Source of the DNA: Bacteroidota bacterium
Lineage (GTDB): Bacteria; Bacteroidota; Bacteroidia; Bacteroidales; VadinHA17
Direction of reading: 5' to 3'
DNA: 64,000 nucleotides
Assembly: GCA_011050615.1 (NCBI GenBank)
Contig: DRFJ01000054.1
Location: 1 to 64,000 of the forward strand
Positions 1 through 64,000 of the stretch are shown piece after piece; position 1 is the first letter of the stretch; each line of letters begins with the position of its first letter. The notes beneath the pieces were generated by a model. That model saw only the letters and a program-made list of their open reading frames with translations, was not told the origin of the DNA and ran no database searches. A program made the position numbers and the translations under genes.

Positions 1-201
1 AAAGACCATGTTCATTTCTTGATACAAAGTGTGCCGACAAAGAGTCCGACTCAGATCATAACGATAGTGAAGAGTTTGACTGCCAGAGAGATATTCAAAA
101 AGCATCCGGAGGTGAAAGAGCAATTTTGGGGAGGAGAATTTTGGACTGACGGATACTTTGTGAATACAGTGAGCTCGGCGACATGCGCCACTCAGCGTTA
201 G
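1..201 (+). pseudogene. IS200/IS605-family Y1 transposase (TnpA) C-terminal part, cut by the window edge and apparently lacking the normal C-terminal helix
   Basis: Frame 1 reads KDHVHFLIQSVPTKSPTQIITIVKSLTAREIFKKHPEVKEQFWGGEFWTDGYFVNTV, typical of IS200-like TnpA, then SSATCATQR-stop instead of the usual longer tail. Confidence 0.75.
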
Positions 202-229
202 GGGGGGTGACTTTTAAGATCCCCACCAA

Positions 230-1882
230 TTATTGATAAAGATATCTTTTAATCTTTCGTGTGGGTGTTTTTTCAAAAGGAATGGGTTGCAGGACGAACT
301 GGTTTATGCGTGAAAACCTGTTAAGTCGCTGGTTTACCTGGTGGTTCAGTTCGGTGATTATTTCCTGCATCTTTTCTTCCACTATGCGTGCCATCTCTTC
401 CTTCATATTCCTGTATTTCTCTTCGATCTCTTCCCTGTTGATATGGACCATGGCCACCAGTTTGCCTCCTTTTTCAATGACGAGCGATTCTACAACATGC
501 TTAAAGGTATTGATCATTGATTCTATTTCTTCCGGATAGATATTTTCACCGCTGGATCCCACGATGACTGTTTTAAGTCTTCCTTTAATAAAGAGATAAC
601 CATCTCTGTCGAAGACCCCAAGATCGCCTGTCCTGAGCCAGCCGTCTTCTGTAAGTACTTCTTTCGTTTTTTCAGGATTCTTATAATATCCTTTCATGAT
701 ATTCGGACCCCGGGCCCATATTTCTCCTTCGCCTGTGGATGGGTCGGGATCATTGAGAATCAATTCTACCCCTTCAACGGCAGCGCCGGTCGATTCCACC
801 TTATTGGCGGGATGGACCATGCCTGCAAGCAGGGGTGATGATTCTGTGAGCCCGTAACCTATGGCGTAGGGGAATTTAGCTTCAAAGAGAAAGCGCTCAA
901 CTTCAGGATTAACTTTTGCACCGCCAATGCCGAAGAAAGTAATTTCACCGCCGAAGGTTTCCAAAAGCTTTTTGCCGGCTATACGGTTAAGCATTTTTCT
1001 CACGGGCGGAATTTTATAAATTATCCGCAGGGTAGCTTTTTCAGTAAATGAAGGCTTAATCTTGTTGAAATATATTTTTTCGATAATCAGGGGAACAGAT
1101 AACATTATTGTTGGCCTGATAGCCTTGAGGGCAGGAAGCAGAACAGGCGCTGTCGGAGGTTTGCGAAGATAATATATTGATGAACCGCTGATAACAGGTA
1201 TTACCATTCCAATAGTATTTTCAAAGGTATGTGCAAGGGGAAGGATTGAAAGAAACCTGTCGGTAGCATCAATATGCTTAAGTTTTTTACCCATTATGGC
1301 ATTGGAAATAATATTCCGGTGGCTTAACATAACCCCTTTGGAATTACCGGTTGTCCCGGAGGTATAAATGATAGCCGCAAGGTCATCGGCATTAATCTCA
1401 GACTCAAGGGCAGGTTTATCATCGATAGAAAATTCGATCTGGCCGCCGGTGTTTCTCAGAAATGAATAATCATTCAGGCTTATTACAAATTTCAGACCCC
1501 CGGGATAATTATTAATTGAAGTATCTGTTTTATCATCCACAATGATGGCTCTGGCATCTGAATGTTCAAGTATACTGTAAACCTCCTCCGGGGAGAAATC
1601 GTGCAGTATTGGAACAATAGTGGCACCCAGGTATACGACAGCAAGATAACTGATTACCCAGTCGGGCGAATTAGGGCCAATGAGGGCAACTTTATCGCCC
1701 TTGGAAATACCCAGCTTTTCGAGAAAAGCAGCCAGGGCTTCTATCCGGTTAAAAGCGGCTGTGTATGTATACCCTTCTTCTCCAACGAATGATAAGGCAT
1801 GCTTATCCGCATACCTCGATGCTGATTCCGGTATTACCGACCGGAATGTGCTGTTTGTTTGTGTTTTCATTATTTCCTTCAT
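230..1882 (-). CDS. Long-chain acyl-CoA synthetase / AMP-forming ligase
   Basis: 550 aa; AMP-binding motif IIYTSGTTGNSKGVMLSH, GYGLTESSP and GWLRTGDLG motifs. Confidence 0.92.
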   Translation of the reverse strand: MKEIMKTQTNSTFRSVIPESASRYADKHALSFVGEEGYTYTAAFNRIEALAAFLEKLGISKGDKVALIGPNSPDWVISYLAVVYLGATIVPILHDFSPEEVYSILEHSDARAIIVDDKTDTSINNYPGGLKFVISLNDYSFLRNTGGQIEFSIDDKPALESEINADDLAAIIYTSGTTGNSKGVMLSHRNIISNAIMGKKLKHIDATDRFLSILPLAHTFENTIGMVIPVISGSSIYYLRKPPTAPVLLPALKAIRPTIMLSVPLIIEKIYFNKIKPSFTEKATLRIIYKIPPVRKMLNRIAGKKLLETFGGEITFFGIGGAKVNPEVERFLFEAKFPYAIGYGLTESSPLLAGMVHPANKVESTGAAVEGVELILNDPDPSTGEGEIWARGPNIMKGYYKNPEKTKEVLTEDGWLRTGDLGVFDRDGYLFIKGRLKTVIVGSSGENIYPEEIESMINTFKHVVESLVIEKGGKLVAMVHINREEIEEKYRNMKEEMARIVEEKMQEIITELNHQVNQRLNRFSRINQFVLQPIPFEKTPTRKIKRYLYQ

Positions 1883-2005
1883 AAATCCTTAAACCACTTC
1901 CCTTGCTATTTCTATGCCATTTTCCCTTATTGAATGGGAGTGTAAAGATAAGTAATTTTGATGTAATTATATGTTTTATAATACCATATTTATTGCCTTA
2001 ATCCC

Positions 2006-2776
2006 TTATTGAAGTGACTGTGATTTGTTTTTACAGCCCTTGTACAGATCATCTTTCACCCACTTTATATTGATGTCGTAATCAATTAATTTCTCATACA
2101 GTGCGCAAGCATGGGAATTATTACCCAGTTTTTCATATGCTTTTGCCAGCACAACCACCGTATTTACATATATCCAGTTTTTCCTGAGGTTTTCGGCATC
2201 TGCTTCGATCAGACGGATAGCCTTTTTATAATATTCGATTGCTTCCTCGGTATCGCCGCCCACGATTTTGGGTGAAAAGTTAAGCTGGTTTGCCTTTTCA
2301 AGGAGGGTTCTTACCGAGTTGGGATCTTTTTCCACGGCACCGTCAATTTTTTCTTTTGCCTTTGGCCCAAGGACCATGGCTTTCAATTTATGGATGCCCA
2401 TCTCGTAGCCAAAAAATGCACCTTCCAGGGCTATCAGCTCGGCGCTGCCGGGCTTATTGGCTTTCAGTGTTTCAAGGTTTGCCCTTGCCCTGGCAAGATG
2501 ATATGAGGCTTCTTTTTTCATATCTTCCTTGAGGCAGTAGCCAATAAAGCCGTACTGTGAAAGTAAGAGTTCATGGAGCAATTCCATGCTTCCGGATCTG
2601 TCATATACTTTTTCCATTTCTTCAATGGTAACTCTCCATCCACTCATTTCACCCCTGGCGTAGGAATCGTATATGCGTGATCTGTACGTGTATATGTCCT
2701 GTGCCCCGGTAATCAGTGAGGAAAAGATCATAATTGCCACAAAAAAAGCCCGGTATTTTTTAATAATGATTTTCAT
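2006..2776 (-). CDS. Secreted TPR-like repeat protein
   Basis: ORF 2006..2800; start at the internal Met (MKIIIKKYRAFFVAIMIFSS) gives a signal peptide; helical repeats such as TEEAIEYYKKAIRLIEADAENLRKNW. Confidence 0.6.
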   Translation of the reverse strand: MKIIIKKYRAFFVAIMIFSSLITGAQDIYTYRSRIYDSYARGEMSGWRVTIEEMEKVYDRSGSMELLHELLLSQYGFIGYCLKEDMKKEASYHLARARANLETLKANKPGSAELIALEGAFFGYEMGIHKLKAMVLGPKAKEKIDGAVEKDPNSVRTLLEKANQLNFSPKIVGGDTEEAIEYYKKAIRLIEADAENLRKNWIYVNTVVVLAKAYEKLGNNSHACALYEKLIDYDINIKWVKDDLYKGCKNKSQSLQ

Positions 2777-3167
2777 GTCTTTACCTGTCGTTCCTTCCAT
2801 GTGTATGAACCTGCGAATTTAATTTTTACCGCCTTATAAACAATAAAATAAAGTGAAAGTTGACGGAGGGGAGCAAATATATAGAGTATATTTTGTTTGC
2901 TTGTCACTGATATCAGGATCCTTATAACTATTCCTGCCAGCAGGTGTACCTGGCTTACAGGTATTATTCTACCCTGTTCAGGCTTATCAGCAGGACAGAT
3001 GTTAAAACGTTAATGTCCAAAAGGATCAGTGTCAGTAATTTTACAAAATTATGGCTGATGGTGAGTTCATATATTGGAAATAAGCTCAAGCTTATCTGAT
3101 CAGACTATCGCATTAAGAAATCTTACTATTATTGGTTACTTTTGTATAAGATTGATTTATTCAGATC

Positions 3168-3617
3168 ATGAGCAAAATAAGGGTTACAAAAGAATTTAGC
3201 TTTGAAACGGCACATGCCTTATGGAACTATGACGGACCCTGCAGGAATGTGCACGGGCATTCATACAGGCTCTTTGTCACACTCAGGGGGGAACCCCTCA
3301 ATGATCCGGAGAATCCTAAAAACGGGATGCTTATAGATTTCGGGGACCTGAAAAAGATAGTAAACAGGGAGGTTGTGAAAATATTCGACCATGCTGTTGT
3401 GATAAGCAGGAGGCTTGAAGGTGAAAAACTGGAAGCCCTGAAAAAAATGTTCGGGAACGTCCTGGTCGTTGATTATCAGCCGACCTGTGAAAAGCTGGTG
3501 GAGGATATCGCCTTCAGGATCAGACCGCACATTCCCGCTAACACATCTTTGCACAGTCTCAGGCTTTATGAAACCGCCACATCATATGCCGAATGGTTTG
3601 CAGATGATAATAAATGA
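3168..3617 (+). CDS. queD: 6-carboxytetrahydropterin synthase / 6-pyruvoyl-tetrahydropterin synthase family (QueD)
   Basis: FSFETAHALWNYDGPCRNVHGHSYRLFVTLRG motif; 149 aa. Confidence 0.88.
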   Translation: MSKIRVTKEFSFETAHALWNYDGPCRNVHGHSYRLFVTLRGEPLNDPENPKNGMLIDFGDLKKIVNREVVKIFDHAVVISRRLEGEKLEALKKMFGNVLVVDYQPTCEKLVEDIAFRIRPHIPANTSLHSLRLYETATSYAEWFADDNK

Positions 3618-6418
3618 TGCTTATGTTAGAAAATAACGATAGAAAACTTTTCCTCCTTGATGCTTATGCACTTATATTCAGGTCTTATTATGCCTTTATC
3701 CGTAATCCGAGGATAAACTCCAAAGGTATGAACACCTCGGCTATATTCGGCTTTATGCTTACACTCGAGGATATCCTTCAGAACCAGGACCCTTCACATA
3801 TTGCAGTGATCTTTGACCCTCCCGGACCAACCTTCAGGCATGAAATGTACAAGGATTATAAGGCTAACAGGGATGCTACACCCGAGGATATTAAAAAGGC
3901 CGTTCCCTATATCAAGGAAATACTGGAGGCCTATGGTATACCCGTATACGAGGCAGAAGGCTTTGAGGCGGATGACCTTATCGGTACCATGTCAAGACAG
4001 GCTGCAGATATGGGTTTCACTACCTTTATGATGACCCCTGACAAGGATTTCACCCAGCTGGTTAACGATACGGTGAAGATGTATAAACCTGCCACCCGCG
4101 GAGGAGCTGCTGTGGTAATGGGGCCTGAAGAGGTATGCAGGGAGTACAGTATTGACGATCCAAGACAGGTAATAGACATTCTTGCACTTATGGGCGACAG
4201 TGCAGACAATATACCGGGTGCCCCGGGGATAGGACCTAAAACTGCCAAAAAGCTGATATCGGAATTTGGCAGCGTTGAAAACCTGATAAAGAACAGTAAT
4301 AAGCTGACCGGAAAGCAAAGGGAAATAATAGAAGACAACAGCGAGGAAATACTTTTTTCCAAGAAGCTTGTTACCATTGAGACAAATGTGCCCTTCAGGC
4401 TCAATGAGGAAGAAATGTTAAGGAAGGAAATAAACAGGAGCAGACTGCGGGACCTGTTTTCAGAGCTGGAGTTCAGGAACCTGGCAGAGAAGCTGGATGC
4501 TGATACGCGGAACAAAGGAGGGGGGACAGCGACAACGGCACCAGGCGGTGGGTCTTTGCAGGGCTCATTGTTCGAAAACGCCGGGGTGCCGGTCAACAAA
4601 GCCAGCGATCTTGAAACGCTGAATGACAGGAAACATGACTATGCCAGGGTGGCGACAGTGGATGAGATGAAAAAACTGGCGGATGAATTACTGAAACTGA
4701 ATGAATTTTGCTTCGATACAGAGACAAGCTCGCTGAATCCACTTGAAGCAGAACTGATAGCCATTTCCTTTTCCTGGGAAAATAATAAGGGCTATATGGT
4801 TTATTTTGAAGATGATAAGGCCGTAATGGAAAACATTGATATCTTCAAGCCGGTTTTTGAAAATGAAAATAACCTGAAGATTGGCCAGAACCTGAAATTC
4901 GATATCCAGGTTCTTAATTCCTACGGGATAGAAGTCAAAGGGGAGCTGTTCGATACCATGATAGCACATTACCTGCTGGAGCCGGATATGAGACATAATA
5001 TGGACTACCTTGCCGAAACCTACCTGAAATATAAGCCCATAGCTATAGAGTCATTAATAGGCGACAAGGGGAAGATGCAAAAAAGCATGAGATCAGTTGC
5101 TGTAGATAGATTAACAGAATATGCTGTAGAAGATGCTGATATCACCTATCAATTAAAGCAATTGTTCTATGAAAGACTGAAAAAGGAAAATTTATATGAG
5201 CTGGCCAGGGAGATTGAGATGCCCCTGATACCCGTACTGGCCGGGATGGAAAGAAGGGGGGTTTTGGTGAATAAGGAAGCGCTGAAAGAATATTCAGGGG
5301 TGCTGAAGGACAAGATCAAAGGCCTGGAGAAGGAAATTTATGAACTTGCAGGTGCAGAATTTAACATAGGATCTCCCAGGCAGCTGGGGGATATACTGTT
5401 TAAAAAGCTCAAGCTGGATGATAAGGCAAAGAAAACAAAGACAAACCAGTATGTTACGAACGAGGAGGCTTTACAGCGCCTGAGCGACAGGCATCCTATT
5501 ATAAACAAGGTTCTTGATTACCGGGGTCTGAAGAAGCTGCTATCAACCTATGTGGAAGCCCTGCCTGAATTAATGAGCCAAAAGACAGGAAGAATTCATA
5601 CATCGTACAACCAGGCTATAGCATCCACAGGCAGGTTAAGTTCCAACAATCCCAACCTGCAGAACATACCTATCAGGGATGAGAGTGGCAGGGAAATACG
5701 TAAGGCTTTTATCCCGGATAAGGGAAATGTGTTCCTGTCGGCTGACTATTCTCAGATTGAACTCAGGCTTATGGCTCATCTGAGCGGTGACCAGGGGATG
5801 AAGGAAGATTTCATGGGTGGGCAGGATATCCACTCAGCAACAGCGGCAAAGATTTTCGGGGTAAAGCCCGGGGAGGTAAGCCGTGAAATGAGGTCCAGGG
5901 CAAAAACGGCAAATTTTGGCATCATATACGGTATTTCTGCTTTCGGCCTGTCACAACGGCTTAATATAAGCCGTTCTGAGGCAAAGGATCTTATAGACGG
6001 TTACTTTGTATCCTATCCCGGGGTGAAGAAATATATGGAAAAGAGCATTGAAAAAGGGAGGAAGAATGGTTATGTAACAACCATGTTTGGACGCAAGAGG
6101 TATCTCCGTGATATACAGTCGCGCAACTCGCTCCTCAGAAGCAATGCCGAGCGTAACGCGATAAATGCACCCATACAGGGATCAGCAGCAGATATAATTA
6201 AGATAGCGATGATCAATATTCACAATAAGCTGAAGGAATCTGATCTTAAGGCCTCTATGATATTGCAGGTGCATGATGAGCTCATTTTTGAGGTTGCCGA
6301 ATCCGACAAAAATAAATTGAGGGATATGGTTGTCAAAGAGATGGAAGAGGCATGCAAGCTTGATGTCCCACTGATCGTGGAACACGGCTTCGGGAAGAAC
6401 TGGTTGGAAGCACATTAG
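3614..6418 (+). CDS. polA: DNA polymerase I (5'-3' exo, 3'-5' exo with DTE motif, polymerase domain)
   Basis: 934 aa; FLLDAYALIFRSYYAF, FDTETSSLNPL, LSADYSQIELRLMAHLSGD, QVHDELIFEV. Confidence 0.97.
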   Translation: MMLMLENNDRKLFLLDAYALIFRSYYAFIRNPRINSKGMNTSAIFGFMLTLEDILQNQDPSHIAVIFDPPGPTFRHEMYKDYKANRDATPEDIKKAVPYIKEILEAYGIPVYEAEGFEADDLIGTMSRQAADMGFTTFMMTPDKDFTQLVNDTVKMYKPATRGGAAVVMGPEEVCREYSIDDPRQVIDILALMGDSADNIPGAPGIGPKTAKKLISEFGSVENLIKNSNKLTGKQREIIEDNSEEILFSKKLVTIETNVPFRLNEEEMLRKEINRSRLRDLFSELEFRNLAEKLDADTRNKGGGTATTAPGGGSLQGSLFENAGVPVNKASDLETLNDRKHDYARVATVDEMKKLADELLKLNEFCFDTETSSLNPLEAELIAISFSWENNKGYMVYFEDDKAVMENIDIFKPVFENENNLKIGQNLKFDIQVLNSYGIEVKGELFDTMIAHYLLEPDMRHNMDYLAETYLKYKPIAIESLIGDKGKMQKSMRSVAVDRLTEYAVEDADITYQLKQLFYERLKKENLYELAREIEMPLIPVLAGMERRGVLVNKEALKEYSGVLKDKIKGLEKEIYELAGAEFNIGSPRQLGDILFKKLKLDDKAKKTKTNQYVTNEEALQRLSDRHPIINKVLDYRGLKKLLSTYVEALPELMSQKTGRIHTSYNQAIASTGRLSSNNPNLQNIPIRDESGREIRKAFIPDKGNVFLSADYSQIELRLMAHLSGDQGMKEDFMGGQDIHSATAAKIFGVKPGEVSREMRSRAKTANFGIIYGISAFGLSQRLNISRSEAKDLIDGYFVSYPGVKKYMEKSIEKGRKNGYVTTMFGRKRYLRDIQSRNSLLRSNAERNAINAPIQGSAADIIKIAMINIHNKLKESDLKASMILQVHDELIFEVAESDKNKLRDMVVKEMEEACKLDVPLIVEHGFGKNWLEAH

Positions 6419-6431
6419 GAAAGGAGGAAAA

Positions 6432-6665
6432 ATGAAAATAAGGGTATTATTATTTGGCGTACTGGCAGAGGAGGCAGGCAGGCAGGAGCTTGAGCTGGAT
6501 AATGTCAGCAGTCTTGATGGCTTAAAGAAACAAATGATAGCGCAATATCCGTCTTTTGCGGATTATAAGTTCAATATCTCAGTGAATCACGCCCTTGCCC
6601 GGGGGAATAAGAACTTACACGAAGGAGATGAGGTAGCCTTGCTGCCACCCTTTGCCGGGGGCTAG
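6432..6665 (+). CDS. moaD: Molybdopterin synthase sulfur carrier subunit MoaD
   Basis: 77 aa ubiquitin-like protein ending in LLPPFAGG. Confidence 0.88.
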   Translation: MKIRVLLFGVLAEEAGRQELELDNVSSLDGLKKQMIAQYPSFADYKFNISVNHALARGNKNLHEGDEVALLPPFAGG

Positions 6666-6700
6666 TGTAAATAAGGGAGGCGAAATGACTCAGCCTGGTT

Positions 6701-7135
6701 TCAATGTTGCCACTGATGGGTGTCATCATCGAAGATTTCCTTTTTCCAGACAGGAAAATTCTCCTTGATCATTTCAAGTACATGCCTGCAGGCCCGTGTG
6801 GCATGGTCGCGGTGGCCGGCTGTGACCATTACAAAGAGTGACAGTTCACCTGCTTTCACAATACCTGTTGAATGGACAATTACCACATCTTTGACATCAC
6901 TGAAGGCTGTCATAATGATTTCCTTGATTCTCAGCGTTTCCTTTGCAACCATTTCCTCATAGGCCGAATATTCGATTGCTCTCACAGTGCGGTCGTCAAC
7001 CATATCGCTGCGCACCTGGCCGAGAAAGACCGAATGGGCTCCGGCTGATTTGTCGTCAGAGGTTTTGTTAAAGTATTCTGCAATATGTGAAGTTTTTACC
7101 GGTCCGGGTATCAGGATCATATTTCCCATGCTCAT
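6701..7135 (-). CDS. moaE: Molybdopterin synthase catalytic subunit MoaE
   Basis: SVFLGQVRSD...AIEYSAYEEMV...VMVTAGHRDHATRACRHVLEMIKENFPVWKKE. Confidence 0.9.
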   Translation of the reverse strand: MSMGNMILIPGPVKTSHIAEYFNKTSDDKSAGAHSVFLGQVRSDMVDDRTVRAIEYSAYEEMVAKETLRIKEIIMTAFSDVKDVVIVHSTGIVKAGELSLFVMVTAGHRDHATRACRHVLEMIKENFPVWKKEIFDDDTHQWQH

Positions 7136-7138
7136 ATA

Positions 7139-8821
7139 TTATTTTTTTGAAAGCATTCCAGATGTACCCTGCAAGGTTGAGGTATAAAGATTTTCATTAT
7201 TTATTACCTCGATGGCTTTCAAGATTTGCTTATCTGATCTGAGTGTATGCTTTATTACACCTTCCTCATAGTAGTACCTCCCTACTATTTCATCTTCAAG
7301 GAGCCTTGTCACCTCATCCCTGAAAAGATCAAGGTCATTTTGCAACTTATGGTCAAGGCTTTTTTCCAGTTCAGCAAAAAGTTCTTCATTGTTCTGATAG
7401 TACTTTTCCCTTTTCGCAGCGGCAGTAAGCCTTTCGAGGGCTCCCTCTGTTGCCGAGGTATAGGTAAAATTCCTTTTCTCGAGAAAGGCCCCGAATTCAC
7501 TGAAGGCCTCTTCACTCAACTGATAGCTTCCGGGTTCATCTATGGTGGAGTTATCCCAGTAAAAGTCAGTTGCAAAGTCAAAGATCAGGGATCTGATATA
7601 GAGTTCTGTTGAAAACTGGCTCATCTGTTCGGGTTCTGCTTCATAGTCAGGCGCAATACCCCCGCCGTCCTTTACTATTCGGCCGTTCCGGGTTCTGAAT
7701 TCTGAAGTGAGTGAATCGGGTATGTGTCCCACGCTGCCGTCTTCGTTACGGTTTGAAAAATCCAGGGCCTGTATGCATCTGCCCGAGGGGATATAGTATT
7801 TGGCCGTCGTAAGCTTGAGTGTTGCGTTATAGCTGAGTGGCCGGCTTATCTGGACCAGGCCCTTGCCATAGGATCTCTGACCCACAACCACACCCCTGTC
7901 GAGGTCCTGGATTGCTCCGGCCAGTATCTCTGCTGCCGATGCCGTATTGCTGTTAATCATTACCACAAGGGGAATGTCTTCATTAATGGCCTGCTTTGTG
8001 GTCTTGTAGGTATTGTCAAATCTTTTCACCCTGCCTCTGGTGCTTACCACTTCATGCCCCGGGCCTACGAAAAAGTTAACTATCTCAACAGCTTCTGAAA
8101 GTAAACCACCGGGATTGGATCTGAGGTCAAGTATAATTTTGCCGGCATTGTGTTTTTCGATCAGCGAAACAAGGGCATTTCTTACATCTGCGCTGCAATC
8201 CTGTGTAAAATTGGTAAATCTTATATATCCCGTTTCATCATCTGCCATGCCGTAATAAGGTACGGGAGGGATTGTAATTCTTTTACGGGTGACACTTTTC
8301 CCTATTTCCCTGCCCTGTCTTTCAATAAGGAGGGTCATATCAGTATTAGCTTCCCCCTTAAGCTTTTCACTTACCTGTTCAGCAGTCAGGCCTTTAAGTG
8401 ATTCGCCGTTTATCTTTTTCAGTACATCACCTGCCTTCAGTCCTGCCACATCAGCAGGAAAGCCCTTATATATCTGTGTAAGAACTGTATAATCACCTTT
8501 TTTTCTAATAAGAGAACCTATACCCCCGTATTTACCGGTTGTCATAAAAGCAAATTCATCACTTTCCGATTCAGGATAGTATGTCGTATACGGGTCAAGA
8601 TCATTAAGCATTTCATCAATACTTTCCCTGAACAGTTCATCAGGTTTGATCTCATCAACGTAAAAAGCATTGAGTTCCCTGATCAGGGAGTAGAAGATAT
8701 CAAGGTTTTTCTGCAGTTTAAAATCTTTTGATTCATTCCTTGCAATAAATGCGGTTGCAAAGACAGATATAACTAATACCGCAAGACTTATCAGCAGGCT
8801 TTTGTATAACTTTTTATTCAT
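7139..8821 (-). CDS. S41-family C-terminal processing peptidase with PDZ domain
   Basis: 560 aa; GGIGSLIRKK PDZ region, SNTASAAEILAGAIQDLDRGVVVGQRSYGKGLVQ catalytic region. Confidence 0.93.
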   Translation of the reverse strand: MNKKLYKSLLISLAVLVISVFATAFIARNESKDFKLQKNLDIFYSLIRELNAFYVDEIKPDELFRESIDEMLNDLDPYTTYYPESESDEFAFMTTGKYGGIGSLIRKKGDYTVLTQIYKGFPADVAGLKAGDVLKKINGESLKGLTAEQVSEKLKGEANTDMTLLIERQGREIGKSVTRKRITIPPVPYYGMADDETGYIRFTNFTQDCSADVRNALVSLIEKHNAGKIILDLRSNPGGLLSEAVEIVNFFVGPGHEVVSTRGRVKRFDNTYKTTKQAINEDIPLVVMINSNTASAAEILAGAIQDLDRGVVVGQRSYGKGLVQISRPLSYNATLKLTTAKYYIPSGRCIQALDFSNRNEDGSVGHIPDSLTSEFRTRNGRIVKDGGGIAPDYEAEPEQMSQFSTELYIRSLIFDFATDFYWDNSTIDEPGSYQLSEEAFSEFGAFLEKRNFTYTSATEGALERLTAAAKREKYYQNNEELFAELEKSLDHKLQNDLDLFRDEVTRLLEDEIVGRYYYEEGVIKHTLRSDKQILKAIEVINNENLYTSTLQGTSGMLSKK

Positions 8822-8899
8822 AATAAGAAATATTTCCGTTTTTAAAGACTATTATCCCGTTTTTTTGATGCAAAATAGTTGCCAAAAGTAACAAAGGGA

Positions 8900-9307
8900 T
8901 TAATTATTTTTCGGGCTTGCGTTCAAATGCAGTGAAAATTTCCGGACAAGATTTTTCATCTGTGTTTCCAGCTTCCCGTATTCGGGCACTTCGGTGCCTG
9001 TATAAAGAATCATGATATAGACCTGTGTGCTCATCTGGTTTAGCTGCCGGTAGAGTTCATTTTTATTTAGCCGCCACACTTCACGCACCAATCTTTTTAT
9101 CCTGTTACGTGTGACGGCCCGCGGGAAAGACTTTTTCCCTGCGCTAATGGCTGTCTGTGCAGGAAATGGAAGTTCATTATTGCTTTTCATCCAGAGTACC
9201 CTGAAAGGTTCCGAGTTGAAAGATTTTCCGTTTTCAAATAACATTGAAATGACTTTGCGGCTGCAGAGTTTCTCTTTTTTACTGAAGGTGAATTTATTAT
9301 TATCCAT
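8900..9307 (-). CDS. rnpA: Ribonuclease P protein component
   Basis: FSKKEKLCSRKVISMLFENG...FPRAVTRNRIKRLVREVWR motif. Confidence 0.92.
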   Translation of the reverse strand: MDNNKFTFSKKEKLCSRKVISMLFENGKSFNSEPFRVLWMKSNNELPFPAQTAISAGKKSFPRAVTRNRIKRLVREVWRLNKNELYRQLNQMSTQVYIMILYTGTEVPEYGKLETQMKNLVRKFSLHLNASPKNN

Positions 9308-9373
9308 GCCGCAGATCCTTATATGTCTTTTCCGTGGAACTCACCTGTTGAATTTCCTTCCGGCGCTTTCCAC

Positions 9374-10123
9374 CTATTTAGTCTTCTTCTGTTCTTTAAT
9401 GAACTGATCCAGTGCCATTGTCATGGATGGAGCCTGGGGATTAGGGGCATGGATGTCAAGTCTGAGCCCCAGTTTATCAAGAGCTTCGGCGGTTGTTGAC
9501 CCGAAGGCTGCAATCTTTGTGTTGTTCTGTTTAAAGTCAGGAAAATTCTCAAGCAATGATTTTGGACCTGAGGGACTGTAAAAGACCAGTATGTCATAAT
9601 AAACATCTGCCAGGTCAGACAAGTCGGCACTTATAGTCCGGTACAGGTTTCCAATGGTATACTTTATCTTATGTTTGTCGAGCAGTTCCGGTATCTCCGC
9701 CTTATGTGGCACAGACAGGGGAACGAAGTACTTGTCGTCTTTATGCTTTGACACGATGGTGCAGAGATCGGGAAACTTTGAGTTACCGTAGAAGATTTTC
9801 CTTTTCCTGTACACAATATATTTCTGCAGGTAAAATGCAACATTTTCAGTAATACAGAAATATTTCATGGAGTCAGGGACGCTGATGCGCAGTTCGTCAC
9901 ATATTCTGAAGAAGTGATCAATGGCTGTTTTACTTGTAAAGATAACGGCTGTATAATCAAGAATATTGATTTTTTGCTGCCTGAACTCTTTTGCCGGGAT
10001 ACCCACTACTTCTATAAAGGGCCTGAAATCAATTTTTAATCCATGATTCCTGGCAAGTTCGAAATAAGGTGATTTTGGATTCTGTGGTTCAGGTTGCGAT
10101 ACCAGTATACTTTTTATCTTCAA
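9374..10123 (-). CDS. hemD: Uroporphyrinogen-III synthase
   Basis: HemD-like fold pattern: AVIFTSKTAIDHFF, DILVFYSPSGPKSLLENF, IAAFGSTTAEALDKLGL. Confidence 0.85.
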   Translation of the reverse strand: MKIKSILVSQPEPQNPKSPYFELARNHGLKIDFRPFIEVVGIPAKEFRQQKINILDYTAVIFTSKTAIDHFFRICDELRISVPDSMKYFCITENVAFYLQKYIVYRKRKIFYGNSKFPDLCTIVSKHKDDKYFVPLSVPHKAEIPELLDKHKIKYTIGNLYRTISADLSDLADVYYDILVFYSPSGPKSLLENFPDFKQNNTKIAAFGSTTAEALDKLGLRLDIHAPNPQAPSMTMALDQFIKEQKKTK

Positions 10124-10163
10124 AACACTCTGATTTTAAGTGTATAACAACTAGCCTTCTATT

Positions 10164-10853
10164 TTATTGTGCCTGGCCGCTCAGATATCTTATCAATATA
10201 AGAGCTGGGGAAAATTCCAGTGTGCAAAGATACAAAATCATATAAAATAATGAAAAACTCCTCCTAAGAAAAATATATACAAGCCTTACTATCCTGAAAA
10301 TAAGGATAATAGCTATCATGAAGAAAGACAGAAATATGAGGTATTTATCGGGGACACTTATCAGGTAAGATATAAGAAAATTGACTATCATCAGCAGTAT
10401 ACCGATTAGTTTATAATTCAGCGAAACATTGAACAGGTATTCCCTGAAAGCATCCGCTGTACGGGACAGCGAACCTGCAGCCAGGCAGGTCAGGTATGTG
10501 AAGGAAATCCCCGCTGTAACTATGAGCAGGTTGAAAAGCCAGAGCATTAAGGATTTGAGATCAAAGAAGGTGACATTAAAATGGATTTCCGCGAAAAGAA
10601 TAAATGTAGATATACTTATTATGCTTAAAAAGCCCAGTAAAACATTGAATAATTGTATACCCGGGTTACTTCTGCGGTAAGCGGTATGTGCGTATTTATT
10701 GCTGAAGACTATTTTAATGATCGTGGCCAGGGAATATTTTTCGGTCATCGAGATAAGGAGATAGATCAATACCGGCAGGATGAGAAGGGCAAATATCCCT
10801 TCTGACCTGAAGATGTCTTCGGTAAAGGGTTCAGGTATACGTTGGGTAGTCAT
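10164..10853 (-). CDS. DUF4271-like integral membrane protein
   Basis: Multi-TM protein next to hemD/rnpA as in other Bacteroidota; start taken at the internal Met (10851-10853) to avoid overlap with deoC. Confidence 0.65.
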   Translation of the reverse strand: MTTQRIPEPFTEDIFRSEGIFALLILPVLIYLLISMTEKYSLATIIKIVFSNKYAHTAYRRSNPGIQLFNVLLGFLSIISISTFILFAEIHFNVTFFDLKSLMLWLFNLLIVTAGISFTYLTCLAAGSLSRTADAFREYLFNVSLNYKLIGILLMIVNFLISYLISVPDKYLIFLSFFMIAIILIFRIVRLVYIFLRRSFSLFYMILYLCTLEFSPALILIRYLSGQAQ

Positions 10854-10860
10854 TATTAAA

Positions 10861-11706
10861 TCAGAAATAATCCACATTTCTTCCTTCGACTTCGCTAAGT
10901 AAAATATTGGCCAGACGGCTTGCACCTATCCTGAAATTTTCGGGTAAAAGCCATTCTTTACCCAGTATCGTTTCAACAAGAGAATAGTAACTCAGGGCAT
11001 CCTCTGTGCTTGCTATTCCACCGGCTGGTTTAATACCGATCATTTTACCGCTGGCATGGTAGAAATTTTTGATTGCATGGCACATAATATATACAGCATC
11101 AGGAGAGGCTGATACTTTTTCTTTTCCCGTGGAGGTTTTTATAAAATCAGCACCTGATTCCATTGCTAGTATTGAGGCACTGTATATTAATTCAGGATCT
11201 GACAGCACTCCGCTTTCTATAATGATCTTCAGGCGTTTACCACCCATAATTTCCTTTACTGAGGCTATCTCATCCCTGATATAATTTTTATTACCCTCAA
11301 TGAATTCACCAGGGGGCATTACCATGTCGATTTCATCGGCACCGGCCTCGATGGCTTCCCTGGTCTCGGCTATCTTCACCGATGTGGTGGTTTGGGATGA
11401 GGGGAAGCCGCCGGCCACGGAAGCAATTTTTACCGTGGGTATTGCAAGCCTCTTTTTCAAAACGTGAACAAAGCGCGGATAAACGCATATGGCAGCAAAG
11501 CACGGCAGATCAGGGAAAACAAACTGATAGTTATTTATTTTTTCACATATGTCTTCGATTGTGGCTGCTGTGTCAGTTACATTCAGGCTTGTAAAATCAA
11601 GCAGTCCCAGAATCCTTCTGGTGTTCACAGGATTATTATCTGCCTGAAGCCGTGAGATAAGAATCTGTATGTCTTCCTTGCTTTTTCCCTGGAAAGTATT
11701 ACTCAT
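10861..11706 (-). CDS. deoC: Deoxyribose-phosphate aldolase
   Basis: 281 aa; GADEIDMVMPPGEF, GADFIKTSTGKEKVSASPDAV, IKPAGGIAS. Confidence 0.93.
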   Translation of the reverse strand: MSNTFQGKSKEDIQILISRLQADNNPVNTRRILGLLDFTSLNVTDTAATIEDICEKINNYQFVFPDLPCFAAICVYPRFVHVLKKRLAIPTVKIASVAGGFPSSQTTTSVKIAETREAIEAGADEIDMVMPPGEFIEGNKNYIRDEIASVKEIMGGKRLKIIIESGVLSDPELIYSASILAMESGADFIKTSTGKEKVSASPDAVYIMCHAIKNFYHASGKMIGIKPAGGIASTEDALSYYSLVETILGKEWLLPENFRIGASRLANILLSEVEGRNVDYF

Positions 11707-11707
11707 T

Positions 11708-13087
11708 TTAATGTTTGTTTAGTTTTTTATTCCGTGCCAGAGAGGCAAATATGGCCGGGATACAAATTATTGCAAATATAATAAGACCGGTCCTTATTGT
11801 TTTAAGAAGCTGGTCATAGTTTGAGGGATTAATAGCTTCATCGCCCAGGTTAAGAGATATAAGCATCATTGCAATGCCGAGGCTTGTAGTCTGTCCTATC
11901 ATTCTCATTGTCCCGAGCATGCCACTTGCTACACCAAGGTGTTTCTTTTCTACACTGCTCATTATGGCATTTGAATTAGGAGAGCTGAAAAGCGCATAGC
12001 CGAGGCCGATAAAGGCCAGGATACCTGTTATATAGAATAATGATGTTGATTGTTGAATGAAAGTAAGGGCAAAAATACCTGTTGAGGTAAAAGCTATCCC
12101 TGCAGATGCTATATGCCCGGGATTTTTCCTGTCTGATAATTTTCCGGCTGGGATGGAAAAAAGAGCCATAACAATGGGTTGTGTCATAATTACAAGCCCT
12201 GCCGTTCGTGCATCCAGTCCTTTCAGATACTGGAGATAGAGGCTCATAAAGAAACCTATCCCTGATGTGGCGGCATAATGTATCATGGCAGCAAGGTTGG
12301 AAAAGCTGAAGGCTTTATTTGAGACGAGAAGGTTAATATTGAGCAGGGGGAAGCTTGCTCGTCTTTCATAAAGGAAAAATACTATAATCAACAGCAAACC
12401 TGATACTATAAGTACAATCCCTGTTATTCCGGGTATTCTTGAAAAGCCCAGAATGGAGAGTACGAGTCCTCCTCCAAGTAAGACCGAACCGGGTATATCG
12501 AGCTTTTCACCCCTGGCTTCTGACCATTCTGTTTTTATTTTCCTGTAGGTAAGCCAGGCCGCTGCTGCTGAGACAGGAACGAGAAAGGCAAAAATACTTC
12601 TCCAGCCAAAATACTCGGTGAGCAGGCCCCCGAGGAAGGGTCCGCTCGAAAGCCCTGCATAAACGGCCGTAATATTTATTCCCATAGCTCTTCCTCTCTC
12701 TCCGGGAGGGAAAACGGAAGTGATTATAGCCATGCTGGTGCCGAAAATCATGGCACTTGATATCCCTTGCAATACCCTGAAAACAAGGAAAGAGCTGATA
12801 TTATGTGTGAAAAGCACGCAGCTTGTGGTAAGGGTAAAGAGGATAAGGCCAAACATAAAAATCTTTTTCCTGCCAAGGATATCACCCAGTCTGCCAAAGG
12901 GCAGCATAAAGACTGCTGTTCCAAGCAGGTAGGCTGTGACCACCCAGTTCAGCTGCCTGGCACTTGCTCCCAGTTCTTCACCTATCGAAGGAAGGGCAAG
13001 GTTTACTGAGGCGCCCATGAAGGGCGTTATAAAGGCTGCAAAAGCTGCTATATAAAGTACAGATCTCTTTAGCTCTTTTGTATTCAT
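11708..13087 (-). CDS. MFS transporter, DHA2-like drug/efflux family
   Basis: LALPSIGEELGASARQLNWVVTAYLLGTAVFMLPFGRLGDILGRKKIF; about 14 TM helices. Confidence 0.85.
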   Translation of the reverse strand: MNTKELKRSVLYIAAFAAFITPFMGASVNLALPSIGEELGASARQLNWVVTAYLLGTAVFMLPFGRLGDILGRKKIFMFGLILFTLTTSCVLFTHNISSFLVFRVLQGISSAMIFGTSMAIITSVFPPGERGRAMGINITAVYAGLSSGPFLGGLLTEYFGWRSIFAFLVPVSAAAAWLTYRKIKTEWSEARGEKLDIPGSVLLGGGLVLSILGFSRIPGITGIVLIVSGLLLIIVFFLYERRASFPLLNINLLVSNKAFSFSNLAAMIHYAATSGIGFFMSLYLQYLKGLDARTAGLVIMTQPIVMALFSIPAGKLSDRKNPGHIASAGIAFTSTGIFALTFIQQSTSLFYITGILAFIGLGYALFSSPNSNAIMSSVEKKHLGVASGMLGTMRMIGQTTSLGIAMMLISLNLGDEAINPSNYDQLLKTIRTGLIIFAIICIPAIFASLARNKKLNKH

Positions 13088-13536
13088 TCCTTGTTTTTTG
13101 TGTCAATGATGATAGTTACCGGTCCGTCATTCACCAGGCTAACATCCATCATTGCCCCGAATTCTCCGGTACCGGGTTCCTTGCCGGATAATTCGGTAAA
13201 ATATTCGATGAACCTCCTATAAACAGGTATGGCTTTACCAGGCTTTGCTGCTTTTATATATGATGGCCTGTTCCCCTTTTTTGTCTTTGCATGCAGAGTG
13301 AACTGGCTTACAACAATTATGTCACCCTCAATATCACCGAGCGACAGGTTCATTATTCCTTCACTGTCGTCAAAGATCCTGAGTTGATAAATCTTATTTG
13401 CAAGCCATTTAATATCTTCCTCATTATCAGCATCCTCAATGCCAAGGAGAACAAGAAGGCCTTTTCCTATTTTCGTTTTAACCAGGCCTTCTATGGTGAC
13501 CGATGCTGTGCTTACTCTCTGGACAACTGCTCTCAT
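13084..13536 (-). CDS. dtd: D-aminoacyl-tRNA deacylase
   Basis: MRAVVQRVSTASVTIEG...VVSQFTLHAKTKKGNRPSYIKAAKP...GEFGAMMDVSLVNDGPVTIIID. Confidence 0.95.
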   Translation of the reverse strand: MRAVVQRVSTASVTIEGLVKTKIGKGLLVLLGIEDADNEEDIKWLANKIYQLRIFDDSEGIMNLSLGDIEGDIIVVSQFTLHAKTKKGNRPSYIKAAKPGKAIPVYRRFIEYFTELSGKEPGTGEFGAMMDVSLVNDGPVTIIIDTKNKE

Positions 13537-13661
13537 AGCTTCTGTAATAAAGGGTCAAAGATACTAAATATCCCAGAGCATAACGTTGGTATTTTTTACA
13601 CGGGAAATTATGTTTTTCATAATCTAAATAATACTTTTGTATTCATTTTTTCTCCGGAGTA

Positions 13662-14225
13662 ATGGAATTTATTACTGTATTTATCATAGCAGTCGGTCTT
13701 TCCTTCGATTCATTTGCTGTTTCCCTTGGCTCTGGTGCAATGGAACCGGATATTTCCTTCGGCCGTGCAATAAAAATTGCTACAGTACTGGCTCTCTTCC
13801 AGGGTCTGTTTCCCGTAATAGGTTTTTACCTTGGATATTTTGTTCATGAGCGCGTTGAATCGCTTGATCACTGGATAGCCTTCGGCTTACTGGCTTTCAT
13901 AGGTACGAGGATGGTTATAGAAGGTCTTGGCACACTACCCTGCCGGAAGAAAAATAATACAATAACAAATTACACGCTCTTTTCAATGGCCGTAGGTACC
14001 AGCATTGATGCCCTGGCTGTTGGAATAAGTTTTGCCTTAATTTCTCAAAGGATATGGTTTGCGGCAATAATAATAGGCCTGGTAACTTTCCTGGCTTCAA
14101 TGACAGCGATAAGGATAGGCAAGTTTGCCGGGCCAAGGCTTGGATCTAGGGTTGAAATAATCGGAGGATTGTTGCTAATTGGCATAGGTGTGAAAATCCT
14201 GCTGGAACACACTGTTCTTGCCTGA
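13662..14225 (+). CDS. mntP: Manganese efflux pump MntP
   Basis: VGLSFDSFAVSLGSG and GTSIDALAVGISFAL paired motifs; 187 aa. Confidence 0.9.
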   Translation: MEFITVFIIAVGLSFDSFAVSLGSGAMEPDISFGRAIKIATVLALFQGLFPVIGFYLGYFVHERVESLDHWIAFGLLAFIGTRMVIEGLGTLPCRKKNNTITNYTLFSMAVGTSIDALAVGISFALISQRIWFAAIIIGLVTFLASMTAIRIGKFAGPRLGSRVEIIGGLLLIGIGVKILLEHTVLA

Positions 14226-14244
14226 AAGCCTCTAAAGCATGCAC

Positions 14245-15081
14245 TCATAATGTGAATTTCTTCATTTCAGGCTTCCTTTCATGGTATGTAGCCATTTCGG
14301 TGAACCCGGCCTTTTTCAGCAGCCTGTAAGCCTCATCGAAATGTTGCCCCAGCCGGGCCGGACTATGTGCATCTGAGTTCACAAGTACAGGCACTCCCTC
14401 TTCCCTGAATATATGCAGGTAGCGACGGTCAGGGTAGAAATCACGGAGAGGTTTATTCATCCCGTTGGTGTTAACTTCAAAAGCTACACCTGACTTTTTT
14501 AATTGTCCTGCCAGGCTACGGTAAAGAGGTTCAGCGTTATGAGAAGGATGATACCTGAAAATCCTGACGAGGTCGGGATGTGCCATAAAATCGAATAAAC
14601 CTGAAGATGCGGCCTGCGCTACAAGGCCAAAATATTTTTCAAAAATCATGTCTATGTCTTTATTCTCATAATATTCAGGTCCAAGGTCTACACTGGAGTC
14701 CTCCATATAATGTACAGAACCAATAACATAATCCAGGGGCAGACCAGCGATATACCCGGATATCTCTTCTTCTTTGCCCGGGAAATAATCAACCTCAAGG
14801 CCAAGTCTGACAATTAAGGCATTTTCGTTTTCCTTAAGTTTTATGATACGGTTAATGTATTCATCAAGCAATGATAGCTTTATGCTCCAGTCCTGCTGCT
14901 CCCCGGTAAGGGTAAGATGATCGGAAAAGCCTATTTCCGAAAGGCCGGCATCAATTGCCCTGCTTATATATTCCTCAGGCCAGGCTTTGCCATCACTATA
15001 ATATGTGTGTACGTGATAATCTGTCTTGTATATCGATCCGCCGAAGGACATATTTTGCTTATGTTTGTTAAAGGTGGTCAA
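14245..15081 (-). CDS. PHP-domain histidinol-phosphatase family protein
   Basis: DYHVHTYYSDG, IGFSDH, VNSDAHSPARLGQHF. Confidence 0.85.
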   Translation of the reverse strand: MTTFNKHKQNMSFGGSIYKTDYHVHTYYSDGKAWPEEYISRAIDAGLSEIGFSDHLTLTGEQQDWSIKLSLLDEYINRIIKLKENENALIVRLGLEVDYFPGKEEEISGYIAGLPLDYVIGSVHYMEDSSVDLGPEYYENKDIDMIFEKYFGLVAQAASSGLFDFMAHPDLVRIFRYHPSHNAEPLYRSLAGQLKKSGVAFEVNTNGMNKPLRDFYPDRRYLHIFREEGVPVLVNSDAHSPARLGQHFDEAYRLLKKAGFTEMATYHERKPEMKKFTL

Positions 15082-15177
15082 AATAGTCAGAAAAAAGCAA
15101 TAATATAAAAACCGGATAAATTTGTCAGGATAATTATTTAAATAGGTTACTTTGTAGATATAAATTGTTAATAAGGT

Positions 15178-15870
15178 ATGATAAAAAATAATAAGTGCCA
15201 GTGCTCAGACTGCCAGTTCCGGAATGTGGCATTTTCGACTCTCGGGGATTCGGAAGTAACAACACTTTGTGACTACCATAAGGAATACTCATTCGGCAGG
15301 GGAGGTATTATACATAAGGAAGATGATCCCATCCAGGATTTTAAGTATTTAAAAAGCGGACTTGTAAAAGTATACAAGGAGACACAGACGGGGCATGAGC
15401 AGATAATAGCAATCACAAAACCGTTTGAATTTGTCAGCAACATAAGTATTTTCTCTGAAGAGAGATATAAATACTCAGTGTCGGCAATTGAGGAATCGGT
15501 GATATGCAGCATTAAGCTGGATCATATCCGGTCACTGGTGCTGAGTCATGGTAATTTTGCACTTCAGCTGATGATCAAGCTTTCACAGATAAGCGATAAG
15601 ATTATTTTGCAGACTCTGGATATCAGAAGCCGCAATCTTGCCGGCAGGGTGGCTTATATCCTTTTATATTTTGCCAGGGATATTTATAAGTCAATGATTT
15701 TTGAGCTGCCTGTTTCGCGCAAGGAGATAGCCGATTATATAAGCATGAGTACGGCGAATGTCATAAGAAGCCTTTCAGATTTCAGAAAGGAAGGCATCAT
15801 TCAGCTGCATGGTAAGACGATTGAAATTGTTAATCCGGAGAAGCTTGAGATGATATCCTCAAAGGGATGA
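15178..15870 (+). CDS. Crp/Fnr-family transcriptional regulator with Cys-rich N-terminus
   Basis: cNMP-like domain plus HTH (SRKEIADYISMSTANVIRSLSDFRKEGIIQLHGKTIEI); N-terminal NNKCQCSDCQFRN. Confidence 0.85.
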   Translation: MIKNNKCQCSDCQFRNVAFSTLGDSEVTTLCDYHKEYSFGRGGIIHKEDDPIQDFKYLKSGLVKVYKETQTGHEQIIAITKPFEFVSNISIFSEERYKYSVSAIEESVICSIKLDHIRSLVLSHGNFALQLMIKLSQISDKIILQTLDIRSRNLAGRVAYILLYFARDIYKSMIFELPVSRKEIADYISMSTANVIRSLSDFRKEGIIQLHGKTIEIVNPEKLEMISSKG

Positions 15871-15973
15871 CATCTGCATAAGACTGTTCCAGAACATTCG
15901 TATTGGCAGATCCTGTTTCGCAGAAATTAATACTTTTATATAGTTTATTTCTGAACCTTTTAAATCCGTACAA

Positions 15974-17899
15974 ATGAAGAGGACGTTGTTTTTGATTTCA
16001 CTTGTTCTGCTGGCAGCTAATGTTTTCAGTCAGGACTATAAAATCCTGAATCCTGTTATCTGGCCCGAGTCGGATGCCAATGATTCGGTATACACCGTTG
16101 GCGGTTACAGGCATGGCCTGAGTTTTTTCCCCCAGGTAAGGCATGATGACGTGGAATATATTGCAGGAGAGAAATTAGACTTTGACAAATTCCATTCCGC
16201 CGATGTGATAAATGAGTGGCTGGTGAGATGGTCACAGGAATATCCTGACCTCGTTGATCTTTACCAGGTAGCCGAAAGTTTTGAAGGAAGGCCAATATTA
16301 CAGATGACCATTACAAACAAAAGTAAGGGGAAACATACCGATAAACCTGCTGCCTTTTTTGAAGGTAACAGGCACAGTGGTGAGATAACCAGTACTGAAT
16401 CAGTCATGTGGCTTGCCCGGTACCTTTTAAACTCTTATGGCAAGGATGATGAAATAAGCAGGCTTGTTGATAATTTTACCTTCTATCTGAGGCCCGTGAA
16501 TAACCCTGACGGGCATAACCTTTACATACATACAGCCCAGAGTAACCGCAGTACCGTGCGACCAACCGATAATGACAATGACGGCTTGCTGGATGAGGAC
16601 TCCCCGGATGATATCAATGGTGATGGCATAATATTGTCGATGAGATGGAAAGACGATGAGAAGGGCAATATGATAATTGATCCTGAAGATCCGGGTGGCA
16701 GGATAATGAAAAGAGTAAGCCCCGGCGAAGGAGATTACAGGCTCGAGCCGGAAGGTATTGACAATGATGGTGACGGTCGCATTAATGAAGACGGTATCGG
16801 GGGGCTTGATCTTCACAGGAATTATCCTGAAAACTGGAGACCCGAAAGTAATGTTGAGGCAACAGGAAGAGGGTTTACTCAGAGGGGTGCCGGAGAATAC
16901 CCGCTGAGTGAGACAGAAACACGTTCAGTTGTAACTTTCCTCCTGTCACATCCCAATGTTTATATAGTCAACTCCATGGATACCAGGGTTCCCATGCACC
17001 TCAGACCACCTTCAACATCTCCTTCAGATGAGAGAATGTATGAAGAAGATCTTGAGTGGTATAAGTATTTTGATGAAATAGGAAAGAAAATAACAGGCTA
17101 CCAAAGGGCAGGTGATGTCTACCAGGATTACGGGGGAGGAAATCCCCTCTTCGGTCACGGTCCGGATTTCGGTTACTGGTACTATGGTTCAATATGGTAC
17201 GGCGATGAGCTCTGGAACGGGGCCAGGTTCAAAGATTATGATGACGATGGGGATATTGATGAAATTGATCTGCTGAGATGGGATGATGAGGAAAATAACG
17301 GAGATGGTTTCATTGAATGGACTGAAGCTGTACATCCGGTGTATGGCAAGGTGGAAATAGGTGGTTTCCACCCGAAATTCTTTTCCCAGAATCCGCCTGC
17401 CAGACATCTTTTACCCTGGGCAAAAAACCAGGCACTGTTTAACCTGGAAATGGTGAAGCATCTTCCAATGCTGGAGTGGGATGATATTAAGGTTAAAAAA
17501 GAAAAGTCATATAAAAAAGACTCAACAGATTACAGAATAACTGTAACATACAGGAATACAGGTAAATTACCAACGGCACTTAAACAGGCACACCTGGTAA
17601 AAATTGTTAAGGAGGACCAGGTGACAATAAGTTTTGACAGGAAATTGGTGGAAGGAGAAGACCCGGTGATGAAAATTATAAGTGAAGAAAGAGGCAGGGG
17701 AAGAGGCTATTATGGAAGGTATGGAAGAGACCGGGCACAATCATCCCTTACTCTCGATGCGGGATATGCCCAGGGAGGCTGTACTAACAGCAGGGAGTTC
17801 ACGGTTCGGCTATATAGGGAAGCTGAAATCAGGGGTGAGGCAACTGTTTCATCCACAAGAGGGGGGATTCTGAAAGAAAAAGAGTTTGTTATTAAGTAA
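15974..17899 (+). CDS. Secreted M14-family zinc carboxypeptidase with Asp-rich Ca-binding-like loops
   Basis: Signal peptide; EGNRHSGEITSTES Zn motif, LDLHRNYP; DNDNDGLLDED, DINGDG, DNDGDGRINED, DDDGDIDE loops. Confidence 0.85.
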   Translation: MKRTLFLISLVLLAANVFSQDYKILNPVIWPESDANDSVYTVGGYRHGLSFFPQVRHDDVEYIAGEKLDFDKFHSADVINEWLVRWSQEYPDLVDLYQVAESFEGRPILQMTITNKSKGKHTDKPAAFFEGNRHSGEITSTESVMWLARYLLNSYGKDDEISRLVDNFTFYLRPVNNPDGHNLYIHTAQSNRSTVRPTDNDNDGLLDEDSPDDINGDGIILSMRWKDDEKGNMIIDPEDPGGRIMKRVSPGEGDYRLEPEGIDNDGDGRINEDGIGGLDLHRNYPENWRPESNVEATGRGFTQRGAGEYPLSETETRSVVTFLLSHPNVYIVNSMDTRVPMHLRPPSTSPSDERMYEEDLEWYKYFDEIGKKITGYQRAGDVYQDYGGGNPLFGHGPDFGYWYYGSIWYGDELWNGARFKDYDDDGDIDEIDLLRWDDEENNGDGFIEWTEAVHPVYGKVEIGGFHPKFFSQNPPARHLLPWAKNQALFNLEMVKHLPMLEWDDIKVKKEKSYKKDSTDYRITVTYRNTGKLPTALKQAHLVKIVKEDQVTISFDRKLVEGEDPVMKIISEERGRGRGYYGRYGRDRAQSSLTLDAGYAQGGCTNSREFTVRLYREAEIRGEATVSSTRGGILKEKEFVIK

Positions 17900-17961
17900 A
17901 TGATGGTACGGGTCTGAATTACTTCGATGGATCTTCAGGTCCAAACCGGGTAAACTGGAAT

Positions 17962-19185
17962 ATGCCAAAAACTGGAAAGTACACCCTGACATTCTGGATA
18001 TTCGGTGGTTTCATCCTTGGTATAATCGCGGGTTCCGTTTTTGGAGAAGGAATCATTCCTTTTGTTGAACCTCTGGCCAGTATATTTCTGCGATTATTAA
18101 GGATGGCAATCATTCCGCTTATTATTACTTCTATAATAAGCGCTGTTGCTCAGGTCGGATCAGCACATGGACTGGGACGCATTGGTTTGCGAACTCTGGC
18201 ATATTACCTCATAACCAGCTGCCTGGCCATAATAACCGGTCAGACACTTGTAAATATATTGCAACCAGGAAGGGGAGCCGAGATTGGCCTCGAGGCAGAG
18301 CCGACAGGTATAGATGTTATTGAGCAGGGCCTGGGTGATATTTTGCTGAACATAATCCCTGAGAATCCCATTCATGCAATGGCATCGGGCGATGTCTTGC
18401 CCGTTATATTCTTTTCCATCCTTTTCGGTTTTTTCATTACAAAGCTAAAACCTGATCAGCGAGACCTGCTCAGGAATGTTTTTGATGCAGCATTTGAAGC
18501 TATGCTGAAAATGACCACCTTCATAATATGGTCTGCACCCTTTGGAGTTTTCGGGATAATTTCAAAGATAGTGGCAGAGACCGGCTTCAGTGCTTTCAAA
18601 TCACTGGGATTTTATTTCCTTGTGGTGCTGGCCGGCCTGGCAATACACATGTTAATTACCCTTCCGTTGTTATTGAGAACCCTGGGCAAAATAAATCCCG
18701 TAAAACATTACCGTGGTATGCTCCCGGCTCTTTTCACTGCTTTTTCAACATGTTCCACGATTGTCACCCTGCCACTCACAATGAAAGCCGTAACCGAAGA
18801 ATCGGGTGCATCAAAAAGGGCAGCCGGTTTTGTTTTACCTATAGGAGCCACAATGAATATGGATGGCACTGCTCTGTACGAATGCGTGGCAACCATTTTT
18901 ATAGCCCAGGTTTATGGCTTTGACCTCAGCTTTACCGCACAGATCACGGTAGCAGTTACGGCAGTACTGGCATCGATAGGGGCCGCAAGCATTCCAATGA
19001 GCGGCATGGTTATGATGTCAATAATTCTCAGTGCTGTAGGCCTGCCCCTGGAGGGTGTGGCAATAATACTGGCAGTTGACAGGATACTGGACATGTTCAG
19101 GACAACGGCAAATGTATTCAGTGACAGCTGCGGTGCTGTAATAATATCAAGATTTGAATCCCTGAGTGATCAAAAAGCAAATTAA
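17962..19185 (+). CDS. Dicarboxylate/amino acid:cation symporter (SDF/DAACS family)
   Basis: AFSTCSTIVTLPLTMKAV, VLPIGATMNMDGTALYECVATIFIAQ, VDRILDMFRTTANVFSDSCGAVI. Confidence 0.93.
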   Translation: MPKTGKYTLTFWIFGGFILGIIAGSVFGEGIIPFVEPLASIFLRLLRMAIIPLIITSIISAVAQVGSAHGLGRIGLRTLAYYLITSCLAIITGQTLVNILQPGRGAEIGLEAEPTGIDVIEQGLGDILLNIIPENPIHAMASGDVLPVIFFSILFGFFITKLKPDQRDLLRNVFDAAFEAMLKMTTFIIWSAPFGVFGIISKIVAETGFSAFKSLGFYFLVVLAGLAIHMLITLPLLLRTLGKINPVKHYRGMLPALFTAFSTCSTIVTLPLTMKAVTEESGASKRAAGFVLPIGATMNMDGTALYECVATIFIAQVYGFDLSFTAQITVAVTAVLASIGAASIPMSGMVMMSIILSAVGLPLEGVAIILAVDRILDMFRTTANVFSDSCGAVIISRFESLSDQKAN

Positions 19186-19284
19186 TGTTAAATATTGTCA
19201 GCTAATATGCTTTCTGATTTTTTTTAAATAATTTAACGGCTCATAAATAAGGGGGATCTTATAAAATATTTAAAATCAACAGTT

Positions 19285-20817
19285 ATGAATGAAAAGAAAT
19301 ACTTTGTCAGGGATATTCCGAGACGAAAATTCCTGGAATTAAGTATGAAGGGCGGACTTCTTATAGCGGCAACTCCCGCCCTGTTATCACAGCTTACTTC
19401 ATGCAAGCCACAGGGCTTATCGGCAAGCGGACTCGATATTGACAAGGCAAGCCTTGATAAGGTTATTGCAGAAGCACTGGGCAAAGGAGGTGATTTCGCC
19501 GAAGTCTACCTTGAAAACCGCACTTCCAGGAATGTCGTTATGGAAGAGTCGAAATTCAAGAGCGGCCTGTATGGCATAAGCCAGGGTGCAGGTGTAAGAG
19601 TAATATCCGGTAATAAAACAGGCTATGCCTTTACCGACGATATCAATACTGAAAATCTGCTGAGGGCAGCAAGGGTTGCTTCCTATGTGGCCAGGGAAGG
19701 AGGTCCGGTTACACCTGTTAATGTGAACGAGGCTTCAAGGGAAAGTTTTATTACGGTTCAAAGGCCGCTTGAAGATGTCACAGACCGGAAAAGGATAGAA
19801 ATAATGCAGAGAGCCGACCAGGCAGCAATGGATTATGATGAGAGGATAAAGATGGCTATGATTGACTATTATGATGAAATACGTGCTCGTGTTATAGCAA
19901 ACAGCGAAGGCATATACCTTCGTGATGAGCTGCCCCTGCTTTTCTTTATTGTCCAGACAATGAGTGATGACGGAAAGGCAAGACACCTGTCACGGGAAAG
20001 GCTCAGCCGTCACAGCGGCTTCGAGATGTTTGATGAGGTAAGCCCGGAGGAAGTTTCAAGGCGGGCAGCACGTGAAGCAATAGCGATGCTTGATGCCGAG
20101 GATGCCCCTGCAGGAATGATGGATGTAGTAATGCAGAACGGCTGGGGTGGGGTCCTGGTGCATGAAGCCGTGGGCCATCCGCTTGAAGCCGATAATATTG
20201 CAAAGGGTATTGGAGCATTTACGGGAAAAATAGGCCGGAAGGTGGCCAGCGATGTTTTTACTATGGTGGATGACGGGACCATAGCCAATGCCAGGGGAAC
20301 AATAAATTTTGATGATGAGGGTACACAAAGCCAGAAAAATGTACTCATAGAAAATGGGGTATTGAAGGGCTATATGACTGATATACTGAGTGCAAAACAA
20401 CTGGGCATGCAGAGAACAGGTAATGGCAGAAGGGAATCATTCAAATACTTCCCAATACCGAGAATGACAAATACCTTTATAGAAAACGGGGATTCAGATC
20501 CTGCTGATATCTTATCGTCAACCAGGAAGGGCATTTATGTTCAGAGTCTAAGCGGGGGAAGTGTGAATCCGGTGACCGGCGTTTTTAATTTCACCTGCCG
20601 TGAGGCCTACCTTATTGAAAACGGAAAGAAAACCAGGCCGGTAAAAGGCGCAACGCTTATAGGTTCATGTATGGATGTAATTTCAAATATTGATGCAGTG
20701 GGCAATGATCTTGAATTTGGCCCGGGTATATGCGGTAAGGGCCAGTCGGCCGAAGTGGATGCCGGACAGCCCACAGTAAGGATACGTGGTATCAATGTGG
20801 GAGGCTCAAAGGCCTGA
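19285..20817 (+). CDS. tldD: TldD/PmbA-family metalloprotease subunit with N-terminal twin-arginine-like lipoprotein signal
   Basis: VLVHEAVGHPLEAD (HExxxH) motif; N-terminus DIPRRKFLELSMKGGLLIAATPALLSQLTSC. Confidence 0.9.
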   Translation: MNEKKYFVRDIPRRKFLELSMKGGLLIAATPALLSQLTSCKPQGLSASGLDIDKASLDKVIAEALGKGGDFAEVYLENRTSRNVVMEESKFKSGLYGISQGAGVRVISGNKTGYAFTDDINTENLLRAARVASYVAREGGPVTPVNVNEASRESFITVQRPLEDVTDRKRIEIMQRADQAAMDYDERIKMAMIDYYDEIRARVIANSEGIYLRDELPLLFFIVQTMSDDGKARHLSRERLSRHSGFEMFDEVSPEEVSRRAAREAIAMLDAEDAPAGMMDVVMQNGWGGVLVHEAVGHPLEADNIAKGIGAFTGKIGRKVASDVFTMVDDGTIANARGTINFDDEGTQSQKNVLIENGVLKGYMTDILSAKQLGMQRTGNGRRESFKYFPIPRMTNTFIENGDSDPADILSSTRKGIYVQSLSGGSVNPVTGVFNFTCREAYLIENGKKTRPVKGATLIGSCMDVISNIDAVGNDLEFGPGICGKGQSAEVDAGQPTVRIRGINVGGSKA

Positions 20818-20859
20818 TAAACAATTTTAGTTTATATTAACGATTAAAAAGCCAAAGAA

Positions 20860-22194
20860 ATGAATTATAAGGATCTTACAGTAAAGCTGGTCAATAAATG
20901 CCTGAAATTTGGAGCCGATGATGCCGAAGTATACCTGCAGTCGACCAGGAACCTTAGCATTCAGGTACTGAACAATGAAATTGAAACAATAGAAGAAGCT
21001 TCATCCCATGGAGTGGGATTCAGGGTGTTTGTTGACAATAAGATGGGCTTCAGCCATTGTAACGATTTCAGCAATAAGGCACTTGAAGCAACTATAAAAA
21101 AAGCTATAGCCTTTGCCAGGCTTACAAGCCCGGATGAAAGCAATATACTTACTGACGATAAGGGGATAAGCGACATAGAGGGTTTATTCGACCCTGCAAT
21201 AGCCACTGTTTCAATGGAGGAAAAAATCGCTATGGCCATTGAGCTTGAAAAACTCGCCTTAAGCGATCACAGAATAAGTAAAAGCTCGGGCTCCGGCTTC
21301 AGTGAATCTGAAACAGAAGTGTTTATAGCCAATTCCACGGGGCTGGTAAAATCATATAAATCAGGTGCTTGTGGTATAGGCGTGAGTGTGGTTGCAGAAA
21401 AGGGCGACCAGAAAAACACCGGGGGCGAATATTGTTCAAGACGCCAGTTCAGTGATCTGAAAAAACCCGGGGAAGTGGCTGCAAAAGCTGCTCAAAAGGC
21501 CTATGAAATGCTTGATCCCAGGATGATCCGTACACAAAAGGCAGCGGTTATTTTTGATCCCGATGTGGGAAGGTCATTGCTGGGAGGTGTGATAGGTGCA
21601 CTGAATGGTGAAAGGGTATTACAGGGAGCCAGTTTCCTGAAAGATTCAATGAATGAAAAGGTTGCCTCCGAACTGCTCACCATAATTGATGACGGTACCA
21701 AAGAAAAAGGAATGGCCAGTGCACCCTTCGACGGGGAAGGGGTACCTACACAGAAAAATACCCTTATTGAAAATGGACTTGTTAAATCATTTATCTATAA
21801 TACCTCTGCGGCTAGAAGAGCCGGGACGGTAAGTACGGGAAACGCTTCACGAAGGGGATTTACCTCATTACCCGGTATAGGGACACATAACGTGTACCTG
21901 CTGCCCGGAAAGCATACAAGAAATGAAATTATCGCTTCAACAGAAAGGGGCTTGCTGCTAAAGGGACTTACAGGCTACGGGATTAATTCTGTCAACGGTA
22001 ACTTCAGCGGTGGTGCCAGCGGATTCTGGATAGAGGATGGTAAAATATCACACCCGGTAAAAGGCCTGACCATAGCAGGCAAGGCATCTGATATCCTTAA
22101 TGATATAGATATGATGGGTACCGATATTGATATGAATGATACTTTCGCCTCCCCCACCTTCAGGGTAAGAGAAATGCAGATAGGAGGGGAATAA
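20860..22194 (+). CDS. TldE/PmbA-family protein
   Basis: 444 aa; TldE-type sequence lacking HExxxH; adjacent to tldD; GVPTQKNTLIENGLVKSFIYNTSAARR. Confidence 0.9.
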   Translation: MNYKDLTVKLVNKCLKFGADDAEVYLQSTRNLSIQVLNNEIETIEEASSHGVGFRVFVDNKMGFSHCNDFSNKALEATIKKAIAFARLTSPDESNILTDDKGISDIEGLFDPAIATVSMEEKIAMAIELEKLALSDHRISKSSGSGFSESETEVFIANSTGLVKSYKSGACGIGVSVVAEKGDQKNTGGEYCSRRQFSDLKKPGEVAAKAAQKAYEMLDPRMIRTQKAAVIFDPDVGRSLLGGVIGALNGERVLQGASFLKDSMNEKVASELLTIIDDGTKEKGMASAPFDGEGVPTQKNTLIENGLVKSFIYNTSAARRAGTVSTGNASRRGFTSLPGIGTHNVYLLPGKHTRNEIIASTERGLLLKGLTGYGINSVNGNFSGGASGFWIEDGKISHPVKGLTIAGKASDILNDIDMMGTDIDMNDTFASPTFRVREMQIGGE

Positions 22195-22204
22195 TTATAA
22201 ACCG

Positions 22205-22224
22205 AGCCCTGGGAAACCGGGGCT
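22205..22224. terminator. Short GC-rich hairpin with GAAA tetraloop just downstream of tldE (possible terminator; no U-tract)
   Basis: AGCCCTGG-GAAA-CCGGGGCT, 8 bp stem with one G-U. Confidence 0.35.
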
Positions 22225-22229
22225 GGCTC

Positions 22230-22563
22230 GCAGCGGAAACTGATTGAGACCGGTGGAAGACAGCAAATATTGATGATGAAACATGGGGCTTCATGGAAGG
22301 AACTTACCGCAAATGTATTGAAGGCCGGAGCTCAGCAGGGAAGGTGGGTTTCAAGAATAATTGCTTCAAAACATGATGAAGCAACAAGCTGCCTCACCCA
22401 ATACGGGTTACAGGAATGATGATATCAATCCATACGTACTTAAGACAACAGACTATGGTAATACATGGGTGGATATTTCATCAAACCTGCCTGATTATCC
22501 GGTGAACGTTATTTTTGAGGATGCAAGGAATCCGGATCTTTTGACTCTTGCTTTTTATCCATA
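22230..22563 (+). pseudogene. Remnant of a BNR/WD40-like repeat glycosyl-hydrolase-type protein, frameshifted
   Basis: One frame reads WKELTANVLKAGAQQGRWVSRIIASKHDEATSCLTQYGLQE-stop; the adjacent frame continues the motif as TGYRNDDINPYVLKTTDYGNTWVDISSNLPDYPVNVIFEDARNPDLL. Confidence 0.7.
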
Positions 22564-22691
22564 ACGATGCTTCAGTTTGTTGATGGCAATAAATTGACTA
22601 TTAAACCAATAGGCTGCCAGTTGAAATATTTCCTTTCCCAAAGTAAAGAATATTATTAATAAACAATCAATTAGTGGATACCTGTTAAAAT

Positions 22692-22722
22692 TTTGCTGCT
22701 AAAAGCAAATATCTTATTTTTG
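22692..22722 (+). promoter_or_regulatory. Bacteroidota-type promoter (-33 TTTG, N19, -7 TATTTTTG) upstream of the phosphofructokinase gene
   Basis: TTTG at 22692-22695, exactly 19 nt, TATTTTTG at 22715-22722; matches the TTTG/TAnnTTTG consensus. Confidence 0.6.
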
Positions 22723-22765
22723 AGCGCCGTTAAGCAGCAGGATATAAAATAAATCATTCTAAATT

Positions 22766-23971
22766 ATGGCTAACCAGCAAACACACAAAGGAGTTATCGC
22801 CATTCTTACTGGCGGAGGGGATGTGCCGGGACTTAATCCGGCTATCAGGGCAGTAACAATCAGGGCAAACCGTGAAGGATATAAGGTCATAGGCCTGAGG
22901 AGAGGATGGGCAGGCATCGTTGAATTAATTAGAGATAAGAAGGCTGATAACAGCAGTTGTTACCAGGTACTAACAGATGATATTGTTAACAAGGCAGGAC
23001 GAACAGGGGGTACTTTTCTGCATACATCAAGAACAAGACCCAGCCATGTTCCTAAATCCGATTTGCCTGATCATTTAAAGGAAAGCTACAGTGAAGATAT
23101 GAATGACCTTACTCCTGAGGTGATAAAAAACCTTGAATGGCTGGGTGTTGATTACCTTATTCCCATGGGGGGTGATGACACCCTTAGTTACGGTGTTCAC
23201 CTCTACAAGCAGGGAGTAAAGGTTGTTGCCATACCCAAGACCATGGATAATGATGTGCCTGGCACGGATTACTGCATAGGTTTCAGTACCTGTGTTACAA
23301 GGACCATACAGATGACTAACAGTCTCAGGACATCGGCAGGTTCACATGAAAGACTGATGGTACTGGAAGTATTCGGACGTTATGCCGGCTTCACTGCCAT
23401 GCTCCCGACAATGGCAGGATCGGCGAACCGTTGTGTTATACCCGAGTATAAATTTAATATTGATCATCTGGCTAAATTACTTGTGAAGGACAGGAATGCA
23501 AACCCCAGTAAATATGCCGTCTTACTTATTAGTGAAGGTGCAATGTTCGAGGGCGGGGAGATGATATTTTCAAACAGTGAGAAAGATGCATACGGGCATG
23601 CAAAACTGGGTGGTATAGGTGATATTGTATCGAATGAACTGAAAAACCTGTCAGCGAAATATAACAGGGGAAAAATCATCAACGTAATAAACCAGAAGCT
23701 CGGTTATATGGTAAGGGGAGGTGATCCGGACGCCCTTGATTCGATTGTTCCGATGGCCTTCGGTAACCTGGCTCTTGACCTCATATTGAAAGGTATTCAC
23801 GGTCGTCTTGTGGTACTGAAGAATGGGAGGTATGATAATGTACCCATTGATATGGTTGTAGCAAGCAAGAAACTTGTTAATGTAAGAGATTATTACAACA
23901 CTGAACGTCTCAGGCCCTACTATCACAGTTTCGAGATGAAACCCTTCTTCCTGATGGCATCTGAGAGCTAA
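22766..23971 (+). CDS. 6-phosphofructokinase family, PPi-type active-site signature
   Basis: 401 aa; LTGGGDVPGLN, PMGGDDTLSYG, IPKTMDNDVPGTD. Confidence 0.92.
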   Translation: MANQQTHKGVIAILTGGGDVPGLNPAIRAVTIRANREGYKVIGLRRGWAGIVELIRDKKADNSSCYQVLTDDIVNKAGRTGGTFLHTSRTRPSHVPKSDLPDHLKESYSEDMNDLTPEVIKNLEWLGVDYLIPMGGDDTLSYGVHLYKQGVKVVAIPKTMDNDVPGTDYCIGFSTCVTRTIQMTNSLRTSAGSHERLMVLEVFGRYAGFTAMLPTMAGSANRCVIPEYKFNIDHLAKLLVKDRNANPSKYAVLLISEGAMFEGGEMIFSNSEKDAYGHAKLGGIGDIVSNELKNLSAKYNRGKIINVINQKLGYMVRGGDPDALDSIVPMAFGNLALDLILKGIHGRLVVLKNGRYDNVPIDMVVASKKLVNVRDYYNTERLRPYYHSFEMKPFFLMASES

Positions 23972-24086
23972 ACGGGCCATTCAATTCAAAATATAAACTG
24001 AATTGTAGGAATCTCCGAATTACCGGGGGTATTCATGATTCCTTATCTTCTTTTTTTGTATTTTGCAGGTAAAATAAACCTGGATT

Positions 24087-25772
24087 ATGAAAAATATTAA
24101 TCTATTTATGCTTGCCGTTTTTCTTACGGCTCTGCTTAGCTCATGCGGAGGCAATGGCAGTGAACAGCGGAATGAATTAGCTGATTTCAATGATTCTCTG
24201 ATAATTAATGCTGAAAATCTCATGGGCCTGCATTTTGATACAGCCGGGCACAATCAAATGCAGTCAAACCTGAGGCGTCAGCTTGCGAGCTATGAGAGGA
24301 TGCGCGGGTACAGCCTGGATAATAGTATTGCTCCTGCGTTGATGTTTCAGCCACTGTTGAACCCTGATGAGCAGCCGGTGCAGGAATATGCCAATCCTGT
24401 GCCGGTGAGGGAAGTGACCCTTCCTGAAAGTGAAGAGGAGATTGCCTTCCTTACGGTTGAAGAATTATCACAATTGATCAGGAATGGCGATTTAAGTTCA
24501 GTCGAGCTCACAAAAATTTACCTTAACAGGCTTAAGAAATATGGCGATTCCCTTTATTGTGTGGTAACCATTACTGAAAACCTTGCCCTGGAGCAGGCAG
24601 AAAAGGCCGACCGGGAAATATCACAGGGTAATTATAAGGGACCGCTGCACGGAATACCTTACGGGGTAAAAGACCTGCTGGCGGTTGAAGGTTATAAAAC
24701 AAGCTGGGGAGCCATGCCTTACAGGGACCAGGTTATTAACCAGACTGCCACCGTGGTGAAAAAGCTTGAGGAAGCAGGAGCTGTGCTTGTTGCCAAACTT
24801 TCCATGGGAGCCCTGGCTATGGGTGATGTGTGGTTTGGAGGGATATCCCGAAATCCATGGAATCCTGAACAGGGATCCAGCGGTTCATCTGCCGGATCAG
24901 CATCTGCTACAGCAGCCGGACTGGTAGCCTTCAGCATAGGCACAGAGACCCTTGGCTCAATAGTGTCACCATCGACCCGTTGTGGTGTTACAGGATTGAG
25001 ACCCACCTTCGGCAGGGTAAGTCGCACCGGTGCCATGGCCCTGAGCTGGAGCATGGATAAAATAGGACCTATATGTCGCTCGGCCGATGACTGCGCCCTT
25101 GTTTTTGATGTTATAAGGGGCCCCGACGGCATCGACCGCACAGTGGTAGATAAGGCATTTAATTATAACTTTAATACTGATATAAAGAATCTTAAGATAG
25201 CATACCTGAAGAATGAGTTCAGGGGCGATTATGAAAATCAGGCCAATGACCTGGAAGTGCTTACTGTCTTCAACAGGATGGGGGTTGAACTTATACCAGT
25301 TGAAATGGAATTTGAGGGTATACCCATAAGCAGTCTGAGGATTATCCTAAACGCGGAAGCAGCAGCAGCTTTTGATGAGCTGACAAGAAGCGGGCTTGAT
25401 TCAACCCTTACAGCACAGGAGGAATGGAGCTGGCCGAATACCTTCCGGTCGGCTCGTTTTATTCCTGCAGTAGAATATATTCAGGCCAACCGTCACAGGA
25501 CAGTTCTGATGGAAGAAATGGAGAAACTGATGAGGGATTATGATGTTGTTATAACACCGAGTTTCAGGGGTGACCAACTGCTGGTTACTAACCTGACAGG
25601 GCATCCCTGTGTTGTTGTGCCGAATGGTTTCAACGAAGAAAAAAGCCCAACCAGTATCTGCTTTATTGGCAGACTTTATGATGAAGCAAGTATCCTGCTT
25701 GCCGCCAGCAAATACCAGCAGGCAACGGGATTTGATGAGATGCACCCCCCGCTGTTCTACAAGGGAAACTAA
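24087..25772 (+). CDS. Amidase-signature-family enzyme, predicted lipoprotein
   Basis: LLSSCGGN lipobox; GIPYGVKDLLAVEG, PWNPEQGSSGSSAGSASATAAGLVAFSIGTETLGSI. Confidence 0.9.
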   Translation: MKNINLFMLAVFLTALLSSCGGNGSEQRNELADFNDSLIINAENLMGLHFDTAGHNQMQSNLRRQLASYERMRGYSLDNSIAPALMFQPLLNPDEQPVQEYANPVPVREVTLPESEEEIAFLTVEELSQLIRNGDLSSVELTKIYLNRLKKYGDSLYCVVTITENLALEQAEKADREISQGNYKGPLHGIPYGVKDLLAVEGYKTSWGAMPYRDQVINQTATVVKKLEEAGAVLVAKLSMGALAMGDVWFGGISRNPWNPEQGSSGSSAGSASATAAGLVAFSIGTETLGSIVSPSTRCGVTGLRPTFGRVSRTGAMALSWSMDKIGPICRSADDCALVFDVIRGPDGIDRTVVDKAFNYNFNTDIKNLKIAYLKNEFRGDYENQANDLEVLTVFNRMGVELIPVEMEFEGIPISSLRIILNAEAAAAFDELTRSGLDSTLTAQEEWSWPNTFRSARFIPAVEYIQANRHRTVLMEEMEKLMRDYDVVITPSFRGDQLLVTNLTGHPCVVVPNGFNEEKSPTSICFIGRLYDEASILLAASKYQQATGFDEMHPPLFYKGN

Positions 25773-25846
25773 AAGCCTGAGACTCATAAGGCTGATAGAG
25801 GGGAGATGCACCCCCGCAGTCTGCGAGGGAAACTGAAAGCCTGAGA
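25737..25846. repeat. Imperfect direct duplication of the amidase gene 3' end (copy 1 25737-25782, copy 2 25803-25846)
   Basis: gagatgcaccccccgctgttctacaagggaaactaaaagcctgaga versus gagatgcacccccgcagtctgcgagggaaactgaaagcctgaga. Confidence 0.75.
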
Positions 25847-25936
25847 GAATTGAGTTAGCAAGAAGAAGTTTTAGCAGTTGAAGAGTTTGAGTGGTTTGTC
25901 TCATTTTTAGCTATTTTTGCAGCAAGGGGAGACAAC

Positions 25937-26863
25937 ATGAAAAAAGGACTGGTCATAAAATCAGCAGGCAACAGGTACAAAGTTTCTGATGAAAAGGGAG
26001 AAATTACAGAATGCCTTATCAAGGGGAAGTTCAGGGTGCAAGGTTTGAGGACAACAAATCCGGTAACGGTGGGAGACAATGTATTATTTGAATTATCAGA
26101 TGACGGTAGCACGGGGATAATTACAGGAATTGAAGAAAGGAAAAATTATATAATACGAAGGGCATCCAAACTTTCAAGTGAATCGCAGATCATAGCTGCC
26201 AATATTGACCAGCTGATATTGCTGGCAAGCATAACAGAACCCGAAACACATCCTGAATTTATCGACAGGGTGCTGGTTACGGCCGGGGCCTACAGCGTTC
26301 CCGTGAAGATAATATTCAATAAGACTGATATATATTCCGAAGGGCATAAAAAGAAAAGGGATTACCTGATAGGAGTATACAGCAATATAGGCTACGATTC
26401 ATACAGCCTGTCATTGTTTAATGATGCCGATATAGACCTGATTTCAGACCTGGTAAAAGACAGGGTAACTCTACTTGCCGGAAATTCAGGTGTGGGAAAA
26501 TCATCTCTTATAAATAAAATAGAACCCTCATGCAAGATTAAAGTTGAGAATATATCGGAATACCATAAAATGGGGAAACATACAACAACATTTGCTGAAA
26601 TGCATGCTTTAAGTATAGGTGGATATATAATTGACACACCGGGCATTAAAGGCTTTGGCATTATAGATATGGAGAAGGAGGAGATTTACCATTTCTTCCC
26701 CGAGATATTCAGGGCTTCAGACAGGTGCAGGTATTATAATTGCCTCCATATTAACGAGCCCGGATGTGAGGTCAAAAAACAACTCGAAGAAGGTTTGATT
26801 AAAGAATTCAGATACAGGAGCTACCTGAAGATTTTTGAGGATAATAATTCAAAGTACCGGTAA
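25937..26863 (+). CDS. rsgA: Ribosome small subunit-dependent GTPase A
   Basis: Circularly permuted GTPase: FNKTDIY, LAGNSGVGKSSLINKI, IDTPGIKGFG; C-terminal CRYYNCLHINEPGC zinc motif. Confidence 0.95.
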   Translation: MKKGLVIKSAGNRYKVSDEKGEITECLIKGKFRVQGLRTTNPVTVGDNVLFELSDDGSTGIITGIEERKNYIIRRASKLSSESQIIAANIDQLILLASITEPETHPEFIDRVLVTAGAYSVPVKIIFNKTDIYSEGHKKKRDYLIGVYSNIGYDSYSLSLFNDADIDLISDLVKDRVTLLAGNSGVGKSSLINKIEPSCKIKVENISEYHKMGKHTTTFAEMHALSIGGYIIDTPGIKGFGIIDMEKEEIYHFFPEIFRASDRCRYYNCLHINEPGCEVKKQLEEGLIKEFRYRSYLKIFEDNNSKYR

Positions 26864-26923
26864 ATTATTGCTTATTTTTAAAATACCCTATCTTTACCTG
26901 ATTATATAAACTACGGTGTCTAT

Positions 26924-29788
26924 ATGAAGCGACTGACTCTATTTACTGTTATCATATTATTGCTTATCCTGCTTATTAACTTTTTCTATTATAATAATTT
27001 ATATAATAAACAGATAGATTATGTCAAGGATTTGCTCGGGCAGCAGATAGCAATAATCGGTTCCGAAGTTTACAACACCAATATTGAATTTGAAAAGGAT
27101 ATTAATAAAATTATCCGGGAGGAAGAACTTTCTGATTTATTTAACGAGAAAAGGCCCGGGGTGAAGGATCTGGTAATAGAAAAACTCAAATTTTATTACG
27201 GCAAATATGACAATTTTGTAGAGACGATAGAATATAATGGTCCTGAAACACAAGTATTTGTCCTGTACAAGGACCTTGAGACCGATGCCTGGATAGCAAA
27301 TACTTATCTGGCCCAGGACCAGAAAGATTTACTGGAAAGTGACAGGCTTGAGCCCAGCAGGAATAAATGGGATCTCATCAAGCCTGTATATAATAGTGGG
27401 GATGAACTTATCGGAAACATTATTATAACCGTAAATTACATTAAATACTTCAGCAGTTTATTCAGAAAATACAAGATCGAAGAACAGCAATGGCAATGGC
27501 TTGTAGATGAGGAGGGAAAGATTATTTTTTCCAACTATTACGATGACAATATCAGTAACAGGGCTAATCTGGATGATATTGCAGTCAGGAATCTGAAACG
27601 TATTAATGATGACATAAGGGAAGGGATTAACGCTAATACCGAGCATTCCATAGAGGTGGCAGGTGACAGCCGGAGAGTAATTTCCTCATATTATGCAGTT
27701 GAATTACTGAGAAGGAATTTCGGTATGGTATTTTCTGCCCCCGGTGATTTCTATCAGATTTACCTGATACGCAATTCATTGCTTATAGTATCACTAACGA
27801 TTATCCTGGTCATTTCCCTAATTCTTCTTTATCGCAGGTTCATTGCCGGCCAGACCTACAGTGCCGAAAGGTTAAGGGAATCTGAGCAGTCTTTTGTCCG
27901 GCTGATAGAATTAATGCCCGTTGGGATTGTGGTAGTGAATGGAAATAATGAGGTTATCAAGGCAAATAAGAGTGCTGCTACCATGTTTAATTACCCGGAT
28001 ATTATAGAAATGGAAGGCAAAATAATGCCGGAAACAGAACCTTCCGGGAAGGGGGTATTTTTTGCAGAAACCCTCGGATCCGGCTATGAAGCCAACGAGT
28101 TCATGGTGATAAATAAACAGGGTGTGGATACTGTGTTGTACAGGAAGAAAATCCCGGTAGCCTTCAGGGGGGAAGAGGCCAGCATGATAGTACTCATGGA
28201 TGTTACTCTGCTGGAAATGGCGCATAAGCAGGAATCGAAATCCAGGGAGTTGAAATCGGAATTTATTTCTAAGCTAAGCCACGAGATAAGGACACCCCTG
28301 AATGGTATAATAGGTATGGCTGATATACTGGCGAAAAAGGACAATGATCCGGAAAGCCAGAAGGTAATTAACCTTGTAAAAAGCTCTTCTGACCAGCTGA
28401 TGGAAATTGTCAATGACCTGATGGATTTTTCAAAAATTGAAGGGGGAAGCCTGATGCTGGATGCAATACCCTTTAATTTAAAGAAAGAAATTGAATATTG
28501 TTTCAACGTTGCAGACACTACGGCAGGTGACAATATAAGATTAAAGTGGGAACTTTCTGACGAGGTGCCTGAAAGGGTAATAGGTGATCCCTTCAGGTTC
28601 CGACAGATAATAACACATCTGCTTAATACCTCCCTTGAACATACTGATGAAGGAGAAATAAGACTGACTGTGAATACCCGGGATGCAGGGAATGGGGAAG
28701 TGCTGGTGAAATTTGATTTAAGAGACACTGGCAAGGGCTATGACAGCAATATACTCAGGAAAATGTTTGGAGAATATTTAAAGGCTGAAACCGGCAGCCT
28801 TCAGAATTATGGGAGCAAGAGACTGGGGGCTCAGATAGCAAGGCAACTTATTGAAATGATGGGTGGTTATCTTAAACCTTCAACACCGTCAGGCTTATCG
28901 GACAAAGCTGATACCCCGGGTGCGAGGTTTGAGTTCAGCCTAAAGTTCTATTCGGATATTCGTACAAAGAAAGAATATGACGCTGCCAGGGTAAGATATT
29001 ATAAGGATATTAAGACTCTTTTAATTAGTGGTTTGCGGGAGAGGGATGAAAACCTTCTCAATGCCCTCCACAAGCTTGGTCTTGCCACCTATGTCACCAG
29101 CTGGCAGAAACAAACGGTGAATCTTGTTAAATCAAACCTCGAATATGTAGATGAAAGGTATAAGGTGATAATTATCCTTGATACCTCTGACTTTAATGGT
29201 TTCGATGTTGCAAAAACATTGTTTGAGAACGGGCTGCATACCGAATTATTGATTCTTATGATCAGTTCAAACGATAAGAGGGGTAACTATGTGAAGTGTA
29301 TAAAATATGGTATTGATGAATATATTGTAAAACCATACAAAATAAGCGAATTATTGAATATCCTCAGAGAGAGGTTTCCCAATCTTGAATCTGAAACAGA
29401 GAAAGACTTGCCTGATGAGCTTAAGAAAGATCTAAAAGTACTGGTGGTTGAGGATAATCTTATAAGTCAGAAAGTGGCAGTTACCATACTCAAAAACCTC
29501 GGTATTTCTACCGATATTGCAGGAGACGGTAAGGAAGGAGTAGAGAGGGCGTCTGCGAAGAAATATGATATTGTATTCATGGATCTTGTTATGCCCGAGA
29601 TGGACGGCTATATGGCAGCAAAAAAGATACTGGAACGATCGCCCGGCACCCTGATTATTGCCCTGAGTGCAGACAGTACGGCCGAATCAGCAGAGAAAGC
29701 TGAGATTGCAGGTATCGGAGACTTTATAGCAAAACCTGTCAGGCAGGAAGATGTAAGGAAGATATTGGTAAAATATTTTTACAGGTAA
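26924..29788 (+). CDS. Hybrid sensor histidine kinase / response regulator (sensor-TM-PAS-HisKA-degenerate HATPase-REC-REC)
   Basis: FISKLSHEIRTPLNGIIGMADIL His box; DTGKG; C-terminal receiver VLVVEDNLISQ...IVFMDLVMPEMDGY...AKPV. Confidence 0.9.
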   Translation: MKRLTLFTVIILLLILLINFFYYNNLYNKQIDYVKDLLGQQIAIIGSEVYNTNIEFEKDINKIIREEELSDLFNEKRPGVKDLVIEKLKFYYGKYDNFVETIEYNGPETQVFVLYKDLETDAWIANTYLAQDQKDLLESDRLEPSRNKWDLIKPVYNSGDELIGNIIITVNYIKYFSSLFRKYKIEEQQWQWLVDEEGKIIFSNYYDDNISNRANLDDIAVRNLKRINDDIREGINANTEHSIEVAGDSRRVISSYYAVELLRRNFGMVFSAPGDFYQIYLIRNSLLIVSLTIILVISLILLYRRFIAGQTYSAERLRESEQSFVRLIELMPVGIVVVNGNNEVIKANKSAATMFNYPDIIEMEGKIMPETEPSGKGVFFAETLGSGYEANEFMVINKQGVDTVLYRKKIPVAFRGEEASMIVLMDVTLLEMAHKQESKSRELKSEFISKLSHEIRTPLNGIIGMADILAKKDNDPESQKVINLVKSSSDQLMEIVNDLMDFSKIEGGSLMLDAIPFNLKKEIEYCFNVADTTAGDNIRLKWELSDEVPERVIGDPFRFRQIITHLLNTSLEHTDEGEIRLTVNTRDAGNGEVLVKFDLRDTGKGYDSNILRKMFGEYLKAETGSLQNYGSKRLGAQIARQLIEMMGGYLKPSTPSGLSDKADTPGARFEFSLKFYSDIRTKKEYDAARVRYYKDIKTLLISGLRERDENLLNALHKLGLATYVTSWQKQTVNLVKSNLEYVDERYKVIIILDTSDFNGFDVAKTLFENGLHTELLILMISSNDKRGNYVKCIKYGIDEYIVKPYKISELLNILRERFPNLESETEKDLPDELKKDLKVLVVEDNLISQKVAVTILKNLGISTDIAGDGKEGVERASAKKYDIVFMDLVMPEMDGYMAAKKILERSPGTLIIALSADSTAESAEKAEIAGIGDFIAKPVRQEDVRKILVKYFYR

Positions 29789-29789
29789 A

Positions 29790-30833
29790 GTGAGCTTTAA
29801 TCCTGCCAGAACCGGAGCCGGAGAATTTATTGAGCTATCGAGCTCAGTTCCCCTTGTTGATGTCAGAACACCTTCCGAGTTCAAAAAGGGCCATATTCCC
29901 GGGGCAATCAATATACCCCTTTTCAATGATTATGAAAGAGGGGTGGTCGGCACTCTGTACAAACAGCAGGGCCGGCTGCATGCCATCATGAAAGGCCTTG
30001 ACATAGTGGGTCCTAAGATGTCGGACCTGCTGAAGCATGGACTGAAGGTAGCAGGGAATAATAAGAAACTCTTACTTTATTGCTGGAGGGGGGGCAGCCG
30101 TTCTGAAAGCATGGCATGGCTTTTTTCCAATGGAGGAATTGAGTGTATACTGCTAGAGGGGGGATATAAGGCTTACAGGAACTTCATACTTGCAGAACTG
30201 GGGAGGTCAAGAAAAATGATTGTCCTGGGTGGATTAACCGGCAGTGGCAAGACAGCTATACTGCACGAGCTGTCAGGAATGGGAGAACAGGTTATTGATC
30301 TTGAAGGAATTGCCTGCCATAAGGGATCGGCTTTTGGATCACTGGGACAGGCTGAGCAACCTGGCTCGGAACATTTTGCTAATCTGCTTTTTGAAGCCCT
30401 GAAAACTACCAGGCCTGAACAGCGTGTCTTTGTGGAAGACGAAAGCCATAATATCGGATCAGTGAACATACCTCAAAATTTCTTTGCCCTTATGAAACAA
30501 TCACGAGTTATAGCTCTTATGCCGGAAATTAAGATCCGTCTTCCCAGGCTAAGAAAAGAGTACGGGGTATACGGAGCCGATCAGCTTATTAAGTCTGTTG
30601 AAAAAATATCAAGGAAGCTTGGAGGAGATAACACGTCAATGGCCATTGAAGCCATAAGGACAAATAATCTTGGCAGGGCAATGGAAATTGTATTGAAGTA
30701 TTATGACAGTACCTACCGTTACTGTTTGTCACAGAGGCCGGAAGGGCAGGTAGTTTTTATAGATTCACCCTCTGATGATCCCTGCGAAAATGCCTTGAAA
30801 GTGAAGATGCTGGCAGATAAAATTGCTTATTGA
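29790..30833 (+). CDS. mnmH: tRNA 2-selenouridine synthase
   Basis: Rhodanese domain LLYCWRGGSRSESMAWLF plus P-loop GGLTGSGKTAIL; GTG start; 347 aa. Confidence 0.92.
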   Translation: MSFNPARTGAGEFIELSSSVPLVDVRTPSEFKKGHIPGAINIPLFNDYERGVVGTLYKQQGRLHAIMKGLDIVGPKMSDLLKHGLKVAGNNKKLLLYCWRGGSRSESMAWLFSNGGIECILLEGGYKAYRNFILAELGRSRKMIVLGGLTGSGKTAILHELSGMGEQVIDLEGIACHKGSAFGSLGQAEQPGSEHFANLLFEALKTTRPEQRVFVEDESHNIGSVNIPQNFFALMKQSRVIALMPEIKIRLPRLRKEYGVYGADQLIKSVEKISRKLGGDNTSMAIEAIRTNNLGRAMEIVLKYYDSTYRYCLSQRPEGQVVFIDSPSDDPCENALKVKMLADKIAY

Positions 30834-30834
30834 T

Positions 30835-32097
30835 TTACTGGCGCCTGATATCTGAGGCGTAAACCCATTTATATATTTTATCTGAACGGCGAAGAAAGGT
30901 GGCAACGGGTATTGAACATGTTTCGCCTTTTACCGATTTATCTGTGGATTTATCCTCTACCCTTATCTCATTCACGGTATAATTTATCACGCCTGTGCCC
31001 GGGCCAATAATAAGCAGTTCGTCTCCCTTTTGCAGGTCACCAGTTTCCAGCTTTATCTCTGCCACCTTCATCCTTGTGAAATAATTATTAACCTTGCCGA
31101 GGTATATTTTCCTCCTTGTTGCACTGGAGCCGTAATTATGGCTCCATTCACCCATCTTTCTTCCCAGGTAATAACCATCCCAGAAACCCCTGTTGAAGAC
31201 GCTTGCCAGCTTATTCTTCAGTTGTTCAATCAGCACGGTGTCATAAGTGCCATCTATAACGGCCCCGACAGCTTCATTATATGCTTCAGATACTGTTTTG
31301 ACATATTCCGGTGACCGTGCCCTTCCCTCTATCTTCAGCACCCGCACACCGGCATCAAGAAGCTTATTTACAAACCCTATGGTGCACAGGTCTTTCGGCG
31401 ACATGATATACTCATTGTCAACAGCCAGCTCATAGCCTGTTTCCTTTTCCCTTACCGTATATCCCTTCCTGCAGGTCTGGTAACAGTTACCCCTGTTGGC
31501 GGATTTATTATTTTCATGGAGGCTGAGATAACATTTACCTGATATAGCCATACACAATGCACCATGGGCAAACATTTCTATTCTTATCTGCCTGCCTGAA
31601 GGGCCAAGGGTATTATCTTCAAGAATTTGCTCATATATTTTCCTTACCTGTGACAGGTTGAGTTCCCTTGCAAGCACAACGGTGTCAGTCCACTGTGAAT
31701 AAAATTTCAACGCATGGAAATTGCTTATATTCACCTGTGTAGACAGGTGTACTTCCACTCCTGCTTCATATGCATACTGTATGGCTGCCAGGTCGGATGC
31801 AATTATGGCAGATATACCGCTTTCAGCAGCTGTTTTTATTATCCTTTTCAGCTGTTCAATTTCCTCATCATAAATAACCACATTGAGGGTAAGGTAACTT
31901 TTAAGATTGTTGTTCCGGCAGGTTTCAACTATTTCAGGAAGGTCCTGTTCAGTGAAATTATGTGATGAGCGCGCCCTCATGTTAAGCTGTTCCACCCCGA
32001 AATATACGGAATCGGCCTTCCCCTGGATGGCTGCCATAAGCGATTCACGCGACCCTGCGGGGGCCATTATTTCTATGTCTTTCCTTTTAATATTCAT
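30835..32097 (-). CDS. U32-family peptidase-like protein (RNA hydroxylation-type family)
   Basis: IMAPAGSRESLMAAIQGKADSVYFG...MFAHGALCMAISGKCYLS...NRGNCYQTCRKGY. Confidence 0.93.
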   Translation of the reverse strand: MNIKRKDIEIMAPAGSRESLMAAIQGKADSVYFGVEQLNMRARSSHNFTEQDLPEIVETCRNNNLKSYLTLNVVIYDEEIEQLKRIIKTAAESGISAIIASDLAAIQYAYEAGVEVHLSTQVNISNFHALKFYSQWTDTVVLARELNLSQVRKIYEQILEDNTLGPSGRQIRIEMFAHGALCMAISGKCYLSLHENNKSANRGNCYQTCRKGYTVREKETGYELAVDNEYIMSPKDLCTIGFVNKLLDAGVRVLKIEGRARSPEYVKTVSEAYNEAVGAVIDGTYDTVLIEQLKNKLASVFNRGFWDGYYLGRKMGEWSHNYGSSATRRKIYLGKVNNYFTRMKVAEIKLETGDLQKGDELLIIGPGTGVINYTVNEIRVEDKSTDKSVKGETCSIPVATFLRRSDKIYKWVYASDIRRQ

Positions 32098-32121
32098 AAT
32101 TCAGGGGAACAAAGATAATTA

Positions 32122-33276
32122 TTATTCAGTCTTGAGGATAATGCGTATGACAGTGCCCCTGGAAGGATCGGAAGATTTAACAAAGATTTTTCCTTTATGG
32201 AATAATTCTATAATTCTCTGGGAAAGAGACAGGCCAAGTCCCCAGCCTCTTGCCTTGGTTGTATAACCGGGCTTGAATATATTTTTCTGTGCACTTTTTG
32301 GTATTCCCTTACCTGTATCGGCAATATCGATAATCAGTTGCTCATAGTTGCCTGTAAGTGTTATTACAATGTTGCCCTCACCGTTCATGGCATCAATGGA
32401 GTTTTTACATACATTCTCTATCACCCATTCAAAAAGGGGAGCATTGAGCGGGATAAGGGTATCTTCGGGTATATTAGGCCTGATGCTGAAATTAATTCTT
32501 GAGCTGGATCTCAATCTGAGGTACCTGAGGCTGCTGTTGATTATCGACAGGATGTTTTCGTTCCGGAGTTCAGGAACGGAACCTATCTTTGAGAACCTCT
32601 CGGTTATTTTCTCAAGGCGTTCGACGTCCCGGTTCAGTTCTTCCGCTATGCTGGTATCTGGATATCTGCTGCTTATAAGCTCCGAGAGGGCGGAAAGGGA
32701 TGAGGTAGGTGTGCCAAGCTGGTGGGCTGTTTCTTTAGACATACCCACCCAGACACTGTTCTGTTCGGCTTTCCGTGACATGCTGAAAGCAACATAGGCT
32801 ATCAGGATGAACATTATGATAACAGCCAGCTGGACATAGGGATAATAAATAAGCCTGGTAAGAATGATACTGTCTTTGTAATAAATGTAATTCCTGAAGC
32901 CTTCACCAAAATCGACTATTACAGGATCACTTTTTTCCTTTAACCTCTTAAGCTGCCCGCCAAGGTAAGCAGGATCTTTCAGCTTAAGCGAGTCAAAATT
33001 ATGATAGCCGATTATATTATCATTTTCATCAGCCAGGATGACGGGTATTGTTGTGTTATTTTCGATAATGGAGAAAAGGAAGCCAATATATTCTTCATCT
33101 TCATTGCTGTCGATTAGCATGCGCCACGTTCGGGCCAATAATTCAGCCTTTTCCCTTTCTTCGTTTTTAAGGTCATTAACAAGAGCCTGGGTATATAATA
33201 GTGAACCCACCCCGATAATTACAGCAAATATCAGCAGTAAAAATTTCCAGACGGTTTTTCTCCTGTATATATCCAA
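32122..33276 (-). CDS. Membrane sensor histidine kinase
   Basis: SKETAHQLGTPTSSLSALSELI H-box variant, IENVCKNSIDAM, IADTGKGIP, KARGWGLGLSLSQRIIE. Confidence 0.88.
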   Translation of the reverse strand: MDIYRRKTVWKFLLLIFAVIIGVGSLLYTQALVNDLKNEEREKAELLARTWRMLIDSNEDEEYIGFLFSIIENNTTIPVILADENDNIIGYHNFDSLKLKDPAYLGGQLKRLKEKSDPVIVDFGEGFRNYIYYKDSIILTRLIYYPYVQLAVIIMFILIAYVAFSMSRKAEQNSVWVGMSKETAHQLGTPTSSLSALSELISSRYPDTSIAEELNRDVERLEKITERFSKIGSVPELRNENILSIINSSLRYLRLRSSSRINFSIRPNIPEDTLIPLNAPLFEWVIENVCKNSIDAMNGEGNIVITLTGNYEQLIIDIADTGKGIPKSAQKNIFKPGYTTKARGWGLGLSLSQRIIELFHKGKIFVKSSDPSRGTVIRIILKTE

Positions 33277-33286
33277 ACCCGGTGTT

Positions 33287-35887
33287 TTATTTATTTATAT
33301 TCTTTCTTTTGAATAGTTTTAATAAAGGTAGTTTTTTTTCAGTTGAATCTGCTGTCACGGTCCTGATTGAATCGGTCTCCTCCCAGGTTACCCTGAACAG
33401 TCGCGTTTTATCAGTTTCATTACCGGTCAGGGTATCACCCTTATACCAGCCATATTCCTCGTTAAGGATAGATTTGATAGTTTGTTTTTCCTTTTGCAGA
33501 TCTTCCTTCAATTCTGTTCTGAGGGCATCGGTGTCATAACTGAGCCTTGAACCGAATTTATCGCCGCGGAGACTGAGGTACAATGATGTATGGCCCAGTC
33601 CGTCATCTTCGACCACACCAAATTCACTCACTTTCTCATTTTTCTTCTTGCTGAGCAATTCAGATAATAAGATTTTGAGACGGTATTCATAATTACCGTC
33701 AAAACCATGAGTTCCTTCAAGGGAAATATTAAAGGCCGATGAGCTGATATCCATTCTGGGGATGGTTATCACTTCATTATTTATTATCAGTTCGTTTTCC
33801 AGCTTTGAAAACTCAATTTCCGCCAGTTCGTCTATTTCTATAAATCTTGAAAGTTTATACGCGGGTTCAAAATTTACAAGTTTACCATCCATGATTTGAT
33901 ATTCACCATTAAGGACCAGGTCTTCCATGTTAATTTTAAATTGCCTGTCGGCGGTGACCGAAACGCTTAACGTTCCGGTAATAAGTCCTTCAAGATTTTC
34001 TGATTTTATATAATGCTGACGGAAATTATTGAAGGTTGAAAATGTTTTGCCTATATCTATGTTTTCAATATCAAACCAAGCTCTTAATGCATAAGTACTA
34101 TCCCCGAGATCTGCAAGCACGGCATTACCTGATAAGGAACCGTTAAGGGTATTCATGCTGAAGGATGAAATGTCGCTCAGCCCGGTGACATATGACAGAT
34201 TGCCGTCAAAAAGGGAGGCCCTGAAATTGCCTATAATAATACTATCGCACAGTATGTTAAGGTTTAGCCTGGTTTTCGTTTCACGGCTTCCTTCCCTGTT
34301 TGGGCCGCCTGTAATATTATCCCTGAATGAGCCAAGGTCAATCTTGTCCGACCATATGCCTGCTGTTATTTCAAGGGTGGGATTTTTATCCAGCAGCCAG
34401 TTGTTAAACCCAGTTATCATCCCGTTAAGGGCTATATTTTGATCATTATAGCTCATGCTGAGATCATCGATCCAGATATTGTCGGCAATCATAATGTTGC
34501 CGTGAATATTATTTATTTCACCCTGCAGCCAGGGAAGGCCTAGATTTACCGAGTTCAGTCCCAGATTTACTGAACGATGGAGCCCGAGAATATTAAAATT
34601 GCTTTCTTCTGTTTTTGCAGGTATTGAGCCTGATAACCTGGCATTAATCCTTACTGTACCTTCGGAAAAAGTTATTTCCTCTTTATTCAGCAGGCCGGCA
34701 ATACGGTCAGAGGGGAAGAGACCTGCAATTATCAGGTCAATGCAGGGATTTTTGAGGTCCCTGATGAGGAATGAACCTGAAAAACCTGTATTGTCAAGAC
34801 TGGCATTGAACCTGCCGGCATAGATTTCAAAGTTATTGTTACCGTTCCCGAATTCCATGCTGAGCCTGGCAGAGGTCCTGATATTATCGATGATTACATC
34901 AGTTGAGGGAATATTTACAAGGCCTTTTTCAAGTTCAAGGTTTGCCGTTAATATGAGGGGAGAACTTTTAGCATAGCTGCCCTTTAAACTGAGAGAGGAT
35001 GTCATTAATCCATCAATACCGTATTTATCGATATGATCCTTACTGCGGGGGATTATTATTCCTGCGAACTTTCTGATATTTGCCTTCCCGGTCTCCAGGG
35101 AAATTGATAATTCCTTTTCGGATTTCCCTATCCTGCAATCCCCCTGCAGCTGAACGCCATCAACATTAATTTCCGCAGGTCCTATCTTTATGCTGTCTTC
35201 AGAAAAAACCAGGTCTGCATGGAATTTTAGGGGATATGAATCGTTTAACTTAAAACCCCCGCCGGTATTCAATGTGGATATTACCGTGCTGCTTTTTGAT
35301 TGCAACTTGGTAATGCCTTCTTCCATGAGCAATTTGTTTGACGAGCTGTTAACTATTCCAGCGATAAAAAAACCTGACTCCCGGACACTGTAAGTAAAGC
35401 TTGAATTGTTAATGTTTATATTATTAATATTCAGATTCATTGCAGCAGAATCCGAAGGAACAGATTTTTCGTAAATATCTGTATTCATCTTTCCTGATGG
35501 TCCTTTACTGATATTGATAATAGCCATGTCGATATTGATACGATCGACGATATATTTTTTTTTGATCAGAGGGGCAATCTTGAGTGTAAGAATCATTTTT
35601 CCGGCGTACAGGAGGGTGTCGGGATAAACATTTACAGATTTTTCATCCTGCAAGCGAGGTGATTTAACAAGAATATTTTCAAGCTCAAGGGATGCACGCG
35701 GAAATCTTCGCAATAATGAAAAGTTCAGATCCCCGGTGCTTACCGGTGCAGAAAGGTTTTTGTTAAGTTCACTGATAAATATTCCGGAGATTTTTGCTTC
35801 AAAAATTACTGATACCAGGTATAATATAATTACCAGGGATATACCTGCAGCCAGGATATATTTCAATATTTTCCTTGCACGAGTCAT
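33287..35887 (-). CDS. AsmA-family (AsmA/TamB-like) envelope protein
   Basis: 866 aa with one N-terminal TM helix, FEAKISGIFISELNKNLSAPVSTGDLNFSLLRRFPRASLELENILVKSP. Confidence 0.8.
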   Translation of the reverse strand: MTRARKILKYILAAGISLVIILYLVSVIFEAKISGIFISELNKNLSAPVSTGDLNFSLLRRFPRASLELENILVKSPRLQDEKSVNVYPDTLLYAGKMILTLKIAPLIKKKYIVDRINIDMAIINISKGPSGKMNTDIYEKSVPSDSAAMNLNINNININNSSFTYSVRESGFFIAGIVNSSSNKLLMEEGITKLQSKSSTVISTLNTGGGFKLNDSYPLKFHADLVFSEDSIKIGPAEINVDGVQLQGDCRIGKSEKELSISLETGKANIRKFAGIIIPRSKDHIDKYGIDGLMTSSLSLKGSYAKSSPLILTANLELEKGLVNIPSTDVIIDNIRTSARLSMEFGNGNNNFEIYAGRFNASLDNTGFSGSFLIRDLKNPCIDLIIAGLFPSDRIAGLLNKEEITFSEGTVRINARLSGSIPAKTEESNFNILGLHRSVNLGLNSVNLGLPWLQGEINNIHGNIMIADNIWIDDLSMSYNDQNIALNGMITGFNNWLLDKNPTLEITAGIWSDKIDLGSFRDNITGGPNREGSRETKTRLNLNILCDSIIIGNFRASLFDGNLSYVTGLSDISSFSMNTLNGSLSGNAVLADLGDSTYALRAWFDIENIDIGKTFSTFNNFRQHYIKSENLEGLITGTLSVSVTADRQFKINMEDLVLNGEYQIMDGKLVNFEPAYKLSRFIEIDELAEIEFSKLENELIINNEVITIPRMDISSSAFNISLEGTHGFDGNYEYRLKILLSELLSKKKNEKVSEFGVVEDDGLGHTSLYLSLRGDKFGSRLSYDTDALRTELKEDLQKEKQTIKSILNEEYGWYKGDTLTGNETDKTRLFRVTWEETDSIRTVTADSTEKKLPLLKLFKRKNINK

Positions 35888-35899
35888 TCATTCAAGTTC

Positions 35900-36610
35900 T
35901 TATTTTTTCATCAGGAAGCTCAGGTCATCCTTTTCCGAGTATTCGGCCGGTTCGTCACCTTTCCGGAACAATCTTAATTTTCCGGGTCCTATAAGCTCAA
36001 GCCTGTCATTTTCCAGTCGAAGCATTGTACCTTCGCGGAGACCGGCCACATAAATACCAGGATTAACGGCAAGGAACTCCTCTATTCTTTGCTGCCGGGT
36101 TTCACCCGCATGACCGTCCGGGTTGGCGTCGAGGTAATGCGGATTAATCTGGAAGGGAATAAGATTAAAGGCCTTAAATGAGGAAGGTTCAAGAACAGGC
36201 ATATCATTGGTTGTACGGATGGTAGGACAGGCCATATTTGACCCTGCACTCCATCCTATATAGGGTGTTCCTCCCAGGATCTTTTCCCTTACCGGTTCAA
36301 TCAGTCCCTTGTCAATTATCATTTTAAGTAACTGCCATGTATTGCCGCCGCCAACTACTATTGCCTTTGCCCCGGTGACAGCTTTCAGGGGATCGGGAAA
36401 ATTATGGATGGATTCGATATCATGACCCACTTCCCTGAACCTGTTCCTCACCTTCTTTTCATAGTCACTGAAAGAGAAAGTTACGGCAGCATAGGGTATG
36501 AATAAGGCTTTAATGGGTTTTTCTCCAAGAAATTTTCTGATTTCTTCCTTTGGATAATCCAGGTATTCTTCACCTGCATTCGTCGAATTGCTAATCAATA
36601 ATAACCTCAT
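35900..36610 (-). CDS. pepE: Dipeptidase E (S51 family)
   Basis: AIVVGGGNTWQLLKMI and PYIGWSAGSNMACPTIRTTNDMP. Confidence 0.93.
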   Translation of the reverse strand: MRLLLISNSTNAGEEYLDYPKEEIRKFLGEKPIKALFIPYAAVTFSFSDYEKKVRNRFREVGHDIESIHNFPDPLKAVTGAKAIVVGGGNTWQLLKMIIDKGLIEPVREKILGGTPYIGWSAGSNMACPTIRTTNDMPVLEPSSFKAFNLIPFQINPHYLDANPDGHAGETRQQRIEEFLAVNPGIYVAGLREGTMLRLENDRLELIGPGKLRLFRKGDEPAEYSEKDDLSFLMKK

Positions 36611-36622
36611 AGATTATAATTT

Positions 36623-37390
36623 TTATTTAATCTCTTTAATCAACTTGTTCCGTGGGTCAGGTATAACTTTAAATAAGTAATGTTTATTGTTTAATATATT
36701 GAAAATTAAGACTTCCCCGGATAATACTTTTCCGGTCTGGAGTATTATTTTAATCACTTCGTTGGCCATATAAGTCCCGGTTATACCTGGCAATACATTT
36801 ATCATGCCAGTTTCCGATGGGTGAGGATTATTGTTTTCTTTTTTTAGTTCAGGGTTATAGCACCTGTAGGTAGGGCCGTCATTATAATTAAACACGGAAA
36901 CCTGGCCTTCAAACTGGTAAATGGCCCCGTGCACCATTGGTTTGCCTGCGATCAGGCATGCATCATTCAGTATGTACCGGCTTTCATAGTTATCGGTTGC
37001 ATCCACTATTATATCATAGTCACGGACGATTTTCAGGACATTTTCCTTTCCGAGCTTTATATTCAGTATCCGGACACTGACATGATTATTCAGTTCATTA
37101 AGTCTGATTTTGGAGATAATGGTTTTAAGTTTGCCTATGTCATCAGCACGGTAGAGGATCTGTCGTGGCAGGTTGGTTTCATTCACGAGGTCAAAATCCA
37201 CCAGTCCTATATTTCCTATTCCTGCAGCGGTAAGGTACTGAAGTACGGGGCAGCCCAGTCCGCCTGCGCCTATTACGAGGACTGAGGAATTCTTGAGTTT
37301 TACCTGCCCTTCCTCTCCTATAACGGGAAGCCTAATGTGCATCATATAGCGCCTCTTTTCACTGTCGGAGAGGTAGTCTGTGTTTACCAT
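36623..37390 (-). CDS. HesA/MoeB/ThiF-family adenylyltransferase (E1-like)
   Basis: VLVIGAGGLGCPVLQYLTAAGIGNIGLVDFDLVNETNLPRQILY; IIVDATDNYESRYILND. Confidence 0.9.
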   Translation of the reverse strand: MVNTDYLSDSEKRRYMMHIRLPVIGEEGQVKLKNSSVLVIGAGGLGCPVLQYLTAAGIGNIGLVDFDLVNETNLPRQILYRADDIGKLKTIISKIRLNELNNHVSVRILNIKLGKENVLKIVRDYDIIVDATDNYESRYILNDACLIAGKPMVHGAIYQFEGQVSVFNYNDGPTYRCYNPELKKENNNPHPSETGMINVLPGITGTYMANEVIKIILQTGKVLSGEVLIFNILNNKHYLFKVIPDPRNKLIKEIK

Positions 37391-37515
37391 CTTACATTGT
37401 TTTATACCGGTAACAAAGATAAAATAAAATGACGGATTGGCACAGGGCTGGCACCTTTGTCAGGGATTACCCGGGACCATGGTGCGCAGCAGGGCGCAGA
37501 GCCAGGGGAATGAAT

Positions 37516-37566
37516 AATGGATTGATGCTTCTGAAACGGTCGGGTTTCAGTGTGCATCAATCCATT
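37516..37566 (-). terminator. Long two-segment hairpin 20 bp downstream of the beta-barrel gene
   Basis: AATGGATTGATGC / GCATCAATCCATT (13 bp) enclosing CTGAAAC / GTTTCAG (7 bp). Confidence 0.55.
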
Positions 37567-37585
37567 CTTAATTTTTCCGTGATGA

Positions 37586-38542
37586 TCAGTCGTTAAAGGA
37601 AAAGGATATCCCAATCTGTATTGGATAAAGTTCGGGGCCCTTATCCTGGATGAACATGCCGTTCAGGTAGTATGTTGCGTACACCTGGAATGACTCATAA
37701 CCCAATCTCAGTGTAGGACCGTATCTGAGAACCGAAAGGCTGAAGTCATCATTCTCTTTTACCTTTTGCTTTCCTCCGTCATAATAAACCATTTTATTAT
37801 GGGAGCCAATCTTTACACCCCCGATTACACCGGCAGCAATATTGAGGGTTCTTCGTGATTTCACCGGTATCTGTCCTTCAAGCATCAGGGGCATGGTAAG
37901 ATAGATAGTTGATAATTTGGTCTTTTCAAAATTTATTCCGTCAGAAGGGTAATAGGGTATGATAATACCTTCTTCATCCTTGGTAATATTGTTATTGCCT
38001 TCAAATTTATAGTCGTTGAATTCCAGGCCCAGTCCGGTAGCAATTCCGAAATGCCTTGAAAAGCCCAGGCCGAGCTGTACGAAATTGATATTCACATTGA
38101 ATGACTTACCCGTATTAAGGTCCATGTAAGCCATTTCAGGAGGGAGACTCATTGAATAGTCTGAGGTGAGGTAATTATTTATTCCCAGCTCAAAGGCAGC
38201 CCAGTGGGGGGAGAACCTTCTCCTGTTCCTCCTTCTCATTTCCCCGGTATCTTCCTCGTGGTCAAGATTTTTTTCTTCATATTTCTTCCAGTCCACCTTT
38301 GTTCCTTCAGGTGTTTCAATTATTTCAAGGCCATGGAGACCAAACCTGATTTTTACATTTTCATCATCGGCTACCACTTCGAACCAGTCGTCTCCTACTG
38401 TTACACTGGTATTGTTTTCATCTTCGGTAACTTTCAGGATTTCGTTTTTCCTCAGCTTAATTTCGGTTGTATCCTGTGCGGAGGCCCATATTGTGTTTGC
38501 AAGGATAAAAGCTATGGTGATTAAAAAAACAATTCTTTTCAT
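37586..38542 (-). CDS. Outer membrane beta-barrel protein
   Basis: Signal peptide; alternating beta-strand pattern; C-terminal IQIGISFSFND. Confidence 0.65.
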   Translation of the reverse strand: MKRIVFLITIAFILANTIWASAQDTTEIKLRKNEILKVTEDENNTSVTVGDDWFEVVADDENVKIRFGLHGLEIIETPEGTKVDWKKYEEKNLDHEEDTGEMRRRNRRRFSPHWAAFELGINNYLTSDYSMSLPPEMAYMDLNTGKSFNVNINFVQLGLGFSRHFGIATGLGLEFNDYKFEGNNNITKDEEGIIIPYYPSDGINFEKTKLSTIYLTMPLMLEGQIPVKSRRTLNIAAGVIGGVKIGSHNKMVYYDGGKQKVKENDDFSLSVLRYGPTLRLGYESFQVYATYYLNGMFIQDKGPELYPIQIGISFSFND

Positions 38543-38613
38543 GATAAATTTTTTTGTGTTATTATGATTTTAGGCTCTGACGAAATGAGGAGGCAGAAAG
38601 TTACAGGCCGGCG

Positions 38614-39684
38614 TTATTTTTTTCTGGATTTATGGTCGAATTTAATCAGTTCGCTTGTGAAGCTTATATTTTTAAGTTTGCCGTCTTCAGTTTCCCCTGT
38701 CTGAAGGTCCATGTTCCATCCAAGGAGGCTGTTAACCCCCTTGATTCCGGCATTGGCTATCTCCCATGCCCTGAGATGTTCTATACCGGGATCCTCTTCG
38801 TCGAGTATCTGTTTTCTGAAGTGGTAGGCCAGGAATTCCCGTATTGACATTTGAGCAGTATCAGCGGATTCCGGAGGCAGGACTATATCATAGGGTTTTA
38901 TTACTGCCAGCAAATAAGGGACCTGTTTATTATCGAGATTTATTTCTTCACGTATTGGGAGATGGCTCAGGGGCATCCAGGTTTCCTTTTGTCCGGTAGT
39001 ATTTTCATCCTTCATAATTTCTGATGTCTTGACTGTCCCGGCAAGCTGCATGTCTGTCCGGGTGCTTAAATGCCTTGGTGTTTCATCTGTAAGGTCAAGC
39101 CTCGGAGTTTTTTCCTGGCTTGCCTGCCCGCTTTCTTCTTCAGGGCTGTAGGCTGTCAGGGTACTATCATCGATACTAACTGCCTGCTGTTGGTCAAATA
39201 TAAGGTAGAGACCAGTCATGACAGCTATTGAAGCAGCTATTGAGAGTGCAGTAAGAATTATTCCCGTGATTCTTCTACTTTGAGGTATTTTAAGCAGTGA
39301 TGACTTTTCAGGATATATTGTATTATCGGCTTCAAGCCTTATTTTTTCATATATGCCGATAATTTTGCGGAAGCGGGGATCCGATTTTTTAAGCTCAATA
39401 ATTTCCGGTTTTTGCTTTTCGTTGAGATCATTTTCGCAAAGTGCGATTGAAAAATGTTCAACCTGTTCATTTGTTAACTGTTCAGGTGTGCGCAGGAGTT
39501 CACTTTTATCGAATTTACTCTGTTCATCGGGGCTTAGGAATAATCCCTTGTACTCTTCAAATTCAGGCATAAGATCAGGATTGTCAGCCAGGAAATCCAT
39601 GAGCACTTCAGCCTGGAAATCGTCGAGCTGACCATCGTAATAGTCAGTAATCCATATTTGATAATTTTGCCTGTTTATTATCAT
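38614..39684 (-). CDS. Membrane-anchored protein downstream of an ECF sigma gene (putative anti-sigma-type)
   Basis: N-terminal cytoplasmic segment ITDYYDGQLDDFQAEVLMDFLADNPDLMPEFEEYK, single TM GIILTALSIAASIAVMTGLYLIF; adjacent to sigma-70 gene. Confidence 0.6.
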   Translation of the reverse strand: MIINRQNYQIWITDYYDGQLDDFQAEVLMDFLADNPDLMPEFEEYKGLFLSPDEQSKFDKSELLRTPEQLTNEQVEHFSIALCENDLNEKQKPEIIELKKSDPRFRKIIGIYEKIRLEADNTIYPEKSSLLKIPQSRRITGIILTALSIAASIAVMTGLYLIFDQQQAVSIDDSTLTAYSPEEESGQASQEKTPRLDLTDETPRHLSTRTDMQLAGTVKTSEIMKDENTTGQKETWMPLSHLPIREEINLDNKQVPYLLAVIKPYDIVLPPESADTAQMSIREFLAYHFRKQILDEEDPGIEHLRAWEIANAGIKGVNSLLGWNMDLQTGETEDGKLKNISFTSELIKFDHKSRKK

Positions 39685-39685
39685 T

Positions 39686-40165
39686 TCACACCAGTACTTC
39701 CATTTTACCTATCATTTTGCGCAGGGCCATCCTTGCCCTGTATATATTTATCTTGACCTGTGATTCCGATTGTCCTGTTATCTCACCTATTTCGCTGTAG
39801 CTGTATCCTTCATAATCTCTCAGCAGTATTACCGATCGCCATGACTCATTGAGTCTGCCAAGGCATTGATGTAGTATTTCATTCAGGTCGGAATAGGTCT
39901 GTTCGTGCATTAGTTCTGGTGGTGAGTCAACGGAGACAAGCCTCTTTCCCTTTCTCAGGATGTCAATCATTGAATTATGCGCAGTAGTAAACAGCCAGGC
40001 TTTTGCCTTTACGTAGTCTATTTCCTCAACACCTATCCACAGTTTCTCATAGCAGTCCTGAACCACATCCCTTGCTTTGTCCTGATCACCCATGCTTTTC
40101 AGGACGAAGCGGTATATGCGGTCAGAGTATTCTTCAACTGCTTTATTATACTCCTGTGGTGTCAT
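39686..40165 (-). CDS. ECF-type RNA polymerase sigma factor
   Basis: MGDQDKARDVVQDCYEKLW, WRSVILLRDYEGYSYSEIGEITGQSESQVKINIYRARMALRK. Confidence 0.92.
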   Translation of the reverse strand: MTPQEYNKAVEEYSDRIYRFVLKSMGDQDKARDVVQDCYEKLWIGVEEIDYVKAKAWLFTTAHNSMIDILRKGKRLVSVDSPPELMHEQTYSDLNEILHQCLGRLNESWRSVILLRDYEGYSYSEIGEITGQSESQVKINIYRARMALRKMIGKMEVLV

Positions 40166-40218
40166 AGTCAGTTATCGTTTATATGACGGATAAAGTTATA
40201 AAAAGTTACATGGGAAAT

Positions 40219-40797
40219 TTACCGGTCCATCCATTTTTTGAAATCAGCAACACGATTCCTGCTGACAACAATATCATCCTCCTCATCATGCCCTTCAACA
40301 ATTAATTTTAGCCTGCTGGATGAATATACTATTATGTCTTTTACGGCGTTAATATTCACGATATAATTCCTGTTCACCCTGAAGAATTTTTAGGGTCTGC
40401 CATCTTCTCAAGCCTGTCAAGTGAGAAATCAAGAGCATAATCGCGCCCGCTGCCTGTCTTCCAGTGACACCCACATTTCTCCGTAGTATAATGATCTTCC
40501 TTTAAATGACATCCCGGGAGTGTCAGCTTTAACAGGGTTATATTCTGATTCAAACTTTATTACAGCACAGACTTCGTTATTATGCTTGGTTATGGCTGAC
40601 CAGGTAAGCTCCTGATATCTGCTTGTAAAACTGACCCGGTTCTGAAACTCTATATCAAAATCTTCCAGTAAATCTGGCATAAACACATGCTTGAATTTCA
40701 AACTGTCTAATACATATATTGCCAGTCCCTGCATCTGCATGGCATCTGAAACCAGCCGGCCGGGTCGTAATATTTGATTGTTGAATCGTAGATAATC
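40219..40797 (-). pseudogene. Chimeric remnant: an unidentified C-terminal fragment (40429-40740 ORF) joined to a LytTR DNA-binding domain with a frameshift
   Basis: Reverse strand reads ...GRSLYYGEMWVSLEDRQ at the junction with TGSGRDYALDFSLDRLEKMADPK, then (after adding one A) FFRVNRNYIVNINAVKDIIVYSSSRLKLIVEGHDEEDDIVVSRNRVADFKKWMDR-stop. Confidence 0.7.
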
Positions 40798-42546
40798 TCA
40801 GTTGGCAGGATCACGGATAAGATCAGATGCTTCCTGTGCCGAACACCCGGAGATTTTTATTATATGGGAGTTCATAATTCCCCATTTCTTTATTACCTCA
40901 TCCAGGAATTCATTTCTCACGGTTAAAATAATAATTCCATCCTTGTTTGTCAGGAGCCCTGAAAGGCATGGTGCCCATCCTTTGTTTTCAAGCTCCAGCC
41001 TTCCCACCTCATCTATCACAGTGATTGTATCAGCACTCTTGCTGGACAGTATTTTATTACCCAGCCCGATGGCTGCCGGGAATATGGAGTACCTACCTAT
41101 CTTCTCCAGTCCATCATTCCGGTTTATTCTAAGGAAAGCTACCCTCTTCTTTGATTTAATGCCGACCAGGTCATAACCTCTTGTTTCTTCATTGACCATA
41201 ACTCTTTCCGTAAGTATTCCGTCAACCTGGAAATTATTCCGTGTTAGTATTTCGGCAAGCTTTTTTGCAAAGCTTGTTTTTCCCTCGGCCAGCGAACCGG
41301 TAATAATAATAACTTTCGGATTTTCAGTGTTTTTTTTCTGTAGTTCATGTAAACGTGTACCTGCATTGGCAATGACACCTGAGAGTGCGGTAACAGGTTT
41401 TTTGACAATTGTCCGGAAACCGGGAATGCTGGAAATGAAGAGAGGAAGGCTTTCAACTGCCAGCTCAAGGGCAAGCGGAAGATTTCTGAATGACGTCCTG
41501 GTAAAGAAATTCCTTATTACAGGATTATAAAGTTCAGTTCCAAGGACAGAAAAACCTATAATAATAATGGCAGCCCTGAAATTCATACGTAAGCCTACAA
41601 TTAATCCCTGTCTTAAAATATCCTCTCCTTCACGGGCCCTGGTAAAAACGAATGAAGTGATCAAAGTGATCAGTATAAAGAACAGCCAGAACCTTGGGTT
41701 CATCAACTGGCGCATTGCCCGTCTGTATCTCACTATCCATAAGCTGATTATCACAGGTACTGTTACGAGCCAGACAATCAGGGATGAAAAATTGAGCACA
41801 AGCATGGCGGCTGTGAGGAGAGAAAGGTTAACAAAAAGCCATACCAGGGAGTATGAAGTATTCTGATCAGGGCCATTAAAGCTGTTTTTAATTGTGATCT
41901 TAGGGTCAGAATGAATTTTTGCCTCAGTTTCAGTTGCTATCCTGCGGCCAAGCCTGAGCCCTGTAACCGCAGTGATAATGCCCAGTATGACATCAGCAGC
42001 CAGCAGGACCAATAAAGGCAGCCAGGCCATGTCAGCCCGGATACCAGTTTGCTTTTCAGCCATGTCAGCCAGACCGGCATATACCTCGATTATATTTGTC
42101 CCATAGAATACTATCAGTGTTAAGACTCTCTGTACAAGGCTCCACGACATTGCAAGAACAGCACCGGTAATATAGCCTGCAAAAGTCCGCCCCATCAGGC
42201 TCACTGAAAATTCCATCAGCAGTGCCTCGCTCATTATTGCAATCATTGGTCCGAATATCAATGCACTGGGCGATAAGGTTTTCATCAGGGCACAGATTAA
42301 ACCGGCACGCCAGAATAGACCTTTTTCATTCCATTTATAGCTTATGGAAATAAGTAAGATTATGCCTATGGCAGTTAATACACTGCCGCTAAATGGTACT
42401 CTCAGATTATGGAGGAAGCTTCCTATAACTATCTCGGACGCAGCCCACATGCTTCCTGCAACGGAAGCCTTAAGCCACCTGGGATCTATGTCAGTCTTCG
42501 GGGTGTATGGTTTAGCTGATGTCATTTTTAAGAAATCAAGGTACAA
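40798..42546 (-). CDS. Three-module protein: ECF S-like membrane domain + T-like membrane domain + THEP1-type P-loop NTPase
   Basis: 582 aa; WRAGLICALMKTLSPSALIFGPMIA (S-like); LRMNFRAAIIIIGFSVLGTELYNPVIRNFFTRTSFRNLPLALELAVESLPLF (T-like); ITGSLAEGKTSFAKKL Walker A and TITVIDEVGRLELEN Walker B. Confidence 0.65.
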   Translation of the reverse strand: MYLDFLKMTSAKPYTPKTDIDPRWLKASVAGSMWAASEIVIGSFLHNLRVPFSGSVLTAIGIILLISISYKWNEKGLFWRAGLICALMKTLSPSALIFGPMIAIMSEALLMEFSVSLMGRTFAGYITGAVLAMSWSLVQRVLTLIVFYGTNIIEVYAGLADMAEKQTGIRADMAWLPLLVLLAADVILGIITAVTGLRLGRRIATETEAKIHSDPKITIKNSFNGPDQNTSYSLVWLFVNLSLLTAAMLVLNFSSLIVWLVTVPVIISLWIVRYRRAMRQLMNPRFWLFFILITLITSFVFTRAREGEDILRQGLIVGLRMNFRAAIIIIGFSVLGTELYNPVIRNFFTRTSFRNLPLALELAVESLPLFISSIPGFRTIVKKPVTALSGVIANAGTRLHELQKKNTENPKVIIITGSLAEGKTSFAKKLAEILTRNNFQVDGILTERVMVNEETRGYDLVGIKSKKRVAFLRINRNDGLEKIGRYSIFPAAIGLGNKILSSKSADTITVIDEVGRLELENKGWAPCLSGLLTNKDGIIILTVRNEFLDEVIKKWGIMNSHIIKISGCSAQEASDLIRDPAN

Positions 42547-42598
42547 ATATACTCTTTAACTGACCGGCCGGGGTGCCCTGAAATCGGAAGGCAGTTCT

Positions 42599-42997
42599 TT
42601 AACCGTGGGAGTTGACGGTATGAATGTGATATATGGCCATTTTCTGGCTGAACTGGCCCCACAGGTAATATGCCGTATCGTCATCATCAGTAAATACAGC
42701 CGGGTCAATCTGGTTATATCCACAGGTATTGATTGGCTGCCCTTTTCCGAAAGGGCCGGGGGGATCCATGCCGTCTATGGCCACTCCTTCGGCATTCAGC
42801 CTGTCGGGATGGCAGTAATAGAGGCAGTATTTGCCATTTCTTTCTGCACAGTCCGGGGCAAAAAGAAGGCCGTTGTTATAGGGAACGGCAATATATGCTC
42901 CGGGCGGGCTGATGGGGTTCTGTGCCGGTAGCAGCAGAAAAAGAGGCACACAGAAAATGAATATACACAGGGATCGTTTCATACCATGGAAAAACAT
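42599..42997 (-). pseudogene. Internally deleted and truncated GH43-type glycoside hydrolase
   Basis: Signal peptide then PPGAYIA joined to LLFAPDCAERNGKYCLYYCHPDRLNAEGVAIDGMDPPGPFGKGQPINTCGYNQIDPAVFTDDDDTAYYLWGQFSQKMA; only 132 aa. Confidence 0.75.
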
Positions 42998-43019
42998 AAA
43001 AGCAGAAAAGAAGTACGAT

Positions 43020-45425
43020 CTAAAAGTTTGCTCTCAGTGAAAGTATGAAATTCCTTCCCGGGGCGGAGATACCGGAAGTATACGGCCGGTAGCGCCTGTC
43101 GCTAATGTTTTCTACACCTGCTGAAATGGCAAACACATCCGTCACTTCATAGATAGCTTTCATATTGAGGGTGCACCAGGCAGGTGAATAATTATTCCCG
43201 TTGGTGTCTTTGGCATAGATTTCATCCTTGCCTTTTTCTTCTTCCGGCAAATCTTCATACTTGCGCTCTCCCTGGTATTCTGCATAAAATTTGATATGCA
43301 GCCGGTCGGCCTTGTAATTAAGGCGAGTGATACCGAATAAAGGAGCCGCATGGCGTGAAGGGCTTGTACTTCCGTCATCCAGTTCTTCTTCTCCTTTCTG
43401 GAAATTAATATCTGAAGAAAAACTGAAGCCTGCAGGTAATTTCACCTCAAGGCCTGCCTGTATTCCGTAAACTCTTGCCAGGGCAGCGTTCTGTAAAGCC
43501 TGAACCTTGCTCATAATACCGTCATACATGATACTGTCCTGCCCGTTAAGCCGGAAATCCCTTCGGACCAGGGCATTTTTAAGGATGGTGTAATATCCTG
43601 TAAAATCAATTTTTACTACATCATCAAAAACCTTGGCCAGGCCCAGATCGAAGTTATAGGCATATTCTGCCTGCAGGTCGGGATTAGGAACCACAACCGC
43701 ACCGGGTTCGGAATCAAAAATTTTACCCAGGTCATCAACATTCGGCGAACGGAAAGCCGTTCCGAAATTGGCACTTATGACCAATGATTCTGAGGGTCGG
43801 TATACGCCTCCCAGGCTTCCATTAAGGGCACCGTCATTGATGCTTGCAGTGGTGAAAGGGAAGGGATAAAATGTATTATCGAATTCAGCGTTAAGTAAAA
43901 AATGATTATACCTCAGTCCTGTCTGCAGGGTAAGTTTTTCTGAGAGCCTGTATTCATCATTGATGTAAGCTGCGATGGAAATCCATGAAGATTGGGGGTA
44001 TCTGGAAGGACCGGGAACACTTGTCCCGGTCGAAATATTTTCATCTATACCGGTGGATGTTACATCATTAAGAACGTATTCAACACCGTAGTAGGCTGTA
44101 TTCCTTTTACCTGTTGACTTAATGAGGTCCAGGTTAAGGGAATAAGCCACTACTTCCTCAATCCGGATACGCCGGCCGTTACTGTTAAGTGACCTGTCAA
44201 TACGGCTTTCCTCAAATGATTGCTGAGCCAGGCTAAGTGTTATCTGGTCATAAACGAAATTATTGGTCATATGGTTAACAGACAGCTTATTCATCATCCA
44301 TTTTTGCGGGCCATAATTCCATTCGGCATACCTGGCGGTCCCGTTGCGCACCCTGTTATGCCTGTCATACCGTCCGTAGGGTGAAGTTTCGGAATAGTTG
44401 AAGCCATATTGAAAATCCCATTCTTCACCCGGGGTAAACCTAACTTTCTGCATAAGGTTAACCTGGGAATAAGCTGACGGGATTTGAAGCAGGGGATTTT
44501 CCTGCCTGATTATCCTGTCTGTGCTGTCCTGCCTTTGTACATAATAATCTTTAATATAATCCTCAGGGCCATGTCTCCCCTGGCGGAGATGGTCATAATC
44601 CCAGCTGCTGAAACTCGTTACCATAGCCCACCTGTCCCAGCCGACATTAATGTCGAAGTGTCCGGTTTTTTCATTATTGGCCGATGAATATCGTGTTACA
44701 GCCTTACCTGTTATCAGAGGCTCCCCGGTAATTGCCAGTTTTGGGACGAGGGTCTGGAAACTCATTACCCCCCCGATGGCATCACTGCCGTATATTACCG
44801 GTCCGGGACCAAAGAGTACCTCGGTGTTTTCCATGGCAAAAGGATCGAGGTTAATGACATTCTGAATATTACCACTCCTGAAAATAGCGGTATTCATCCT
44901 TACTCCGTCAACGGTATATAATAACCTGTTGGTTGCAAATCCCCTGATCATTGGGCTTCCTCCTCCCTGCTGGCTTTTCTGGATAAAAACCTTACCTGAA
45001 ATGCCTAAGAGATCAGCAGCGGTCTGCATGTTCTGTAATTCCACCTCCCTGGGCGAAATGGATATGACTTTAGCAGGCACATTGTCTGTTGACTGTCTCC
45101 AGCGTGTAGCAGAAACAACTATTTCCTCAAGGTTGATATTTGAAACTTCAAGGTATACCTGGAAGGATTCTGATTCAAGTTCTGAAAAACTTTTAACGAC
45201 TGTTCTGTATCCAAGAGTCCTGATTTCAATCCTGTCTGCATCCCTGAAATTCGATATATCAGCCTGCCCCTTTGCGTTTGTGGTGGCAAAGGCCTTTGGG
45301 CTTTCGCTTATAAGTGTAGCCAACTCAATTGCTTTGTGACTATCACTATCCCTGATGGTTAATGTCTGGCCCCGGGCAAAAATGCCAATACTCAGAAATA
45401 AACACAATATGAATGTATTCTTCAT
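43020..45425 (-). CDS. TonB-dependent receptor with carboxypeptidase-regulatory-like N-terminal domain (heme/haemoglobin-receptor-like motifs)
   Basis: Start at MKNTFILCLFLSIGIFARGQ (45423-45425); plug QKSQQGGGSPMIRGFATNRLLYTVDGVRMNTAIFRSGN; GTAFRSPNVDDLGKIFD and NPDLQAEYAYNFDLG. Confidence 0.9.
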   Translation of the reverse strand: MKNTFILCLFLSIGIFARGQTLTIRDSDSHKAIELATLISESPKAFATTNAKGQADISNFRDADRIEIRTLGYRTVVKSFSELESESFQVYLEVSNINLEEIVVSATRWRQSTDNVPAKVISISPREVELQNMQTAADLLGISGKVFIQKSQQGGGSPMIRGFATNRLLYTVDGVRMNTAIFRSGNIQNVINLDPFAMENTEVLFGPGPVIYGSDAIGGVMSFQTLVPKLAITGEPLITGKAVTRYSSANNEKTGHFDINVGWDRWAMVTSFSSWDYDHLRQGRHGPEDYIKDYYVQRQDSTDRIIRQENPLLQIPSAYSQVNLMQKVRFTPGEEWDFQYGFNYSETSPYGRYDRHNRVRNGTARYAEWNYGPQKWMMNKLSVNHMTNNFVYDQITLSLAQQSFEESRIDRSLNSNGRRIRIEEVVAYSLNLDLIKSTGKRNTAYYGVEYVLNDVTSTGIDENISTGTSVPGPSRYPQSSWISIAAYINDEYRLSEKLTLQTGLRYNHFLLNAEFDNTFYPFPFTTASINDGALNGSLGGVYRPSESLVISANFGTAFRSPNVDDLGKIFDSEPGAVVVPNPDLQAEYAYNFDLGLAKVFDDVVKIDFTGYYTILKNALVRRDFRLNGQDSIMYDGIMSKVQALQNAALARVYGIQAGLEVKLPAGFSFSSDINFQKGEEELDDGSTSPSRHAAPLFGITRLNYKADRLHIKFYAEYQGERKYEDLPEEEKGKDEIYAKDTNGNNYSPAWCTLNMKAIYEVTDVFAISAGVENISDRRYRPYTSGISAPGRNFILSLRANF

Positions 45426-45717
45426 TCTCCAAAATTTAAAGTTATTAAATGATGTCCCGGCAGAAAAGGCCATGGAACGATTATTAGAAGAAAAAAAATG
45501 AGATTCAGCAAAAACGGGGTGGCAGTTAAGGTGGAGGAAAGGCAAGTGAAATATAACAGTCAATATGGAATAAATTTTTTTCTTCAAAACCGGCAATGTT
45601 AACGGGCAAATTTATAAAATAATTAAGCCTTAAAACAGGTTTTTTAACAGCACCAAATCCCATGCCAGCTTTTAATTTCAGGGGAAGATATTGTTTTGCC
45701 GGCCCGGGAGGAGGGAT

Positions 45718-47961
45718 TTAATTAACGATTATCTCATCACAGAAAATCCATGCGGGAAGGCCTGCTGAATTATGCCATTCCGGGGCTTTTTTCATATTGC
45801 GTGCATAGATTTTAACATAACGTGCCTCAAGGGGATCGAATTCAAAATTAAAATATTCAATATCATTAACCTTACTGCCCGGTTTCAGTGGTCTGGCAGT
45901 TGTTAGCCTGATACCATTACCGTGGCTATGCCCAATTTGGGCATTCCCGCCTGATCCTCCAGGGTCCTTGTTGCTAATATCCTCAGGGAATGACACTTCA
46001 ACAAATTCCGGAAAGAACACAATATGATTTGTAACCTGTAGGAAGGCAGTATGAACATTTTCAATGGTTTTCACCTCGCCCAGGTCAATAATTACCTCCA
46101 TGTCATTTCCTTCAAATCCCAGCCAGTTTGAATAAAAGCTTGCACCACCGAAGGCTCCGTCGGTCAGTGACATGGGGTCTTCTGCAGCATATTTTTTTGG
46201 TCTGGTAACAGCTTCAACCTTTTTGCCTGCTGCAATATTCGGTCTTTCTGATCTTTTAATTGTTTCACTGTAAGAATCGGTATATTCGGAAACCGAATAG
46301 CCCATTTCATTCATCATGATAATACCGGCGTTGCTACATATATTTTTAAATAGTTCAAGCCTGGATCCGGCTTTTTCAAGATTATATTTTTCCGACATCC
46401 CCTTTCTGGAAGCTTCCAGTGCCGCATAGTGTGTGCTTAACCTTGCTTTTTGTACCCTTGTGAGAACCTCAGCCTTATCCGAAACAGAGGCTTCAGCCTT
46501 TTCAAAAAGCTCATCGTATTTTTCCAGCATGCCGGGTCTGAGGAAAGAATCAAAGCCCTGGGAGGGGTCGCCATACAGAAAGAGAAAGAAACCAGGCACC
46601 TTTTTAATCTCCCGGTGTATTATATCAATATATTCCTTTATGTAGCTGCCTGCCTCTTCATAATAAGCATCTGTAAATTCGCCTGTAATCTCATCAGTAT
46701 CCAGGTCAGGGTTCCAGAGAAGTTTAGCCGTCAGACAGGACCTGAGTTCAAAAAGCTCACCGGGATTATGGCTGTGCTGTTCAAAAACCCATTTGGCATT
46801 ATTTTCCCTGAAGAACCTGATATTTGGCCCCAGGGTATGTATATTTGGGAAGGGTGCAAGAAAATTTGTAAATTGTGTTGTATAGTCCCATATCCTTATA
46901 TTTTCAGTCAGCTGCTTCCACCCTTTCAGGTCAGCTGCAAAATCAGTGCATCCATCCTCTATCGGCTTACTCCGGTCACATTCTATTGAGCAGAGTGTCA
47001 CCAGAACATTATCAGCCGGTCTGGTTTTGCAGGGCTTTCTTGTATACTGGTAGGCCAGTGTAGAGATTGTTTTATCGGGAAACTGTTCAGCAATCTTATT
47101 AACAAACCTTATCATTGTACCGCTTGCCGAACCTTCTTCCCGGTCAATTGCAGCACAGTTTTCACACTGGCAGTGCAATGTGTTATCATTCTGGCTGACA
47201 GAGATAATGGAGGCCCCGGGGTAACGTTTGAAATATGCGGCCACAGAATCTGCCACAATGGCCAGTACATCGGGGTTGCTGAGGCATAGCTGGGTGCTTA
47301 ACCTTTTTCCTTCACGCAGGGCATAATATTCAGGGTGCTGTTCATAAAAGGCACTGCCGGGCATGAACCTGTGGAAGGTATGAACCCTGGCTTCAGGGAC
47401 ATAGCCGGGGAAGGCTTCATATGTCACCTTATGTTTATCTGCAAAAATGTGGTCATCATAGAAGAGTTTTGAATGCACTGTTCTTGTTTCTATATCAGGA
47501 GTATATTCATAATCAAGTTTTGCATTTATACTCATTTTTTCTGAAGGTGGGACTATTTCCTCTCCGGGGCTCAGCCATAAACATCCCATTTCGTTTTCAA
47601 GGAAGCTGTATACTGAATAAAGAACACTTTTTGAACTTCCTCCCCCGATAAGCAGATTATGCCCTTTTACCTTGTAAAAGGTAAGATGCGGATTAAATCC
47701 CTGGTTTACAGGGTAGGAACCAACAAATATTTCATGTTTGTCTTCATTGCGGTCAGTGACCGTCACAACAGGTATTTTCACCCCCGATATCTCTTGCAGG
47801 TATTTCTGGAGTTCATGAGAGGCATGATTAATCAGGCTGTCCTCCGTATTTGCAATAACTATTTCATAATTAGTCTGTGAGTTGTCTGCAAGGATAATCT
47901 TTTTATGGCTGCAGGAAAGCAGAAATGCAGGAAGCATTAATAGAACAAATAGTTTTTTCAT
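45718..47961 (-). CDS. DUF4838-type (GH20/GH67-like) predicted lipoprotein
   Basis: Start MKKLFVLLMLPAFLLSCSHKK; SVSQNDNTLHCQCENCAAIDREEGSASGTMIRFVNKIAEQFPDKTISTLAYQYTRKP. Confidence 0.75.
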   Translation of the reverse strand: MKKLFVLLMLPAFLLSCSHKKIILADNSQTNYEIVIANTEDSLINHASHELQKYLQEISGVKIPVVTVTDRNEDKHEIFVGSYPVNQGFNPHLTFYKVKGHNLLIGGGSSKSVLYSVYSFLENEMGCLWLSPGEEIVPPSEKMSINAKLDYEYTPDIETRTVHSKLFYDDHIFADKHKVTYEAFPGYVPEARVHTFHRFMPGSAFYEQHPEYYALREGKRLSTQLCLSNPDVLAIVADSVAAYFKRYPGASIISVSQNDNTLHCQCENCAAIDREEGSASGTMIRFVNKIAEQFPDKTISTLAYQYTRKPCKTRPADNVLVTLCSIECDRSKPIEDGCTDFAADLKGWKQLTENIRIWDYTTQFTNFLAPFPNIHTLGPNIRFFRENNAKWVFEQHSHNPGELFELRSCLTAKLLWNPDLDTDEITGEFTDAYYEEAGSYIKEYIDIIHREIKKVPGFFLFLYGDPSQGFDSFLRPGMLEKYDELFEKAEASVSDKAEVLTRVQKARLSTHYAALEASRKGMSEKYNLEKAGSRLELFKNICSNAGIIMMNEMGYSVSEYTDSYSETIKRSERPNIAAGKKVEAVTRPKKYAAEDPMSLTDGAFGGASFYSNWLGFEGNDMEVIIDLGEVKTIENVHTAFLQVTNHIVFFPEFVEVSFPEDISNKDPGGSGGNAQIGHSHGNGIRLTTARPLKPGSKVNDIEYFNFEFDPLEARYVKIYARNMKKAPEWHNSAGLPAWIFCDEIIVN

Positions 47962-48420
47962 TCTTTGTATTTTATAAAAACACCTGCCGGTAAAATTAAA
48001 CTGAAAAAATATGGAATCAAACAATAAAAAACAGGGAACCAGGCATAATCTCTTTGAGGTAATGGAGGTATATTATGATATTAACGATTATACCTGTCCC
48101 AGGAGAAGTATAAAGACAGTCTGAAAATAATGCTGTTTTAGTTATCCCATGCTGTTTCACCGGTACAGTTAAGGTAAAACTAATGTTCAGACGCTTATAA
48201 TGAAATACCAGATACCGGGTATTTGAATACGGGGCAGAAGAGGGAGCTTAATCAGTTGACGCATTCAATATTAGTTGCCAGGTAAAGGATACCTGAAACA
48301 ATAATACTGTAACATCAGTTTTTCAATTTGTTCAACAGCAGGGGCCTTATCATCCAGTATTAAATAGGATTTATACATAAAGAGGTAGAATTCTATGTTG
48401 TGGTAGGTGACATCGTTATT

Positions 48421-49134
48421 TTAATCTTTGACACAGCGGACAGAAAATCCAAGCTCCTTATCTGTATCCAGCCGGTAAACTTCATAATTATGGTATCCCA
48501 GAGTACGGTACCAGGCGGTAGTGTCAGAAGACTCCGTTGAGCTCCAGTAACGACCATTTTTCCCTAGTCCGTTGAAAGGATCAATAAAGGTATAGCGACC
48601 CCCGGCAGGTAAGGCTGAGAAACCATAAATATCTGTGCCGTTCCCATCATTTTCCCACCCTGTTCTGGCTTTCAATACTGTGCACTCCGTTCCGGCATAA
48701 CCCTTACTCTGTAAAAAGTCAATCAATTCTGTCCATTCTGAATCACCTGGCAGGTGCCAGCCGTCAGGACATGCACCCTGCACACGGCCCGGCACAGCAT
48801 TACTGCCTCTTGCTTCAGCGACGGCAGCAGGCCAATTGTACAACACTCCATAGGTGGAATAGGTTGCGGTTTTTCTGGCTGCCTCTGCATTTGTTCCGTT
48901 ATAGCCATAAACATAATAACAGGGCTTGCTTTGTGAGCCGGTAAGAGGACTGACCACCGAGGGTAAAAATCTAAGGTTTTCGGCCAGCCATACCTGTTGC
49001 CCTATTATAACAGTCCGGTAAATATTTCCATCCCTGGTATCAGTGAAGGTATTTTCAGGCCTTTGTGCCTCCAGGGAGGTAAATCCAATCCCCAGGAATA
49101 TAAGGATGCTCAATTTTAGAATTTTATTATTCAT
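48421..49134 (-). CDS. Fibrobacter-succinogenes-major-paralogous (FISUMP) domain protein, secreted
   Basis: TFTDTRDGNIYRTVIIGQQVWLAENLRFLP ... GRYWSSTESSDTTAWYRTLGYHNYEVYRLDTDKELGFSVRCVKD. Confidence 0.85.
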   Translation of the reverse strand: MNNKILKLSILIFLGIGFTSLEAQRPENTFTDTRDGNIYRTVIIGQQVWLAENLRFLPSVVSPLTGSQSKPCYYVYGYNGTNAEAARKTATYSTYGVLYNWPAAVAEARGSNAVPGRVQGACPDGWHLPGDSEWTELIDFLQSKGYAGTECTVLKARTGWENDGNGTDIYGFSALPAGGRYTFIDPFNGLGKNGRYWSSTESSDTTAWYRTLGYHNYEVYRLDTDKELGFSVRCVKD

Positions 49135-49328
49135 TTGAACTTTTATTATTTATTGATCATATTAAGTTCTTTTCTTCTTAGTATTACTGCTGAATACCAG
49201 CAGTTTATAAATCCGGGTAAGCCGCTGTTCCGGATTACTAATTTAAAAACCGGTATTATGTCAGATTAAGGTATTCAATTCAAATTTAGAAGAATTTCCC
49301 TGTATAACAATGGAATATATCATTCTGA

Positions 49329-49720
49329 TTAATCAATCAGTGCCTGATAAACAAGGGTCCTGGGTTTCCCATGGTCATCAATCCCGTCTGCAGGTATAAG
49401 CTGTGTAAAATAAACAACCACAAGTTCTTCTTCAGGATCGGCAATCAACAGTTTCCCCTCTTCCTGTAATATCATTATCCCAACACTTACTATCGCTTTT
49501 GTCTGGGAGGCAATTCGGAATATGGAATTCTTATCCATAGCTAAATTATTCCCATGTCTTTTTTACCGAAAGCTTTATAATAAGCAATCTGACCCTTCCG
49601 TGCCACCAGTATTACTGCACCGGGAAGCTTACCGTCATCCGCATATTTTTGAAATGTACCGGTCATAAATTCCACCCTTCTTGAAGATATGCCCACCTCT
49701 TATGGACTTACTTCTGTAAA
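49329..49720 (-). pseudogene. Decayed beta-lactamase-family serine hydrolase
   Basis: Fragments in different frames: GTFQKYADDGKLPGAVILVARKGQIAYYKAFGKKDMG, then AMDKNSIFRIASQTKAIVSVGIMILQEEGKLLIADP (SxxK), joined directly to a C-terminus EELVVVYFTQLIPADGIDDHGKPRTLVYQALID. Confidence 0.8.
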
Positions 49721-49946
49721 TTCCCGGGCAAATAATGAAGCGTGAAGCAATAAGGCTATAAAAAAGCTATATACTTCAGTGAAAGCCTTGTTTTCATTTC
49801 AAAGATTTTATTTTGTCAATTCAAAATTAACACATTTGATGCGATATTGTTACATACAGCTTATACACCCTGTGTAAAGTCTTCTCCGGTGTTTTAAATA
49901 CACTCGTGTCACTGTATTTCTTTCAATCCTGAGGGTGAGCCTCAGC

Positions 49947-50738
49947 TTATAATATGAATGGTATTACCGCCTTCCGTTTAGCCGGATAAGCGGGAAATTT
50001 TTCCTTATACCATGCATGATGATGCAGGGCACGCGGAATAAGATTCACAGCTGTCCAAACAGCAAATGACAGAGCCGGCAGGCTCCATGTCATAATCGCA
50101 TAAGCGGTCCATTCAATAATCTCACCTGAAAAATTAGGGCAGGATATATACCTGAAAAGTGTATGCTTCGGGACGGAATAGCCTGATTTATTGCCCTTGC
50201 GTAAATTTATAAGGTGGTTATCGGCCACCTGGTTAACAGTAAAGCCCGATAAAAATAATATGAGTCCGATAATAAATCGTGGATCGGTAAGCCAATTGTC
50301 ATAATAAGTCCCTGTTGCCTGCCCGGTGCCCCCTGCCAGATAGCCCAGCCAGTAACCGTTCAAAAAGCCGTTAACAAGGTTGAAAAACATAGCAAAAAAG
50401 ACCACAAGCAATGGGATCTTCTTCCCTTTTGTTCTGGTTCTGAACGGAAAAATGAAAATGCGGTTGAAGTAATGAATGAACCAGAGTGACCAGAATACCC
50501 AGAGGATATTAATTCCCGGACCTCTGCCCGCAAGAAACAGAGCTGTGATAAGGATCAGGGACGGGAGCTCCATTATGAACCATCCAAGACGGTTGTCTGT
50601 AAGCGGCCCCCACCTGCCACTGGCATGCCTGCCATAGGGGGCTTTTATCTTGAGGAGCAGTGGGAATAACAGTACGGCAAATATTATCCATGCCATCACA
50701 AGTATAGTGAAATGCTCCTTTGATATCATTTCAGACAT
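49947..50738 (-). CDS. Steroid 5-alpha-reductase (SRD5A)-like membrane oxidoreductase
   Basis: YGRHASG...GWFIMELPSL...WFIHYFNRIFIFPFR...CPNFSGEIIEWTAYAIMTWSLPALSFAVWTAVNLIPRALHHHAWYKEKFPAYPAKRKAVIPFIL. Confidence 0.85.
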   Translation of the reverse strand: MSEMISKEHFTILVMAWIIFAVLLFPLLLKIKAPYGRHASGRWGPLTDNRLGWFIMELPSLILITALFLAGRGPGINILWVFWSLWFIHYFNRIFIFPFRTRTKGKKIPLLVVFFAMFFNLVNGFLNGYWLGYLAGGTGQATGTYYDNWLTDPRFIIGLILFLSGFTVNQVADNHLINLRKGNKSGYSVPKHTLFRYISCPNFSGEIIEWTAYAIMTWSLPALSFAVWTAVNLIPRALHHHAWYKEKFPAYPAKRKAVIPFIL

Positions 50739-52165
50739 TATTGATTTTCAAAACCGGGATTCTCTAACGGGAGCAGGGCTCCCGTCTCCTCCTGCATTTT
50801 CCTCAAGAGTGCTTTGAGTTCATTTGTTTTTTCGGGATATTGTTCAGACAGATCAGTTGTTTCACCTATATCCCCGGCCAGGTTATAGAGTTCGGTTTTC
50901 CCATAATGATAAAACTCAATAAGTTTCCAGTTGCCTTTGCGTATTGCAGCACCAGGTGTCCACTGGCTTCCGTGGTAATGCGGGTAATGCCAGAAAACGG
51001 CTTCTCTCGGGGGTGGTTCATTTGCTGTAAGCAGGGGGAGCAGGCTAAGTCCGTCTGTATGCTGTTGGGGCATCAGGGGCAATCCTGCCATATCCAGTAT
51101 TGTAGGATAGAAGTCGGTGCTGATAACCGGGAAATCGTTCGATCCGGCTATGATTCCCGGTCCGCTTATAATCAGAGGCACCCTTATTCCTCCCTCGTAG
51201 CACCATCCCTTACCTGCCCTCAGGGGTTTAACGGAAGTAGGGGCCGGGCTGTCTTTCCATAAAGTTGTGAGGCCACCATTATCGGATGTGAAGATAAGAT
51301 ATGTATTTTCGGATAAGCCTGTTTCATCGAGGTATGCAATTATCCTCCCGACGTTCTCATCCATGCTGAAGACCATTGAGGCATAGTCTGCATTTACCTG
51401 GTTAAGCGTTGTGCTGCCCGTATGTTCACCGGCAAGAACCGGCTTGCCTTCTTCACCCAGTACATCCTTTTTTTTCTGGAAGTATTCAATATGTTTCCTG
51501 CATGCCTGGATGGGTGTGTGGAGGGTATAAAAAGCAAGGCAAAGGAAAAATGGTTCATCTTTTACCGATTGCATAAATTTAAGTGACTCATCTGTAAGCC
51601 TGTCAGTAAGGTATTCACCTTCAGGGCCGTCTTCAAGCCTGGGGTTATTATATGGTGAATAATATCCTGCAGGGGGCTGGCCCATGTGATGACCACCCTT
51701 ATTTATGTCGAATCCCTGGTTTTCAGGGAAATAAGCTGTATCACCAAGGTGCCATTTACCTGCGAAGAACGTTTTATAACCCTTGCTCCTCAGCACTTCA
51801 GCTATGGTTTCCTCTTCAAGGGACAGCTGGTGATAATCCTGTGGTCCCAGGAGCCTCCTGTCTTTTGGATCATCGCCAGGGATCCAATCAGTGATATTGA
51901 CCCTTGCAGGGTATTTCCCTGTCATGATGCTTGCCCTTGTAGGCGAGCACACCGGGGAAGTGGAATAGGCACCGGTAAAGACCATCCCTCCCGAAGCCAG
52001 CCTGTCGAGGTTAGGTGTTTCATGGAAAGAGCTTCCATAACAGGTAAGGTCGGTCCATCCAAGATCATCAACCAGTATGAAAATGAAGTTTGGTTTTGTG
52101 TCTTTCCTTGAGCACGAAATGAGAAATACAGCTATGAGCAAGAGGATAAGATAACTTTTTCTCAT
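50738..52165 (-). CDS. Sulfatase (arylsulfatase-like, Cys-type), predicted lipoprotein
   Basis: LISCSRK lipobox; SPVCSPTRASIMTGKYPAR (CxPxR), FAGKWHLGD, FTSDNGG. Confidence 0.93.
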   Translation of the reverse strand: MRKSYLILLLIAVFLISCSRKDTKPNFIFILVDDLGWTDLTCYGSSFHETPNLDRLASGGMVFTGAYSTSPVCSPTRASIMTGKYPARVNITDWIPGDDPKDRRLLGPQDYHQLSLEEETIAEVLRSKGYKTFFAGKWHLGDTAYFPENQGFDINKGGHHMGQPPAGYYSPYNNPRLEDGPEGEYLTDRLTDESLKFMQSVKDEPFFLCLAFYTLHTPIQACRKHIEYFQKKKDVLGEEGKPVLAGEHTGSTTLNQVNADYASMVFSMDENVGRIIAYLDETGLSENTYLIFTSDNGGLTTLWKDSPAPTSVKPLRAGKGWCYEGGIRVPLIISGPGIIAGSNDFPVISTDFYPTILDMAGLPLMPQQHTDGLSLLPLLTANEPPPREAVFWHYPHYHGSQWTPGAAIRKGNWKLIEFYHYGKTELYNLAGDIGETTDLSEQYPEKTNELKALLRKMQEETGALLPLENPGFENQ

Positions 52166-52167
52166 AT

Positions 52168-53814
52168 TTATTCTCCCATAATATTGAGAACAGCCACGTA
52201 AAAATCTTTATCAACTACAAGTTCGCCGGGGTTTACATCTTCAAGAAATGACCATCCCCTGTTTCCGAATTCGAGCCAGGTTTCTACACCATCAAGGTAT
52301 ACCTTAACGGGCATATTAAATCCGCGCACCGTGTTTCCCCACCTGTATCTCAGTCCACCGTCGGCAAAACTGTATTCCAGTACGGGGATCCTTGTATCAC
52401 GCAGAAACTGGTCAAAAACGGGTTTCAACTCAAAATTTGTATGTTCTTCCATATAGCCTTCTATCTGTTCAGTGGTGACTGTCTGGTGCCAGAATGTTTT
52501 ATTAAGACCACGCAGGATAGCCCTCCATTTTTCATCATTGTTGACAAGCTGCCTTATCATGTGGAGCATTGTTGCGCCTTTCTGGTACATATCACCTGAG
52601 CCGGAGCGGTTAACGTTATAAGGACCTATGATATTCCGGTCATTATTTATGTTTGACCGCACACCTCTCAGGTATTCAAAACCGGCGTCCTTACCGTACC
52701 AGTACTCAACATATAGCCCCTCGGAATAAGCAATGAAACTTTCGTGTATCCACATATCGGCAATATCCTTATAGGTTATATTATTTGCAAACCATTCATG
52801 TCCTGATTCGTGGATTATAATAAAGTCAAATTTCTCACCCCAGCCGGTACCGCTTATATCCCTTCCACGGTAACCGTTCATATAGCCGTTGCCATAAGTA
52901 ACAGAGCTCTGGTGTTCCATTCCAAGGTAGGGCGCCTCAACAAGTTTATAGCCGTCTTCATAAAAAGGGTAGGGTCCGAACCAGTATTCAAAGGCCTCGA
53001 GCATCATGGGCACCTGTTTGAAGTGTTCTTTTGCCTTGTCCAGGTGATAGCTGAGGACGTAATAGTCACAATCGAGATTGCCCAGTTCGCCCTTATATAC
53101 CTCTCCGAAGTGAACATAATCACCAACATTTATGTTAACCCCGTAATTGTTAATGGGATTATAAACATACCAGTGCCATGTTTTTGTTCCATCGGGATTT
53201 GTTGTAAAGCCCTTATACCTGCCGTTTGAAACATCCATAAGGTTTCCGGGTGTTGTAATACTGAAGCGCATGCTGTCGGGTTCGTCATACATATGATCCT
53301 TGCATGGCCACCAGATGCTTGCACCCCCTCCCTGGCATGATGTGGCGTAGAAGGGATTCCCGTTTTTATCATAAGTCCAGGTCAGACCTTCGTCCCATGG
53401 TGGACGCAGGCTTACCTTAGGTTTACCTCCGTAGAATACCATGACTTCATTCGATTGACCCGCAAGCTGGGCCTTTTTCATCTTTACAAACCAGGCGTTA
53501 CCGTCGCGTTCAAATTCCAGTTCTTCTCCGTTCTGGGTTATTCTGCTTATTTCAAGTGGTGGCTGCAGGTCTATCTGCATACGGTTATGAGACTTCAGTA
53601 CATTATATCTTACCAGCACATAGCCCTCCAGGCTGCTGTCGGCAGGATTGATGTTAATATTCAGATGGTAAAAAGTAAGATCCCACCATTCCCTCTCGGG
53701 CGTGATTGATCCGCGCAGGGTATCCTGCCTGGTAAATTCCATGTAGCGTTGTGAAAGTAATGATCCTGATAAAACGGTCAGGATTAAAATAATTAGAAAA
53801 AATCTTTTTGACAT
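52168..53814 (-). CDS. M1-family aminopeptidase, secreted
   Basis: Start MSKRFFLIILILTVLSGSLLSQ; HESGHEWFANNITYKDIADMWIHESF (HExxH-x18-E). Confidence 0.93.
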   Translation of the reverse strand: MSKRFFLIILILTVLSGSLLSQRYMEFTRQDTLRGSITPEREWWDLTFYHLNININPADSSLEGYVLVRYNVLKSHNRMQIDLQPPLEISRITQNGEELEFERDGNAWFVKMKKAQLAGQSNEVMVFYGGKPKVSLRPPWDEGLTWTYDKNGNPFYATSCQGGGASIWWPCKDHMYDEPDSMRFSITTPGNLMDVSNGRYKGFTTNPDGTKTWHWYVYNPINNYGVNINVGDYVHFGEVYKGELGNLDCDYYVLSYHLDKAKEHFKQVPMMLEAFEYWFGPYPFYEDGYKLVEAPYLGMEHQSSVTYGNGYMNGYRGRDISGTGWGEKFDFIIIHESGHEWFANNITYKDIADMWIHESFIAYSEGLYVEYWYGKDAGFEYLRGVRSNINNDRNIIGPYNVNRSGSGDMYQKGATMLHMIRQLVNNDEKWRAILRGLNKTFWHQTVTTEQIEGYMEEHTNFELKPVFDQFLRDTRIPVLEYSFADGGLRYRWGNTVRGFNMPVKVYLDGVETWLEFGNRGWSFLEDVNPGELVVDKDFYVAVLNIMGE

Positions 53815-53857
53815 ACAGGTATATTTCTGTGCAGGGACTGTATCATAAATCATTTAA

Positions 53858-53888
53858 CCACCCCCGTCCCGAGACCCCGGGGAGGTGG
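53858..53888 (-). terminator. GC-rich hairpin downstream of the GH16-like gene (candidate terminator)
   Basis: CCACCCCCG...CGGGGAGGTGG inverted repeat. Confidence 0.35.
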
Positions 53889-53948
53889 TGCACTTTTGAG
53901 ACAGCCCCTGGAAATTAATATAAAATCTTCTTATGCCACGGTGCTTAA

Positions 53949-55589
53949 TCAATTTTTAAACTGGTAAACCCTTACCCAGTCTATTTCCATTGAGCTGGAC
54001 CCGGGTATTGGTTTGTCCAGTCCTCCTGAAAAATTGATATACATGGGCTCACCGGGGATATTGTAAGTTTGCCTGAAAACCTCGTAATCATTTATTTTCC
54101 AGACCAGCTTGTCTGCCGTCCACTCAAGGGTATAGATATAAAAATCCCTGCCGTATTTGCCGCCTATTGACGTTTTTGCCATCCTGTCACCATTGGCGAA
54201 TAAATCCATCCATACCCTTCCCTTACCTGTGCGGCAAACATCAATGTGCGGGGTTACCTTTTCGGCCAGCAGGTAAAATGCATGTCTTGGACCGACAGCC
54301 GTATTAAGTTTCACCTTTGCCTGGAATATACCGTATTTCTGACGGAAGCTTTTGGCGGTGTTAATTATACCGGATGTATAGTTGAAATCTTTATTCCTGA
54401 ACCCGCCAAGGTCAGGATTCCAGACCTTTCCTTCCTTTTTTTGTGGCCTTGTGCTGATGCTCAGGATGCTGCTGCCAACATTAATATTTTCCGATTCGGT
54501 GTAGCAATGAAGGTCTGTTTCAAGCGAATACCTTTCCTTTAACAGCTTGTCGCCCCAGTAATGATTGGTAAGCCATTTCCCGGTGTCAAGGCTGCCTTCA
54601 TCAAATTCATCATGGAAGGTTAACACTCTGTGTTTCAGCACATCAAATTTATCCGAATCTTTAACCCTGAAATACCAGACTATATCGTCACTTTTTTTCA
54701 GCTTTTCGTATTCCTGCTCCAGCTTGTACAGATCAGATTTTTCGTAGCGCTTCTTATCCAGGAGGTAGGCTTTCCTTTCCCTGAACTGATCGGTTCCGAG
54801 GTAGTCTTTAAGTTCAGTGTGCCTTGCTACCTGCTGTGATCCGTCGAGTTTGTTGAAGTTTGAAAGTACTTTCGATGATTTAAACTTATAGAAGAATTTA
54901 ATATCGGGATCGTTTTTCAGTTTCTTATATTCCAGGAACAGCTTATATTCCTCTGTATCCTTGAAAGTAATGGGCTTCATATTCTTCTTTTCAAGGAAGG
55001 CACGGGAATTAATAAATTCTTTCAGCTCGCGGAAACGCTTTATGCCGGGAACAGATTCGAGTTTTTCAGCTTCTTCCTTCTTGCCCTTTTTCAGAAGCTT
55101 TTTATATGCCCTGATATTTGAATCTGATTTCAGTCTTTTATACTCCCTGTATTTATTGTATTCCTCCGTGGTTTTGAACGTGATGGGCTTCATCTTCTGC
55201 TTTTCCCTGAAACCGGCTGAATTTATTATTTTTCCCAGCTCTTCATAGCGTTTTATCCTGTCTGAATTTTCAAGTTCCCGGTACTTCTTAAGGTCCACAC
55301 TGTCGCGTGTTTTGAAATACATCACCAGGTCCTTGCTCTTATCCAGTTTTTTAAACTCCACTTCCTTGTTGTATTCTTCGGAATCTTTGAACCTGAGATT
55401 CTCAATATTTTCCTTTTTTGTTTTGAAATCAGTCGAATTTATCCGGGCGTCCAGTTCATTAAAGCGCTTCAGTTCATCCGATTCAAGGAATTTCTTAAGT
55501 TTTTTAAACTCTTCGATAAGTGCATTTTCTTCCTGCTCTATCTTTGATGTTGAAGGGATTAACCCAAGTGACAGTTTGAGCTTAGCCAT
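53949..55589 (-). CDS. Repeat protein (about 4.5 x ~72 aa) fused to a C-terminal GH16-like domain with altered catalytic motif
   Basis: Start MAKLKLSLGLIPSTSK; repeats such as YKRLKSDSNIRAYKKL...GIKRFRELKEFINSRAFLEKKNMKPITFKDTEEYKLFLE; C-terminal FHDEFDEGSLDTGKWLTNHYWGD...YGIFQAKVKLN...MYINFSGGLD...MEIDWVRVYQF. Confidence 0.75.
   Translation of the reverse strand: MAKLKLSLGLIPSTSKIEQEENALIEEFKKLKKFLESDELKRFNELDARINSTDFKTKKENIENLRFKDSEEYNKEVEFKKLDKSKDLVMYFKTRDSVDLKKYRELENSDRIKRYEELGKIINSAGFREKQKMKPITFKTTEEYNKYREYKRLKSDSNIRAYKKLLKKGKKEEAEKLESVPGIKRFRELKEFINSRAFLEKKNMKPITFKDTEEYKLFLEYKKLKNDPDIKFFYKFKSSKVLSNFNKLDGSQQVARHTELKDYLGTDQFRERKAYLLDKKRYEKSDLYKLEQEYEKLKKSDDIVWYFRVKDSDKFDVLKHRVLTFHDEFDEGSLDTGKWLTNHYWGDKLLKERYSLETDLHCYTESENINVGSSILSISTRPQKKEGKVWNPDLGGFRNKDFNYTSGIINTAKSFRQKYGIFQAKVKLNTAVGPRHAFYLLAEKVTPHIDVCRTGKGRVWMDLFANGDRMAKTSIGGKYGRDFYIYTLEWTADKLVWKINDYEVFRQTYNIPGEPMYINFSGGLDKPIPGSSSMEIDWVRVYQFKN
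54600..55560 (-). repeat. Internal protein-level tandem repeat (about 72 aa period)
   Basis: Units beginning FKKLDKSKDLVMYF, YKRLKSDSNIRAYK, YKKLKNDPDIKFFY, YEKLKKSDDIVWYF align by eye. Confidence 0.75.
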
Positions 55590-55885
55590 GCTGAAATTGT
55601 TTGTATATAACCTGTTAAAGATAAAAAATCTTTCAAAAATAAAACACCAAAGCTGCATTATTATTGTGTCACCGGATTCTGAGGACTAAGGAATTAAGAA
55701 GTGATTGATATTCGGGCGGAGAGCTGCCTGATTAGTTTAAGTAAGGCAATAATGTAATAGGCTCATTCGGTGGCGCGGGTCTCACAACTCTTACCCGGAT
55801 GAAGTTTAGCAATTATGAAATGACGGGATTTGGATTTTAAAAAAATACGGAAAAACCTGGGAAAGCCCATTTGAATTTTTTATAT

Positions 55886-55905
55886 TTGACCGACCGTTCA
55901 TTCAA
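55886..55905. promoter_or_regulatory. Candidate TetR-family operator upstream of the TetR gene
   Basis: Imperfect palindrome TTGACCGACCGTTCATTCAA immediately upstream of the regulator. Confidence 0.5.
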
Positions 55906-55953
55906 AAACAGTATTTTGTTTGCTAAATCATTGACTGAACATTTAATTAAAAT

Positions 55954-56526
55954 ATGCCGAGAACACCACAACAGTTTGAAGGAATAAGGGAAGAGAGGAA
56001 ATCTTCAATAATGCTTACGGCTCTTGGCCTGTTTGCAAAGAACGGCTTTCATGGAACCACAATTAGCACCATCGCAAGGGAAGCAGGAATATCAAAAGGA
56101 TTATTATATAATTACTTTGAAAGTAAGGATGATCTGATAAAGACTATTATTTACTCTGGCCTCGATAAACTTGACAGGCTTGTGGATCCTGATAAGGACG
56201 GAGTGCTGACGGGGGATGAAATGGAGTACTTCCTGGACAAGTTTTTTGGTATGCTGCAGCATGATATATCTTTCTGGAAGCTGTATTTCACCCTCTTTGT
56301 CCAGGAACCTGTTATAAAGCTGGTCAGGGACAGGCTTGCTGAATCGGTAAACAAATATATTGCACTCCTTGTCGCCTATTTTAAAGGACGTGAATTTGAG
56401 GATCCATATACCGAGGCAGTGCTCTTTGGTGCCATGCTTGATGGTATAGCGATAAATTATATTGCCAATTCGGAATTGTTTCCGGTAGAGAAAATTAAAG
56501 AACGAATACTCCAGAAATATAGTTAA
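55954..56526 (+). CDS. TetR/AcrR-family transcriptional regulator
   Basis: SSIMLTALGLFAKNGFHGTTISTIAREAGISKGLLYNYFESKDDLIKTI. Confidence 0.93.
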   Translation: MPRTPQQFEGIREERKSSIMLTALGLFAKNGFHGTTISTIAREAGISKGLLYNYFESKDDLIKTIIYSGLDKLDRLVDPDKDGVLTGDEMEYFLDKFFGMLQHDISFWKLYFTLFVQEPVIKLVRDRLAESVNKYIALLVAYFKGREFEDPYTEAVLFGAMLDGIAINYIANSELFPVEKIKERILQKYS

Positions 56527-56536
56527 AGACTTAAAA

Positions 56537-57286
56537 ATGACAAAGAAACTGCTTACACTATTATTGCTCATTTATCCATGTTTATCCCTTGCGGCCCAGG
56601 ATGCCGCTGAAATAGTGAAAAGGGCGAATGATAAGATAAATGGTGAAAAATCGAGTTACAGCGAAATGAAAATGACCATTGTGCGTCCCGATTGGGAACG
56701 AACGCTGGAATTCAAGAACTGGACAAAGGGTAGGGAATATGCCCTGACTTTAATTACGGCTCCTGCCAGGGACAGGGGGCAGAGCTTCCTGAAGAGGGGC
56801 TCGGAGATGTGGAGTTGGAACCCGACCATCAGCAGGATGATAAAATTACCTCCCTCCATGATGTCGCAGGGATGGATGGGATCCGATTATACCAATGATG
56901 ACATACTCAATGAATCATCAGTGGTGGATGATTATATTCATGAACTTGCCGGGGAAGAAGAAATAGAAGGGCGCCTTTGTTACAGGATTAAAATGACGGC
57001 CAAAGAGGATGCGGCAGTTGTCTGGGGGCACCAGGTAAGATGGATTGATAAGGATGATTATTTATTCATGAAAGCCGAACTTTATGATGAAGATGGCTAC
57101 CTGGTCAGAACGGAGCTGGGTAAAAATTTAAAAATCATGGATGGAAGGCTGATACCGACCATACTGGAAATAATTCCTGAAGATGAAGAAGGACATAAAA
57201 CAGTTGTGGAAATTGAAAAGATCGAGTTTAATATCCCTGTTGAAGATGACTTCTTTTCACAGCAAAACCTGAAAAGAGTAAGGTAG
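56537..57286 (+). CDS. LolA-like outer-membrane lipoprotein-sorting family protein
   Basis: Signal peptide; AAEIVKRANDKINGEKSSYSEMKMTIVRPDWERTLEFKNWTKGREYALTLITAPARDRGQSFLKRGSEMWSWNPTISRMIKLPPSMMSQGWMGSDYTNDDI. Confidence 0.88.
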   Translation: MTKKLLTLLLLIYPCLSLAAQDAAEIVKRANDKINGEKSSYSEMKMTIVRPDWERTLEFKNWTKGREYALTLITAPARDRGQSFLKRGSEMWSWNPTISRMIKLPPSMMSQGWMGSDYTNDDILNESSVVDDYIHELAGEEEIEGRLCYRIKMTAKEDAAVVWGHQVRWIDKDDYLFMKAELYDEDGYLVRTELGKNLKIMDGRLIPTILEIIPEDEEGHKTVVEIEKIEFNIPVEDDFFSQQNLKRVR

Positions 57287-57304
57287 AAGTAAAAAAATGC
57301 AGAT

Positions 57305-58717
57305 ATGAAAAACTACAAAATGGCCTGGAGAAATTTATGGAGGAACAGGCGAAGGACAGTCATAACATCCGCATCAGTGTTCTTCGCAGTATTCTTTGCA
57401 ATGATAATGAGATCATTACAATTAGGGACCTATGATTCCATGTATAAGAATATTATTGAATCATATTCAGGTTATATCCAGGTTCAGAATGAAGAATTCT
57501 GGGAGAATAAAATAGTTGACAATGTCTTCAACAATACCGCGGAACTGCAAAGCAGAATAACAGAGGATAAAAATGTCGAAGATCTTATTCCACGTTTCGA
57601 ATCCTTTGCCCTTGCATCAAGCGGGTCACGCTCAAAGGGGGTTATGGTTATGGGCATAGACCCGGAGAAGGAAAAGCTCCTGTCGGATGTTGAATCCAGG
57701 CTTGTTAACTACAGGCTGACGGATGAGGCAATAGATGCGATAAAAGCTGAGGATATACCTTCCTACCTTGCAAAGAACCTTGACCTTTTCCGTGATAAAT
57801 CATATTCTTCCGATGGGAGCTTACAGATTGACCTCGGAATAAAGGAAGGTGATGAAGAGACCCTGATGCCGGTTCTGACCAGGTATGCAGGTGTTGATAA
57901 CTCTTATTTCAGCATGGGTGAGGATAAGGCCCTTGTCGGGGACAGGCTGGCTCGTTACCTGGGGCTGGAGAGGGGAGATACGATAATATTGCTTGGCCAG
58001 GCATATCACGGTCATACAGCTGCAGGGAAATATGTTATTGGAGGGATAATAAAGATACCAAATCCTGAGCTGGATAATAAAATAGTATACCTGCCGGTAG
58101 ACGTATGCCAGACCCTCTATTACGCCCCCGGTATGTTAACTTCAATGGTTGTGCACCTGAAAGACAATGATGATGATGCCATTGAAGGCACCCTGGCGCG
58201 ACTCGATTCAAAACTGGACAGCCCATACCGTGTCCTTGCCTGGAAGGAAATGAACGAAACTCTTGTTCAGCAGCTGGATGCTGATGATAAAGGCGGCATG
58301 ATAATGATAGGCATACTTTACCTTGTCATTGCTTTTGGTGTTTTCGGTACCGTCCTGATGATGACGGCCGAGCGAAGGCGTGAATTTGGTGTCCTGGTTG
58401 CCATAGGAATGCAGAAAACAAAACTGACAGGAGTACTGGTATACGAGATGCTCTATTTAGGATTGCTGGGAATACTGGCAGGTGTGGCTATAGCCGTGCC
58501 TTCGATAATATACGGTTATTACCATCCCATACATTTTTCCGCCAGCCTGGCCAAAGTGTGGGAAGACTATGGTTTTGAGCCTGTTATGAAATTCCAGTGG
58601 ATCGATAAGTATTTTATTTCCCAGTCGCTGGTAGTGGCCATAATTGTTCTGGTGGCAGCCATTTATCCGCTTATAAAGATCAGGAAGATGAAAGAGGTTA
58701 ACGCTCTCAAAGCATAA
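57305..58717 (+). CDS. ABC transporter permease, FtsX/LolCE-like
   Basis: MAWRNLWRNRRRTVITSASVFFAVFFAMIMRS; C-terminal FtsX domain TAERRREFGVLVAIGMQKTKLTGVLVYEML. Confidence 0.9.
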   Translation: MKNYKMAWRNLWRNRRRTVITSASVFFAVFFAMIMRSLQLGTYDSMYKNIIESYSGYIQVQNEEFWENKIVDNVFNNTAELQSRITEDKNVEDLIPRFESFALASSGSRSKGVMVMGIDPEKEKLLSDVESRLVNYRLTDEAIDAIKAEDIPSYLAKNLDLFRDKSYSSDGSLQIDLGIKEGDEETLMPVLTRYAGVDNSYFSMGEDKALVGDRLARYLGLERGDTIILLGQAYHGHTAAGKYVIGGIIKIPNPELDNKIVYLPVDVCQTLYYAPGMLTSMVVHLKDNDDDAIEGTLARLDSKLDSPYRVLAWKEMNETLVQQLDADDKGGMIMIGILYLVIAFGVFGTVLMMTAERRREFGVLVAIGMQKTKLTGVLVYEMLYLGLLGILAGVAIAVPSIIYGYYHPIHFSASLAKVWEDYGFEPVMKFQWIDKYFISQSLVVAIIVLVAAIYPLIKIRKMKEVNALKA

Positions 58718-58728
58718 AAACGAATAAA

Positions 58729-60156
58729 ATGATTACAAAAACTGCATGGAAAAACGTATGGCGAAACAAGGTAAGGAGCCTGGTGGTTATCGCATCGGTT
58801 GCCGTCGGGATTTTTGCGGGAGTATTTGCTGTCGGGGTAATGAACGGGGCTATTGATCAGAGGGCTGATGATATATTCGAAAATGAGATTGCACATATTC
58901 AGATCAATCATAAGGACTTCAGGTCAAATAACGACCTTGTATGCAATATAAAAAATGTAAACTCAATCAGGGACCAGATCGGGGCTATGGAAGAAGTGGA
59001 GTCTGTCTGTGACAGGCTTTTTGTGGCAGGCATGGCAAATACGGCAAGGAAAAGTGTCGGGGTAAATATAATAGGGATAGATCCCCGGGAGGAAAAGTAT
59101 GTATTCGGCTTGTACAAAGAGCTTGAACCCGGAACGGGAGATTACTTTGGTGACCCTGAAAGGGAGGAACTGGCTTATATAGGCTTTGACCTGGCGAAAA
59201 ACCTTAATATAATCCGGTATGAAATCACAGACGAGGTAGCAGATCAGTTAAAAACGGCCGGACTGCCTGCAGAAATTTCAGGTGGTATAAGAAAATTCAC
59301 TGGGAAGAGGTTTGATAATGAAAAGAGCTTTAAGAAGGCAATGAGATCTGTTCTGACCGAAGACCAGGAAAAGGAATATGGAAAGCTGATACTCGAAACA
59401 TCCCAGACTTTCAGGGAAAGAGCCCGCTTCACCCTTACTTTCGTTGATATTAACAATCACCAGACGGGCGGTGTTTTCAGGGTTGGTGGCATCTACAATA
59501 TTTCCAACAGCATGTATGAATCAAGCTATGTATTTGTCAGAGACCATGTCATCAGAAGCCTGGTTGAACTGCCTGAAAACACTGCGCATAAAATAATAAT
59601 AAGGTTAAAGGACGTAGATGATACAAAGGCTGTAACCATGAAACTCAAAAGCGATTTTCCTGAACTTGAAGTTCTTGGCTGGAGGGAGATACAGCCTGAT
59701 ATGGCCCTGATGACGGATATGGCAGAGGTCATGTACGGTTTTTTTATGGCACTGATACTTGCAGCGCTGGCCTTCGGAATCGTTAATACCATGCTTATGG
59801 TAGTGCTCGAGCGCACCAAGGAGCTGGGAATGCTCACGGCCATAGGGATGAACAGGAAGAAAGTATTCAGGATGATCATGACCGAGTCGGTCTTCCTTTC
59901 GCTTACAGGAGGAATGGTGGGAATGTTGATAAGCTGGATAATAATAAGGATTACATCTGCCAGGGGCATAAATTTCGGCTCCATGCAGGAAGGCTTTGAA
60001 GCAATGGGCTTTTCATCACATATATATCCTGACATAGGGATAGGCTTTTTCTTTATTGTTACGGTTCTGATAATAGTAACAGGCGTATTATCCTCGGTCT
60101 ACCCGGCCTTCAAAGCCCTTAAGCTTGACCCGGCCGAGGCACTGAGAACAGAATAA
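58729..60156 (+). CDS. ABC transporter permease, FtsX/LolCE-like
   Basis: TAWKNVWRNKVRSLVVIASVAVGIFAGVFAVG; VLERTKELGMLTAIGMNRKKVFRMIMTES; AFKALKLDPAEALRTE. Confidence 0.9.
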   Translation: MITKTAWKNVWRNKVRSLVVIASVAVGIFAGVFAVGVMNGAIDQRADDIFENEIAHIQINHKDFRSNNDLVCNIKNVNSIRDQIGAMEEVESVCDRLFVAGMANTARKSVGVNIIGIDPREEKYVFGLYKELEPGTGDYFGDPEREELAYIGFDLAKNLNIIRYEITDEVADQLKTAGLPAEISGGIRKFTGKRFDNEKSFKKAMRSVLTEDQEKEYGKLILETSQTFRERARFTLTFVDINNHQTGGVFRVGGIYNISNSMYESSYVFVRDHVIRSLVELPENTAHKIIIRLKDVDDTKAVTMKLKSDFPELEVLGWREIQPDMALMTDMAEVMYGFFMALILAALAFGIVNTMLMVVLERTKELGMLTAIGMNRKKVFRMIMTESVFLSLTGGMVGMLISWIIIRITSARGINFGSMQEGFEAMGFSSHIYPDIGIGFFFIVTVLIIVTGVLSSVYPAFKALKLDPAEALRTE

Positions 60157-60180
60157 GAATGAAATATTAATATCACAGAT

Positions 60181-60867
60181 ATGAAAGTACTTGAACTGAC
60201 TAATGTACACAAGGTTTACAATACCACTCATGTTGAGGTGCATGCCGTAAATGACGTAAGCCTTGATTTTGAAGAGGGAGAATTTGCTGCTATTGTAGGC
60301 CCTTCGGGCTCAGGCAAGACCACACTGCTTAATATGATCGGAGGCCTGGATATGCCAACGGAAGGTAAGATACTGGTAAACAGCACTGACCTGTCAACCT
60401 TAAAGCCATCTGCCCTTATTGATTTCAGGATGAGAAACATCGGTTTTGTCTTCCAGTCATATAACCTGATTCCCGTCCTTACGGCAAAAGAAAACGTGGA
60501 ATTCATTATGAGCCTGCAGAAATGGCCCAAAAGGAAGAAAGATGAGAGGACCATGGAACTACTTGAAGCCGTTGGCCTTAAAGACAGGGTCGACAGCCGG
60601 CCGTCCCGGTTGTCGGGAGGTCAGCAGCAAAGGGTTGCCGTGGCACGGGCACTTGCTTCAAAACCAAGGTTTGTCCTGGCCGATGAACCCACTGCAAACC
60701 TTGATACAAAATCGACTGAAACCCTCCTTGATATTATGGAAAAACTTAACATGGAAGAAAATATCACCTTTATTTTCTCAACCCATGATGCCAGGGTTAT
60801 GAAGAAAGCAAGAAGAGTGATAACCCTGGAGGACGGGAAAGTAGTTTCTGATGAAAGAAGGAAATAA
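60181..60867 (+). CDS. ABC transporter ATP-binding protein, LolD/MacB-like
   Basis: IVGPSGSGKTTLLNMIGGLD, RLSGGQQQRVAVARALASKPRFVLADEPTANLDTKS. Confidence 0.95.
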   Translation: MKVLELTNVHKVYNTTHVEVHAVNDVSLDFEEGEFAAIVGPSGSGKTTLLNMIGGLDMPTEGKILVNSTDLSTLKPSALIDFRMRNIGFVFQSYNLIPVLTAKENVEFIMSLQKWPKRKKDERTMELLEAVGLKDRVDSRPSRLSGGQQQRVAVARALASKPRFVLADEPTANLDTKSTETLLDIMEKLNMEENITFIFSTHDARVMKKARRVITLEDGKVVSDERRK

Positions 60868-60978
60868 AATGAAACGGGCACAGCGAGCTCACGAACAGTT
60901 TTACTGTGAGTAAGCGCTTGCATTCGTTCTCAAATTTTTAATTAATTTATATTCAGTTAATTATAAAATTTTAAACGA

Positions 60979-62130
60979 ATGAAATTACATATCCTCCTCT
61001 TAATCCTGTTCCTTTTTAGCCTGGCTGCGGCAAATGGTCAGGATAAAACCGTTCAGGCTGAATTGACGGGATATATAAATAATATGCAGACCTTTATTTT
61101 TGAAGAACCGGAAGGGGACTGGGTCACGGATAATCTTATTCATAACAGGTTAAACCTCAGGCTATACGCCGGGTCAAAGCTTAGCTTTGCCCTGGAATTC
61201 AGAAACAGGTTTTTTACAGGTGACATGGTAAGCATGGATCCAACATACGCAGAAAGGCTGGCTTCGGATAAGGGTTTGCTCGATCTTTCAACAAATATTT
61301 TCAGTGAAAATTCCTTTATCCTGAATTCCAGGATTGACCGTTTGTGGGCTGATCTGAGCCTGGGCCCTGTGCAGATAAGGGCTGGCCGGCAGAGGATTAA
61401 CTGGGGACAGACGCTGATCTGGAATCCCAATGATATTTTCAATGCCTATTCCTATTTTGATGTTGATTACCCTGAACGACCGGGCAGTGATGCCATAAGA
61501 ATGCAGGTGTACCCGGATTATTCTTCAAGCATTGAACTTGCAGCTGCCATGGACGGTGATGAAAATCTCACTTTTGCAGGCCTCTACAGGTTTAATAAGT
61601 GGACTTATGATATACAGTTCCTTGCAGGGATAGCCGAAGGTGAGGATATCGTCTTCGGCACAGGGTGGTCAGGTGCCTTCGGTAGTACCTCATTCAGGGG
61701 AGAGATAAGCTGGTTTCATCCGGTGGAAAATTTCAGGGATACTACAGGGACGGGTCTTTTTACAGTAGGGCTGGACCGCGGCTTCTCCGGGAAGGGGATG
61801 ATGCAAATGCAGCTTATGTACTGCAATAAGCCATTTTCCTTTGACGCCTTTGATGATTTCTATTCCGGGAACCTGTCGGCAAAAGACCTTGCCTTTTCTG
61901 AATTCTCGCTGTTCGGCAGTGTAAGTTATCCTGTAAGCCCCTTATTCAATCTGAGTTTTTCGGCTATATGGTATCCTGACCTGAAAGGTTTCTACGCAGG
62001 ACCATCAGTGGAGATCTCACTTGCTGAGAACCTTGATTTTTCATTTATATGGCAACATTTCAATGCCGAATTGAGCAATGACAGAACAAGAATTAACCTT
62101 TGTTTTCTAAGGATGAAATACAGTTTCTGA
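60979..62130 (+). CDS. Outer membrane beta-barrel (DUF1302-like) protein
   Basis: Signal peptide; IRAGRQRINWGQTLIWNPNDIFNAYSYFDVDYPERPGSDAIRMQVYP; C-terminal strand LCFLRMKYSF. Confidence 0.7.
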   Translation: MKLHILLLILFLFSLAAANGQDKTVQAELTGYINNMQTFIFEEPEGDWVTDNLIHNRLNLRLYAGSKLSFALEFRNRFFTGDMVSMDPTYAERLASDKGLLDLSTNIFSENSFILNSRIDRLWADLSLGPVQIRAGRQRINWGQTLIWNPNDIFNAYSYFDVDYPERPGSDAIRMQVYPDYSSSIELAAAMDGDENLTFAGLYRFNKWTYDIQFLAGIAEGEDIVFGTGWSGAFGSTSFRGEISWFHPVENFRDTTGTGLFTVGLDRGFSGKGMMQMQLMYCNKPFSFDAFDDFYSGNLSAKDLAFSEFSLFGSVSYPVSPLFNLSFSAIWYPDLKGFYAGPSVEISLAENLDFSFIWQHFNAELSNDRTRINLCFLRMKYSF

Positions 62131-62169
62131 AATATTTAATATTTTAGCTCCCTGAAAAATCACTCATTT

Positions 62170-62904
62170 ATGGCTCTTTTACATGAATTTGAAAGGCACG
62201 GCAACTGGCTCTTTAAAAGAAGGGGATGGCTGCCCTTGTTTATTTTCATACCATCACTTGCTTATATCTATTTTTCCGGGGCCACAAATATGGATTTCAG
62301 GCCGGGCCTCGAGACAGCCTTTCTTGGTATAAGCCTTTTTGGACTCTTTATAAGGATAATAACAGTTGGAAGGACACCAAGGAACACCTCCGGAAGAAAC
62401 AGAAGCAAACAGATTGCTGACAGCCTTAACACAAAGGGAATTTATTCCGTTGTAAGGCATCCCCTTTACCTTGGCAACTTTTTCATGTGGCTGGGGCCGG
62501 TATTATTTCTCAGGTCAGTATGGATTACCATCATTTTCGGCCTTGCTTACTGGCTTTATTATGAAAGAATTATGTTTGCAGAAGAGCAATTCCTGAGGAA
62601 GAAGTTCAATGAATCATATGACCTGTGGTCAGAAAGAGTCAGGGCCTTCATTCCTTCATTCAGTAATTATACCAGGTCAGACCTGTCATTTTCACTCAGG
62701 AATGTTCTCAAGCGTGAGTATAATGGTTTTGGGACAATCTTTATAGTATTCGCCCTGCTCGACCTGACCCGCAATTACACCCTCGAAGAGCAGGCTGAAA
62801 TAAAGATCATGTGGCTTGTCTTACTTATTTTCGGTTTTCTTACATGGCTGATACTGAGAACGCTTAAAAAGCATACGGCGCTGCTTAATGTGCCCGGGCG
62901 GTAA
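62170..62904 (+). CDS. Isoprenylcysteine carboxyl methyltransferase/PEMT-like membrane methyltransferase
   Basis: GIYSVVRHPLYLGNFFMWLGPVLFLRSVWITIIFGLAYWLYYERIMFAEEQFLRKKFNESYDLW. Confidence 0.85.
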   Translation: MALLHEFERHGNWLFKRRGWLPLFIFIPSLAYIYFSGATNMDFRPGLETAFLGISLFGLFIRIITVGRTPRNTSGRNRSKQIADSLNTKGIYSVVRHPLYLGNFFMWLGPVLFLRSVWITIIFGLAYWLYYERIMFAEEQFLRKKFNESYDLWSERVRAFIPSFSNYTRSDLSFSLRNVLKREYNGFGTIFIVFALLDLTRNYTLEEQAEIKIMWLVLLIFGFLTWLILRTLKKHTALLNVPGR

Positions 62905-62935
62905 TATTAGGTTTATACCTACCTTTGCATCAAAT

Positions 62936-63241
62936 ATGGCAGCCTTAAAGAGAATACTGGTTTACATACTTCTGGTTCCGCTTTATCTATACAGGTGGTT
63001 TATCTCACCCCTTACGGGACCATCGTGCAGGCACACGCCCACATGCTCGAAATATGCAATTGAAGCGTTGAAGCGTCATGGTCCCTTGCGGGGCTTTTGT
63101 ATGGCCGCCAACCGTATAAGCCGTTGCAGGCCGGGTGGCACCCATGGTTATGACCCGGTACCGCTTATTTACGTAAAGAAGTACAAAGCCCTTAAAAGCC
63201 TCAGGAGAGCATGGCCAAGGGATAACAGGCTTAAGAGATAA
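62936..63241 (+). CDS. yidD: Membrane protein insertion efficiency factor YidD
   Basis: YLYRWFISPLTGPSCRHTPTCSKYAIEALKRHGPLRGFCMAANRISRCRPGGTHGYDPVP; start taken at 62936. Confidence 0.93.
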   Translation: MAALKRILVYILLVPLYLYRWFISPLTGPSCRHTPTCSKYAIEALKRHGPLRGFCMAANRISRCRPGGTHGYDPVPLIYVKKYKALKSLRRAWPRDNRLKR

Positions 63242-63245
63242 GGCT

Positions 63246-64000
63246 TCAGAAACTGATTCTCTCCTTAAGTTTCTTATAGCCTGAACGGCTTACAGGTAAC
63301 CTTTCTCCGTCTTTCAAAATGGCAATATGGGAGTCCTTGCCATAGGGTTCTATCCTGCTTATCTGTTCAATTGCCACAAGGCAGGATCTGTGGATACGTA
63401 CAAATTCATTTCCGGGGAGCTTTCTTTCATAATATTTCATGGTCTGTTCCTTAAGGGCTTTACCTCCTGTATGATATATCATTACATAGTCATCCTCCGC
63501 CATCATGTAAATTATATTTCTGACGGGGATAAAGCTTATGGCATTCCCCTTTCTGATCACTATCCTGTTCAGGGCAGGTAATCCCTCTGTCTCCCCTGCC
63601 TTCAGCTTCTGTATGTTTGCAGACAGGTCAGCGCCCCTGCTGATTCTTACGACAGCCTTTTCAACGGCATCATCAAAGCGCTTTTCCGAAAAGGGTTTGA
63701 GAAGATAGTCCACGGCATTCATTTCGAAAGCCTTAATCGCATATTCATCAAATGCAGTAGTAAATATTATATCCGGTTTTTCTTCAAGTACTTCCAGTAA
63801 CTCAAAGCCTGTTAATTTGGGCATTTGAATATCAAGGAAAATAAGATCGGGATTTAAATCCTTTATTGCCATAAGTCCGCAGAACCCGTCGGAGCACTCG
63901 CCCACTATCTGTACAGTGTTATGTTTGGCAAGGTAATGTCTGATTATGCTTCTGGCCGGTTCTTCATCTTCTATGATAAGTGCTTTAATTTTATCTTCTT
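63246..64000 (-). CDS. LytTR-family response regulator (REC + LytTR), N-terminus runs off the window
   Basis: Reverse strand in frame to the edge: EDKIKALIIEDEEPARSIIRHYLAKHN...DLIFLDIQMPKLTGFELLEVL...VRIHRSCLVAIEQISRIEPYGKDSHIAILKDGERLPVSRSGYKKLKE. Confidence 0.93.
   Translation of the reverse strand, partial: EDKIKALIIEDEEPARSIIRHYLAKHNTVQIVGECSDGFCGLMAIKDLNPDLIFLDIQMPKLTGFELLEVLEEKPDIIFTTAFDEYAIKAFEMNAVDYLLKPFSEKRFDDAVEKAVVRISRGADLSANIQKLKAGETEGLPALNRIVIRKGNAISFIPVRNIIYMMAEDDYVMIYHTGGKALKEQTMKYYERKLPGNEFVRIHRSCLVAIEQISRIEPYGKDSHIAILKDGERLPVSRSGYKKLKERISF

Follow-up and report, generated by a model that had tools for sequence, protein, structure and literature searches.

Described systems for scarce cofactors include the ECF vitamin transporters (EcfS/EcfT/EcfA), which unite substrate and energy parts in one system. 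PnuC with NadR combines a facilitator with a P-loop kinase and a nucleotidyltransferase. Molybdoenzymes are served by the ModABC, WtpABC and TupABC importers. The molybdenum cofactor (Moco) itself is, in the prevailing view, synthesized de novo, and C. elegans is an exception (PMC9793310). A 2018 survey reported several hundred prokaryotes that have molybdoproteins without a complete Moco pathway, most of them also without known Mo transporters, and could offer for these orphans only the suggestions of synthesis genes yet to be recognized, enzymes that work without Mo, or gaps in the sequence (PMC6147048). Our term-based search, which covered open-access papers, found none on Moco uptake or a Moco importer in bacteria. 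In this study, we analysed a stretch of 64,000 nucleotides from a Bacteroidota bacterium (the window), which encodes a membrane protein fused to a THEP1-type NTPase, and compared it with these systems.

The fusion protein and its surroundings in the window

A 582-codon ORF occupies 40798-42546 on the minus strand, where the plus strand carries many stops. Its listed start is a TTG at 42546, and an ATG seven codons in fits the family alignments. The true start is probably this ATG at 42525, which gives 575 aa (40798-42525, minus strand) and from which residues are numbered here. The features discussed are as follows.

40798..42525, minus strand: fusion protein, two membrane modules and a THEP1 domain (ORF; homologs align from the ATG)
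41917..42483, minus strand: N-terminal membrane module, model helices 15-203 (AlphaFold; alignments; profile match to clade 2)
41341..41868, minus strand: second membrane module, model helices 227-394, with invariant R317 (AlphaFold; alignments)
40801..41316, minus strand: THEP1-type P-loop NTPase domain, PF03266 (Pfam; PDB 2i3b by sequence and fold)
41275..41298, minus strand: Walker A, GSLAEGKT (sequence)
40993..41019, minus strand: Walker B, VIDEVGRLE (sequence)
43020..45596, minus strand: TonB-dependent receptor, upstream on the same strand (Pfam and NCBIfam; blast)
36623..37390, minus strand: MoeB/ThiF-type adenylyltransferase of the Moco pathway (NCBIfam PRK08762 MoeB, 288.7 bits, below the cut-off of 449)
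6432..6665, plus strand: moaD-like gene (TIGR01682, E 9e-13, below cut-off)
6701..7135, minus strand: moaE-like gene (PF02391, E 5.6e-26, over cut-off; NCBIfam)

The earlier note had described a 582-aa ORF with two membrane modules followed by a soluble NTPase, and this architecture is real, with the strand now fixed as minus and the start likely at the ATG. AlphaFold modelled the membrane part alone, from a 101-sequence alignment, with pLDDT 86 and pTM 0.81 (helices 15-203 and 227-394), and the full-length model was fair (pLDDT 77.7, pTM 0.59). The N-terminal module, of 6-7 helices, is the most conserved part of the fusion. Pfam NTPase_1 (PF03266) matches residues 413-548 (E 3.6e-18; 66.4 bits against a curated cut-off of 23.9), and human NTPCR (2i3b) matches the domain by sequence (7.8e-5) and by fold (1.1e-6). 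Another PDB match, 1ye8, is titled 'UPF0334 kinase-like protein'. Judged by sequence and model, the C-terminal domain is a clear THEP1/NTPCR member, as the note had thought. The Walker A and the DE-containing Walker B motifs that it had read are both intact in the translation, the ABC signature LSGGQ is absent, and the single chain is joined to a THEP1-type NTPase rather than to an ABC ATPase.

The assignment of the two membrane modules to ECF S- and T-components, which the same note had made by eye, was not supported. A Pfam scan of the 101 homologs gave no CbiQ and no ECF S family among the matches listed. The family profile matched none of the PDB chains at E<=10, EcfT and CbiQ chains included, and a Foldseek search of the membrane model against the solved folds of the PDB returned no match at E<=0.001. 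For S-components, whose families diverge strongly, the comparison consisted of these Pfam, PDB-profile and Foldseek searches taken together. When EcfT was aligned with the second module by hhalign, the probability was 0.3-0.6%, like that of unrelated membrane-protein controls, against 50-69% for the positive control of EcfT with CbiQ; the segments came from solved PDB chains, and the EcfT profile drew on just two to three sequences. A typed EcfT-like bait recovered real EcfT/CbiQ chains from the PDB and matched nothing in plasmids. The NTPase, being THEP1 and free of LSGGQ, is not an EcfA-type ABC ATPase. ECF S/T homology was dropped after Pfam, the PDB profile, two Foldseek searches and hhalign were all negative.

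The window organism retains Moco pathway genes of its own, with homologs of MoaC, MoaD, MoaE, MoeB and MoeA. The MoeB-like gene lies about 3.4 kb downstream on the same strand; it is the nearest Moco gene in the window and the only one nearby, and its counterparts (cluster c28) also accompany the fusion in L031 and L057, the two further loci retrieved from the genus. In all three same-genus loci, a small sigma-factor-like gene and the next gene follow the fusion (38614-40165, minus strand, in the window). The TonB-dependent receptor is a possible, though uncertain, outer-membrane partner. In G003, a genome of the same genus, it is missing from this position, and it is only 20-30% identical (blast) to receptors adjoining the family elsewhere, and it was not accepted as a proven partner in view of this weak similarity to operon-linked receptors. 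Between the receptor and the fusion lies a GH43-like ORF of 132 aa (42599-42997, minus strand) that covers only positions 64-151 of the 288 in the profile and looks like the remnant of a truncated gene. An Rfam search of the window found no riboswitch, and hence no clue from this source.

Relatives of the fusion protein and their neighbouring genes

Homologs, full-length or of the membrane part, were present in 28 of 60 related genomes, and 495 encoding stretches were found in a contig collection with one genome per species. Judged by this spread of homologs, a chance ORF is excluded. Of these stretches 80 were kept, nearly all titled as Bacteroidota, with one labelled Candidatus Methylomirabilis and one Acetofilamentum; viral contigs contained no relatives. 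Lutibacter sp. B1, Maribellus luteus and Maribellus sp. CM-23 are carriers that have been cultured. Residues W27, E31, G35, H39, N40, P44, K82, S85-P86-S87, P93 and others are invariant in the 101 sequences, and W27, E31, H39, P44, K82, P86, P93 and R317 are unchanged across two distant clades. From this pattern, E31, H39, P44, K82, P86 and P93 are candidates for a ligand-binding site. Four genomes (G007, G018, G042 and G049) have a split form, with the membrane part as an independent gene and THEP1 encoded separately elsewhere.

The survey of genomic partners that the earlier note had proposed revealed an enrichment of molybdenum-related neighbours. Such a gene was present in 32 of 105 family loci and in none of 40 background stretches of 20 kb from carrier genomes (tblastn, p=6.7e-6), and the count rises to 58 of 105 when DUF364 is included. 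Among the neighbours are MobA, molybdopterin oxidoreductases, ModE-type regulators (TIGR00637, E 3.4e-22, below cut-off), MoeA/MogA, XdhC, MocA and DUF364. A MobA-like gene lies directly upstream of split forms in L048, L049, L051 and L052; a molybdopterin oxidoreductase operon adjoins the split form downstream in L048 and L052 and is further off in L051. DUF364 has been tied to the transport of molybdate, tungstate and other rare metals and to pterin-like substrates (PMC2954201). A DUF364/DUF4213 gene is directly upstream in 41 loci, often with an 8-bp overlap with the start of the family gene, and is probably its functional partner (e.g. L032, L036). The order ModE-TonB-DUF364-fusion forms an operon in L032, L119 and L122. 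In G055, MoeA and a MogA-like gene directly follow the fusion while MoaC and MoaE are missing; as far as its gene content goes, this genome has Mo insertion genes without molybdopterin synthesis genes.

Subunits of aldehyde oxidoreductase or xanthine-dehydrogenase type, XdhC and MocA-like genes occur in further loci. A DVU_1551-type aldehyde oxidoreductase cluster, with an XdhC-like factor, a MocA-like transferase, a radical SAM protein and an Fe-S oxidoreductase, lies near the family gene in L134 (7718-20993) and similarly in L071, L090 and L107. Stand-alone THEP1 genes stand beside xanthine-dehydrogenase-type subunits and XdhC in L059 (2-4658) and L060 (4033-9633), a link between free THEP1 and Moco. 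In L036 (3592-5742), a TonB receptor shares an operon with DUF364, the fusion, MoeA and MogA. The best NCBIfam match of this receptor is the PQQ receptor PqqU (150 bits, far below cut-off), which perhaps hints at cofactor uptake.

A distant relative of about 330-360 aa was present in 8 of 197 genomes of a class-wide sample (a contig end truncates one of the copies). Profile comparison of this second clade with the N-terminal module gave a probability of about 97% (E 1e-11 to 1.8e-10). MoaC is absent in all eight of these genomes and present in 97 of the 197 in the sample (p=0.004). The gene after the membrane gene encodes a THEP1-MobA fusion in L146, L147, L149 and L150, and in L148 it is followed by separate, adjacent THEP1 and MobA genes. 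FdhD is near in L146, L147, L148 and L150, and a molybdopterin oxidoreductase in L148 and L150. Pfam was the basis for the proteins of L147 and L148, the oxidoreductase of L150 and the THEP1 of L152; the other assignments come from reading the sequence. In the clade 2 fusion, the N-terminal domain has its match in NTPase_1 (1.6e-4, slightly under the cut-off) and not in MobB. On these domain assignments, THEP1 is joined to the membrane protein in the main clade and to MobA in clade 2.

Family members and genes of cofactor synthesis

The presence or absence of MoaC, MoaE and MoeA was clear in the 60 related genomes (MoaC matched at about 1e-50 or not at all). Sixteen carriers of the family lack MoaC (G004, G007, G011, G013, G015, G018, G020, G024, G030, G034, G042, G045, G047, G048, G049 and G055), and all 16 also lack MoaE. 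MoeA is absent from 15 of them, the exception being G055. All 16 have Moco enzymes of the DMSO-reductase and/or xanthine-dehydrogenase type, predicted from PF01568 and/or PF02738 domains, with Mo use of the PF01568 proteins assumed. Where completeness reached 90%, Moco enzymes were present in 12 of 12 MoaC-less carriers and in 2 of 15 MoaC-less non-carriers (p=5.2e-6). Counted by genus, which controls relatedness only partly, the figures were 9 of 9 and 2 of 12 (p=1.9e-4); several of the genomes are incomplete MAGs. Moco enzymes occur in 30 genomes of at least 90% completeness, which comprise 16 with MoaC, 12 with the family only and 2 with neither. When stand-alone THEP1 was counted too, at all completeness levels, Moco enzymes were found in 20 of 20 against 4 of 19 (p=1.5e-7). 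The protein, the loss of synthesis and the Moco enzymes thus match in these genomes.

Loss of synthesis does not accompany the family everywhere, since MoaC is present as well in 12 of its 28 carriers. The idea that the family simply follows MoaC was dropped on the same count (12 carriers with and 16 without), and it was from this lack of tracking that the idea of salvage arose. The hypothesis followed the MoaC result and was then tested by searching these 60 genomes for Moco enzymes, MoeA and MoaE; the second clade was discovered apart from this profile. Two genomes are exceptions, both at least 90% complete, MoaC-less and devoid of the membrane part: G014 has one weak Moco-enzyme match, and G054 has a nitrate-reductase-type gene. 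G054 is 99% complete and lacks MoaE as well; its locus (L064, 609-9522) carries nitrate-reductase-type genes and, after them, a TonB receptor and a free-standing THEP1. This genome either breaks the pattern or has a variant system.

Proposed cofactor salvage, its alternatives and known systems

Carriers without MoaC and MoaE presumably make no molybdopterin, yet they have Moco enzymes, and therefore the pterin must come from outside. The family is the best correlated candidate for its acquisition, and MobA or MocA is retained in MoaC-less carriers where the neighbourhood shows them. We consider it rather probable that the fusion is the inner-membrane part of a salvage importer for Moco or molybdopterin. 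The earlier note had proposed uptake of a micronutrient, which is plausible in kind; the molybdenum-cofactor link, our main result, was missing from it. Transport by the fusion, its exact substrate and the role of THEP1 are what we infer here, and transport rests on genomic context because the membrane model matches no solved transporter. In the proposed mechanism, a TonB-dependent receptor, which is part of the operon in some relatives, would bring the compound through the outer membrane, and the membrane modules would bind Mo-molybdopterin or metal-free molybdopterin and move it inward. The THEP1 domain would spend NTP either in driving uptake or in phosphorylating the pterin, which would then be trapped and become a substrate for MobA or MocA, adding the nucleotide. 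In the window organism, uptake would supplement its own Moco synthesis.

Because MoeA is usually absent, the Mo-loaded cofactor is the likelier substrate, and metal-free molybdopterin is possible in G055. Retention of MobA argues against import of the finished dinucleotide. Precursor Z (cPMP) was rejected as a substrate, since all 16 MoaC-less carriers lack the MoaE, and 15 of them the MoeA, that it would need. Free Moco is highly labile in air (PMC9370521), so that salvage would depend on a supply that is stable or released from protein.

The alternatives considered are not mutually exclusive, and the two that concern THEP1 in uptake are versions of salvage. In one version, a membrane facilitator would work with THEP1 as a salvage kinase for dephospho-molybdopterin or dephospho-Moco, yielding the product that MobA uses. 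MobA requires the terminal phosphate of MPT, and a kinase is paired with a nucleotidyltransferase in NadR and RibF. THEP1 is joined to the transporter in the main clade and to MobA in clade 2, where L148 has the two as adjacent genes, and it resembles small P-loop kinases, as the title of 1ye8 has it. However, THEP1 owes its name to NTP hydrolysis and its kinase activity is putative. This version is put forward tentatively, as a fair way short of probable. It is also possible, if on the unlikely side, that NTP hydrolysis by THEP1 drives a conformational cycle in the manner of EcfA, for any substrate but most likely Moco or MPT. Here the NTPase is directly joined to the membrane protein with Walker A and B intact, and in ECF transport, in principle, a module that hydrolyses NTP likewise powers the uptake of micronutrients (PMC4820897). 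The occurrence of THEP1 as a separate gene in the four genomes with the membrane-only form, its junction in clade 2 to MobA, a cytosolic enzyme, and the lack of similarity to EcfT coupling regions speak against such a drive. Given the THEP1-MobA fusion, a kinase step appears slightly more attractive. That the protein is a diverged true ECF transporter with S and T subunits, as first read, deserves little credence: the order of two membrane modules and then an NTPase agrees with it and R317-E331 is loosely EcfT-like by eye, but sequence, profile and fold tests were all negative and an ABC ATPase is absent.

Other readings dispense with pterin uptake. A molybdate, tungstate or Mo-chelate importer feeding ordinary Moco synthesis would agree with the ModE-type regulators and DUF364 in some operons and with the pathway genes of the window organism. 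However, the MobA and MoeA/MogA neighbours point to a pterin, a ModB/WtpB/TupB-type permease is already present in the window genome and in many MoaC-positive relatives, and the oxyanion alone would be unusable to the 16 carriers that lack MoaC and MoaE. A simple molybdate importer, considered on the basis of ModE and DUF364, was demoted on this last ground and is now improbable. Nor do we favour a role outside transport, in which a membrane-anchored THEP1 would serve molybdoenzyme maturation as a MobB-like adaptor or as a sulfuration or insertion factor. Next to MobA, THEP1 takes the position that MobB has in other bifunctional proteins, and FdhD is a neighbour; an adaptor, however, needs no strongly conserved intramembrane module, and the pterin source of carriers without MoaC and MoaE would be left unexplained. 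We regard this role as distinctly improbable.

If Moco or molybdopterin is indeed salvaged in this way, the family is a concrete gene candidate for the puzzle of the orphan molybdoenzymes and could answer it; the organisms concerned may be Moco auxotrophs fed by their neighbours. Moco would then be a shared 'vitamin' of anaerobic communities, THEP1 proteins would gain a physiological role, and the family might be turned into a means of supplying Moco or molybdopterin where cells are unable to make it. A dedicated, vitamin-like Moco route in bacteria, built on a membrane family for which no known relative is detectable and with THEP1 as a molybdopterin/Moco salvage kinase feeding MobA, goes further and is, in our estimate, possible but doubtful. 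If this stronger reading is true, whole genera run molybdoenzymes without any Moco synthesis.

The logic of salvaging a ready-made cofactor is already familiar, and what would be new is the substrate, the pathway and the membrane family. Solved THEP1/NTPCR homologs (1ye8, 2i3b) are small single-domain proteins, whereas here the domain is joined to a membrane protein or, in clade 2, to MobA. With the ECF vitamin transporters the fusion shares the idea of one system with substrate and energy parts for scarce cofactors, but it differs in having no detectable EcfT/CbiQ homology, S-family match or ABC ATPase. The ModABC, WtpABC and TupABC importers serve the same enzymes, and ModE-type regulators are found near the fusion too; the fusion's unit contains no ABC proteins, and the Pfam matches of the fusion include neither an ABC ATPase nor a ModB-type permease domain. 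PnuC with NadR is alike in the proposed logic, although its membrane family is unrelated (Pfam scan), and here the cargo would be a pterin cofactor and the kinase is putative. C. elegans, which takes up dietary Moco, likewise lives partly on the ready-made cofactor, but it is an animal and the Moco is protein-bound (PMC9793310).
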